A stretch of 64,000 bases of DNA, taken from the NCBI RefSeq assembly GCF_932294415.1, contig NC_065535.1, positions 14,279,282 to 14,343,281 of the forward strand, written 5' to 3'. The position numbers were made by a program, and so were the translations under genes. Origin of the DNA: Quercus robur. Taxonomy: Eukaryota; Streptophyta; Magnoliopsida; Fagales; Fagaceae. The notes beneath the pieces are model-generated. The model had not been told where the DNA came from and did no database searches. It was given only the letters and a program-made list of their open reading frames with translations. Within the stretch, counting starts at the first letter, position 1. Every line of letters begins with the position of its first letter. Below, piece after piece: positions 1-64,000 of this stretch.

Positions 1-1541
1 GTTACGGCTAGAACAAAATGGAATTTTTTTTTGAGAAATAATTACAACATGCTACTAATCCTGCAGCTCGAACCCTTTCCCCCTTAGACCCCCAAGTACT
101 TTGTACATGGGGAGGTGCCAATTCAGCTATAAAGCCTTTGACAACAAAATGGAATTAATAACATTGAATCAAACCTAATTACCTAAAGGCTAAAAAGAAA
201 TAAGATTGTGTAATTTATGCTTCCTAAGGAACACTCTGAACAAAATTTCTGGAGCCACCACTAATAATATTTTTCTTTCTTTTTGTTCAAATGGTATTGT
301 ATAATTTAATTCAAACCCTACATGATTATATTAGATAAGCGTGATAACATGCATTAATTATTGCCTAAAAAGTATAACTACTTTAAAAGCCCAGCTTAGT
401 GTAACGCCTAACCTTTTTTTTTTTTTTTTCCCTCTCTTTATTTAGCTTAACAATATATAAAATTAAAGTTAAACTTTTCTATAATTTTTTTTTTTAAAGC
501 TAACCCAAACTCAATGATACTATTACTACATGTGTAACACACCATATACATATATCATTATAAATTATGGATCAGCTCCATTGGTTTGACCATTAGAATT
601 TTGATTTATGTCTTAGATTTTGCTTATGCAAAAAGTTTTATCCTCCTTCGATATAAAGTTGATAAAAAAGATCTCGTTTTTGTAAAAAAAACTACTATAA
701 GTTAAAAATAAATAAATAAATAAAATAAAAACTCCAGGAACTCTCCAATTCTAACGGTCAAAATCCATGTTGGGAGACCTCATTAAAAAAATAACTGTGT
801 GCTGACTGACTATATATTCCTGCACGTGAAATCAGATCCATATTTTAAGAACGCAGGAGAATAAAAAAGATAAAGAATCACGGTAAAAGGAAGAGAGACC
901 TTGAACTTATATTATGATGATTGTCCCCATATAGTTATTACGACAACCCTCAGAGACAAATGATGTTTGTTGCTTTTAATTCTATCTTTCACCAAAACGA
1001 AACTATATCAGCATAAACCTTTCTTCTTCTTTTTTTCCTTTTTGATGCGATATATCAGCAGACTTTAAAGTCACTACTAACGCATGCTATGCCTACCAAT
1101 CAATTATGGATGCAAACTATGATACTCTATGCTCTTAGGTAGTGGTCACCTTATCTTTTTCTATGAAATAAAGGGCGCTATTTGTCACCGTGAAAGGAAA
1201 GGTGTTATCCTTTTTCAATTTTCATCTTTCCCCTCTATTTTACAAATAAATTTATGAAATTATGCATAGATTTTACTTAACAACCCTTTTCATATTCATA
1301 AAATTTTATACAAACATTGATTTAAAATATTAATGTTTCATTTTTTTTTGGGTCATATATAATTCATTAATTTTTGGAGTATTTAAAGCACAAGTTCCAA
1401 AAAATATATAAGTAAATCTTTACATGGCCAAAAGCCTTTTTGTTTAGCAATTCGGTGTTTTCAATGGAGAAATTCAGGATTCAAATTCTTTATTCTCATT
1501 GTAACTATCGAATTATATAATAATAAAAAAATATCTATGTG

Positions 1542-1572
<31 letters not shown>

Positions 1573-2586
1573 CCAAAACACACTTTCATTTTGCATTTAT
1601 AGTTCTTTTGAGCAATGCATTTAGATAGTTAGGGATATAGGAATGCATGAATTATTTTTTTATGAGAAAATATATGATTTTTGTGGTTAAAATTTTGGAA
1701 CATTTTCTATTTGTGATCCATAAACAAAAGAAATTTTTTTCATTTTTCATTTCTTATATTGCATTATATATGTTAAGGCATAGAAAAATGACATTTATTA
1801 TTTAATTTATTTGAAATTAATTAATTTTTATAATTTTTATGTTTTCCAAAATTGTTATTATACTGTATTGTATAATCTTTAATTTATTTAACCAAAAAAC
1901 TTAATTTTAAAATGTTAAAAAATGTTAATTATGATAAATACAATTTCAAGGATACTCTTACAGTCTTACACATGACTTAATGAAAGAATTTTTTTTTTAA
2001 TCATATAAAACCGACTTCATGAATTATATTGTATCATGTTACAAATATGGTTAGGCGTGTAAAAATTATTCATATATTTAGTTTGACCCCTGAAAAAATC
2101 TCCCTCTTAGACACTTGCTTTTAAATGAATCAATTCTTTCTATTCGACCATCTAGAAGAGTTCTTTTCAAACCAAAAAAAAAAAAAAAAGGAGAGGATAA
2201 TTTAGAAGAGTTAGAAAAATAATAATACTCCAATCACATAATTTTGAAAATTTTAATTTGAGCCTAGACTCATCTCACGTTCCGCGAGCATGCTCGGAAT
2301 TTTTCTTTAAATAGTTTCATTTCTATAATGCATTTTCTATTCAGAATAAGTAACTGTGACGTGGAAAAGTTAAAAAATTCAGCACTTTCATATAAATTTA
2401 AGTGATTAGATGTTATAAACTTATAATTATGGATAAAATTGGTATAAAATTAGTTTCTTATTCGCCAAATTGTTTTACCTCTTGCCATTTTAAATTTTGT
2501 TCCAATTTGTCTTTTAACCGTTTTCCATTTTTTTTTTTTGAAAAATTAATATAAATCAAGATAATTTTGATATAGTGAAAAGTAAG
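1..2586. other. AT-rich intergenic DNA with no supported gene
   Basis: Long A and T runs and no open frame with recognisable protein similarity on either strand. The only structured item I can support is a SINE-like stretch around 1430-1568. The right boundary is the start of the LTR at 2587. Confidence 0.6.
1430..1568 (+). repeat. SINE-like tRNA-derived repeat with A-rich tail
   Basis: The stretch has an A-box-like part (TTTAGCAATTCGG) and a B-box-like part (GGATTCAAATTC), followed by CTCATTGTAACTA and then long A runs. The same order of blocks is found in the clearer SINE copies at 46301 and 63016, so I place it in that family. No target duplication was found. Confidence 0.45.
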
Positions 2587-2812
2587 TGTAAGGACACAAA
2601 AACCTGGCGGCCCAAACTCACTTAGAATAGTGAAATTTGTTCTATCCAATTAGGCCCAAACCAATAAATATTTGTAAAGAGAGTGGGATAAAGCAAGTTG
2701 GGCTTAACCTGAGGATTCAGACAGAGAAGGAAGGAATGAAAGCCAAAGATTAAGTATATAAATGGTTCTTTACAATCTCGCCCGAGGACGATGTTCTTGC
2801 ACAAGGATGTAC

Positions 2813-2849
<37 letters not shown>

Positions 2850-3865
2850 TGTTCTAATCTCTTTTCCTTGATTATTCTGGGAGGTCCTTTCATCTGGAAG
2901 TCCTCTTTCTTTATATACTCCTCAACCATCAATGTAGCTGATAAAGTTGTTGCCAGTCATTTAATGCGGAGGCAGTGGGTGAGCTTTCACTGGAAACTTC
3001 CTGCACCTACCTTGACTCTCACTAAACATCATCATCTCCATTCGGCCTTCTAGGAAGTATTTTGTCCCCTCTCCTCGTATCCTCGGGCGGATCTCCTCCT
3101 TGACTTTAGAATACTTTTATAATGATAGTCACAGCTTGTTGTATCTGATGTGAACCCCGTCAAGAATAACGAGACCCAACAACGAAAGGGAACCCAAGAT
3201 CGTTCTATGGACAGATTCAAATGGGAGACCTCGACCCGTTGTTTATGACAAACAAGAACCCCGGTATAAGGAAGATGCCAAAAATGGTGGTGGAAACTCC
3301 GTTTGATAAGTCGAGATGAACGCCACGGGAATTCCCGATAAGTTCGAGTAGTTCTTCAAAGAACCAAAGAGAATAAACCTCACAAGTTTTATCAATAATG
3401 TCTGAAAAACGTTTACAGACTTAGATGACTATTTAAGGGCTCCTTAAAACTTGATAGACAAGAAAATATATTCTAAAATAACTCCTAATTGATACCTAAC
3501 CATATTAGGAATAAAGTTTGACCTAAAAAGCATTAAATGCACCTAAAAACAAGGAAATAAATCACCTAAACCTAGAATAACGTTTTTTACATAGACCCAA
3601 AATATTTCATGCCAATTCTTAGCCTTGACCGGATCCTTCTAGAACTTGAATCAAGGTGATGTTTTTTTGTTGCCCACGTGGATCATGCTCAATGGGCCTC
3701 CACGAATTTGCTTGAGCCCATAACTCTTGGATGAGTCCGTTGAGTACATCCTTGAACTTCTTTGCTCGTGCTCTTGTAACCGGCCCAATTAGTACTTGAA
3801 CGAGATCCTTCGAAGCGGTGCCTTGATCTCCATCAGTATCCTCCCTCGGTCCTCGGGTCCCCACA
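2587..3865 (-). repeat. 3' LTR of the Tat-like element, interrupted
   Basis: It begins TGTAAGGACAC and ends GGTCCCCACA, matching the other LTR at 13039-13764. It lacks about 128 bp that the other copy has (corresponding to 13391-13519), has a shorter CT tract (2813-2846), and is split by a nested solo LTR at 3146-3835. Just right of it, the sense strand reads TTTTAGGGGGTTATTAT, a plausible polypurine-rich primer for plus-strand synthesis. Confidence 0.9.
3146..3835 (-). mobile_element. Nested solo LTR with TSD GTATC
   Basis: A 690-bp insertion bounded by inverted ends TGATG and CATCA and flanked by a perfect 5-bp duplication, GTATC, at 3141-3145 and 3836-3840. Removing the insert and one GTATC restores an LTR sequence collinear with 13727-13760. 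The minus strand carries a frame with GPVTRARAKKFKDVLNGL, the kind of peptide I recall from the C-terminal end of plant gypsy polyproteins, so the element's sense strand is probably minus. No internal region is present, so it is a recombination remnant. Confidence 0.9.
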
Positions 3866-4135
3866 ATAATAACCCCCTAAAACCTTGCTATTAGCCCTGA
3901 GATAAAAAGTAAGGTTTTAGTTATGCAATCCTAATTGGTACATGCCAGAAGCATTCCCACATGGTAACGTCTCTTCATCTATCTTCAACACGTTCTTGAC
4001 GCTTTAAAATCTACAATCTCACATTTATTGTGTTAGGTGGCTGCTTATCCCCCCACGTTCTACGGCGCAATGACGATCCTACAGTCCTCATTTACCCATA
4101 TTTACAAGTGGAAATTTTACCGCTCATTTTTCACC

Positions 4136-4146
4136 CTTATATAAGG
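4136..4146 (+). promoter_or_regulatory. TATA box upstream of the antisense ORF
   Basis: CTTATATAAGG lies about 150 bp upstream of the first ATG of the plus-strand antisense ORF (4296). Position and sequence fit a core promoter for that ORF. Activity is inferred, not shown. Confidence 0.5.
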
Positions 4147-4295
4147 AGAGGTTAAGGCTGATTTTGCTCCATTTATTCACTTTGCAACTTTTTCGTTGAA
4201 GCAGCAGTTTGAGAGATTCTTCTATTGCTTGTAGGTGCATTTGGATTCATTTACTTTTATATGTAGATTCTTCGTTACCTACACCATAAATTTCC

Positions 4296-6720
4296 ATGGG
4301 CAAATTTGCTAGGTTAGTGGATACTCTCGAAAGCATGGCCGCCTTTAGGGTTCAATATAGGATTCCTAACAGTGTTGAACTCCAACACTGTGAGTTAGGC
4401 AAATGGCTGGTCATGAACAGACCTCCTGGCTCAGTAGTGATTCCAATGATCACTTTCATAGAAGGTGGGATGGAAATTCTCATGGGTAGGGTTACTAGAG
4501 ACTTCCTTATGAATTAAAGGTTGACCCCCACACAATGCTCCCCTAACATCTTTAGGGTCCTTGGTAGCGTAGATATGATAAATCGTACCAACCTCACATG
4601 GCATAATGTGAACCAGGTATACAACTGTCAAAAAGAAAAGGAAACCAACTACTGTATCAAATGTAGGGTCCTAGCCGTTAGGTTAATTTCTTATATGCCT
4701 GAGTCAACAAGGGCATGGACAAAGACTTTTTTATCGTCTCAGGAGACTGGCATGATGGGTTGCACTGTCCCATCCAAGATGAGGAACCAGGTAGGGTTCC
4801 CACAGACATTAGATGTGCATAGGATTTTCACATTCAGATAAAGAAAACATTTATAAGGATTTTTCTAATCTATGACTTATGTTGCATGCTTATTGGCAGA
4901 AGAACATCACACTACCTCGAACAAAAGCTTAGTGAATTTTCCCGAGCTAAACCGCATCCTTAGGTCAGAAATTTTTCTTCAAAGAGACGGTTAGCTTCAG
5001 GTGGTGCACATGATCCTAGGTTTCAACCCTATCTCCAAACGTTTCAAAAGCCCTAAACATGTAATCAGAGCTAAGGATCCAAGGCTAGCTCTAATTAACG
5101 TAGCAGTTTCGGGCTTCCTAACAAGAACTCCTCCTCCATTCGGAACACATGATGCCCAACTTCCAACCCTGCTCATAACCAAACTCCTTTACTCTCAAGA
5201 GTCGACCATACCTTCAGACTACGAAGCCGAGGAGCGCACTCCCGAAGCCACCTAGAAGGTGACAGATAAAGACTTTGAAGTCTTCCACAGGTAAAAAGAC
5301 CTCGAAGACCTCCCTGGCCCTTCCCAACGCCATTTACTTCCTGCCTAAATCAACACCAGCCAAGAAGAAGCCAACATCCCTAAAGAAATGGCGCTCAAGG
5401 AAAAGACCCCAGACCTGTTGGCATTGCTTACAGCCCATGCTGGGGGTGCCTCCCAAGCAGTTCCCGTGGTGCCCCGACCACCAACTTCTACCCCCACGGT
5501 TGCGTCCTCTGGTGATGCCGTTGATAAAAAAAGAAAAAGAGGCTAAGGGGGCAAGGGATCAGAGGATGTTGAAGAAGGAGAGGTCACATGCCCTTTGTAG
5601 CAGCCCCCAACCAAGGAGGCCCGAATGACTAGGGCTCAGCAGAAGAAGAATGCTCACTTTAGAGCTTCTAAAGGCACTGAAGGGGGACAACATTCGAAGG
5701 CTTCCATATGGAAGCCCTCGTTTGTTTTGAGTTCCGTGGACTCGGTCATGGATGACGCCACCTTAAGGGATCCTCAAAAGGGTAGGTCAGGCATCCTTTC
5801 ATAAGGCCTTTAAAAGGCTCTTCTCCTTCTCGAGGACATACACGAGTTGCAATCCTTGAGAAAGCGCAAGGTCTTTCTCTCACTTAAGAGAGACCTTGCT
5901 AAGGTATATACATATCCTTTACTCTTAGAAATTTATGCAAAATTTGTTCAGATACTTATACTTAACATTTTTTTGTAGTCGGTGCAAGCAGCCTTCGTGG
6001 CTTAGGAATGGATGGATCATGCCGGTCAAGCCCGCGAAGCTAAGGGCAAGCTGGAAAAGGCTAAGAAGGCCCATGCTGATTCCGAGAAAATGCTTAAAGA
6101 CGTCGTCTTCCACCTGGCCGAGGTAGAGAAATTTTGAAAGAATGCTGAATCTCTCTTAGCCAGTTATGAGAAACAGGTTGAGGAGGCCAGGGCTACCCAA
6201 AAAAAGGCCGAGAATCAGCTAGCCTTGACCATGGTAAAGGTCAAACAGCAACAAAAACAGTTGGAGGCCAAGGATGTTGAGAAGGCTAAGGCCGAGCAAG
6301 TGGCCTATGACGCGAGCATGACCAAGACTGCCCAGATTCTGACAACCCAGCTCTGGGATGTTGCTCGGGCCTTTTGCCTCGAGGTGTAGGGTTAGGCCCT
6401 CACCACAGCTGGAGTTAGTATTGAATCATAGCTTAGGTCTTCTGATAAAGTATACTATCCTTTAGCTTTACACCTTGCCCCTAGCCCCACTCAACCTGCA
6501 ACTGACCCCAGCTCTAGCTCTGCCTCTACCTCGGCCCAGCCCACCACTGCTTCAGCTACTACACCCGTGGTGGAAAAAAAGCATGATTAGCCTCCTCCAT
6601 TATCTGTTGTAGATGTGGACTCAGAGGAGGCTACTAAAGTCGGGCAACTGAAGAGGAATTAGAAAGAGAAGGAGAAAGAGAAAGAGGCCTCGACGTAGCT
6701 TAGTCTTAGGTTAAGATCTA
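4296..6720 (+). pseudogene. Antisense ORF (aORF) of the Tat-like element, broken
   Basis: Reads opposite to gag-pol. The first open stretch (4296-4517) ends in a stop; the next frame (4521-4841) continues with PTQCSPNIFRVLG and RLISYMPESTRAWTKTFL, which resemble the putative plant retrotransposon domain of Pfam Transposase_28 (recognised from memory). About 5275-5630 is basic and proline/lysine-rich. About 5990-6390 encodes a charged, coiled-coil-like part (AREAKGKLEKAKKAHADSEK, then EKQVEEARATQKKAENQLAL) interrupted by several stops. Its role in Tat elements is not known. The copy is a pseudogene. Confidence 0.7.
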
Positions 6721-7129
6721 TCATGAAATTTGTACCTGGGCCAAATTTTGTTGATGACCTTATCTTTCTCTTATTGTAAACCCATTCCTGAGCATCAATG
6801 AATATCCAATTTTTACTTCGCACTTTTTACTCATCCAAGTATAATTTCTATTATTTCCTTTTTTTAATATTATCTGAAACGTGCTAACCTATGTTTTAAC
6901 TTAATTTATTCCCAACACTATTCCATCCAATCTTGAATGACTCTTAATAAAGTTGTTGGATTGACACTTAATGTAACTTGCAATGATATTCTAGCACTTA
7001 GTAAAAATTTCAAGTGAGACTTACCTTATCTCAGACTTAGGATGCTAAAAGACCAATCTACTCAGAACTTGTGACCCGAGGAGGTGAGCAAGACTTATGA
7101 TTTCATCCAACACTTAGGAAATTTCACGT

Positions 7130-7537
7130 AAAGGTTAATTTATCCAAGGTCTATGACTCGAGGGGTCAAATAAGACCGAGGTTCTGTTTAACACTCAGAA
7201 ACTTTTTGTATAAAGGTTAATTTACCCAAGGTTTGTGACCCAAGGAGTCGAACAAGACCGATGTTCTATTTAACACTTAGAAACTTTTTGTATAAAGGTT
7301 AATTTACCCAAGGTTTATGACCCGAGGAGTTAAACAAGACCGATGTTCTGTTTAACACTTAGAAACTTTTTGCATAAAGGTTAATTTACCTAAGGTTTAT
7401 GACTCGAGAGTCGAACAAGACCGAAATTCTGTTTAACACTTAGAAACTTTTTGCATAAAGGTTAATTTACCCAAGGTTTGTGACCTAAGGAGTCGAACAG
7501 GACCAAGGTTCTGTTTAACACTTAGAAACTTTTACAT
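7130..7537. repeat. Five tandem ~82-bp repeats inside the retrotransposon
   Basis: Units start at 7130, 7212, 7294, 7376 and 7457, each opening with AAAGGTTAATTTA and containing TTTAACACTTAGAAACTTTT and a GACCGAGGTTCTG-like block; lengths are 82, 82, 82, 81 and 81 bp. A more diverged unit precedes them (~7050-7129). The array sits between the integrase end and the antisense ORF, where Tat elements often carry tandem arrays. Confidence 0.9.
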
Positions 7538-7652
7538 AAAGTGCTTATAATACAACTTGCAGCAATAGTGAGACATAAATGAGCTAGACATGAATAAAAA
7601 GAACTTTATATTATTAATAGTAATAGCGTTGTAGATTTTTTACATTCCAAGG

Positions 7653-8855
7653 TCATGGTATCACATTTTCATCTAGGTTTTCCAAATAATAAGCCCCAAT
7701 GCCCGCCACTGATGTTATTCTGTATGAACCTTCCCAGTTGGGGCCCAATTTCCCCCAGGTCGGGTTCCTGGCTGTTCCAACCACCTTTCTCAGAACTAAA
7801 TCTCCCGGGGCTAGTGGTCTTAACTTCACTCCTTTGTCATACCCTTGATTAAGTCTCTGCTGGTAATTTGCCATTTTCATTGTAGCCACTTCTCTTCTCT
7901 CTTTACCAATTCCAAGCTGGTTGAAAGCAAGCAATTATTCTCCTTGGCGCTGAACTGGTCAATTCTTAAGGTTGGGAACCCTGACTCAAGGGGAATTACT
8001 ACTTCAACCCCATAAGTAATTGAAAAAAGAGTTTCCCCAGTTGATCTTCGGGGGGTAGTGCAATAAGTCCATAGCACATGGGACAATTCATCCACCTACC
8101 TTCCCTTGGCATCATCCAACATTTTCTTCAATCCAGACACTATAGCCTTATTAGTAGCATTAGCCTACCAATTCCCCTATGGATAAGCAAAAGTAGAATA
8201 TCTATTCCTAATCCCCAACTCCCCACAATATCTTCGGAAGGCCTTACTATCAAATTGAAGCCCATTATTTGAGATCAACGTGTGTGGGACTCCAAACCTA
8301 GTGATGACATTTCTCCATATAAACCTCTTAGCATCCACATCCCTGATATTGGATAAAGGTTTAGCCTCTACCCACTTAGTAAAATAGTCTGTCCCAACGA
8401 GGAGCCATCTTCGATTGCCTATAGCTCAAGGAAATGGGCCCCACTATGTCCAAGCCCCATTAAGCGAAAGGCCAAGGACTGGAAAATGGGTTCAGAACCC
8501 CCCCCCCCCCAGGTTGATGAATATTTAGGGCATATCTCTAACATTGATCGCACTTTTTAACATAATCCTTAGAAGTTTTTTGCATGCTCGGCCACCAATA
8601 TTCTTGGGTAAAGGGCTTGTAGGCCAAAGACCTCCTACCTGTATGGCTCCCATAAATCCCCTTGTGCAATTCCTCTAATAACGGCTCCATTGCCTCGGGA
8701 TGTGCACATAGTAGATACGGCCCCGAATGAAAGCGTTTATACAACTTCTGCCCTTTGGACAACCAGTAACGTGGGGCCTTCCTACGTATCTTTTCTGCCT
8801 CACTCTTATCCTCGGTTAATAGTCCTTGCTTTAAGAAAATTACCAAGGGGTCCAT
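7653..8855 (-). pseudogene. Integrase region of the Tat-like element, broken
   Basis: Sense order: an H2C2-type zinc-binding part at 8855-8538 (ELHKGIYGSHTGRRSLAYK, then YWWPSMQKTSKDYVKKCDQC); a catalytic core at ~8530-8100 with TDYFTKWVEAKPL and LISNNGLQFDS, where the second catalytic Asp of the DDE triad is expected in ISDNG but reads Asn; and a C-terminal part at 8095-7653 ending DENVIP. After that a TGA stop replaces an expected CGA, and PWNVKNLQRYYY follows in frame. Several other stops and a poly-C tract (~8500) break the frame. Confidence 0.85.
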
Positions 8856-9216
8856 CCAACTTGGTCCAACCTAGATACTGTGCACTCCGACCAAGGGCTT
8901 CTCTAGAAAGCTAGGGTGGACCATGTCTTCAACAATGACGACTCGTGGTAGATTTGATCTTAAAGAGGTTGCCAGCATAGCCAAAGAATCTGCATGAGAA
9001 TTATGTCCCCTCGGGATTTGCCTTAAATTGAAGCTCTTGAACCGAGACTGAGCCTGTCTAACCTTAACAAGATACCCTTACATGCGTTCATCCCCAGCTT
9101 CAAACTTACCACTGACTTGCCCAACAACCAACCAAGAATCTGAATACACCTCCATAACTTCTCCTCCTAAATTTCTAACCATTGTCACCCCAGCCAATAA
9201 AGCTTCATACTCAGCT

Positions 9217-9480
9217 TCATTGTTCGTGGCCAGAAAACCCAAACGAAGCTAGCTTCTCAGGGGTTATCAACACGATTCCTACTTCTGATCCTTTTCGGTT
9301 AGCTGCTCCATCCATGTACACTTCCCAGGTGGCAATAGCAGAAACTGAGACCATCATAGCCTCTACTATCCCTTTCCTATCATCAGGCATGCTTTCTGTA
9401 AACTCCGCCACAAAATCTGTCAAGACTTGTCCCTTTATGGCAGTATAAGGCATGTACCTAATATCATAGGCACCCAGCAT
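9217..9480 (-). pseudogene. Second RNase H-like domain (aRNH) of the Tat-like element
   Basis: The frame contains TWEVYMDGAANRKGSEVGIV, an RNase H core start with the first catalytic Asp in VYMDGA. It lies between the normal RNase H and the integrase. An additional RNase H in this place is characteristic of Tat-lineage elements. The domain continues leftwards to about 8880 in a frame broken by stops. Confidence 0.75.
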
Positions 9481-9542
9481 GGTCCCCTATTTAGCAATCC
9501 TACCCATGTAATCTGATCTTCATAAGAGAACTTGTAAGGGAG

Positions 9543-10040
9543 CTAGGTAAGCACCACCACAGTATGTGCTTGAAAATAATGTGGAAGCTTCCTCGTGGCA
9601 TGTACAATGGCCAACACCGCCATTTCCAGGGGTAAATAACGTGTCTCAGTTTCATGCAAGGATTTACTAACATAGTAAACGGGTCTTTGTACTCCACTCT
9701 CATTTCTAACCAAAACCAAACTAACTGCGTAATTCGTGATTGCTAAGTATGCATATAATATTTCTTCCTTCTCAGGCCTGGAGAGGACAGAAGGGCATGA
9801 CAAATACTGTTTTAGCTCCTCAAAAGCCAATACACACTCCTTGGTCCATTGAAAGTCCTTCCACTTGTGGAGGAGCTGGAAAAATGGACGACACCTATCT
9901 GCTGACCGAGAGATAAATCTATTCAGAGCTGCTACCATCCCCATTAACTTCTGTACCTCCTTAGGATTTCGAGGAGGATGCAAGTTGTTAATGGCTTTAA
10001 TCTGATCGGGATTGACTTCAATTCTTCGATGTGTAATCAT
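9543..10040 (-). pseudogene. RT connection and first RNase H of the Tat-like element
   Basis: The 165-residue frame begins RRIEVNPDQIKAINNLHPPR, followed by EVQKLMGMVAALNRFISRSA, the usual thumb region after the polymerase. LSRPEKEEILYAYLAITNYA and SKSLHETETRYLPLEMAVLA then mark RNase H. It continues the reverse transcriptase frames on its right. Confidence 0.85.
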
Positions 10041-10798
10041 GTAGAATCATGTAGCTTAGAAACTTTCCCAAGCTGACCTCGAAAGAACATTTAGATGCAT
10101 TCAAGCAGAACCTATGTTCCCTCAATATAGAAAACACTTCCCCTAAGTCTGCTAAGTGCTCCTCAACTTGTTTGCTCTTTATCACCATATCATCGATGTA
10201 TGCCTCCACATTCCTCCTAATCTATGACTCAAACATCCATGTCACCATTCTTTGATATGTGAACCCAGCATTTTTAAGGCCAAAAGGCATCACCCAATAA
10301 TGATAATTAACAGTGGGAGTTCGGAAAGCGGTTTTCTCCTGATCAGGTAATGCTAAAGGTATCTGATGATACCCTTGGAAAGCATCCAAGAAACTCATCC
10401 GAGAATGTCCAACTATTGCATTCACCAACTGGTCAATTCGAGGAACGGGGAAAGGATCCTTCGGGTAGACTTTATTCAAATCCGTGAAATCCACGCATAC
10501 ACGTCATTTCCCGTTTTTCTTCTTCACTACCACGGAATTGGCTAGTCACTCAGGGTAAAAGATTTCCTTGATTGCCCTTGCTTGCCCCTACTTGCTTAAG
10601 TTTATTCACTTCAACCTTTACTGCCTCAGCATGCTCTTTTAACGAGCGCTGAGGTGGTTGCTTTCGTGGAAACGTATCTGAATTCACATTCAGCCAGTGA
10701 CATATAAACTCTAGATCAATCCCGGGCAAGTTATAAGTGCTCCAGGCAAACACATCAATATTATCTTCCAGCAACTTCATCAACGCTACTTTCTCCAA
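10018..10798 (-). pseudogene. Reverse transcriptase of the Tat-like element, broken
   Basis: Three frames in sense order: 10798-10550 (lead-in, FAWSTYNLPGIDLEFICHWL), 10494-10222 (DFTDLNKVYPKDPFPVPRID, MSFLDAFQGYHQIPL, MPFGLKNAGFTYQRMV) and 10209-10018 (AYIDDMVIKSK). YIDD is the polymerase catalytic box. Stops between the frames make it non-functional. Confidence 0.9.
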
Positions 10799-10966
10799 GG
10801 AAGGCGGCTAAGACCTCACTTGAAAATATTTCTCCTCATTTTGACCAATCAAAACCTTTTCCAATTCCTCGGACAACACCCCCTGCGACTCAGTCTCAAG
10901 TCCTACTTCGAGACCCTTTGATTGCTATGGGATTCGCTCCTCTTCCGCCACGACTTGATTTGCTAG

Positions 10967-11360
10967 TTACCGTGTAATGGCTGCTATTAGACACTGCCTA
11001 GCCATTGCTTGACCTCCTACTAATTCCCCTACTCTTCCTTGTGTGGGGTACTTAACTTTTAAGTGTAAGGTTGACGAAACTGCTCCTATTGCATGAAGCC
11101 ATGGTCTGGCCAGGATAATTGTGTAAGGGGAATAAGCTTCAACTACAATGAAGTCAACTTGCACCTTCTCGTCTCCAGCCTGTACAGGTAACCTTATCAT
11201 CCCGCGGGGGAATACCAATCTCCCACTAAAAACCACCAGTGGTGAATTGTACTTCTCCAGGTCCTCGGGCCTGAGATTTAACCATTTATACAAATCCGAG
11301 TACATAATCTCCACTCCACTTCCCTAGTCTACTAGGACCCTTCTTACATCATACCCCCTA
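10967..11360 (-). pseudogene. Retropepsin-like protease of the Tat-like element, stop in active site
   Basis: The open part (11314-10967) reads EIMYSDLYKWLNLRPEDLEK through VDFIVVEAYSPYTIILARPW, the usual plant gypsy protease fold end with the ILARPWLHAIGA flap. Just upstream in the same frame (11360-11315) is VLVD, then a TAG stop, then GSGVEIMY. The related motif in family members is VDQGSS, so a CAG to TAG change has put a stop beside the catalytic Asp. Confidence 0.8.
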
Positions 11361-11689
11361 ATTCGAATGGTTACCACCAAGGCATCATCATGTGGCTAGA
11401 GCGTCCCCTCCTTATCTTCTCCTAAAAGACCTAAAGTGGGCATGGCCACCATTTTGGCCTTTTTGCAAGCCTAGTTCTTGTCTTCCAAGTTGGGACCCGA
11501 AACCACAAACATAACCCCTAAACAGGTTCCAACATCACCCCTAGGCTAAGCAAAAATGACATTAATTGTGCCTAGGGCTAGCCGAGGAGCTCCATCCCTT
11601 TGATACCTAACTTCGAGCAGTCCAAACTGACCAGCAGGTTGGTGCAAGAACTGCCACAACTTCCCTACCTTCACCAGTTGGCCCAGATG

Positions 11690-12742
11690 ATCGCTTAAAG
11701 TCTTGCAATCTTCAGTTATGTGTCCTTTTTCCTAATTATAATGGCAGTAAAGGCTCTGGTTTCTCTTGGATAGGTCCCCACCCATTTTATTGGGCCATTT
11801 AGAATACAGTTCATTTTTTTATCTTTTCCAGTATTTGATAGATAGGCTCTTTAAACAACGAACTAACCACCTGAGCACCCGCAGACGATGTCTAGTTGGG
11901 GAAATCTCTCCTCGGCCGATTACTGTGATATCCTCCTCCCCGAGAATCCCTCTTCTCAGGAAAAGCCTTCACCTTGCCCTTTCCCTGGGTTTGATCTTCC
12001 TCTACTCATTTGTACTTATCAATGCGATCCATAAGTTAGCGCATATTAAGGGCAGGCTTCATTGTTAATTACTTTCTCAACTCATGCTCTGTCGGAAGCC
12101 CTACCTTAAAAGTTCTCACTGCCACGTCCTCGAAATCCCCATCTATTTCATTGTACATTTCCCAATATCTGTCTGAATAGGTCTTAAGGGTCTCCCCTTC
12201 CCTCATCGCCATAGACAACAAAGAGTCTAAAGGCTTAAGGACCATACTACACGTCATAAATCTAGCACTAAATGCCTTTGTCAACTTCTTAAAGGACCTT
12301 AATGACCCCTCTTCTAAAGCATCAAACCACAGCATAGCCACAGGCCTAAGGCTAGAAGGGAATACCTTGCACATAAGAGCTTCATTGCCAGAATGAACTA
12401 TCATCTTCTGATTAAAGTGGCTCACATGCTCCACAAGATCAGACCTTCCATTATAGATGGTGAAAGTTGGCTGTGAAAACTGGTGGGGGAGCCTGTCCTT
12501 GTTGATTCTCCTAACAAATGGTGACTTTGAGATTTGACTAAGTGCTTTGCTCATCACGTCATTTCCCATGCTACGGTGAGATGACCCTTACCCACGCTTG
12601 AACATGCCTTTTTCCAATTTATCCTAGCATGAAGATGCTGAGAAGGACTCACTAGATGGGGTTCTAGACCTATGGCGATACGAGCGATCCCTACTTTCCT
12701 CTGATCCATCACTTGATGCGGGTGATGGACTCCTTTTGTCAC
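11690..12742 (-). pseudogene. Gag region of the Tat-like element, broken
   Basis: The main frame (12569-12069, 166 residues) holds the retrotransposon gag core: FTIYNGRSDLVEHVSHFNQK, LRPVAMLWFDALEEGSLRSF, then FSARFMTCSMVLKPLDSLLS. Downstream around 11760-11700 a CCHC-like knuckle can be read (CHYN, a stop, EKGHITEDCKT). Upstream frames to 12742 are fragmentary. It follows the PBS by about 300 bp. Confidence 0.8.
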
Positions 12743-13014
12743 ACTCCCTTCGCTGCAGCTTCCTACGCAAGTGATCTATCTCGAGTTGCAATTCCCGCAT
12801 CTCCTAATTGTGCAAAACATGACTCCCTATCCTTAAATGACTCCTCTCAATACACTCCGTATGGTAGGACTCTACCATGACACTTGGCATATGATGTCTG
12901 TCTCTCCTTTGCTCTAGATTAACAAACTGATTTTCCCTCTATGAATCAACAGATTCTTCCCTATTCTGTTCCAGGTTGGCCGTGGCTAACCAAAAACAAA
13001 CCCACAACAAAACC

Positions 13015-13038
13015 TTACTTCCCACAGACGGCGCCAAT
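13015..13038 (-). other. Primer-binding site region of the Tat-like element
   Basis: On the sense strand, right after the 5' LTR end, the sequence reads ATTGGCGCCGTCTGTGGGAA. TTGGCGCCGTCTGTGGGAA is the motif I know from many plant gypsy elements next to the LTR. It fixes the element's polarity as minus. Confidence 0.8.
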
Positions 13039-13264
13039 TGTAAGGACACAAAAACTTGGCGACCCAAACTCACTTAGAATAGTGAAATTTGTGCTATCCA
13101 GGTAGGCCTAAACCAATAGATATTTGTAAAGAGAGTGGGGTAAAGCAAGTTGGGCTTAGCCCAAGGATTCAGACAGAGAAGGAAGGAACGAAAGCCAAAG
13201 ATTAAATATATAAATGGTTCTTTACAATCTCACCCGAGGACGATCTTTTTGCACAAGGATGTAC

Positions 13265-13315
<51 letters not shown>

Positions 13316-13764
13316 TGTTCTAATATCTTTTCCTTGATTTTTCTGGGAGGTCCTTTCATCTGGAAGTCCTCTTTCTTTGCATACTCCTCAGCTAATTGCA
13401 TCCTAGTTCTCCATCTATAATCCCCCAGACTCTCCTTAGGACACTTGTCCCTTTAAACTTCTGTTGAAGGTGGTAGAAAAAGATGCGTAGTTGTAAATTC
13501 TACTGTTTAGGTCACTTCCCCATCAATGCAGCTGATAAAGCTGTTGCTAGTCATTTAGTGTGGAGGCAGTAGGTGAGCTTTCACTAGAAATCTCCTTCAC
13601 CTACCTTGACTCTCACTAAACACCATCCTCTCCATTCGGCCTTCCAAGAAGTATTTTGTCCCCTTTCCTCCTATCCTCGGGGGGATCCCCTCCGCGGGTT
13701 TAGAATGCTTTTATAATGATAATCACAACTTGTTGTATCCTTCCTCGGTTCTTTGGTCCCCATG
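13039..13764 (-). repeat. 5' LTR of the Tat-like element
   Basis: 726 bp, starting TGTAAGGACAC on the plus strand and ending GGTCCCCATG, where the other copy has GGTCCCCACA. A long CT tract lies at 13268-13312. It retains a ~128-bp segment (13391-13519) that is missing from the 3' LTR. Confidence 0.9.
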
Positions 13765-13785
13765 GTAGATATCAAAAAAAAAATT

Positions 13786-13939
13786 CCACTGTTTTACAAC
13801 ATTTTTACAAACTATTGATGTGGCAAATTCTTATTAGAATATAGGTCCACCACTAACATCACATTTATGTTTATCAATGATTATTTGAAAATTATTAAAA
13901 CCACATCAGCAGTTTATAAAAATGTTGTAAAATAGTTTG
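13786..13939. mobile_element. MITE (TTTTACAACATTTTTACAAA type)
   Basis: The left arm at 13791 reads GTTTTACAACATTTTTACAA and later TTGATGTGGC; the right arm at 13901-13936 (CCACATCAGC ... AATGTTGTAAAATAGT) is its inverted match. Length is about 150 bp. Related copies occur at 25094, 27287 and 47712. It directly abuts the LTR. Confidence 0.75.
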
Positions 13940-16588
13940 TATCTGTAGAATTACTCTTATAAATAGTTAAATACAGATACATATATAACAAATTTAAGGC
14001 TAAACTAACTCCATCAAATATGGACTAAAAAGAAACTAATTGTTATCTTGATTTGATGATATAAAGCAATCATAACGAGGTTTACGCTATAAATTCAAAT
14101 CTTATAATATCTATAAAAATAAAATAAAATAAAGTGACAGATATTTTAGTGAGAATTAAAAGTCGGTAGAGTTGAGTTGTAACAATACTTTACGGTAAAC
14201 ATCACTGAATGGATTGGGCTCAGATTGGAAGGATGGAGATTAGAGAGCAGCACCCAAGTGAAAACCCCTGATGAAATGAGGTTGGATTTGTTTGGGCCAA
14301 CTCATTCGATTATTGAGCAGATTGGCCTGTAATGGTGGACCATGTTAACCAGTATAATTGGGCTGATTTTAACTTGCTTTAGATTTGGTTTGCTTTACGA
14401 CCAAGAACGTGCGTTTATTGGGGGGGACAAGAACTTGTCAACTTTGGTCCTTGAAAGATTTGTACCATTCCAAAATTTATTCAGTATTCCTGAAACAATA
14501 TTCCCTCTTCAGTTCCACTATAAATTGTCTGTAAATTTGTGAGAAAAGATTGCTCTTGATTTCAGAGTACTTGGTTAGTGGGTTAAGACTTAAGACGGTC
14601 TGCCTCTTTGAGAATTGAACAGTGATAGAAAGAGAAAAAAAAATCAAAAGCAATCTAGTAAAAAAAATAACAACAAAACAAAACAAAAGGGATATGTCAT
14701 CTTGAGGTATAAAACCGATTAGGCAATGATACTCTTTCATTTGTTTTTTTTACATCCGCTATCATGTGTTAAAATGTGGATATTTCCACATCAATTGTGA
14801 ATATTAATGTAAAATAATAGACAAAAACAAATGTAAAAGGATATTCTTCCAAACTGATATGCATTATGGAGTTTTTTTTTTTATTTTAGTGGGGAAGGAT
14901 GAAATTGATCAAACTAAGGTATTTTTTGTTGGATTTTGTTAACGAATGTCCTATAAAGGCAGGGTTAAGATGCATGTAATGCTTTATTAAATAATATTGT
15001 TATACATTTTTCAAAAAATATATTCATTGTACACATTAAAAAAAAAAAAAAAAACACATAACTACAATGAATTTCTGCGTGTAAACCAATGAATCATTAA
15101 CAAGTGTATTTTATTTTTTTTAAAAGTATATATTACAGCTCAGAATTAAATATTTATTAATCTTTAACTTGTACTGTTAGGGCACTCGTTAACATAACCT
15201 CCTCCTCTTCTTTTAATTTTTTATTTTTTGTAAAAACGGCTGAGCTAAAAGAGTAACAAGACTTGCAATTAATTTTTAATTTATTCTTACCTTTTTTGTT
15301 TCTAACTTCTCCAACCTGATTGCTTAAATAAATCGGTCTGCTATTGGGCCAAGATGCTAACCACCACTCAACTAAAATGGAATCGTTGTTTCTCTCTGTA
15401 ACCACCTCAAATTCCGAGGACGGAGCAATCATATCTCTAAAACTGACCCAGATGATGAAGGTACTTAGTCCATTGTCCAAAATTATGCAACATGCTATCT
15501 TCCACTGTTTAATTACTTGCTAATTGCACTACTTCCTCATGGCTGCTAATATATGCTTCTGATTTTTTTTTTTTTTTACATAAAACGGAAACAACAATAA
15601 TAATGACAAAAAGTTATTATATTTGAGGAAAAGAATTTAAAGCTCAAATTCAGGAGCTTGAAATGCCGCTTTGACTAAATATCTCATCGTGCAACTATCT
15701 TGAAATTGTTGAGTAGCTTAAGCCCTATCCAAGTTCTGAGTGCATTGTTTTCACCTTCATAATTGCTTTCCGGTTTCAAAGCTGCTTTTGCTCCAAAAAT
15801 ACATCTGCTTCAACAGCCCCATCATGCAATCTGATTAGCCAAACTCAAGTGCAATGCATATGCTGTGGTCTTCCGCCCAGGTTCATGACTGCTTTTAAGG
15901 ACTCGAAGCACTCGATGACATATTTCCTCTGAAAGTAGTTTTTGAATTCATATCATTCATTTACTACTATGACTCCATCAGCCAAAACAGTTGAGATTTA
16001 TATTAGATAAGATTTGCACCATCTCCCCTTCAAACTTAATAAAAAAAAGCAGGTCCTAGCTACCTCCATTCTTTCGGAACCACTTAACCATCAAGGCAAC
16101 TCAGCAAGTGTTAGCAATCTCTCAGAGGTTGCTTTCAAACACACCTACTTCGTAGTTTGAAAATGGGCACTAAGCAATATAAAGGATAAAAATTAAAAAT
16201 TAAAAAATAAAATAAAAAAAGATTCCTGCAACATAGATGAATGACTACTGCTTGCTGAGAGTTGCAGATGGGAAGTGGTTTATGGTGATGCATCTGACAA
16301 CTGATAACCATCACTCCACATGAACCATCCACCCACAAACACACACAAAGAAAAAAAAACTATGTACCAGATGCAAGCTACATAACGAATCTCTGACTAT
16401 GTTATTATAAAAGAATAAACACGATCGTGTTTCTAATCTTAGGTACCAATCAAGCTACAAATGTGTCTGTCAGCTGTATTTGACAGACAAGTTATCTCAA
16501 ACTGATTCAGAAGCATGTCAGATTCCATGAAGGCACTGAGATTCCCATACTGTATGGTGTATACTCTTAATTCTACATCATTAAAAAG
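13940..16588. other. Intergenic region downstream of ROPGEF
   Basis: AT-rich, with short open frames that lack recognisable similarity. Around 14040-14130 there is a weak SINE-like stretch. About 15060-15190 resembles sequence in the duplicated block at 28.7-28.9 and 32.7-32.85 kb. The stretch just left of 16588 should include the ROPGEF 3' UTR; I see no sure polyadenylation signal. Confidence 0.5.
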
Positions 16589-19500
16589 TTACTTTTCTAA
16601 CTTCTCATCTAGAGCGTACCTCAAACTCTTTACAGCATGATGCGTCCTTCTACTGGGGCTTCCAGCTGTTTGACTGGAATGGAATGCTGGTATTGCGAAT
16701 GGAGAAGCACACGGTGAGTGTTGAGTTGAGAAGGGGCTCTGTGACATCCACTTCTGTTTGGGAAGAGAACAACCAAACCTTTCCCGGTCATACAGAGAAG
16801 TTGACTCTGCTGCTGCACGTTGCTTAGTGGCATCATCTACATATAGGAGATCATCAATCCTTGCCATTATGTTGAAGGCTAAGCTCTCCATCACTCTGGA
16901 ATAGCTCTCAAGGATTGACTGCCCAACATCCTGCAGCAGAGACAAAAATTAGTCTTCCCATTTAGCATATATGTTCATTCACAGTGTGTGATTTTGGAAG
17001 AGAAGGGAGTGTGAGGAGTTGTAAAGGCACTTCATAAAAAAAAGTTTCAAGGTCCTTAATTGGTCCATGAGGACCTGTATCATGCCTGCATACAATCTTG
17101 AAATGCATTACCTCCTAATTTCCTGCAACATTAGTTTCCATTTTGTCAATGTTCATGTCTGAAAATGCCATAAAAGATGCTACAATGGCATGAGTTGAGG
17201 GATAATATTTGCAAAAGAGATTCTCTTTGTTGGGATGACATCACATGGTATATTTTACATTGTGCATATTGATATGCTGACCAGAGATGCTATTGATGCC
17301 TAAACAAAACAACAATAACAAAACACAGAAAGAGGATAACAAAAACTATAAGTTTCAAATGAAGATAAATGCTTAAGGGCTACACCTTATTATACTGAAT
17401 CTTGCTCATGTCCAAAGCAGTCTGTGGGAGGCCGGGGAACCGTAGCCTTAAATTCTGTAAGAGGGTCTCAGCCCGATATGCTAGAAGCTTACTCTTTTCT
17501 ATATCACCTACAAAGCCCTTAACCTTGCCACCCCATGATGACTTTCCAGCCTTTGCATGAATTGAATGACCTTTTGGATACTTCTGCCTCCAAATGTGCA
17601 CAGCAGCCTCAATCCTGTTTGCTATATCCAGAGTGGTGTACTCTGATGAAAGGTCTAAATAATCAAGAAGGCACTCGGGGGAGAATTGCTCGGCAGTAAT
17701 GTAACGATATATGATTTCTCCTAAACAAGCTTTTCCACTCTGAAAAATTAGTAGAAATCATGATGTGGTAAAGAATGAGAGAAATGAAGAAAATATACAA
17801 AACAAGTTAATTTCTTGAGCTGTAACATGCTCTTTGGAAGATAAAAATCTAATTGCTCATAAAATCAATAGACAATAGAAATCCTATACTAGTCCATGAT
17901 GCATGAATCATTAACAGAGAATATAATTAAGATCCTCAAATAATTGCATGATAAAGAATCTGACAAAACTAGGCAGATCGCAACTTGAGATTAGCTAGTG
18001 CATCCAACTACAGACCTCCTTCAGTGGGAGAGATAAATTGGAAATATAGAACAGTGCTTACATAAATTAACATCATCCAAAGAAGTTTAAGGAGAAAAAT
18101 AAATTAAAATTAACATTTCTTCTATACATAATTTGAATGAATGAAATCATCTTGCCATGAAATATGGGTATGTAGACATGCAGAGACAGTTTGAATAGAA
18201 AGACAATGCCTCCTGATTTATTTCAAAATCATAAATATATGTTTCTAACTAGAAACAAAAAGACTATCATACAAACATGGAGAATTGGCACTGCATTATT
18301 TTCTCATCCAAAACATATCAAAGATCTTATCGTGGCAAGGGCAAGCACACAAGCAAAGGCAATTCAGAAGACCAACATATGCATGAATTAGATTTTTTAT
18401 GTAATGACAGAGTATAAGAAATATTTACAAGCATAGGTTGCACTTGATTTCAGAATGTAGGCCCTAGATTCAGGAAAAGGAGACAGATTCTCAACATTAA
18501 GAACCTCATGTAGGGAGAAAATCCCCATAATCCAGACAAAAGAGACTTGTCATCAAAATTATAATGCCATTATTACCAATATGGAGATAAATTTAAAAGG
18601 TCATGACATACTCAAGCATCACTCACTATTAAACAACAATAAAGCAAGGACACATTTTAACAGGAAGACCGTAAACTGACCTGATCCCATATTAATCTGA
18701 TTATAACTCAAGATTATCAAACAAATGAAGCCTCCTAGCTAACTAGATTTGATCCGAATGATTTGAATGAGCCACATATTTACTAAAATGGGAACAAACT
18801 AAAATCTACTTGATAATGGTAGGACCTTAGGAACTTCGTTGCTTGCTTACTAGTGTTTTTCAAGAACCACATTACCAATACCTATGCCTCTGCATATGTG
18901 TATGATAGTACTTGCACTTCTGTCCAATGTGACTAATAGTTTGTGAAGGATTTTGTTCACTGGAAGTCTGGAACCACAAAAAAATTTAGAGAATGTTAAC
19001 CTAATAAGAGTAACAGTTAACCATCCCACCATTCCTGTCATAAGGGAAAAATAACCTCTATTTGAAGAAATTTCTGCAACCCAACAGTAATTTTAACTGA
19101 TACAGCCTTCAACAAGGAAAATGTAATTAACCATGGGCATGTCTTTGCTCGCATGTTGCAAGCAAATCTAACTGTGTAGAGTTTTATGTCCCTAAAACTG
19201 TAATCTGTTTAGCTCCAAATTACTTTACTACATATAAGTGAATCAGAAAATCTCAGTAAAAATTCTCTACCATACTAACTACCAAGAATAAAATGCAACA
19301 ATCTCTTCAATTTATCAAAATTAATGATGGTAGAAGGTCTAGCATTTGTTACATCTGCAAGTCGTTGAAGAGTTGTTCACTTAATATCCATATCTGGCTC
19401 ACAATCCATGTATTTTAATAGGAGAATACAATTTTAAAACATAACAGCCCTGTACCTTGGGCAAGCTGTCCAAGTAAGCAACTGGGATATCCATCTCAGC

Positions 19501-21320
19501 CAGAACACTGCTATTAATTGCCAAGGCAGCCTTAAGGATCTGATTTGTGCATTCCCTGGAGTGCTGCAATTTTTTCCTTACATCTTCAGATAAGCCATTT
19601 GGTGGGACCTTAGGGAAGGGGAGCCACCATTTCTCTTGATGCCTAATTGAAGTTCTAACAGGGGATGTAGATAAATGATATGTATCTATGTCATTAGTTC
19701 CAGCAACAATTATCCCACGATCAACATAATAAAACTCAGAATCGTGAAACCCATCAAGAATGCCAAGCAGCATTGCATCTAGTTTTTTGAGTGCCGGAAG
19801 GTTCACATATAGGTCTGAACGAGGCCGAGTTACCATAACCTCAAAGGTCCCACCACCTGGGAATTCTTGCACAGATGGAATGAGCTCTACAATGGAGTCA
19901 CTCACACATAAAAGCCATTCCATTTCTCGACACCACATTGATTTCTTCTGTGGAGCCAATGGCTCCAGCTTCCACAGCTCTCCAAACACAGTAGCTGCCA
20001 CATATAATTCATGCTAAGAACATAAGCATACACAAAATAGAATAAAATCAACTAAGTCCACTGTCGAGAAAACTATTTAAAACACACACAAAAAGGTTGT
20101 ACCCAGCACACAAAGTAAGCAGCCCTACCCATTTGCACAAAAATTGAAGTTTCTAAAGCTAATGTTTTCTATCGCATTCTATTTCATCCCCCATCTAACA
20201 CAAACACACAACAAATTACAGATGCATAATCTTAGCCCAAAAAAAAAAAAAAAAGACCAAATTAAGATCAATTATCATATTAAAATATGAAGGAAGAAAC
20301 AGACCAGAGAGATTTGTGATGGCATTAGAGATAGCAAGAGCAGTACAAACTCCCTTCCCTCCACCTGACATATCTTCTCCGAGCAGAAGCTTGGCAAACC
20401 GCTCTTTCATCAACTCTAATTCTGCAACCACATAAAACATAACCATGGATTAAGCCCAACAAGTTGAAAGAAATTTAGTAACTCAACCTTTTTGTTTTGG
20501 ATTTTTTTTTTTTTTTTGGTTCACAACAAAACCAAAGTAATCAGCTGAACTAAGGTCCCGATGCTTATTTAATCGAGAGTTAATTCCAGTTTTCCATTTC
20601 TTTTAAGAGCTAAACATGTTAAACTTGATCATATTAGGACTTAATACACACCGTTGATCCTAGAGTTTGGCTCATGAGTGATTTAAGTTCGTCAAGTTTA
20701 AATGATCATTTTTAGTCCCTTGGAATTTGGATGACAAGGCTAAAGTTTAAGCCTTTAAGGAGGGCCTAATATTAATTTTCCTAACTCTTTTCCTCAACAA
20801 CTAAACTGAATCCTCCTATCAAAAAAAAAAAAACTAAACTGAATCAAATTACAAAACATAGTACAGATCCAATATGTCACAATGTCTGTTGAAGTAGTCA
20901 AATCTTTATAAGGGGAAAAAAAAATTGAACCGTTAGATCTTCCAAAAATAAAAACTGAATCCAAATATGACCGTTAAATTTTCCAAAAATAGATAAGTCC
21001 AAGAAAGAGAAAAGAATTGGAAACAACTAACCAGTTAACTCTCTCTCCGGTTTCTCAGTCTCGTCCTCCGCCGGAATCACGACGTGTCTGCCGCCAATCA
21101 CCGGCAAAGTCACCGGAACCTGCGCCGGAAAAGCTGAATTATCGGAGAAGTCTGGTCCGGCGAGCGAAGAAGGCTCTGTATCGCAATCGTGATCGTAGTA
21201 GGGCCGACACAAAAAGCCACCACCGGAACTCTCGGACTCGCTGACGTCCGCACTGATACTGTAGCTCTCGAAGCGCTCGCTCAATCGTTCGAGCTCATCT
21301 TCTGACGAAACACTCCCCAT
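16589..21320 (-). CDS. ROPGEF: Rop guanine nucleotide exchange factor (PRONE domain)
   Basis: Activates plant Rho-type GTPases (Rops) by exchanging GDP for GTP at the plasma membrane. Five exons on the minus strand: 21320-21032, 20421-20305, 19994-19456, 17739-17386, 16930-16589, all with GT-AG introns and consistent phases, giving 546 residues. The variable N-terminus (residues 1-96) begins [20 protein letters not shown]; the ATG at 21320 fits relatives such as Arabidopsis ROPGEF1 better than the in-frame ATG 33 nt upstream. The PRONE catalytic domain spans about residues 97-470: [53 protein letters not shown], then [13 protein letters not shown] and [20 protein letters not shown]. The C-terminal tail (about 470-546) is divergent and ends [13 protein letters not shown]; such tails are autoinhibitory and kinase-targeted in the family. 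No defect is seen. The exact subfamily number is not assigned. Confidence 0.95.
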
Positions 21321-21689
21321 TTGATCAAGAAGATCAAACACAAAGCGAATCAAGGATCATAATAACCGTACATTTTTCCCTATGATTATGATGATCGAAT
21401 TATAGATTGAACTGTACACAAAATTTATGGTCTCTCAGAGTAAAGGGGCTGAGCAGAGTGATAACAGAAAAGCAAATAAAGTTGATGGTACTGCTTCTAC
21501 TGTACTGGCACTGAGAGTGAGTGATACGTGCTTCTCTGTCTTTTTCTCTCTCCTTTGTCTCAAACTTGCGTTTGTTTCGCAATCAATCATGTGGTTTGAT
21601 GAAATTGCCGTTGGGTTGCGTTAACAGCACTGCAGGGACCGCTACGGAGACAGGGGAAGCTACTTTCTTTGATAAAATTGATGATATGT

Positions 21690-21697
21690 CCACGTGG
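21690..21697. promoter_or_regulatory. G-box upstream of ROPGEF
   Basis: The palindrome CCACGTGG lies about 370 bp upstream of the ROPGEF start codon. CACGTG G-boxes bind bZIP and bHLH factors. Function here is inferred only from position. Confidence 0.4.
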
Positions 21698-21780
21698 GGT
21701 TGTGGAGCGTGGAAGGCACAGCCTGCGGTTTTTTTTTTTTTTTTTAAATTTATTGTTAGGTTAGGTTTGGCAGCTTATTA

Positions 21781-22770
21781 GAGCATCCATAGCAGATGTT
21801 ACAAAAAAAATATATCATTTTGACACATCAAAAGTCTACTTTATTATTTTACCATATCATTTTACAATATCTTATTTATCATATATTTTATTCTTCAATT
21901 CTATATATTAAAATAATATTTACAACACATTAAAATAATATATTAAATTCCTCCCCCATCATCATCATCATCATCAACCACCACAACAACAACCAGAAAA
22001 ATTGTTGTGGCCACAATCACCAGAAAAACCAGAAAAATTGTTGCGGCCACAATCACCAAGAAAAAAAAAAAACCACCAAAATTAACCCACAACCGCCACC
22101 GAATCCACCACCAAAACAGAAAAACAAAGATAAAAAACATATCAGAACAGAGATCGGCACCACCACTGATTCTCCATCACCGATTTGCCCACCACCGATT
22201 CGCCCATCACCAGTTGATCCACCCACCACCACTGATCTACCCATCACCATCTCAACCCACCCACCGCCATAACCCACCACCATAACCCACAACCCGAACC
22301 CACCCACCACCGATCTACCCATCTCAACCCACCCACCACAACCCACCCATCAAACCACAACCAAAAAACGTGAACGAAAAAAAGAAAAAAGGAAAAAAAA
22401 AAAAAAGAACCCGAAGCGGAATAGAGAAGACAAATGGTCTGTGGCGTCAAGTGGTGGTCTTTGGTGAGATCGGCATTGTCGAGTGGTGGCCATTGGTGAT
22501 CAGCGTGCTGTGGAAGACGAATGGAGAAGATAGAGATGAGAAGACGGAAAGAGGGAGGTGATGAGGAGAGAAAAAACGGGAATAAAATAATAATATATAT
22601 TATGCAATTGTTGTCCATACCGTCTCAAATTTGAGACAATACTGTAGCATGTTGCAAATTTTTGGAACATTTAACACATCTGATAATGCATTGTTTTTTG
22701 TGTTTGGTATGCTAAATGTGCCAAATATTTGACATTTAACACATATACCACAGCTGATGTGGATGCTCTA
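21781..22770. mobile_element. Non-autonomous TIR transposon with CCACCA-rich core
   Basis: The ends are inverted: left GAGCATCCATAGCAGATGTT, right CAGCTGATGTGGATGCTC. Flanks are TTA on the left and TAA on the right, so a clear target duplication is not proven. The ~990-bp body has AT-rich ends and a core (21950-22350) of CCACCA, CACCGAT and CATCACC repeats that open frames on both strands. These frames are low-complexity and I do not treat them as genes. No transposase is present. Confidence 0.7.
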
Positions 22771-22953
22771 AGTGTCCGTCCATTTGGGACAAGCTAAATA
22801 TTTCAATATATTTTTGTTATTATTTATAGATCTTATTATACTCTTTAGTACTATTTATGAGTTTTACTGTACTATTCAGCTAAATTTTACAATTATCTAC
22901 AATAATTTTAGCAAAAAAATTTCAGCTAAATAAGTTATTTTTAAACGGACACT
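22771..22953. mobile_element. Short MITE with AGTGTCCGT ends
   Basis: Left end AGTGTCCGTCCATTTGGGAC and right end TTAAACGGACACT are inverted repeats, and inner sequence (GCTAAATATTTC versus TTTCAGCTAAATAAG) also matches inversely. Length is 183 bp. A more decayed related stretch follows at ~22960-23140, ending TTATTTCCAAACAAACTC. It abuts the larger TIR element on its left. Confidence 0.65.
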
Positions 22954-23144
22954 AAAAAGTCAGTTTTTTTTATTTTTAGCTTATTTTTACTACTATTTAT
23001 GAGTATTATTACAATTTTTATACTATTTATAAGTCCTATTATATTATTTTAATTACATTTTAACTTTATTTATAATACTTATAACAAAATATTTTTAATT
23101 ACAATTAAATAAGTTATTTCCAAACAAACTCTACCATAGTTTGC

Positions 23145-24222
23145 TATTTATAATCTTGCTTGGTTAAATATATTTTTTTAGTAATAGTGGGATGACAGTA
23201 ACACACGCGCCGAGGTACCTTATGTAGCTTGCTATTTAAGGTCGTGCTTGGTTTAGGTCAATGTACGGAGGGAAAGTAATTTTATGGATGGATTCTGCTA
23301 ACTAGCGTTTAATGAGTAACGACAAGTGTTATTTACTATAAATGATAGATCACCGGTTCGAGTTCGGAAATTAATTAATATAAAGCTTGACTTTCATATT
23401 CAATAAGTCATCGTAGGATACACGTGCAGCAAAAATAAAATAAAATCATTGTAGGTTATAGAGGGGTGTCACCAAACCACAAAAACTGCATTAAAATTGC
23501 CCGTAAAATGGCATAATTGTATTGCACCATAAGTAATAATGCACCGTACTTTTTTTATATATTAATATATTTTTTTTTTTAATATTAAATATATTATTAA
23601 TAGTTTAATAACCCTAGTTTAAAAAAAAAAAAAGGTTTAATAATCCTAACAAGTATTGATTAAGAAAGCCAGCCTAAAATAAAATAAAAATAAAACTAGC
23701 TCAATAGTTTAAAATTTGGCCCAAAACAAAGGGAAAAATCAGTTTTGAGTTGGGCAGGAAAAACCAAAAATTTGAAAAATATATCGGCTTTAAACCAATC
23801 TTATACACCGCACCATACATGTGACTGCAAAAATAAGATACAATGCAGTTATGATTTTGGCTAAACTCTAAACCGCACCGCACTACACCGCACACATCGC
23901 ACATGTGACCGCAAAAATGAAGTACAATGCAGTTATGATTTTGGATAAACCGTACCGCACCGCACTGTGAACACCCCTAATTACACACAAAGGTTTTTAA
24001 TACTACTATCCATGTAGTGGCAGTTCTAAAAATATTTTTTTTGAGTGGTCAAAAAGAAAATTCGAATATATTGACATAATAAAAAACACGCAAATAGAAA
24101 AAGTTTTATAATCCCCTTCTACTAACAAGATTAAAAGGCAAAAAGCAACTTATGAGAATTAAAATGAAAATTGAGGATGTTAATATGAGAGTAACAAAGT
24201 AAGAGAGAATCTAAATTGATAA
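23145..24222. other. Intergenic region with no supported gene
   Basis: AT-rich. A roughly 100-bp near-direct repeat can be seen around 23790-23970: two copies of a block with CACATGTGACCGCAAAAAT-like and ACAATGCAGTTATGATTTTG. No coding similarity recognised. Confidence 0.5.
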
Positions 24223-26754
24223 TCTATATAATAACTAATAGCCGAAACGTTTGACCTTTTGTTGACCTTACTTCATTGCGCCACGTGGCTACATATATTT
24301 ATGCCACACAACTACATTTAAAAACCAAACAATTGTGTCTTTTCGTTTTGCAAAATAAGACACTGAACAATTGTATCTTTTGGAATTTTAAATAGCTAAC
24401 CACAACCAAAAGAAACAAATCATCACACTGCATCATACTGTTGTTTTCTCTCGGTACATATAAATATAACTGGACTGCAAAAAAACTGCAATTTGCAAGC
24501 ACTTATTCTTTTCCAACTGCACACCTCTGTCTTTGAAAAAAATCGTTGACAATCTCAACGCCAATATAGCAAGTGATTAACATGTTCATGAAAATCACTG
24601 GCACTTCCGAGTCATTACCACTAAGTAAATTGGAGGTGCATTTTTGTGGTCTGCCATTTTCGTCCTTATTTATCACTTCATTCTGATCTACCTTTGTTTT
24701 TCTACTATTTCTTTTATATTTTGGCAACTGATTATGTTGTTTTTCAAGGAATACTCTTGAATCATTGTTGAAGAAAATGGAACAATTACCGTTGGCAACG
24801 ATGATGGTACACCACATTATTTATATTTATTAACCTCAAAATTGTCTAACACTAACAGAAGTTGACTTCTCTTTAAAAAACTATATTGTTTCACTGGATA
24901 CAAGCACCATACAATCAATGGCGGAGCCAGGATTTTGGTTTAGAGGGGGCAAAATTAAAAGACATCATTTAAAGTGAAATTAATCTAAAAAATATTAATC
25001 AATAATAATAACAAAACAAAGAAACAATTATAAGAAAATAAATATATTTCATATCATTAAAATAAACAAACAAAAATAACCAATTCATAGTTACTACAAA
25101 ATTTACAACAAAAAGTTTACAAATTGATGTGGTAAAAATGTGATTAGTGTTATATAAACAATATAATGATAGATGTTTGTCATTATTTTTTGTGATTGGT
25201 GACATGCCAATTTGTAAGATATAAATAGTAAAATTGCAATATTTTTAACATCACTTAACAATAAAATATTGCAAAAAGTATCATTAACAATGAAAATAAT
25301 GATAGAAATTAAAGAAGAAAAAAATTGTGAAATAATTATCAAATGTGGGACAAGACAAAAGCTTACAAGAGCAATAAATTAGGTGAATAGGATTTAATGT
25401 TTGAGAAATTTTTTTTTTTTTTTTACTTTCCTTTTCTTGTGTCAGAACCACTTTCAAGTTACAATCAATTGGGAGTCATTTTTTTCTTTGTGTCAGAGTC
25501 CCTTACATATACAAAGAAATTTTAGGTGGAGTGCGCGGGGGGGGGGGGGAGGTGCCCCCCTCTGGCTCCGCCACTACATACAATTGTAAAACAAAGACAC
25601 AAAAAACATAGAAGAAAAAAAATAGAAATGCCAAAATAATAAAATCTTAATTTCATGATCTGATGCATCTGTCTACTTCTCAACTTTACAGGTCCAAACT
25701 CCACCAAACCCAACAGTTTCCCATTTTTCAACTTTTACAACAATTGACAGAAGAAGAAGATGATGAGAATGAAAGCAGTGGATGATCTTATTGTGGGGGA
25801 AAAGAAACATAAATAAAATGAAAAATTGAAAACATAGGAGAGAGTTACAGAAGCACTATGAGAGAAAAAGGAGGTTTATAAAAATAAGGAGACGAGGGAA
25901 TGTCACGGAAAAGATAAGAATGAAGAGAATTAAGAAAGGGAAAGAATTAAAAAGATAAAGAAAAAGTGGCGTTGTAGAAGAGGAGATGATAGTCACGTGA
26001 GGGAGTTCAGTTTTGCTTTTTCAGCAACTTTTAAGCAGAAAGGCAACTTCTTGGAAGGTACACATAAAATACCATTCCATCCTTACTTTTATTATTTTAT
26101 ACCAAAAAAAAAAAAATACTAAATTTGTTTCATTTATTTATTTCATCTTTCACTTGGGCTTTGGTTTCCAACTATCTCCCAATAGTGTTATTAGAATATT
26201 TGTGTTATGTGACTCTATCAGTTAGATCTACACAGTTTCCTTTTAAATTGGTATGGGCATATAATATACTACAAAGACTAAAGTAATACTTAGACGTGTA
26301 TATTGTATAGATTTTTGTACATTGATGATTCAGTATTAATCACAAATTTTTTTTTTTAAATGATAATTTAAAATTTTATTTATGCAGTTAGTTTTTTAGG
26401 CCTAAATTTATTATGTTCTTGATATCAATTAATTACTTTCTAAAAAAAAAATTCCAATTAACTATGAATATATGTATATTTAAAATATTAAGTCATTTTC
26501 TTATGTCATTTTATTATTATTTTTTTAGTTATACAATGTTATTTATTACCTATTTATGATTACATTTTTTTTTAAATGATTCCAATGCCTGATGTGGATA
26601 GATATAGCCATCGACCCATCTCCTCACAAGCATTCCATGCATCTATGCTACGTTGCTAACTATTTTTCTTTTTAAAGTCTTAATAGTAACTATTTAAACT
26701 CAAATATAATGCTTTTTTTTCCTTCCAAACTCGATGCACGGGTTAAACGACTAG
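24223..26754 (+). mobile_element. Helitron candidate, non-autonomous, 2.5 kb
   Basis: The 5' end TCTATATAATAACTAATAGC follows an A, and the 3' end GCACGGGTTAAACGACTAG is followed by T, as expected for insertion between A and T. Both termini resemble plant Helitron ends known to me (5' TCTATA... with GCCGAAACGTTTGACC, 3' CTAG). A GC-containing hairpin before CTAG is only weakly formed (CGATGCACGGG), which lowers certainty. No Rep/helicase coding is seen. A hAT-like element is nested inside. A minus-strand frame at 24817-24503 (KYKRNSRKTKVDQNEVINK) is unidentified. Confidence 0.65.
24916..25576. mobile_element. Nested hAT-like element with 8-bp TSD CATACAAT
   Basis: The ends are inverted: left CAATGGCGGAGCCAG, right CTGGCTCCGCCACTA. 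A perfect 8-bp duplication, CATACAAT, flanks it (24908-24915 and 25577-25584). Eight-base duplications and CA(G)TGGCGGAGCCAG-type ends fit hAT elements. The 661-bp body has no transposase. An internal stretch at ~25094-25240 looks like a further MITE. Confidence 0.85.
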
Positions 26755-28110
26755 TAGAGAGAGAAAAATGGAGAGAATGTAAGAGAGATAGAGAGTAACA
26801 GATGATGGTCGTTGCAATTGTGAACCAATCCGACTAGGAAAGTGGAGCTGCCAACATCATTGAGGTGAACTCATGACCACAGTATCTCTGTAAGTATCAA
26901 TTTTTAGGAAAAATTAAATTATGAATTATTTTTATGTAATGGTTGAATGAGTTATGAATTTGAATAATTAGAGGTTTTTATTTTTTATTTTTTTAATGAG
27001 TTTTTTGTTGAATCTTTTGTTCATTTGTTGTTATTTGGCCTAATCATGTTGTTGTTTGAACTATTTTTACTGTTAATTAGGTTAATTTTTATTATTGTTA
27101 TTTGGGTTCTTTTTTGTTGAATCTTTTGTTCATTTGTTGTTGTTTAACCTAATCTTGTTATTTTTTGAGTTATTTATGCGCTATTATTTAGCTAATTTTT
27201 ATTATTGTTATTTGGGTTATATATATATATATATATATTTGTTTAAAGGGTTATAGGATTATGTTTAGGGGACCAAGATAATTTTAGTGAGAAATGTTAT
27301 GTTCACAACAATTTTACAACAAATCCTAGGTGACAAGCTTTTATTGATGGATAAAATAAGTGATGTCAGTGGTGGGTTCAATTAAAAACTAATAAAAATT
27401 TGTTATTTAAGATATGTTATGAAAATACTGTAAATATAGCATCATTCTATTTTTGTTAAACCCAAATTCTTGGAATTCTCAAGTTAGGATGTTTAATATT
27501 TAGACAAATCATGTTAGTTTGAAAATAATTATACATATAATTTTTTTTTAGGAAGTTAGGGTGTTGATTTGAACACCCCTGAAATGCATATGGAGCTGCC
27601 CTGCATCCATGAGTTTGAAATCTATATTTTTTAATAAATTTGAATTTAGAATAGGTACTCTCAATCTCAACTCAAACCTATTTTTTTCTATTCTTAAATA
27701 AGTGCACCGAAATAAATCAACTGAACCAAAATGTTATGTTGATGTGACTCAACAGAATTGTAGCAATAATAAATACTGCATTTCAGCTTTTAAATATTAT
27801 TATATAAATTACAAACTTCAATAGGGTTAACAAGTGCCTTACAAGCACAAGTTATAATAGCATAGGTCATGTATCTTGTATCTTAGTTTTGTAATTGTAT
27901 AAGAATATTAAAAAATTTCAATATTCTTATACAATCACAAATTTTAATATTAAAGCTTATACAATCACAAATATGAATATTCTTGTACAATCACTAATTT
28001 TAATATTAGAGCTTATGAAAAAATTGGGTCATGTTAACAAGAGCCTTATAAGCACAGGTTATAAGAAATATTAAATATTCAATTATAAACTACAATGCAA
28101 GTTTTTAGCT
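26755..28110. other. Intergenic repeats without a supported gene
   Basis: At 26990-27215 a roughly 120-bp block (TTTTTTGTTGAATCTTTTGTTCATTTG start) is repeated directly about once. An AT dinucleotide tract lies at 27219-27238. Between 27840 and 28080 short blocks (ATACAATCACAAAT, AAGCCTTATAAGCAC) recur. No protein similarity recognised. Confidence 0.5.
27287..27448. mobile_element. MITE related to the copies at 13786 and 47712
   Basis: The left arm AATGTTATGTTCACAACAAT and the right arm (ATGTTATGAAAATACTGTAA ... CATCATT) are imperfect inverted repeats. The internal part is AT-rich and about 160 bp in total. Confidence 0.55.
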
Positions 28111-28111
28111 T

Positions 28112-28313
28112 CGTTTGGATAGCGTCTCTCACGTCCACGTTTTGCCTTTTTTTTTTTCTTTTTTTACTAGCGCTTAATGCACTATTTATGGGACATGAAC
28201 AGTGTATTTAGGCCCATGAACAATGCTGAACGGTAGTGAACAGTAATAAACAGTAACCAGAAATTATTTTTTTATTATTTTCAATTTTCAACAAAATAAG
28301 CGATATTCAAACG
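28112..28313. mobile_element. MITE with CGTTTGGATAGCG ends
   Basis: Left CGTTTGGATAGCGTCTC and right AAGCGATATTCAAACG are inverted. The body contains repeated GAACAGT-like words (ATGAACAGTG, GTGAACAGTA, AACAGTAACC) that I recall from a common hAT-type MITE family of woody dicots. About 200 bp. Confidence 0.65.
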
Positions 28314-29517
28314 TACACTTTGTGTAATGAAAAATTTTAAAGTTCTTCAATTCTACGTATCACTCTTTCTCTAAAGTGAAGATGCGAAAAAGGGGAAAAA
28401 AATTACATAGCTCTTATTTGTTGTTATAATGCTACAATATCATGTTGGCTCAGTTTTCTTTATGTCGATCATTACAGATCTATTTTTATTTTCTTTTAGT
28501 TATTATTTTTATTTGTGTATAATGTCAGTTTTGTTTTCTTTATTATTGATAGGAATTCTCTCATTAAGTCACTATGAATTAAATAAAACCTAATTTTCAT
28601 ACTATAACTCTGATAATTCAAGAAAACCTTCAAATTAGCCAAAAATGTCTCTTAAGAAAAAAATGATTGGATTGTCATTTGCGTAAAGTTTGACTTTATT
28701 TTTTAAAATAGTAAAAAAAATATTTAATGGAATAATAAATACACTTTAACTTGTATCGTTGTGGCACCCATTAACAAAAGTCTCACTCTAATAAAAAAAA
28801 TGAAGTCAAACATAACACAAAAATTAAGAAAAATATATTCGAATTTGTGCGTGCATGTCCATGAATCACTATCAGTAGATATTTTATTTCGAAAAACATG
28901 CACTATAGCTCATAGTTAAATATTTAATATTTCTTAACTTGTGCTATTGACTATTGAGTAGGGTATCCATTCAACCCAACCCAATACCTCAGGTTGAATT
29001 TTCAAGGGTTGATAGGTTTTGGTTATGTACTTCTATTTTAAATATCATATTAGGTTGGGTTTAGATTAACAAATTTTCCAACTCGAGTAATTCGATCGAA
29101 CCTCTTTTATTAATAGTTTTGAACTATATGTATTTTAATTTATTAATTTGTTGTATGTTGGATTTTAAGACTAATTTTAAATTCATTAATTTGATTTATT
29201 TTAATATTTTGAGACTTAGTTTTGAAAAAGTTGGAATATTGGAATTAATATGTAAATTGCAATCATTTATTGAATAATGGACTTAAAGAAGCATGAAAAA
29301 ATAAACCCAACCCAACATCATTCTCATCAATTTTGAGATACAATAACCCAAGAAAAATGTTAGTCACATATGTAATTATACCTTATGCAATCACTTATAT
29401 ACCTTAGAGTTTCGGTTCTTATAACTCGAAGCTACTACTACAAAGGTTAGACTCTTTTGTAGTAATACTCTGTTTTTGTAATATATTATAAACCTGTTTA
29501 AAAAACTCTATATAGGT

Positions 29518-29818
29518 AATGTTTGGATAGCGTTGCGTTTTTGCTGAGTTGCGTTTCTGCGTTTTCCTTTTTTTTTATTTTTCCTTTTTCACACGTTTTT
29601 CCCACAAGTGGCTACTGTTCATGCAACAGTAGCCGCAACTTTTGACCAGTCTTCATGAACAGTGCATAGATGCACTGTTTACGGACTCACAAATTTCATT
29701 TTTTATCAATTTTTTCATTAAAAATGAGTCTCACGGTACTATTCACACATTTAAAAATTATTTTGCTACAGTGTTTTCAGTTTTCAGTTTCAGCAAAATA
29801 AGTTCTATCCAAACAGAC
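29518..29818. mobile_element. hAT-type MITE with GTTTGGATAG ends
   Basis: Left GTTTGGATAGCGTTGCG and right CTATCCAAAC are inverted. The body has GGCTACTGTTCATG, AACAGTAGCC and GAACAGTGCATAG words like the copy at 28112. About 300 bp; no coding capacity. Confidence 0.75.
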
Positions 29819-30229
29819 CCATAGTATATACTACTTTCTTGTTTGTATTTTCTAATAAATATTACTATTTCCTAAAAATCAAAATCAAAATAACATAGAT
29901 TTTAATGCTAATGATATGATAAGCATATATGATATGCAAATGATAATAATGCATATGTTATTTTGATAAAATCACAAGAATGGGAATAATAAAATCACAA
30001 GAATGGGAATAATAACCTTCTCCGGTCTCATGCCGTCGGTAGTCCTATATCAACCTTTTTTCTTGCATATCTTATAATTGGTTATTAACCTCCAAGAATA
30101 TCATAAAGGGAAAAAAGGGGGTGATCCATGTTTCATAAAGCTATTGGAGTAATACTTATCTTAAGTATGGAGCATATGCCTTTCCCCTCTTCTAGTATAA
30201 AGATTTTGCAACTATGTGGAGTTCATATA

Positions 30230-30728
30230 TCTTAAATATATTAAGATGATTCAGAAAGTTAGTTATTACTTTTTTTTTCCTGTCAAAAATACCCCTAAAT
30301 TAATTAACCAATAACTTAAAAATGGGGTTAAAATAGTAAATTGGCAAAAGAAATTTAGTTATTACTTTTTTTACTGTAAAAAATACCCCTACCTAAAATT
30401 TAAAAAAGGGGTTAAAATAGTAAATTGACAAAAATAATAAATTCCTACTTCTACGTTGAAACGCCTTCCTGCTTCTAATAAACTCCTACTTTTACATTAA
30501 TTTAAATTCTCACTTCTACTCTCTAACTCTCTACAAAATAGAATCACTCTTTTGTTAGTTTTAAAACTCCTCCAATCTACAAAACTCATCTCACGTATTC
30601 CTTTTTTTTTTTTTTTTGTGATTAGAAAAAGCAGAAATCTCAAATTATAATAAATGCAAATTATTAATCTTTACCCAAAAAATAGAAGAACCTCTCAGCA
30701 CGCTCGTGAGCGCGTGCTCAGAGGCTAG
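30230..30728 (+). mobile_element. Small non-autonomous Helitron
   Basis: Starts TCTTAAATATATTAAGATGA after an A and ends with CTAG before a T. A hairpin AGCACGC ... GCGTGCT (30698-30719) sits just upstream of CTAG, the classic 3' layout. The inferred empty site lies inside one copy of the tandem duplication. Length 499 bp. A related 5' end occurs near 37693. Confidence 0.85.
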
Positions 30729-30766
30729 TATATCTTAAAGGAGAGGATGTATGCGTCTAATGCATG

Positions 30767-30920
30767 GGAAATTATTGTATACTCCCGGAGTACCATAAAT
30801 GCGTACTCCCTCCTCTTACATGAATGGTGGGTCCCACTAATTAAATTCATGGTGGGACCCATCATTTATGTGAAAGAAGGAAGTACGCATTTATGGTACT
30901 CCAAGACTACCTAATAATTT
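30767..30920. mobile_element. Foldback MITE (near-perfect hairpin)
   Basis: Left arm GAGTACCATAAATGCGTACT followed by ATGAATGGTGGGTCCCA pairs with the right arm (TGGGACCCATCATTTATG, then AGTACGCATTTATGGTACTC). The loop is only about 16 bases (CTAATTAAATTCATGG). Total about 150 bp. Confidence 0.85.
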
Positions 30921-31524
30921 TTCCTAATTGCATAAGATACTTTCTTATTTTTCCATCTTTATAAATAAATAAAAAAATTAAAAAAAAGGTAGCAAAAAAC
31001 ATGGCAACATTAAATGCTTCAAAACGGAAAACCATTAAGGAATAAATTTTTGTAATAATACTATTTTGGATCATTTCATTTCATTTAATAGTGATTGTGT
31101 GATTTTTCTTTTTGGTCCTTGATATCATTCTTATTTAAATAAGAGTCTAGTTAATAATTGTGTGACTCTTTTTTTCGTTATGTTTATCATTACAAACCTT
31201 TTTTTTTTTTAGTTATTATTTTTATTTGTGTGTAGTGTTGTTCTACTTATGTTTTCTTATTATTGATAGGAATTCTCTTGTTAAGTAGCTATAAATAGAA
31301 TAAAACCTCATTTTCATGTTGTAAGCCTGTAACTACGATAATTCAAGAAAACCTTTAAACTAGCCAAAAAAATTATCTAAGAAAGAATGGTTGGATCATC
31401 ATTTAGGTAAAGTTTGACTTTATTCTTTAAAACAATAAAAAAAAAAAGTTAACAGAATAATAAATACACCTTAACTTGTTATCATTGTTGTAGTCATTAA
31501 CAAAAATCTTACTCTATCAAAAAA

Positions 31525-32677
31525 AGACAAAACTTAGTTATAAAATCAATTGTAACTTAAGGTTTCGACCTTTATTAATATCTTTTTATTATAGATGAAT
31601 GTAGGGACACGATTCTCAAGCGGCCCAACGATGACGTTGGGCTCGCGCGTGATGGATCCCTCACAATAAATTTTGTAGAGAGTGGGCTTGAAAGGCTGGA
31701 GTTGGGTCACGGGGAGTTAGTACAGGCCGGACTTTAGATGAGCCAAGACAGGAAAAGACTGTAGTCTGGATATTCAGGCCTTACACCTTCGTAACTTGAG
31801 GGATTTGGCTCTTCGGATCATGTCCGAGGAGCGCTAAAGTTTTCTCCGGTTACCCGTCGATGGGTTCTCCATGGTGGAGCGCATATGCTATCCGGGCATT
31901 CTCATTCCTGGAGTTTTTTCCCGGAAGTCAAATGGGGATCTCTCTTTGTTACCTTGCGTTTTCTTTTATACTAGCCTACGTTCATTATCCCCCGTCCACG
32001 TGTAGGGTCGACTTTTCCAGGACAGAGATTTGTCCCATCAGTCTAATCCCGAAATTGTGGAGATGGTCCATAAAGCCTAAGAATCCGGCTCTGTTAGGTG
32101 CGGTGTCATGTCAATGAAGGGTATTAAGGACTATTTCCCTGAGATATTTTTTGATCTTTCAAGTTTGCTTGTATTCCACTTTCGTCAATGGGATTCTGGG
32201 TCTTCCGAGGACTGAGCGGTCCTCGGACGTATCTTTGAGCCACATCGGGCTCACTATTTTTGGGCTTGGGCCCTGGCCTCCTTTAGTTTGGGGCCTGTGG
32301 ACTCCCTATAAGCGAGCGAGCCGGGCCCATAAACTATTGGGCCCCACAATGAATTTTGAAAAATCCACTATTAGATTATATATTCTTTTTACATCCTCCA
32401 TACTTGTAAAATTTCTAGAAAAATGAAAATCAATAATCATGTTATCAATAAACTGGTTAAATTGCAAGTTTTCGTAGTTTAAAATTATGTATAAAATATA
32501 AACTTATAAATCATATAGTAAATAATATCCGATTGACACAAAATTTGATATATGTATTTAGAATATAAAAAACATACAATTCAACAATTAGATTTTCAAA
32601 ATATGTAGTAATGTTTATTTTATTAAGTAAGGTTGTAACCTAATACTACAACTAATTTTGTAGCTAAACTTTGTCCT
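31525..32677. mobile_element. TIR element (GACAAA ends) split by a solo LTR
   Basis: Left GACAAAACTTAGTTATAAAA with CAATTGTAACTTAAGG is the inverted match of the right end (AAGGTTGTAACC ... GTAGCTAAACTTTGTC). Its absence from the other duplicated copy (near 28795) supports an insertion. TCAAAAAA on both sides may be an 8-bp duplication but is low-complexity. Sequence at ~59040-59345 matches part of its right half. Without the LTR and its duplication it would be about 400 bp. Confidence 0.65.
31600..32348 (-). mobile_element. Solo LTR with TSD ATGAA
   Basis: 749 bp from TGTAGGGACACG to GGGCCCCACA with a perfect ATGAA duplication at 31595-31599 and 32349-32353. An AATAAATTTTGTAGAGAGTGGG block near its left end matches blocks in the Tat-like LTRs (2665, 13110) and the solo LTR at 36717, so all share this orientation and the sense strand is probably minus. 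Open frames inside it are not genes. Confidence 0.9.
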
Positions 32678-33884
32678 TCAAAAAATGAAGTCAAAACAAA
32701 ACACAAATTTTTTTTTAAAAATACACATGGGTTTGTGCACGTGTCACATGCCCATGAATCATTGTCATAAGTAAATCTTTGATTTCGAAAAACATGCACT
32801 ATAGCTCATAGTTAAATATTTAATATTTTTTTGATTTGTATTATTAAGTATTAAGTAGGGTCCTCAAAAAATAAAGTATCAAGTAGGGTATGTCCTTCCC
32901 AAAAAAAAAAAAAAAGGGATTAAGTATGGTATGCATTTGATCCATTAAGATCGGCCCAACCTAACCCAATGCCTCAGGTTGAATTTTCACGAGTTGATGG
33001 GTTTTGGTTATGTACTTTTGTTTAATGCTCAAATTAGGTTGGTTTAGATTGGCAAATTTTCCAACTTGAGTAATCTGATTGAGTCATTCTAGTAAATTAG
33101 TAATAGTTAAGTACTTGATCAGTTGATTGAGTCATTCTAGTAATAGTTTAGAAACATGTGTGTTTTGATTTATTAATTTGTTTTATGTTGTATTTTAAGA
33201 ATTTTTTTGTTTGAGACACAAACATGTGCAAGAGAAAGGGAATGGGGTTCTAACACAAAGACATACCACAAACTCCACTCAAAAGCCATGTTAACTTTTA
33301 AAAGAGAGTGGAGCAAGTTATATACATATAACACACTCAAAAATAGGAATTATAAGACTTAATTTAGATTTGTTAATTCGATTTATTAAATAGTGGACTT
33401 AAAAGATTTGTTAGGTGTGAAAAAATAAATCCAACCTAATATCATTCTTAGTTTGGGGTTAAATGACTCAAGAAAAAACATAAGTCACATCTATATTTAT
33501 ACCTCAAAGGGACAAGTCAAGTTACTATTAGAAATTCTTGTAATCATTTATGTACCAAGTCAAGTCCTATGTCAACCCTTTTTTTTTTAAACAAAATTAA
33601 AAAAAAAAAAAAATTATAGTTGGTTATCAACCTCCAAGAATAGCATAGAGCAGAAAAAATAAAAAGAAACGGAAGGGACATATGTATTTCCCCTTGGTAT
33701 ATTGATTCTACAATTATGTGAAACTAGTGTGTAACCTCGTACATATACACGGTACATTTAAAAACAATCACAATTATATATATATATATTGTTTGCTTAT
33801 TGATTTTGAATTAAAAAACAAATTGAAATTAACATTTAGAATAATAAATGTAAAAAATAGAATTAGTCATGCCAAGACAACATT

Positions 33885-34240
33885 TCCTAAAGGATCAATC
33901 CCTTCACCAAAATAACTTGGAAAAGAGTTTGACAAAGACCATCTTGCTAAGATGTGTAGCTTTGTTAGCATTCCTATACACCCAATTAAACTCCAGCCAG
34001 TCAAATCTAACATATAGCAATCTGACTTCAACAACAAAATTAACAGTTCTTTAGTGCACTAATTTGGATCTATTGGTCACTACCTCAACTCAAATTTGGG
34101 AATTACCCTTAATTACCACATTCTAAAGCTACTTTTGACCTGCTAATTCCACTGCCCACAAAAAAGCTTTGGCTTCCACTTGAATAGGGACATTAGTATT
34201 CACTTTTTTTGAGAAGGCGAATAAGCTACACTATAAGCCA
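33885..34240 (-). pseudogene. LINE fragment, RNase H domain
   Basis: The minus strand reads VEAKAFLWAVELAGQK, then after stops FDWLEFNWVYRNANKATH. EAKA..WA..LA and FxWVYRNANKAAHxLA are hallmarks of the RNase H domain at the end of plant LINE polyproteins. Multiple stops mark it as decayed. The protein similarity is from memory. Confidence 0.7.
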
Positions 34241-34778
34241 CATTCGATGGATGCATGTAGGAGCTATGCTTCATACATGATTCTAATATCAAGTTCAACA
34301 TGAAATAAAATGACCATGAATGACAACATTCAGGAGAAAAAGTTTTGTCTTAAAAAATTTAAAACTCAAATCTTGCCTTGAACTATGGACAATGACAATG
34401 CCTCAAGAATCAAGATTAAGTTATGTACATTTGATTTGCAAAGCTTAAGGTCAAAAATACAATTATCAAATTACATGCACCCACTCTTATCCTCTGGCTC
34501 ACAAATCAAACTTTAAAGTATCTTCTCTTTCAACCATGGCATTCACCCACTATTATATTATACTATATGATTCTCATATGAAATATTTCCAGATTCGTTC
34601 ATATGTGAATCTTCTAAACCAAAATTCACTCACGAATTAAGACAAATAAATAGTTTTCGTTGAGAGCTTTCATTTGTTCCACTATATTTTCTGCTATATG
34701 ATACCATTGTTTCTAGCAATGTTTACCTTCATTAAAAGTCACACATAACTAAGTACATACTTTGAAGAGCATTACAAA

Positions 34779-34824
<46 letters not shown>

Positions 34825-36716
34825 ATTATAAAAGCTCATAAACTAAACAAATTTCTCTGAAAATGGGCCGAATTTATAATTTTCCTATTTTTTTGGTGTG
34901 TTTGTTTTTGGATATGATCCTTTCAAAGATAAGTAACAACACTAATATGGAATGCTATATTTTAGCTATTGATGAATATTTACCGCTTTTGAGTGCCATT
35001 CCTCATATTGGATCTTTTTTTTTTTTTTTTTGAAGAAAACCTCATATTGGATCTAAGTAAATACTATCTCTCTATATTTACCCGTTGAGAAATTAAATAT
35101 ATTTTAATTTTTTAATCGATAAATCTCATCTACCTAACTTTGTAAAAACTTGTATTAAAGCCTAGTCATTGTTACTAATTGTATAACTAAATTCAACTAT
35201 ATATTTTTTCATTATAGATCTTATCTCATGCAATATGAAAAATTTCAAGAAATACCACTTTCAACTTAGTGTCTCCAAAAAATAAGTCATATACATTGGA
35301 CTTGGAAGAAAGAGAACTATTGGTCTTGCCCAATCATACCCCTATATTCTTACAACAAATAATTGGATTACTAGCTTTGTTTATTGTTGAGATGCAACCC
35401 AAAACAAAAAAGGCATACGACAACAACAAAATTAATAATAAATAAAATCTCCAAATAGCATTATAATGAAGTATTGTTTCCGAAAGCCATATTTTTCAAA
35501 TTTGTATGGTTGCTTATTTTAATCCTCATATAGGATTTAAGTTTCATTTATACAATTGAATATTGATATTGTTAAATTCAATGGTTAGTTATGAAGCAAA
35601 AGAGTTGTTAACCGTAAAAAAATAAAAAATAAAATAAAAAAAAAAGTGAGAAAAGGAATTGACAATGTTTCATAAGTCAATAAATATGAATAGAAAAGGG
35701 GTTGCAACTTTACTTAATTACAAATCTGTTTGTTGTGCATTGGGGGTTGCCGGTGTGTTGTTAAGAGTTGTTTGTTGATGGTAGCAAGTGGTTAGGGGTT
35801 GAGATTATATTTAAAGAAACATTTAAGAGAGAGAGAGAGAGAGGAGCTTGAGAGTCTACATAGAAGTGTCCCGGTGAAATATTCTTGTTTAGGTTATTTT
35901 TGTGGTCTTCTTGGTTTTTGTATTATGTGTTAATATATTATTTATTTTGGCACAAAAATTTTAAAAATTTAGATAGGACACATGGTGCAAAATTGGGAAT
36001 CTAATTAACTCACTTAACCCAAAAAAAAAAAAAAGACACGTGGCACAAAATTAAGAATTTAATTGAAATCTAATTAGATTTTTTCTCAATTTCACCTATT
36101 ATTATTATATATAGATATATAGATTTATATATTGTTTAGGGGAAGATGTACGTGACTAATGCATGAGATGCTTTCTTCTTTTCATATTTTCATAAAAAAG
36201 AAAGGTAAAAGACGTGAGAATATTAAATGCTTCAAAATGGTAAAATATTGAGGAATATATATTTTTTTTAATAATACTATTTAGGATAATTTTATTTCAT
36301 TTAATAATGATCATGTGATATCATTCTTATTTAAATAAGAGTCTAGTTAAAATGTGCATTAATTTTGGTTTGATTTCGCATATTCCTTTGTTTATTTCAC
36401 CAAGTACCATTTTTTAAAGTCTTTGAGTATACTATGGGTTTACACAATTTTTTATGTGGGTATTCTTAATAGGTGTGGTGCATGCTAAGGAAGAATACGT
36501 GCAATTCATGCATGTTAAGAAAATATTAATAGTATTTAATTATGAGTTGTAATGTATATTTTTAAAGAAATTGCCTACCATTCATTAATTTGCATGCATA
36601 AATTCATTATAATTGTATCTGTTTTTATTGATATTTGTGCATAATTAGACTTGATTTTTTTAAAATTTTTAATTGAGTACTAAATGCTAATTAACTTACA
36701 ACCTTTGAAAACATGT
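34241..36716. other. Intergenic, no supported gene
   Basis: AT-rich DNA with a 39-base A run at 34782-34820, a T run at 35018-35031 and a GA tract at 35826-35843. The part from ~36130 belongs to the third copy of the duplicated block. No coding similarity recognised. Confidence 0.5.
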
Positions 36717-37502
36717 TGTAAGGATTGAAATTGGATTGGTCCCAAAACCGGATTGGGCTCAAACCCTAGCGGCCCAAATAATAAATTTGTAGAGCGTGGA
36801 TAGAAGAACTAGATCTATCACAGAAGAAAAACGATTAGATTTAACGGTTCAAGACGGTTAGACACAAATAAGATTAGAAAATTTATCCTCGGAATAGATT
36901 AAGTAGTTTCTATCATATGCTTTTGTTGAATAATAAAATTGTACAAGAGTTCCAGTCCTTATCCTTGATTTCTTCCTCTCTCTCTATTTCAGTACATCTT
37001 TCCATATTATATATTCTAGCCTTGGTGCCGTCCCTACCATACACGTGTAGATTAGATTCGGAGAACTAGTTCCTGTCTCATTTAGCACTTCCCAGAACTA
37101 TCAACTAGCTGCTTGGTCACTGTTTAGGCATCACTTCCACATTAATGCGGCCAGAGAGTTGGTTGGGAATCATTTAATGCAGAGGTAGCAGCTTTTTGAA
37201 GATATTTGTTGCCCTTCTCCTTTCTTATCCTTTGTCCGACGTCTAACCCTTAGTGATGATGTAAATCCGAAGTAAGTCCGTGATGATATGACACTCAGAT
37301 CAACCTCGGACGCATGTTGCCAAGAGGGTTTTTGTCCTCGGACACTTGTTTGACCTATCTCATATTGCCTCTACTCCTCTCTTCATTCCGTTCTCCTTAT
37401 AATCTTATCTGGACCTCTTCGGATGGTCTAACGTCCTCGGATTGGGCTATAGGCCCAGTTAACAATGTCTTAACAGTACTTCCTAATTAATTGGCCCCCA
37501 CA
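36717..37502 (-). mobile_element. Solo LTR with TSD CATGT
   Basis: 786 bp from TGTAAGGATTG to GGCCCCCACA; the duplication CATGT is perfect (36712-36716, 37503-37507). It shares AATAAATTTGTAGAGCGTGG and repeated CCTCGGA words with the neighbouring LTRs. No internal region remains. Confidence 0.9.
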
Positions 37503-37692
37503 CATGTTAATAAAATCCTATTTTTTGATGGGATCTGGTGTTGGTATGATTGCATTATTGTTAACAAAATGAGTAGATGTATGCACAAATTCATTGCAAC
37601 TGCATGTGTGCTTTAAAAAAAAAATTTAATATATATATATATATATATATATAAACTAGTTGACTCATTTCATTGGACACTCGTTTATCTTC

Positions 37693-37809
37693 TCTATTTA
37701 CTAAGAAGATTCAGAAAGATAGTTATGGTTTTAAAAAATGTCAAAAATACGCATAATCTAATTAGATAATCCTTATTCTTAAAAAAATAAAAAATAAGGT
37801 TAAAATTGT
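37693..37809 (+). mobile_element. Helitron 5' fragment
   Basis: TCTATTTACTAAGAAGATTC followed by AGAAAGATAGTTATGG matches the 5' part of the Helitron at 30230 (TTAAGATGATTCAGAAAGTT). The following GTCAAAAATACGC and GGTTAAAAT blocks also match. A solo LTR is inserted at 37810 and no 3' end with CTAG was found beyond it. Confidence 0.55.
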
Positions 37810-38589
37810 TGTAAGGGTAAAATTTTCAAGTCAAACAATAGGCCTTGGGCCCCATACAGAGTCCAGCCACGACCAAGGAGAAAATGGGGCGCCAAAAGAC
37901 TTCCGGCCCAACCCTGATAAGTCCAAACTTATTTAAAAGACGTCCGAGGAGGAATGCCTCCTCGGACGTACCAAATATGGGCCCAACGTGCACCCTACCC
38001 ACAATGAGGAATCACTCCAAACGAATATTGGTAGTAAGGACGAGCCTCACAAAGCAGGGAAAAGGAAGAGAGTATAGGATGTCCAGGGGGAGACCACAAC
38101 TGCCGCATTAAATGCAAGTAAGCTACTTTTTTGGCCGCATTAATGTGAAGAAGACAGGCGAACAGTGTTGCCTTGGCCATTGCAACTCACAGAAAGGTAG
38201 GGTGGATGTCCGATGGGACAGGCACAAGTGAGGTCTAGATAATCAACAAGTGTAAGGCTCTTATTACTTTAAGGAGGCTATATAAGAGAAGGGCATCCCC
38301 ATGAAGAGGGGATCGGAAAAAGGGTAGAAAGAAGGATATAGAGAGAGAGAGAAAGATTATAGCCTTTAATCAGAAACAGAGGTGCACCCATACGTCTCAT
38401 CGGACCGAGCATCCAGTGGACATAAATGAGATATTCTTACGTCCAAACCGCTGCATGGCCTAAAATTAACTAACATTCCCTTCGTCAAGTCCTAGTTCTG
38501 TAACCCGCTCTCTACAAATTCATTGTCTAGAGTTCTTTGGGCCAGAATCACCTACTTGCTGGGCCTGGGCCCCAAAAACAGACCCTACA
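37810..38589 (+). mobile_element. Solo LTR with TSD ATTGT, opposite orientation
   Basis: 780 bp from TGTAAGGGTAA to AGACCCTACA with perfect ATTGT duplications (37805-37809, 38590-38594). A TATA box (GGCTATATAAGAGAAGGG, ~38277) and the inverse of the shared block (CTCTCTACAAATTCATTG, ~38508) show that it points opposite to the other two solo LTRs. It contains GTCCGAGGAGG and CTCCTCGGAC words typical of this LTR group. The frame at 37845-38111 is a by-product. Confidence 0.9.
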
Positions 38590-39100
38590 ATTGTAATTTA
38601 AAAAAAAAAAAAAAACTACAAGATAAATTTTTTTTCCTAAGAATTAGCACACTCTCTATTTGAATATATTTCACGTACGTTTAATATGTATATATTTTTT
38701 CTTCTAAAAAAAAATATATATATATATATATTTTAAAATTAATACACACTAAACCCATCATTCATGTGAAACCTCACTAACAATAAATAAATTCAAATTG
38801 AAAAATTACATTAAACTTAAAATAATAATAATAATAAAAAGTCTTATATAGAGTGCCTGTGACGAAACTAATACTTATTATTTATTTAAATTCAAGGAGC
38901 TCAATGGGCTAAATCTCATGTTCTAGAATAAGAGACCCGGACTTCAAAAGATACCTCAAAAATACTTAAATAAAACCCTATTTTAAATTAAGATATTTGA
39001 TTAAGAATAATTTACCCGCTTGATTAGCCAGAGCGGGGGAAACAGGCAGGCACACGTTACTCACACTTCCCCAACTTAATATCTCCGTCTATCCTCCCAA

Positions 39101-39120
39101 AGTCACGTCACGTCACGTTA
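39101..39120. promoter_or_regulatory. Tandem CACGTCA motifs upstream of the first POP gene
   Basis: AGTCACGTCACGTCACGTTA lies about 45 bp upstream of the first in-frame ATG (39164) and 116 bp upstream of the conserved ATG (39236). CGTCA/TGACG in tandem is the as-1-type site bound by TGA bZIP factors. Regulation is inferred only from this motif. Confidence 0.45.
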
Positions 39121-39235
39121 CATCCAAGAATTAAAATCACACTTCCCCAGCTACATTTCAAAATTGGCGTCGAAATCTTTTACTATTCATCTTCCTCTCA
39201 ACTCTCAACTCAGTCATTCTACAATCACAATCACA

Positions 39236-42200
39236 ATGGGTTCGCTTTGTTTTCTAGATGAACCCTTGCACTACCCTGTTGCTCGCAGAGACGAGTCCGT
39301 CGTCGACGACTACCACGGCGTTAAGATCGCCGACCCTTATCGCTGGTAATCAAATTCATCGAAAATGGGTTTCTCGCTTCACATTTTCCACGAAAATAAA
39401 TATTTCTTAGGATTTCAAGATTTTGTTTTCTATGATTCTTTAATTATGAGCTCAACGAAAAAAAAAAAAAACTTATCCTTCCAAAAATAGAAAAAATAGC
39501 TATAATTTGTATTAAAAAAAAAAAAAAAAAACCCTGATTCATGAGTGAGTGGTTATGTTATGTTAGCACCAGTAGTGATGCTAAAATTGATTGATATAAC
39601 GATCCAAAAAAATCTCAGGCTGGAGGATCCTGACGCAGAGGAAGTGAAAGAGTTTGTGGAAGAGCAGGTGAAATTGACAGAGTCGGTGCTCGAGAAATGC
39701 GAGACGAGAGAGAAGCTTCGCGAGAAGATTACGAAGCTCTATGATCACCCGCGTTATGGCGCGCCTTTTAAGCGTGGAGGCAAGTACTTTTACTTCCACA
39801 ACACTGGCCTCCAAGCCCAGAGCGTCCTCTACGTACAGGTTTGTGAGCTAGAATTGGATTTAGCCATTGTTATTTGGTAAAGAGATGTTCATAATAATTA
39901 TGTGTCTCTGTTTCTTTGTTCAGGATAGTTTGGATGGAGAGCCTGAGGTTTTGCTGGACCCAAATGCGCTTAGTGAAGATGGAACTGTCTCTTTGAGCTC
40001 GCTTTCAATTAGTGAGGATGCTAAATACTTGGCCTATGGGCTTAGTGCTAGCGGTAGCGATTGGGTGACAATTAATGTAATGCGGGTTGAGGATAAGAAA
40101 GTTGAGGCTGATACATTATCATGGGTGAGTATCTTAATCTTAGTACATGTCTTACTATTCCATATAGATAAAAACAAGTTCCTCTTTTTTTTATAAAAAA
40201 AAGAAAAAGAAATTGAGACTTGTTAGAATTATGGTTAAGCGATTTAATCTACCATTTCCTAACCATTTAAACTTTTGGGAGAATTGAATATGTTTATCAT
40301 GGTATCAGAGCTCTGGGAGTCTCAGTCCACACGTGAGAGGGGGTGTTAGAATCATGATTAAGTAATTAAATTCACCATTTATAATAATTTGAGCTTTTAG
40401 GAGAATCGGTAATATATCAAAGACTAATTGAAGGGATTTTATATGTTGTAATTTCAGGTTAAGTTTTCGACTATTAGTTGGACACATGATGGCAAAGGGT
40501 TTTTCTACTGTCGATATCCTGCTCCCAAGTAAGTGATCATCCTCATCGTATTCTTGCATTTTAAAAAAGGAGGAATTACTTGAATCTTTGTAAATTATGA
40601 ACCATGGTAATGATATTGCGTTTGTTTAGACAGGAAAAATTGGATTTAGTGCATCAAATTTGAGATTTCATAGATTATTATATTGAATTCATAATGATAG
40701 TATAATGCTATAGAGAGGGAGAAAATGTAGATGCTGGGACAGAGACCAATTCTAACCTTTATCAGGAGGTATACTATCATTTCTTGGGTTCAGATCAATC
40801 TGAAGATATTTTATGCTGGAGAGATCCTGAAAACCCTAAATACAGGTTCAGAGCCAGTGTTACACATGATGGGAAGGTAATTCTTCTCTCATTTTTTCAT
40901 GGCTTTTATGGTTATGTCGGACCGGTGTCAGCTTCAATTTCTTGCATTGATGTTAATCCAACTGTGTGTTTCTTAACACTCCCTTAAAAAAATGTATAAT
41001 TTCTATGTCTAGTGGCCAAATTTGTTATAGAGAGGTTTTCTTGAGATGATCTGTTATATAATTGAATGCATACCCAAAAAATGAAAAACCTTAAAATCCC
41101 TTTTTGAGTTGTATATGAAGCATCATCATTATACCATGTTGTTGAGTTTCTATACTTGAGCTGCCTCTTCAGTTATGCTTATAAATACAATCCATATGTA
41201 GTATTTATATGCATGCATTAACTAGAATGCCTGATTAATTTGGCTTAGATAAGAAGTGCAAATGCTCTTTCCTCTTTCTTATGGATTTCCTTCTAACTGA
41301 CTCCACTTTGATATTTTTATACAGTATGTTCTCCTGTACATCAAAAAGGATTCTGGCCTTGTCAATAAATTTTATTATTGTGACTTTTCTGATCTTCCTA
41401 ATGGGCTTGTGGGTTTGAAGGGAAAGAAAGCCTTGCTCCCGTTTATTAAGCTTATTGATGAATTTGATGCTTTTTACGATGCCATTGCAAATGATGATAC
41501 TTTGTTTACCTTTCGGACAAATAAAGATGCTCCAAAATATAAGTTAATCCGAGTAGATCTGAAGGAACCAACTGTTTGGACTGATGTTCTCCAAGAAGAC
41601 GAAAAGGATGTACTTGAATCAGCTTGTGCTGTTAATGGTAACCAAATGATTGTGAGTTACCTGAGTGATGTTAAGTATGTTCTACAGACAAGGGACTTGA
41701 AATCAGGTTCCTTTCTACATCAATTACCCATTGACATTGGGACAGTCTATGGGATTTCTGCAAGGCGCACAGACAATGTGGTTTTTATTGGGTTTACTAG
41801 CTTTCTTAGCCCTGGAATTATTTATCAGTGTAATTTAGAAACTGAGGTTCCCAATATGAAGATATTTCGTGAAATTGTTGTTCCTGGGTTTGATCGCTCA
41901 GAGTTCCATGTTGATCAGGTGATACTTGCTGCCTTGTTGACACCCTAGTCACTCTAGTTTCCTTCTTCTTCTTCTACCTTCTTGCCAAGCTGCATTAGTG
42001 TGGATGATTAGGGGCAGCTGTTCTTCTGTCTCTCTTCCTCTGTTCATCTAGGGTGTGTGTTTGAGTCCTTAAATGTGTCCTCATCTTACTTGATTATTTT
42101 TTTCCATCTCCAGGTTTTTGTGCCTAGTAAGGATGGTACCAAGATACCAGTGTTCATTGTGGCAAGAAAGAATATTCTTTTGGATGGATCACACTCTTGT

Positions 42201-45200
42201 TTGTTATATGGATATGGTGGATTTAACATTAGCATTACACCATCATTCAGTGTTGGTCGTATTGTACTCATAAGGCATCTAGGTGCTGTTTTCTGCATAG
42301 CAAACATTCGTGGTGGTGGAGAATATGGAGAGGAATGGCATAAAGCAGGCTCACATGCAAAGAAGCAGAATTGCTTTGATGACTTCATTTCTGCCGCTGA
42401 ATATCTTATATCTTCTGGCTATACCCAACCCAGAAAGTTGTGTATTGAAGGTGGAAGCAATGGTGGGCTTCTTGTTGGGGCTTGCATAAATCAGGTATTG
42501 CTGTGTAGCTTGTAATAGAGGGTGCATTTTCTTAGTCTATAACTTGTAATAGTCGTTTGAGTGCTTAGACTAAATTACAATTTTTTTTGGCAGAGACCTG
42601 ATCTTTTTGGTTGTGCTTTGGCTCATGTTGGTGTTATGGACATGCTGCGATATCATAAGTTTACTATAGGTTAGTCTAAATCCATTGGATCCACTAGTTA
42701 ATATTTTTGAATCATGTATTGAACCAGAGTTGCTTTATAGGCCATTCATGGACTTCTGATTATGGTTGTTCAGACAAGGAGGAAGAATTTTACTGGCTAA
42801 TCAAGTAAGTAAAGTTTGTTCAATAAAAAAAAAGTAAGAAAAGTTTATCCTATATCAAGGACCTGATAGGAAGCTCTTACCATATTTCCTGGCAATCTTT
42901 CAAATCTTTAATTTGTAATTTTCCATTGTACACTGCCAATTAGCTCTAGCTCAATTGGCACTTCCTCCCCTTAGAAAATATAGGTGGTGGTGGGTTCAAG
43001 ACCCATGGGTGCATGTGGAACTTGCCAATAAAAAAAAAAAATCTACCATATGTTGTGTAAGAAACTGGAAAACCATTGTCTATTCTCAATCTTGTAATAT
43101 TGGACAAAAGTTAAATTTATTCATGCCATTCTTTTTTGGCTTGAGAAGATTCATATACCAGAAAAAGCTATACAAGTATCAGATGCAAGAGGCTTGACCA
43201 GAAGGGGAGGGAACTGAGATGAGTAAGGCATAGTAGAAAACCTCATTTTAACTGCCCATTGAGCTCGTTCATGCACTGCACTGTTTACATTCCTACTAAT
43301 CCTACTAAACACACAAGAAATGAAATTTGATTTTAAACTTTTGACATTCAGGCAATACTCCAGCTCAGAGTGGCATCCCCTTCTATCTTCCCTCACTGAT
43401 GTGTCTACATTGATGTTTGTGAAAAGGGCTGTAGATAGAGTAAATTTAGAGGGCTCAACATTGCTTAACTTGGGCTTTTCAGCCATTAGAACACCACAGT
43501 AGCTTGCATGGGCTTTAATTGTGATAATTGGGACTTCCATAATGGTGTTGTAATGTTCTCCATGCATTAGCTGTTCTTGAGTTTCCAAACCGTGTCCAAA
43601 CTCCAATGCAAGCAGAGTGAATTGGTCATTTGGAATTTCTGGGTCAACTAGACCTTCTGGTGGAGATATGAATATTCACTAGTCTTATAATTGTGTTTGT
43701 TTGAATTGCTCCAATTATAAATCCCCACTGGTTCCCCATCCAAGCTAGTCTTATGACTAGGCACATCTCAGATAGGTGCAATTCATCCTCATCTTCCCTA
43801 TGGCAAAGAGGACAGAATGACAATTTACAGGGGCATAACCTGCTTTACTGGTAAGTGTCCAGATACCAACATTCAAAGGAAAACTTTGACCTTTCCTGGG
43901 GTTGGATGCTCCAAATTTTGATCTAAAACCTACCATTTACCCTATCAAATAGCCTACTTTGGTCCACCCAATAAGCTCATTTAATGGAAAAGCATCCCTT
44001 ATTTGTTGGGGATCCGTACTAGGTTATCATTAATAGCTGATAAGGAGATAGAACTTGTAGGATGTGGACCATGTGGTTCACTAGTTAATCCAGTTCATTC
44101 ACTGCCATTCAATTGCTATATGTGATTGCTATCCTTATTTTTATCTCATATGTTCTAGCAGTATCCATATTGATTCTTATTTCTTGATCCAATGATCCAA
44201 CACATCAGTTGTTATTTGCCATGATCATGAGCGTTCACAACAGCTTGGGTTGCATTAGATATCTGTCAATTAGGAATTATTTACCCTTTGTTTTGGACTG
44301 CACCACTTTTGTGCTTTTATTAGATTCACTAAAACAAATATTTTACCTGGTGTTTCTACTAAGCAATTTTCTCTGGAAATATTGTGTTAGGATTCTTCAC
44401 ATAGGAGAGTTTGGATGTTGGCGCACTGTTGATTGTAATTTTTTTTACAGGTATTCTCCACTACATAATATCAGGAGACCTTGGGAACAGCATCTGGATC
44501 TACCTTCCCAGTATCCATCCACAATGTTATTGACTGCTGATCATGATGATAGGGTTGTGCCATTGCACTCATTGAAGTTACTAGCGGTTGGTCTTCTTTA
44601 TCTTTAGCAAAATTTAGAATTCATTAGCCTTTAAAAAAGAAAAAGAAAAAGGAAAACTTGAAGTATAATATTAGAATGATTCTGTGTTATCATGTTGCAT
44701 ATCAGTTCTAGTATTAACAAGGTAGCTGGTGGAACAAGATAAATTATGCATTGTAATTTATTTATTGGTTATGTAACTACTTTTTAGATTTTCTTCAATG
44801 ATGTTTTCATTGTCTTCATTGTTAGCCATAAGTGTATCGTAGTTCTTTTTTTTTGGTTAAAGAGAGGCAATTATACTAAAAGTTAACCCGCTGGAAGTCG
44901 GGTATCAGTTACAAAAGGGCTTCTATTAGCAGTTACATGAGTGCTGTCGTAGGTTAAGACCTCCATAACATATAAGGGAGGAGTTACAAAAGAAACAAAA
45001 AGCTCCATTTGAGCTCGCCCAATTTTTGTAAGAGAATCAGCTGCTCTGTTGGCTTCCCTGAAGCAGTGAAGGAGATGGACCTGTTGGAAAGCTTGGAGAG
45101 TGTCCCTGCAATCATTGACCAAAGGTTGAGTTAGCCTATTAGAGCAGGATGGTGAGGATAGAAGCTTAATGGCTTCAGTGGAGTCCACATTAATTATAAG

Positions 45201-46277
45201 GTTGTGGATATTTAAATTTTTTTTCCATGTGGATGCCCTCATGCAGGGCCCAAAGCTCTGCCATGAGAACAGAGGTAGTGCCAATGTGCCTAGAGAATCC
45301 CCGAACCCACAGTCCTTCTGAGTCTCAGATGAGGCCTCCCCCACCAGCTTCATCATTAATAACAAGATGCATCTGTATTTAATTTGAACCAGCCCATAGG
45401 GGGGTTGATACAATTGCAGTTGGTTCGAGCTTTTGGCATGGATGGAGTGGATGGAGATGTAAGGAAGTGATGCTCTAGAGCTTTGGCAATACAGTCCTCA
45501 ACAGGTGGGGGTTAGACTGCAAAGATTGGAGGGCAACCTTATTCCTGTTAAGCCAGATGGACCAAATACCGAAGAGAAAGAGCAGATGCCATGGGATACG
45601 GTGGTGCCAAGAGGCTTGCTTGGAGGTGCAGTTGGCGTGTAGCCAATATGAGATAGGCAAGCCGAAAGAGGAGATAAGTCCAGAGGGAGGGCAGAGCCGG
45701 TTCCAAAAGCTTACTGAGTGAGTGCATTCTCAAAGCAATTGACTAATGGATTCTGAGTGAGCATTGCAGACGGGGCATTGCATTCATAGTTAGTGCATCA
45801 ACTACATGCATATGCAAGGGCATGGCTTGATTAGCACGCATTGGAAGTTGATATTCTCCCCTCAAACTATTGGATTTGTTAATATGTTCTTACTCTTACT
45901 TCTTAGTCATTGCATATGTACACTGCAGCTGTATTATTTTATTTTCTTTTCGTTTTGTTTTTAAAATGGTTGTTTCTATTGTCAGACCATGCAATATGTT
46001 CTGTGCACAAGCTTGGAGAAAAGCCCCCAGACCAATCCTATTATTGGTCGCATTGAGGGTAAGGCAGGACATGGAGCTGGACGTCCTACACAGAAATTGG
46101 TAAGCTTTCAATTTCAATTTCCCCCACCCACCCCGCCCCCCCCCTTAAATGAGAGTAGTTCTACGTTTTTGTCTCATTGTTACTTTTGGCTATTGGCTCT
46201 TCTACTTACAGATTGATGGAGATGTTGACCGTTATGGTTTTATGGCTAAGATGTTGGATGCATCATGGATTGACTAG
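39236..46277 (+). CDS. POP: Prolyl oligopeptidase, copy A (S9A serine peptidase)
   Basis: Cleaves short peptides after proline, normally in the cytosol. Twelve exons: 39236-39345, 39619-39838, 39924-40124, 40458-40528, 40714-40876, 41325-41918, 42114-42494, 42594-42669, 42741-42804, 44451-44586, 45986-46099, 46212-46277; all GT-AG, phases consistent, 731 residues, the usual family length. Residues ~1-75 are the N-terminal part, ~75-430 the beta-propeller, and the rest the alpha/beta-hydrolase fold. The nucleophile is Ser568 in [13 protein letters not shown]; the acid lies in TADHDDRV (D659 by recalled alignment); the base is His701 in [24 protein letters not shown] is also conserved. An in-frame ATG at 39164 would add 24 residues; the conserved MGSLC start was chosen. 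Introns 3, 9 and 10 carry mobile elements that its paralogue at 48304 lacks. Confidence 0.95.
40221..40420 (+). mobile_element. TRIM/SMART-type miniature LTR retrotransposon in POP-A intron 3
   Basis: Two ~78-bp direct repeats, 40221-40299 and 40344-40419, both start TGTTAGAAT and end with ATCA, and share ATTTGAGCTTTTAGGAGAAT-like sequence. Directly after the first is TGGTATCAGAGC (40300-40311), the tRNA-Met primer-binding site; just before the second is a purine run (GAGAGGGGG). The flanks are AGACT (40216-40220) and AGACT (40421-40425). At about 200 bp total it is very short and non-coding. POP-B has no insertion at the matching place. Confidence 0.9.
42938..43041 (+). repeat. tRNA-derived SINE in POP-A intron 9
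   Basis: A box TAGCTCAATTGGCA (42948), B box GGTTCAAGACCC (42991), then TTGCCAATAAAAAAAAAAA as the A tail. About 100 bp. Confidence 0.75.
43150..44050 (-). pseudogene. LINE 3' fragment in POP-A intron 9
   Basis: On the minus strand near 43850-43720 the sequence reads [20 protein letters not shown], close to the zinc-binding end of plant LINE reverse transcriptases (CPLC...E...HL). Further on (43606-43151) a frame ends with [20 protein letters not shown], as in the LINE RNase H end. Stops and shifts separate them. The element explains why this intron is 1646 bp, versus 128 bp in POP-B. Borders are approximate. Confidence 0.7.
44841..45790 (-). pseudogene. LINE 3' fragment in POP-A intron 10
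   Basis: Minus-strand order: [10 protein letters not shown] (~45775, zinc-binding end), [17 protein letters not shown] (~45560), then an RNase H-like frame 45413-44883 with [15 protein letters not shown] and [20 protein letters not shown]. An A tail on the sense strand lies at 44845-44856. It is a 5'-truncated LINE copy. The frame is 176 residues but not a host gene. Confidence 0.8.
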
Positions 46278-46298
46278 CTACAATTATGAAGATTTTTT

Positions 46299-46397
46299 AA
46301 GATTCTTATAGCTCAATTGACACCTTCTAACATACCCAACGGAGACGTTCAGATTTCAAATTCCCCCACCCTCATTGTAACTAAAAAAAAACAAACA
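46299..46397 (+). repeat. tRNA-derived SINE just downstream of POP-A
   Basis: A box TTATAGCTCAATTGACACC, B box GATTTCAAATTCCC, then CTCATTGTAACTAAAAAAAA. It starts ~22 bp after the POP-A stop codon, so it probably forms part of the 3' UTR. Confidence 0.75.
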
Positions 46398-46519
46398 TGA
46401 AGATTTGGTGGGAGGTTGCGAGGGGTTATTTCTTCCCTTTTTTATTTTCTATTTTCTCTTTAACCATTACTACAACAAAGAAAATTGAAGGAAATCTCAT
46501 GTAATAATGTTTCTTGGGT

Positions 46520-46631
46520 TTTATTTTTTATTTTTATATATTGATAGTTGGAGGTGGGGTATTTAAACTTTAGATGTCTCCATTTGAAACACTCCGAAAG
46601 TGTCAATTGAACTACAAAGCTTTTGGCAATC
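46520..46631 (-). repeat. tRNA-derived SINE, opposite orientation
   Basis: Read on the minus strand: TTGTAGTTCAATTGACACTT, then CATCTAAAGTTTAAATACCC, CCAACTATCAATATA and an A-rich tail. Same family as the copies at 46299 and 63016. Confidence 0.7.
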
Positions 46632-46979
46632 TTTCTCTAAATTTGACTTTCTGTTCATGAGCCGAATTCATCATAGAATATTGAAATTTTGACTATTGAA
46701 CTATCATCTTTTATTTATATAATTGATTATTTAAGCTCACCCGTGAAATCTTTTAAATGTATTATTTGTATAATAATGGATTGAAATTGAAGTCTATTAA
46801 AATTTGTTAGATCTTTCATGAAATGGTCTAAACATAGTTGTATTTTTCGTTCAGAAATTGTTTTATGTAAAACAATGGCACACTACCTCATCAACCAGCG
46901 TAAGATGGTTTACATAATTGTCTTCATAAGCCTCATACCTATCGTTAGGCTAGTGCTGACCCTCTTTGACAGAATGTTA

Positions 46980-47170
46980 TGTTTGAGGTACTTGATATCC
47001 TACACAAAACCCATACTTGGACATGGTCCGCTGGATAAATTTGCATTTAGGTGTAAGTGGGTCTATAAGATAAAAAACTTTGTAGATGGATTGGTGGAAC
47101 ACTATAAAACTTGCCTTGTTAATGAGGGTTTCACCTAGGAATATGGTATTAATTCCTATATGTAATTGGT
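46980..47170 (+). pseudogene. Ty1/copia reverse transcriptase fragment
   Basis: The frame ends FRCKWVYKIKNFVDGLVEHY, then KTCLVNEGFT, a stop, EYGIN. This matches the copia consensus KWVYKIK...DG..ERYKARLVAKGFTQEYGID, with CAG changed to TAG. No LTRs or other domains are seen nearby. Confidence 0.75.
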
Positions 47171-47711
47171 CTCTCTTTTAGATAAATATTAAAAATGGAC
47201 CCGATTAGATGATGATACGTGTTTAAAAGTAGACATATGTCACTACCTTAATGGGTCTAATGCTACTGAACATTGGATCCAAGCCTAACCCTATTAAAAA
47301 TGCCTATTGAATGATAAATTTCTTGAATAAGTCCAAATGTAGCCAGAGTTGTGTGCATTTCCTAAATAAGACTTAAGACTAATCCAGTCCACTTTAAAAA
47401 CTAAAGACTAACCAAACCTTAAGGTAACCCAACATTAAATATTTAAATTAATGAATGTCAGGCCCACAAAACAAATTAGCCCATATATATTTAGACCAAC
47501 ATATACTTTTTTATTTATTTATGGAATAGACCAACATAAACTCGGTCTAGTTGGGGGAATCCAGAATCCTATCCTACCCTCCACCTATCAAATTCATCAA
47601 AATTCAAAAAAAAAAAAAAAAAAAAAATCCATATTTCATGAAAACATGATGAAGATTATTATTATTTTTTTATTTTTTGGATTTTTTGTAGCCAAATGTT
47701 TGATGATAGAG
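47171..47711. other. Spacer between the POP copies, no gene seen
   Basis: AT-rich with a 23-base A run near 47606. No coding similarity recognised. The MITE at 47712 and the POP-B promoter follow. Confidence 0.5.
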
Positions 47712-47884
47712 AAATATTACGTCCATGATATTTTTACAATATTTTCATAACAAAATATAAATAGTTAGTTGTTATTGGTTCAAATTTGAACCTAACACTA
47801 AGATTACTTTTTTGCTCTAAAAATAACAACCAGTAACATTTTATCATTTAAAATTTACTATAAAAATTATTGTGGACATATTAT
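47712..47884. mobile_element. MITE upstream of POP-B
   Basis: Left AATATTACGTCCATGATATT and right TAAAAATTATTGTGGACATA are inverted repeats; inner TTACAATATTTTCATAACA and ATTTTATCATTTAAAATTTA extend them imperfectly. About 170 bp, same group as the copies at 13786 and 27287. Confidence 0.7.
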
Positions 47885-47892
47885 TCCTCTTT

Positions 47893-47966
47893 ACTATAAA
47901 AAGATAGAAGAGGACTAGGCTACTAGCCCACTATAAAAAGATTGAAGAGGACTAGGCTGCTAGCCC
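47893..47966 (+). promoter_or_regulatory. Tandemly duplicated TATA segment upstream of POP-B
   Basis: A 37-bp unit starting ACTATAAAAAGAT and ending CTAGCCC is present twice (47893-47929, 47930-47966) with two differences. Each copy has a TATAAAAA box. The second is ~130 bp upstream of the first in-frame ATG (48070), a plausible core-promoter position. Confidence 0.55.
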
Positions 47967-48069
47967 AAAAACATGGCGACATAATGGACACAAAATGGCA
48001 ACACAAGAAGCCACTTTATTCGCTTAAAAGTCCACCCGCTGAACAAATGGCCTAAGAAAAGGCCTCACA

Positions 48070-51000
48070 ATGTTCACATACACTCGTTACGCCAATGCCA
48101 TTTTCTATTCCCCAACGACTTTCACTTTCTCTCGAAATTCTTGCCGCCTCCAAAGTCTATCTGTATTAATAAGTCACCCCTTCCGTCCACGCAAACAAAA
48201 CCCAAACCCAAACCCAAGGTACCAACGTTACTTCAAATTCAAAGCTTTTCCTTCCTTTTCTTCTTCATCTTCTTCTTCCTCATTTTCCTCAATCCATTCT
48301 TCAATGGGATCGCTTTGTGCCCTAGACGAAACGTTACAGTACCCGGTAGCTCGTAGAGACGAGTCCGTCGTCGATGACTACCACGGCGTTAAAATCTCCG
48401 ACCCTTATCGATGGTAATATTTTGTTCGTGTTTGCGAATAGAATCTTTGAATTTGGGAATAATCAAGGGATTGGAAATGTTGATTTTTTTTTTTTTTTTT
48501 GATTTAATGTTTAGGCTTGAAGATCCTGATGCAGAGGAAGTGAAAGAGTTTGTGCAAAAGCAAGTGAAATTGACAGAATCGGTGCTTGAGAAATGCGAGA
48601 CGAGAGGGAAGCTTCGCGAGAAGATTACGAAGCTCTTTGATCATCCACGTTACGATGCGCCTTTTAGGCGAGGAGACAAGTACTTTTACTTCCACAACAC
48701 TGGCCTCCAAGCCCAAAGCGTCCTCTATGTACAGGTTCGTGAAGCCAGAATTGGATCTAGCAGAGCTATAAATATTATACCATACTATACTATACTATAC
48801 TATATTCTCAAATACATTTCTGTTTTTGAAATAATAACAATTCAGGATAGTTTGGATGGAGAACCTGAGGTTTTGCTGGATCCAAATGCGCTTAGTGAAG
48901 AGGGAACTATAGCTTTGAACACGTATTCGGTTAGTGAAGATGCTAAATACTTGGGTTATGCGCTTAGTGCTAGCGGTAGCGATTGGGTGACAATCAAAGT
49001 AATGCGTGTTGAGGATAAGAAAGTTGAAGCTGATACTATATCATGGGTGGGTATCTTAATCTTAGTACATGTTTTATTCATCCAAATTGGTAAAGCAATT
49101 TACTTTTTGATAAAATCCGAGACAAGGCTAATGGAAGGGATTTCATATATTGTAATTTCAGGTTAAGTTTTCTTCCATTGTTTGGACTCATGATAGCAAA
49201 GGGTTTTTCTACAGCCGATATCCTGCTCCCAAGTAAGTCATCATCATGCTCTTACATTTTTCGCGAAATGTCAAAATTGGAATCCTGATTGATGATTGTG
49301 GGTTTTAAAATTTGCATTTACCAATTTTTAGAAAGAAAAAAGTTTGCCAAAAATCATTGTGTATGTTTGGGCAGGAGAAATTGGATTTATTACATCATTT
49401 CTAAGATTTCATAGATTGTTTATATTGAATCTATAATGGTAGTAGTGTTATGATGTAGAGAGGGAGAAAATGTAGATGCTGGAACGGAGACCAATTCTAA
49501 CCTTAATCATGAGCTATACTATCATTTCTTGGGAACGGATCAGTCGGAAGATATTTTATGTTGGAGAGATCCTGAAAACCCTAAATACACGTTTGGAGCC
49601 AGTGTTACAGATGATGGGAAGGTAACTTATCTCAGTTCTTGGCTTTTCTCGGTTATGTCAGGGTAGGGCCTGCTTTATTGTATTGATATCATTATTAGCA
49701 CTCCAGTCGGACCTACACTCTTCAGTTTATTATTTATTTTTATAAGTTTGTCTCCCTGAGGCAAAAGTAAGAGTTGGAGTTGTTAGAGGATTTATTTTCT
49801 TAATTTGTGTTAGATTTAGCGCAAATTTGTACAGTGAAAGGTAAATTATGGCAATCCAACATCTTGCATTAGACGGCCTTTGTTTACATTATAGAGAGAT
49901 GTTGAAGTGATAATATAAGATACTCTATAGAGGTTTAGTGATATGACCTATAATTGAACTGAAACGAGATTTAAAAAAAAAAAAAAATGGGAGGCTTTAA
50001 ATCCCTCTTGAGTTTTATGAAGCACCAGCATTATTTGCATGCATGACTAATTAATTTGGTTTAGATAAGAAATGCAAATGCCTTATTCCTCCCTGAACTG
50101 ACTTCTCTGTTCTGTTATTTTGCAGTATGTTCTTCTGTACATCGACGAGGGTTGTGACCCTGTGAACAAATTTTATTACTGCGACTTGTCTACCCTTCCT
50201 AATGGGCTTGTAGGTTTGAAGGGGAAAAATGACTTGCTCCCATTTATTAAGCTTGTTGATGACTTTGATGCACAATACCATGAAATTGCAAATGATGACA
50301 CCTTGTTTACTTTCTTGACAAATAAAGATGCTCCAAAATATAAGTTAGTTCGAGTGGATCTGAAGGACCCAACCGTTTGGACTGATGTTATCCAAGAAGC
50401 CGAAAAGGATGTACTTGAATCAGCTCGTGCTGTCAATGGTAACCAAATGATTGTGAGTTACCTGAGTGATGTTAAGTATGTTCTTCAGGTAAGGGACTTG
50501 AAATCAGGTTCCTTGCTACATCAATTACCCATTGACATTGGGTCAGTTAGTGGGATTTCTGCAAGGCGTAAAGATAAAGTGGTCTTTTTTGGTTTTACTA
50601 GCTTTCTTTCCCCTGGTATCATTTATCAGTGCAATTTAGAAACTGAGGTGCCCAGTTTGAAGATATTTCGAGAAACTGTTGTTCCTGGGTTTGATCGCTC
50701 GGAGTTCAATGTTGATCAGGTAATACTTTTTACCTTGTTGACATTCTAGTCACTGTAATTTGTCTCTTCTTCCTTCTTGCCTAGCTGCATTCATTTGGAT
50801 GATTAGGGGCAACTTTTCGTTGTGCCTCTCTATACCTCTGGGGTGTGTGAGCCCTCAAATGTGTGTTTGTCTTGATTGGTTTTTTAATTTCCAGGTTTTT
50901 GTGCCTAGTAAGGATGGTACCAAGATACCAGCGTTCATTGTGGCCAGAAAGAATATTCTATTGGATGGATCACACCCTTGTTTGTTATATGGATATGGTG

Positions 51001-52532
51001 GATTTAACATTAGTCTTACTCCATCATTCAGCGTTGGTCGCCTTGTACTCACAAGGCATCTAGGTGCTGTTTTTTGCATAGCAAACATCCGTGGCGGTGG
51101 GGAGTATGGAGAGGAATGGCATAAAGCAGGCTCACTTGCAAAGAAGCAGAATTGCTTTGATGACTTCATTTCTGTTGGTGAATACCTTATATCTGCTCGT
51201 TATACCCAGCCCAGAAAGTTGTGTATTGAAGGTGGAAGCAATGGTGGGCTTCTTGTTGGGGCTTGTGTGAATCAGGTAATGATGTCTTAGATGGTGCATT
51301 TACTTGATTGTATTCTTGGTTCTATTTCTCGTCTTAGTTATTTTGAGTGCATAGATTAACTGAACTTTCTGTTCTTTGGCAGAGACCTGATCTTTTTGGT
51401 TGTGTGTTGGCTCATGTTGGTGTTATGGACATGCTACGATTCCACAAGTTTACCATAGGTTAGGCTAAATCCTTTGTATCCACTAGGTAGCATTTTTTAA
51501 TCATGTATTGATCTAGAGTTGCTTTCTAGGCCATGCGTGGACTTCTGATTTTGGTTGTTCAGAGAAGGAGGAAGAATTCCATTGGATAATCAAGTGAGTA
51601 AAGTTTTGTCTATGTTAAATTTGATGTGAAGCTCTTACTTTACTTCATGGTAATGCTTCCCATATTTAATTCATAATTTTCATATGTTAGCTCACTGTTG
51701 ATCTTTATTTTCTTTCTTTAGGTATTCTCCACTGCATAATGTCAAGAGACCTTGGGAACAGCACCCGGATCAACCAACCCAATACCCACCCATAATGTTA
51801 TTGACCGCTGATCATGATGATAGGGTTGTGCCTTTGCATTCATTGAAGTTATTGGCGGTTAGTCTCTTTATCATTAGCTCCCCCGCACCCCGCACCCCCT
51901 TCCCTCTTTTTTTTTAAATAACTTCTAATTACTGTTAGAATGCTTCTACGTTATCATGTTACATATTATTATTGTTCTAGTATTAGTTGGTGTATAAGAT
52001 ATATTACATTTTGTTATTTATTTGTTTGCTGGCTATGTAATTACTTTTTAGATTTCCTTCAACAGTGTTATATTGTTGGTCATAAGTGCAACTGCGTGCA
52101 TATGAAAGGGCAATACTTGAATGTAGCTGTCGTTTTGCCTATCCTCTCCTCAAACTACTGGAATTTGTAACTATGTTATTAGTCATTGCATATGTGCACT
52201 GCACGGGTGTTATTTTATGTTCTTTTTCCTTGTTTGACAGTTTTTTTTCTATGTATTGTCAGACCATGCAGTATCTTCTGTGCACAAGCTTAGAGAAGAG
52301 CCCCCAGACCAATCCTATTATCGGTCGCATTGAGTGTAAGGCAGGACATGGAGCTGGACGTCCTACACAGAAATTGGTAATCTTTTTACTATATTTGTTC
52401 CCCTAAAGTGGTTCTTATGTTATTGCCGGGTGGTTAATTATCAGTCATTTGCTCTTCTACGTACAGATTGATGAAGCTGCTGATCGGTATGGTTTTATGG
52501 CTAAGATGTTGGATGCATCATGGACTGACTAA
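48070..52532 (+). CDS. POP: Prolyl oligopeptidase, copy B, with putative transit peptide
   Basis: Serine peptidase of family S9A, tandem paralogue of the gene at 39236 on the same strand. Exons: 48070-48413 (conserved ATG at 48304), 48515-48734, 48846-49046, 49162-49232, 49459-49621, 50126-50719, 50895-51275, 51383-51458, 51530-51593, 51722-51857, 52263-52376, 52467-52532. Every exon has the same length as in copy A, giving 731 residues from 48304, or 809 from 48070. Catalytic motifs [25 protein letters not shown] and KAGHGAGRP are intact. The 78-residue extension has no Asp or Glu, many Ser, Arg, Lys and Phe, and a poly-Ser stretch, as in chloroplast or mitochondrial transit peptides; whether translation starts there is not known. 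One difference is Cys for Gly before KAGHGAG (IECKAGH). Confidence 0.95.
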
Positions 52533-52629
52533 ATGCTAGCGGTTAAAAGAGTTAAAACTAATTCTTAATTCATAGGATTTCAATATGGAAGATTTGATGG
52601 TTTGAATCATAGAATTCACATCTATGGTT

Positions 52630-52660
<31 letters not shown>

Positions 52661-53358
52661 TCCTTTTTCATTCTTTGGGCGTGGGGGGTTCGGGGTGGCT
52701 CCTTTTTCTAATTTCTTCTCTCCTTCGTAACAATCATATTCACAATAAATAAGATTAAGGGCATCATATGGAAGTTTTTTTTTTTTTGACATTTTATAGT
52801 GGTTGTTAACAATTGTCGGTAACTCTTCTTTTGGCATTATACTGACTTGGAACTTGGATTGGATGTGCTTGTCGCATATGAATCTCTAGTCATCTAAGGA
52901 AAAAAAAAATTGTGCTTTACAATATTATGAGTAAAGAACCACAAATATGACTTGGTGACTCTCAAAGACTAGGACACAAGCGCCTTAGACCTTGCAAAAT
53001 TGGATTCGAATCTGTCCACCCCGTGGAATTCGAAGTAAAAAATGGATATGAAGGGGAAAATTTTAACTCGTTGGATGGGCGGAGGAAATTTAAACTTGGG
53101 GAAAATGACTCAACTCAACATAATTTTGCTATAAATACATTTATGAGTGATCACATCCGATATGCCCAATCCAATTGTTTGACCTGAAGGATTGCGAGTG
53201 ATTCTCAATGGGTTGGTCAAAATCAACATATGTGTTCTATAATTTTTGGATTTTCAAGTAAATTTGGATAAACTTTAATCCAACCAGTCTGACGTGACTG
53301 GCTTTAACATATATTTTGCTTTATGTGGCTAGATTTGATTAGTTACATGTAATTTATG
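52533..53358. other. POP-B 3' flank and intergenic DNA
   Basis: A CT tract lies at 52633-52661, then AT-rich sequence without recognised coding potential. The 3' UTR of POP-B should lie in the first few hundred bases. Confidence 0.5.
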
Positions 53359-53750
53359 CTTTGTTTGTTCAAAGTAAAATATTTTTAGGGAAATATTTTC
53401 CCATTTTATAGTGTTAGTTTTGCAGTAAAATATTTTCAATCAACTAAAATAACCAAGGCAAATTTGTGTAAAATATTTTACACTTGAAATATTTGTAAGA
53501 CATTTTACATTTTGTGAGAGTGCTCTCTCTCAACCCAATGCTCTAACTATCTCTCTCACTCTCACACTATATCAGTATTTTCTCCAAAACTCAGTCCACC
53601 ATGGTCCTCTCCTACCCATCACCAGCTCATCCCTTTGCCAGCGCTATTCATCACCAGCTTAACTTGAGTTTTTTTTTTTTCTACATTATTATTGTCAGCT
53701 CCACCATTTCCTGGCCACCTCCATTGTCATCAACTCATCCATAGGTTCTT

Positions 53751-53783
<33 letters not shown>

Positions 53784-54465
53784 CTGCCAAGTGGGTACCA
53801 ATTTGGGTTTTTGCTTCGTTTGGGTCTAGCATGGCTACTTTTGTGGGCTGCCGTGGATGGTTGGGACAGATTATAGGTCATGATGGTGGTTCATGGTGGT
53901 AGAGGGTGGGTAGCTAAAATGATTTATGGGTTGCTTTGGTGGCTGTGTTGTGGGGGTGGTTGGCTGTGAGAAAAAAAAAAGGGCATTTTTAACAACAAAA
54001 AGAAGCCTCAGGGCCTTTGTCTTCAAAATTCTCTCTTTGTTGGTGTTGGTGTGAGTTTATGTTAAATGATTGGGGCGTATACGTTTCAATTTGCTTAGAG
54101 ATTTCGGGAACTTTTAGCATATTTGTTCTTTTCTTTTTTTCCTAGGGGTAGAACTTGATTTTCAGGAATCAAGGTAGTCCTTTTTTATAGTCCTTGTAAA
54201 CCAAAACTAATTTGTCCTCGATCAAAATGGTTTTAAGATAGTCCTTTTTGTAGTCCTTGTAGACTTTGATGCTTCCTCATCCGCCTCTATGAATTTTTTG
54301 GAAGTTAATAATTTTTTTTTAATTTTTTAATAATTTTTTCTGTCATTTTTATACAACATTTTCACGTACACAGTCAAACACTATAAAATGAAAATATTTT
54401 CCTGCAAATATTTTAAATGTAAAATATTTTTCTTTTACAAATATTTTACGTCGAAACAAACAAAG
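53359..54465. mobile_element. TIR transposon, 1.1 kb, non-autonomous
   Basis: Left CTTTGTTTGTTCAAAGTAAA and right ATTTTACG ... AAACAAACAAAG are inverted, and the match extends inward through TTTTCCCATTTTATAGTGTT versus AACACTATAAAATGAAAATA. The core (53560-53990) has CCACCATGG, CATCACCAGCTCATC and GGTGGT-rich stretches. No transposase and no certain target duplication were found. Confidence 0.8.
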
Positions 54466-54513
54466 TGTTAATCACACATGGTTGAATACTATTAATTATC
54501 ATTTGATAACTTT

Positions 54514-54515
<2 letters not shown>

Positions 54516-54567
<52 letters not shown>
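54516..54567. repeat. CT microsatellite, 52 bp
   Basis: Uninterrupted CT repeats. Similar tracts occur in both Tat-like LTRs and after POP-B. Confidence 0.95.
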
Positions 54568-54570
<3 letters not shown>

Positions 54571-54753
54571 GTAAGAATAGCAACAAGATTTCAATCCTCT
54601 AAGAGAAGCCACTTTAAGAGAAGCCCCTAACAATAGAAACAAGATTTCAGTCCTTGATCTCTCCAATAACAAGGGGGATGAAGTTGTTCATTTTTTAGGA
54701 GGGATGTAGTCAACGATGGCCATATTGGCAAGAAGGGATAAGATTAGCAGTAA

Positions 54754-54914
54754 GTTCCAATTAACTCAATTAGTAAAACCTTTTGTCGCCGAATAAGAAA
54801 TTTAAGGTTTAATCTCCATTTACACTAAAAAACTTAATCGGTGTTTTAATCTGATAATAAAGAGCAATTATTAGGAATAAACACCATAAATTGAAACTAT
54901 CTCTAAAAAAAACC
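54754..54914 (+). repeat. tRNA-derived SINE, second family
   Basis: TTCCAATTAACTCAATTAGT (A box), AAGGTTTAATCTCC (B box), then TTAATCGGTGTTTTAATCTG, AGCAATTATTAGGAA, ACCATAAATTGAAACT and a CTCTAAAAAAAA tail. I recall this layout from tree SINEs, so the family identification is from memory. About 160 bp. Confidence 0.75.
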
Positions 54915-55527
54915 TTTAAAATACAATTTTTATTTGAATAATTTTTTTTACAATTAAATAGCTAAATGTATCTCCCAATAAAGGAGACAATTCTTTGAAG
55001 GAAAATAGTTGCCGTGGAAAAAGCAGTATAAGAAGAAACCATTGGCAGCTGAGATACAATAGAAAATACGAGAGCATGAGGTGCAAAATAAAGTCAAGGC
55101 ACTTCTCCTTGAGAGGGAACGGAAAGTGTGTAGAACACGGTCACGGGACAGTAAGGGGCAACGGAAAGCAAGTATAACAATCACGGGACAATAATCCGTT
55201 CATGCCTTGCGTCACATGCAAAAGATTTGTGTGGAATCTCCTAGTGCAATTACTTGAGATAACTACTCATTATATTCTGAAATTCAAACCATTCCCATCT
55301 GGGGCTAGCGCTAATCTGAAGTACCTGGAATTTGGGAAATATGCAAGTTCGCCAAAAACATGGAGTCATCTCTCTTTTGGTCAGTTACAAAAAGCTATGC
55401 CTCACCGGATTGATTCAGAGACACACAATAAAGCATAGTTCCTGCAACAGCAGTACAGCACATTCAAAATTTTAAAACCACATAATGAAGGGTATCCAGA
55501 AACTTAATAGTGGAATACCAAATAACC
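54915..55527. other. Intergenic region downstream of PUS10
   Basis: Frames such as 54995-55177 and 55202-55438 lack recognisable similarity. The part near 55527 should contain the PUS10 3' UTR. Confidence 0.5.
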
Positions 55528-58500
55528 TCATTCTGTCAGAAAACAGTCCATTTTAACATCTGTAACATCAAGTTGTAGAATCTCTGCTCTGCAACCTAGG
55601 ATTGAACCAATACTGCACAAAAAGGGGGGGAAGGGGGTGGTCAGACCTTTCCAAAGACATCGATATGATAGTTCATCGCCAATGTTTTTACACACATTTT
55701 CTTCTATAATTGCAATAGAAAAAGTTCTGGACAGCATCTGATATTCTCTTTTATTCAGAAAATAAGAAGAAACTAATGAGCTCTAACTCAAATGACACTT
55801 TAGCAATTGGAGGATGAGGACCCAAATTATTGGATTTACTTGAGTGTGACTAGTGAGGACGATTTGGAGTATATGATAAGAAGTACGAGATTGGGACAAT
55901 TATAGGACCTTTGTGAGACTACTTCATAATGCAATAAAGCGATTTGCAGGTTCTGTGTAAGTTCAAATTGTGTAAGCTGTAGGCACTAGGTAGTAGCCGT
56001 AGGCTGGTTAACGATTTAGATTGGTTCGTTTTATTATATTATGTTCATTTTCTATGCGTTGAAATTTTTGGAGGGTTAGCAATTTTGGATACTTCGGCTG
56101 GTTAGCAGTTTCTGTGAGGTAACTTTTTATTACAAAGCCCAAAAATCTCAAAAAGCAAACAATAATAAATATATAAAAAACACCCCTTGTTCACAATTGA
56201 AATCGAAGGGTGGCCCAAGACACTCAAAATTATTATTTCCTTTTTGTTTTAAAAAATGGGCCCAATACTAACCCAACAAGTCCAATCATCTGTCAAAATG
56301 TTTTCTTTAATAGGCAGACCAAGATCTGATCGTCCACGTAAAAGTGGCGTGCATGTGGGCAACCTCACCCAAACCTTCTGTCAGCAATGACACAAGCAGG
56401 GGCCCTTCACCCAAGAATTTCGGTTTGGGTGATGGGTTTATAGACAACCTAAACTGATCCTACACGTGAACACCCCTAAATTCCTAAACAATAAAACAAA
56501 GAAAATGAACCAAAAGGAAAGGGTATAGAGCAAAATATAGGAACTGATGAGATGGTCAATACAGATATCATTTTCCAATCCAATAAATTCTCTTACCTAG
56601 GATGTGTACGGCCAAGATCACCGTGGACAAACTCCTTAATATATGTGCCAGCCTGAATCAAAAGACCATCATTAGTGTTTTCCACTTGCCATATATGAGC
56701 ATACAGAATTAGTATTCACGTAAGTCATAGTCTTCATGATACTCAATACTGATCTGAGCTAAGTCCTTTGTGTATGCTATAATAAAGCAGAAAGAGTACA
56801 GAAGTGGATTATAGGCCGCCCCAAACCCATTAGTATCTGACTCCTAAAATTATCCAGAATTACTTTCCACAACATTATTTTTTCATGAAAATGTCTAATA
56901 ATATTTCACTTAAAATCACAAAATGCAGAGATTGTGCCTTGGAGTTATATTAACTAGGATACAAATTAGTTGTTGGAGTAGCTATATCTCCAAGCCTCCT
57001 CAACTAAATCTTGATAGATTTCAATAGAAATCAAACATAATCACTAATTCACAGTAAAAACAATAAAAGTAGCTTGATATTGTGAGACTCAAAGTTGGGG
57101 TGGAGGGGCGCACATTTAGCTGATTTTCCTATCAGAAGAATTGGAGAGGCATTCCCTTTCCCTCAACTCAACCCCCCCCCCCCCCCCCCCCCCCCAAAAA
57201 AAATAAAAAGCGAGAGAAAGAAAGAAAGATCATAAACTAATTTGGGAGAGCATAAGCCTTTTAAAGGCTGTAGCTTTAACCTTTCCTTTTAGGAGGTAAA
57301 AAGCCGTAGTATTCTTGAGAAATAACCCTTTGACTGCTTCTTAAAAGCCACCTAAAATGCTTAACCCACTTTACAAATAACACAAAACAAAAACACCCTT
57401 GAAGCCCTAGCATTTCTGTTTAATTAATAACTCTAACAACAAAATCGTATCATTATCCAACACATTTCAGAAGTCCTTGCTATAACCATTAACCAGAGAT
57501 TCAGATTTAAGGTAAACATGGCTCTGATTAAACCTATCCTTCTCATCCATTTGGATAAATTCATAAATATAATGATAATAAATAACTGTATCCATATCAA
57601 AAGAAATTGTATTACATTACCTGAGTGCATAGATGCAAAAGAAAATATTGAGAACTTCCAACAATCCTCTCAATTTTCATCCTAAAATTTGAAAAGATAT
57701 TTTAAAAAATTAGATATTCTGAACATATACATAATGGTAGAGCTTAAAGAAGGCTATCTGACATAATGATAAGGCTCCAACCAATGTATAATTTTTTCAC
57801 GTTGTAATGGACTACGACGGTGAAGCACCCTTATAGGGGTCCCCTGCAAAATTTTCTGTACAGTACAGAAACGGATCATGAGTAACTTCTATAACAAAAA
57901 TAAACTTTGCACAGGCAGGCCTTATCCTTTTTTTTGATAAGTAAAATCAAAATAGAGCATATAAGAAACTGACAAGAAACAAAGATATGCCACTGGATAG
58001 AAGTATCAAAAGGCAGATAAGAATATTCTCTCATTCAGCAAGGATAGATAAACTGATAAAGTGCGGTAGTTTTTATGAACTTATAGAGAAAGAGGGTGTA
58101 GAAAGAAGAGAGAGGACAAAAGGATTGCATGGTTTAGCCTAATGGTCTACATCTACTGAGTAAGCCTGGAGGGGACACCAGGGCATTGCATTTATTGTGA
58201 TTTTATTTTGATTTCAGTCTTTATTTCTGATTATAGCATTTTCAGTTATTTCCTTTTTTGTATTAGTTGACTCTAACTTGAAATTGTGGCATTAATGATG
58301 ATTGTAATTGGGACTTGGGAGCCTATTTGAGGATGGCTCCCCAGACATTTTGGGATGGAGAATTTTATAAAATAAAGAATATTTCAGATTGTATGTTTCT
58401 ATATTTGGTGGTGAAGCCAAACACCCTACCCTATGGTGGTGAAGCCTACGGTTGACCATTTATCTATACATTTTACACCATACTTTACTCTATAGCATTA

Positions 58501-61500
58501 CCTACGGCCTGTTTGGTAGAGCGGTTATGAACCACACTTTTTCAAAGTAAAACATTCTTAAACTTCACTTTTTTCTAGGTACAGTTTTCTCAGACAACCC
58601 CATTACCAATAAACTAAAAAATAAGCTATACCAACAGGCACTTTGTTAGTTGATCAAACATGGCAATGGAGTGTATCAATGTGTTTGGAGTGTGGAATTA
58701 ATGAACAACACATGTAATTTCCTTGAGTCCAACAACATGAGAACTTCTATGGTTCTACCAAACACTGGTTGGATTCTATTAATGTAAAGAAAGCATCATA
58801 AGAGACATCACATTCAAAGCTTTAGCAAGTTGCAAAAACTATGATAATAAATAAATATTAATAAAATATGAAGCTTACAAACAACTCACCATGTCCTTGA
58901 GTGAGGATATAGAGTCCAAGCCTACATCCTCGAGTGGGCGCGAAATCCACACAAGCGCAGCATACTGCTTCTACACGAGATATATGAGTAACAATAAGAA
59001 TCATGTCTAACTTTAAGTAATGTCACATCACTTGATTTTTTTTATTGGATGTGAATTTTGACAAATCTATAGTTAGATTACATTATCTTCTCATGTCCAC
59101 AACGCTTGCAAAATTTTACGACGATCAACAATCAACAACTATGTCATTTATCAAATGTTTAAATTTCAATTTTTTGTATTTTAAAATTATACATAAAAGA
59201 TAAGGTTATGGATTAAATAGAAAATAACATCCGATTAGTACAAAATTTGGCATGTGTTAAGAACATAGAAAACATGTAATCTAATGGTGGGATTTTCAAA
59301 ATATTAATCTAATAAAAAGTTATTAGATGGTGTAATATTACTTAAAGTTACACAAAGTGTAATACTTTTTTTTTTTATATATAAGTAAAAAAGAGTATAC
59401 CAAGTGTAATACATACACACACATATATATAAACAAAGAAATAATTAAATAAACATAAACCTGCTTCTCTGCTTCTCCCTCACGCATCATGGTCCACCCC
59501 TCAATGCCTACAACTTTCAAATTTTTTACACCAACCTGCATCTCAAAATGTTTTATGCACCATTGATCATAATCATGTTTTTTTAATATCAGGAAGAAGT
59601 GTAAATACAATTGGCATTGAACTCACCAATTTATTTTCCAAATTGTTTATGCTTGTTTCTATTTCTCTTACAAATGCCTCAGATGGTATTCGGCGTGCAT
59701 TTTGTACCTCAACCAGGAAAGGCCTACCTGAACCCAACATTCGAACCTGAAAAAATAAGTTCCATAATTCAGGATTTCATCATTGGGGTCAAAATTGCAG
59801 CAAGGAAAGCAGATCTCTAGTTGCAGCAAGGAAAGCAGATCTTTAGTACATCAATATCCTCTCTTCCAGCGGCATGAAACTTATAATTGTCACCTTGACA
59901 CAGAGGTTGGATGTTGCTACCTATTATCTCCTAGAGAGTAAGCACATTACACTGTCAGTTTTTTACCCATTGCTTCATAGAAACAACCTCAATTAGAATA
60001 ATAATCACCATGATCAGAAAAGTAGATAGTACCTCAACAGATGCTTCTCCCATTCTTTCATCATCAATGATCCATCGTGTTTGACTCACATTTCTTGAGT
60101 ACTACAATACAAAGAGTAACCGAGTGAGACTGATAGCATGGATTGCAAGTTGCACAGTATACACTTTTCAAGTTCAAATTAAACCGTCAATGTTGCTTTG
60201 CCACTAAAACTAGTGATTCAAGCGTCCAGTAGCATTGTAATACATAGATGCTCCAATATATTTTATTGAGGAAAGACTACTTTGTGTGCAAAGAACATGA
60301 AGGAGATTAAAGAAACATAGATGCTCCGATAATGTAAAATAGATATCACGATGTATGCTTCCATATTTAATAGAAAAACACTCTTGCAGGTACTCTGTTT
60401 GATGTCTAATAATAAATCAGAACAGATGATTCAAGACCATTTCCACACATGAGGGCTTGCTAGCTCTAGAGAATTTGATATTTTGAATGGAAATCAAATA
60501 TATATAGATTCACATATTGTAATATGTAGATTCTCCAATAATGTAAAATATGTATCAAGATGTATTTGCCAGATTTAACAGAACAAAATTCTTGCAAAAC
60601 TTTGTTAGTGCGTGTATGAGTTTTTTTCTTAAGAGGGGGGGGGGGGGGGGGGGGGTTGCTGTATTTGTTCTCTTGCCCAAGGTGTCTGCCTCCAATTAAG
60701 AAGCGTGACTGCATGATCTAATATAGGGTGTTCACCTCATTGTTTAAAGTTTTATTTAAAGTCTCTAAAGGGACCACCTCATTTTTTAAGTAAACATGTC
60801 ATATGCACTCTTTCCGCATTTATTTTGCTTTTGTTTTGACCTAGACTGAAGAGTTGGATGAAAGAACACATATGCCACATGAAACCCCTTACTAAGAGAA
60901 AGGGTCTCAATTCCAACATTTAGTTGGGTTGCATACTAGATCATACGCACTCTAGGGTAAGTTAATCGGTTGACCAGTAACTTCACTAACATCTAGTACA
61001 TCAACTTTCTCTGCTCTCCCATATGCTCTTACAAGAAGCAGCAATGAAGCAAACTGTTTCCTCGTCAAAACTAAAATATATGAAATCAAACAAAATAAAG
61101 AAAGATTGATTGTAATACGATCTGTTTGGAAATAGCTTATTTAGCTTTTTTTGTTGAAAACTTTATGCTAAAAGTGTGCTAAATTATACTTGTACTTTGA
61201 AAAAGTGAGAAAAATTAAGAAAAAGTGAGGTTTTAAAAAGCTGAACATAAAAACTAAAAAGAAAAAGGCTAGTTTATAAGCTGTATCCAAACACACACGA
61301 AGTATTTACATGTAGCCAAGAGATTGAAATTGATAAACTAGACAGCAAATACACTAAATTCTTAAACATTTAAAGGCTAATATAAATCAAAAAGGAAATA
61401 AAGTTCTTTATTGACAATGGTTTACCTTCAGATATCTCCCACCAAAGTAGATGGGTGTCCTCTGGCAAAGAAGCACCAAGTGACAAGCGTCATTGACCTA

Positions 61501-64000
61501 GAAAGGTTAAAAAGGCAAATAATATCAGCACCATATTAAATCTAACAACCAAACCAAAATCAGTCTAATATTTGATCAGACATGAATCATGAAGTGCAGT
61601 GACTTAGGATCCAGTTGATGCTTGATATTAAAAAAGCAACACTTTTATATCAACTTTTACAAAAAGTATGACTAGGATTACCCAGCACTTCTCTATTTCC
61701 TAGAGTGAAAAAAAAATGCTTCTCTTGTCACCATTAATTCCAAATCACCTCTCTCCCATCAGCCAGAGTCAGTATAGAATTAATTTAGGCCCCAAAGGGA
61801 GAGTGAAGGGGAAGATTTAAACTAGTCACCTCCGCTTCATGAAGCGTGATCCCCCCTACTGATTGTGCTACCCCTTGGACTAAGAAAGGGAATTTCCTAT
61901 TTCAAGTCATGGATGCAAGAGAGGTCAACAACTGAGTTGCAAACTTGACATTGCTGAAAGTGTTCTGATCATTTACATATTGGAGTTGCTCTAAACCATA
62001 CCAAACCCCATCCTAATAGAAGCTCTAGGCCAAAGGAGCAAAAGAATTACCTTCTGTAGAGGGAATTTGAAGCACTCAGAAGATTCATTATCTTGCAAAC
62101 CATCAAAAGACCTTTCAACAGTTGCGTCAGCTAAATCAGAGCATTTGATGTCCCCAGCTACTGAGTCATCAAGAGAGTCAACACTGTTTCCTGTGCCCGT
62201 ATCAATCAGCAAAGTTAATTTCAGAATCCAACTTTGAGGAATAAATGTAAATAAATTTATAATAAAAAGGAACACATTTGTATGTTAATAAAAGTTTCTG
62301 ATATTGTACAATTAGTCATAGTATGGAACTTAATCTGGAATATATTAGCAAGAGGATTATAGCATCTTATGGATAAAGAATATCCTAACCTTTTTTTTTT
62401 TTAAGAATTAAGTAATATAATATTGATCAAAAAGACTTTATGTTCACGAAAATCCCAACCATTTTTTTACTGTTAAATAAAAAGAGAGAGGTACAGCGAG
62501 AATAGTTTTCCTGGTACACAGGGAGTGGACAAAGGGAATACTAACCATAAATATATAATTCAATCAGATAGCTTCAAGTCTTCAACAACAAACACACAAT
62601 GGCAAAAAAAAATAATTTTCCATAAATATTACAATAATTACAAAACAACTTGGAACTCCACTGCCCTCATATCATTTACCAGGCTTTTAGCTGTACAAGT
62701 CGGGAATAAGGATAGAGATAATTGAACTCATCTGAGCAGATTGCTCTGTCCAATACTGTGTACATTTGAAATGGGATACTCAGTTCATACAACAACCGGG
62801 CTTTGAATCTTTGCCCCGCAATTTCAATGTCCAGATAAGTAATAACTTATTAAGCAGACAGAAAAACAACAAAGAGCCCCTAGAATTTGCTTCTTTTAGT
62901 CATTAAATGGATGCCTCTCCTACCAACAACACCGTATATGCTTTATGTAGACCTATCTCTTCAAGAAACATATTGAATTATTTGTAAGGGGATGATATCA
63001 ACCAAAATTTGTTAACTTTTTTTTTTATAATTCAATAGTTGGGGATGGGGGGATTTGAAATCTGGATGTCTCCACTAGAAACAACAATAGGTGCAGTTGA
63101 GCTATAAGGCTCTAGGCACAAAAAAATTGTAATCATTAGGCACTTGGTCCCCACCATCGCACCCTAAGGTCCAGTAACTGCAAATATCTCAATTTAAAAA
63201 GGAAATAGAAAGTGTTGTTCCTTTTGTCCAGTGAGATAGTGGGCTCAAGGTCAAGACCCAATGGGAGTGTATGTGTAATTACTAATTATCAATCCAGGAA
63301 AAAAAAAGAGGAAATAGAAAGCACAAAGCTCTCCAAATTACAGCTACACAAAATCTGTACAATCAGATAATCTCCCAAATGATAAACCTAACAATTTAAT
63401 TCTGAAAGAACTTGTATAATCATATACCTTAACAAAGCAAATTTGTCTCAATAAATTCTCTTTAGGGATAGTTAGAAACACATCATGATCTTCAAGCTTA
63501 GATCCAAATAAAATAATAACACAAATTAGGTACAGATTATGGCTTTTAAACTTGAAAGCAGAGCAACTAACACAGAATTATAAGGTTTCATTTGTCGCAT
63601 TCATAATGAAACAACAAGACTAAATGGGGTTGATAAAAATAGTCACATGCCTGTTTTTATTCTCTTGCAACCCTGTTTGCTCACTGCTACACTCTGAACC
63701 ACTTTCGAAGCTTTGTGAGAAAATGTCAAACGGATGCGGAAATTGCTTATACCTGATTTACAATCCTGTGAAACTTTTAATTTCATATAAAATAATTGGA
63801 TAAATAAAATTTCAATACATGCTTAACTCTATTCAATCATAGGAAAGTTCAGTGTAAGAAGCAAATCTATACTCACCAACAATGTTTCAAGGGGTTTTGC
63901 TAAAGAGAATTTTAAGGCATCCTTTGCAGATATACTTTGAGAAAATGGCCCTCCTTGGAACCAAGGTTCAGTCCCATACTTTCTTTTCATGTACAACCTA
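55528..64000 (-). CDS. PUS10: tRNA pseudouridine synthase Pus10, 3' part (5' end outside window)
   Basis: Converts uridine to pseudouridine in the T-arm of tRNA (positions 54/55 in the family). Exons placed with matching phases, 3' to 5' along the plus strand: 55528-55612, 56597-56652, 57621-57681, 57782-57855, 58890-58970, 59461-59535, 59627-59746, 59850-59930, 60033-60101, 61426-61497. Further exons: about 62051-62190, about 63650-63765, and one from about 63880 past the window edge. The catalytic motif GREDIDVRMLGSGRPF spans exons 59850-59930 and 59627-59746. Other family marks are TPIYFGGRYLK, YSRNVSQTRWIIDDERM, TPIRVLHRRSPLQREKI and GTYIKEFVHGDLGRTHPSIG. The 62051 exon (SVDSLDDSVAGDIKCSD) is in a poorly conserved region, and its acceptor does not match the phase of the next exon upstream, so a small exon may be missing. 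Confidence 0.93.
57172..57195. repeat. Poly-C tract in a PUS10 intron
   Basis: About two dozen C residues followed by A-rich sequence. Tract length is likely unreliable in assembly. Confidence 0.85.
58508..58639. mobile_element. MITE with GCCTGTTTGGTA ends in a PUS10 intron
   Basis: Left GCCTGTTTGGTAGAGC and right GCTATACCAACAGGC are inverted. About 130 bp. Confidence 0.65.
59795..59846. repeat. 26-bp tandem duplication beside a PUS10 splice donor
   Basis: TTGCAGCAAGGAAAGCAGAT followed by CTCTAG or CTTTAG occurs twice (59795-59820, 59821-59846). It ends 3 bases from the donor of the catalytic-motif exon (minus strand, exon end 59850). Confidence 0.85.
60635..60655. repeat. Poly-G tract in a PUS10 intron
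   Basis: About 21 G residues. The minus-strand frame through it (60714-60466) is an artefact. Confidence 0.85.
61122..61294. mobile_element. MITE with CTGTTTGGA ends in a PUS10 intron
   Basis: Left CTGTTTGGAAATAGCTTATT and right ATAAGCTGTATCCAAACAC are inverted. The 170-bp body is AT-rich. Confidence 0.7.
61770..61885 (-). repeat. Possible SINE in a PUS10 intron
   Basis: The minus strand reads AAGGGGTAGCACAATCAGTA (A-box-like) and GACTAGTTTAAATCTTCCCC (B-box-like). No clear A tail was found. Confidence 0.4.
63016..63120 (-). repeat. tRNA-derived SINE in a PUS10 intron
   Basis: On the minus strand: CCTTATAGCTCAACTGCACC, GTGGAGACATCCAGATTTCA, AATCCCCCCATCCCCAACTA, TTGAATTATAAAAAAAAAAG. This is the best-preserved member of the family seen at 46299 and 46520. 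Confidence 0.8.

Follow-up and report, generated by a model that had tools for sequence, protein, structure and literature searches.

A shortened member of an abundant TRIM family of about 282 bp in intron 3 of a tandem prolyl oligopeptidase gene

SMART TRIMs are described, on the basis of BLASTN searches and Southern blots, as restricted to the grasses; their solo LTRs are given as 79 to 87 bp long in O. brachyantha and 77.5 bp on average in sorghum, and Table 4 of the same paper contains small RNAs that match SMARTs perfectly (PMC3281118). The smallest TRIM of a 2016 survey, according to its account, is CcaRetroS9 of pigeon pea, a 233-bp element with 52-bp LTRs that is defined by 10 complete copies (PMC4717578). 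We present here the analysis of an element of about 200 bp at positions 40216 to 40425 of a 64,000-nucleotide stretch of DNA, referred to below as the window. The element is a TRIM, as the preliminary description of this DNA had proposed, with dispersed relatives that share its LTR-PBS-LTR layout and its 5-bp target duplications. It is very probably an old, shortened copy of a high-copy TRIM of about 282 bp, inserted in intron 3 of one gene of a tandem pair, POP-A, after that gene and its neighbor, POP-B, had separated.

POP-A occupies positions 39234 to 42923 of the window and POP-B positions 48302 to 51681. Among known proteins, that of POP-A has matches to peptide cyclase 1 and to prolyl oligopeptidases; its exons matched peptide cyclase 1 (5uw3) better than other solved prolyl oligopeptidases. 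The host intron of the element, intron 3 of POP-A, extends from 40125 to 40457 between exons at 39924 to 40124 and 40458 to 40529, and the parts of the element, this intron, and the corresponding POP-B site are all given on the plus strand.

The anatomy was read directly from the sequence. A 5′ target-site duplication, AGACT (40216 to 40220), is followed by a 79-bp 5′ LTR, TGTTAG...TTATCA (40221 to 40299), whose top match to the LTRs of full-length copies is 88%. The primer-binding site TGGTATCAGAGC adjoins this LTR (40300 to 40311) and is complementary to the 3′ end of initiator tRNA-Met; the exact 12-mer occurs a single time in the whole 64-kb window. A polypurine tract, GAGAGGGGG (40335 to 40343), stands at the matching place in full-length copies and directly precedes the 76-bp 3′ LTR, TGTTAG...ATATCA (40344 to 40419), which no longer has the LTR hairpin found in copies that are less decayed. 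One extra A (40420) separates this LTR from the 3′ target-site duplication, AGACT (40421 to 40425). With the end placed at ...ATCA the flanks differ, and the AGACT pair is exact only once the 3′ end is shifted outward by 1 base. The preliminary description had listed two direct repeats of about 78 bp, a primer site directly after the first, a purine run ahead of the second, and AGACT on either side, and all of these were found, the repeats at 76 to 79 bp. The element has the general form of a TRIM, with two direct terminal repeats, TG...CA ends, and a total length under 1000 bp. The primer-site assignment uses GGATCGAAACC-NN-GCTCTGATA, which we take to be the 3′-end motif of initiator tRNA-Met and the complement of which gives the window primer site; 15 places in the genome match this motif as candidate tRNA genes. 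The CCA end of tRNAs is added after transcription.

The two window repeats share 81% identity across 37 nt without gaps and 78% across 64 nt by BLAST. Their local alignment score is 76, and 2000 dinucleotide shuffles gave a mean of 24 (sd 4.4) and a maximum of 42. One alignment puts the identity of the LTR pair at 72%, and a second has 60 identical bases among 74 aligned, from which it follows that the window copy is old.

Relatives were sought across the genome (785.7 Mb, 42 contigs) with the window element and with a full-length copy of 283 bp (L018) as queries. The search passes over words that are very frequent and assigns scores to none but the top candidates, and its counts are lower bounds. 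The window element had at least 58 matches (best 40 of 729 candidates scored) and L018 at least 43 (best 40 of 2068 candidates scored); among the matches listed for L018, 41 of 43 cover almost the entire 283-bp query. A set of 45 LTR pairs was drawn from loci L001 to L060, including that of the window copy and a pair from an array at L050 (LTR spacing, 79) and excluding places counted repeatedly and loci without two near-complete LTRs 60 to 330 bp apart. At fixed ends, 5-bp target duplications were exact in 19 of the 45 pairs and had no more than one mismatch in 37, versus 0.25% and 3.6%, respectively, when flanks were paired between different copies as a control. The further copies with independent 5-bp duplications for which the preliminary description had suggested a search are therefore present. 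Target duplications in the 4- to 6-bp range of TRIMs thus occur at independent insertions; the window copy, which needs the 1-base 3′ shift, stands outside the 37.

Element length was 278 to 288 bp in 37 of the 45 LTR pairs, and an intact member measures about 282 to 283 bp, made up of LTRs of about 77 bp and an internal region of about 128 bp. That length leaves no room for enzymes. The LTR pair of L040 is 100% identical, so some insertions of the family are recent. Multi-LTR arrays of the family were seen at L008, L058, C3:58144603-58145090, and C40:51909875-51910235; an array was called where an internal end stood directly ahead of an LTR, where a primer site came after one, or where full-length matches overlapped.

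Mobilization in trans would account for these elements. Initiator tRNA-Met may have primed a full-length TRIM RNA, and a separate retrotransposon, presumably of the Copia type, would have supplied the proteins for reverse transcription and integration, the latter leaving the 5-bp duplication. The copy would have reached intron 3 of POP-A once this gene and POP-B had separated, and it would then have decayed and, presumably also after insertion, lost about 82 to 84 bp of the stretch that separates the primer site from the purine tract. An autonomous partner was sought by way of L029, and none was found; the single candidate locus read, L075, had no long open frames in three frames, and L076 had no match to the L018 LTR. 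At L075, positions 530 to 2503 (contig C2) consist of tandem 825-bp units that combine the internal region of the family, an LTR, and another internal stretch behind a further primer site.

The window copy differs from the full-length copies in its interior. The internal length between the LTRs is 44 bp in the window and 128 bp in L018, and the LTR start-to-start spacing is 123 versus 205 in most copies. Alignments to full-length copies place the deletion region at 40311 to 40319, with approximate breakpoints that allow for one or two deletions; the part missing between the primer site and the purine tract amounts to about 82 to 84 bp, comprising the stretch behind the primer site, which elsewhere holds the tRNA-like GTTCGATCC, and the 5′ half of an internal hairpin located ahead of the purine tract. 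A genome query with the deletion junction found only the window copy itself, in a search whose skipping of common words and scoring of best candidates could miss a sibling. As the junction was found nowhere else, the length of about 200 bp belongs to a single damaged copy and not to a mobile element. The statement in the preliminary description that the element lies at the very small end for any LTR retrotransposon did not hold up: most measured members are about 282 bp long, and the tempting claim of a 200-bp LTR retrotransposon gives way to that of one internally deleted copy.

Two simpler readings of this locus were considered. That two repeats and a primer-site motif came together by chance in an AT-rich intron has next to no probability: the intron is low in complexity, and nothing more speaks for it, whereas the repeat alignment beats every one of the 2000 shuffles (76 versus a maximum of 42) and the dispersed copies carry target duplications; this candidate was rejected. 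A mobile miniature subfamily of about 200 bp, which would be the smallest LTR retrotransposon known and would count the window copy as one member, is also highly unlikely. Among the matches listed, six places align over 178 to 200 of the 200 bp (the window copy, L002, L003, L006, L011, and C5:74845786). Roughly the same internal part is absent from L001 and L002; at fixed ends, one mismatch occurs in the 5-bp duplications of L003, L006, and L011; and L002 and L006 are joined on a tree of the family. The list of six, however, came from the window-element search, which is skewed toward copies of about 200 bp because the query itself has that length. The other short copies carry deletions unlike that of the window, and L006 and L011 retain the part lost in L001 and L002, so that L002 and L006, which cluster with support of 96/80, have no deletion in common. 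The exact primer site followed by TGTTAGA after a gap of 100 to 130 gave 91 matches, 76 of which belong to the family as judged from their first 80 letters; with a gap of 22 to 52 there were 10 matches, and only 2 had family LTR pairs, namely, the window copy and C40:38654291, the internal regions of which differ. The window LTRs reach 88% identity with full-length copies and at most 78% and 81% with other short copies (maxima over 78 full-length and 8 short-copy LTRs), although mean identities differ little (0.753 with full-length and 0.747 with short copies for the 5′ LTR; 0.816 and 0.778 for the 3′ LTR). On the tree, built like the LTR comparison from 39 full-length and 5 short copies, the short form needs 4 changes versus 4.9 with shuffled labels, and the well-supported branches are compatible with a single origin of the short copies. 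Weighing the differing deletions, the junction found once only, the 2 versus 76 copies, the LTR matches, and the tree, we conclude that the window copy goes back to a full-length element and underwent its shortening independently, be it before or after integration.

The time of insertion was approached through POP-B. The counterpart site there, GAGACAAGGCTAATGG (49119 to 49134), is uninserted, as the preliminary description had stated, and it exceeds the POP-A flanks, when these are joined, by 5 bp. Right beside the insertion site the POP-A/POP-B alignment has a further 2-bp gap, with POP-B again the longer, so that small indels have occurred in one of the two genes. The Ks between POP-A and POP-B is 0.30 (557 codons), and the K between the window LTRs is 0.22 in one alignment and 0.345 in another (range, 0.22 to 0.35); as these values overlap, dating does not give the order of insertion and duplication. 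Since the element is present in POP-A only and absent from POP-B, an insertion after the duplication is nonetheless likely, or at the least plausible. To this extent the earlier proposal of an insertion after the gene duplication stands, with no help from the overlapping K and Ks values, and the alignment of intron 3 of both paralogues, which had been suggested as a check, yields a POP-B intron that has no insert but a site of unequal length. An 880-bp piece of POP-B with introns lies at C37:50327363-50328242 (L072), is 97.7% identical to POP-B, and represents a recent DNA-level copy of a gene fragment. The element is absent from this fragment as well, which, being so recent a copy of POP-B, is not an independent witness.

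Two further readings concern the history and the transcription of the element. POP-B may once have had the element and lost it, in which case the insertion predates the duplication and the 5 extra bases are a remnant of both target duplications. The POP-B site, GAGAC-AAGGC-TAATGG, does resemble the POP-A flanks GAGAC and AAGAC set side by side, and the LTR K is not clearly below the POP Ks. Even so, we consider such a loss quite unlikely: we know of no precise excision of an LTR element that retains both duplications, recombination between LTRs should have left a solo LTR where the POP-B site has no match to the element, and the simpler account is an indel of 5 bp in an intron of low complexity. 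The other reading assigns the family to the TRIMs that are driven by RNA polymerase III (TRIMp3, e.g., Helenus); its A-box-like motif would be TGGTTAAGT, close to where the LTR starts, and its B box GTTCGATCC, behind the primer site. The B-box consensus is GWTCRANNC. This pattern lies directly behind the primer site in 28 of 39 full-length copies, and TRGYNNAGY lies near LTR positions 9 to 17 in 28 of 39, both being raw counts with no chance control. Published small RNAs of grass SMARTs contain GAGTTCGAATC, the rice one at the matching place (PMC3281118). Against this, about 90 bp separate the two boxes and the B box is outside the LTR, while the tRNA-like sequence of Helenus is described as lying inside the LTR (PMC10886601). 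In L001, L004, L009, and L018, moreover, ARAGORN predicted no tRNA gene and Rfam gave no tRNA or 5S match at E values up to 10. The B-box letters are similar, too, to the complement of the T arm of initiator tRNA (GGATCGAAACC), and extended primer pairing may explain them equally. We therefore regard a polymerase III-driven family as unlikely; the B-box-like string behind the primer site could serve polymerase III transcription or a longer contact with the T arm of the primer tRNA. A functional tRNA, 5S RNA, or other known RNA in these four copies was likewise set aside, the seven Rfam matches (E up to 10) being to unrelated families and all below the gathering scores of those families.

Folding of the element was assessed against shuffles. 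The RNA of the whole element L018 (L018 1501 to 1783, minus strand) has a fold z score of −5.4, in part because its LTR is nearly self-complementary. Each L018 LTR is an imperfect palindrome, able to fold on itself or to pair with the other LTR. Single LTRs gave z scores of −2.0 to −3.1 for L009, L010, L016, and two near-complete L018 stretches, −1.8 for L027, −0.2 for L025, +0.5 for L002, and −0.75 and +2.1 for the window; good folding is lost in several of the more diverged LTRs. Within the genome the LTR hairpin showed no covariation (paired fraction, 0.934 versus 0.933 in column shuffles; 64 distinct ungapped LTRs of 78), as expected for copies that decay after insertion. Across species the self-complementary core compared was CCYA-NN-AGCTTARGCT-TT-TRGG. 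One core pair varies yet still pairs (T-G here, C-G in maize, and T-A in rice), a weak signal judged by eye, and two other L018 stem pairs are not formed in maize or rice. The LTR hairpin was among the readings set aside.

Kinship with the grass SMARTs was judged through 40 distinct published small RNAs rather than full elements, compared with L018 (1 of 41 table rows duplicated the letters of another and was omitted). Their summed score was 764, versus 612 (sd 23; maximum, 704) for 300 shuffles. Twelve of the 40 were equaled by at most 3 of the 300 shuffles, 7 by 6 to 18, and 21 by 70 or more, a level that resembles chance. The 12 strong small RNAs fall at four collinear places and, because their placements overlap, are not independent: 9 lie in the LTR core, 1 at the primer site, 1 just behind it, and 1 at the purine tract and the start of the 3′ LTR. 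At other parts of the L018 LTR and internal region, these published small RNAs had no match above chance. A match at the primer site is expected, because the tRNA is shared; a match in the LTR core is not so expected. In that core, CAGCTTAAGCTTTTGGG of L018 is identical to a maize SMART small RNA (17 of 17 nt), AGTTCGATCCCTGGCT behind the primer site agrees with a rice small RNA at 14 of 16 nt, and GTGAGGGGGAGTGTTAGA at the purine tract and LTR start agrees with a rice small RNA at 17 of 18 nt. A microRNA predicted in grapevine, TAACAACTTAAGCTTTTGGGT (PMC6366190), is identical to the L018 LTR core at 19 of 21 positions.

The host is not a grass, as its plastid contig carries an intact accD along with rbcL and ycf4, and accD is reported to have undergone a single loss that preceded the evolution of the grasses (PMC5472289). 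Among the open papers listed, there was no report of SMART outside the grasses, and the present family may be contained in the 2016 TRIM survey under another name. One paper with the terms SMART and TRIM proved to use them for an author's name and for read trimming, and a loquat paper proved to use SMART for assembly software; both were dismissed.

Compared with other known systems, the family shares with Helenus a tRNA-like B box, placed internally here with only an A-box-like string in the LTR, where Helenus, as described, has its tRNA-like sequence with both A and B boxes within the LTR (PMC10886601). Like Cassandra, it is a small noncoding plant TRIM (PMC4717578, PMC10886601), and it differs from Cassandra, which has 5S rRNA in its LTR, in that L001, L004, L009, and L018 have no 5S match at E values up to 10. 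CcaRetroS9, compared by its published description, is likewise a very small TRIM with short LTRs; its 233 bp are those of the element proper, whereas the 200-bp form in the window is one damaged copy of an element of about 282 bp. The window element is a decayed and shortened, otherwise ordinary member of its family.

The SMARTs offer the nearest parallels in size and structure. The size range of about 260 to 290 bp, with LTRs near 80 bp and 5-bp duplications, is also that of the present family (278 to 288 bp in 37 of 45 pairs), and FRetro129, at 292 bp with 85-bp LTRs (PMC3281118), compares with about 282 bp and LTRs of about 77 bp here. Both are dispersed, with 5-bp duplications and, in many copies, TGT...ACA ends (PMC3281118), and the multi-LTR arrays at L008, L058, and C3:58144603-58145090 are of the kind described for maize SMART (PMC4717578). 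On the evidence of the 40 short RNAs, homology between the family and the grass SMART TRIMs is probable. SMART is reported as confined to grasses and the host here lies outside them, so that either SMART extends further than reported or the present family is a sister to it. A non-grass family of this kind bears on the age of such tiny elements and on the minimum sequence needed for carriage by the proteins of another element. As a tentative possibility, well short of an even chance, SMART may not have been invented in the grasses and may instead form a single branch within a broader TRIM lineage, also present in non-grass flowering plants, in which the self-complementary LTR core, the tRNA-like B box directly behind the primer site, and the purine tract are kept. 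If so, their retention would point to a requirement for RNA structure, or for polymerase III or extended primer pairing, in the mobilization of elements as tiny as these.
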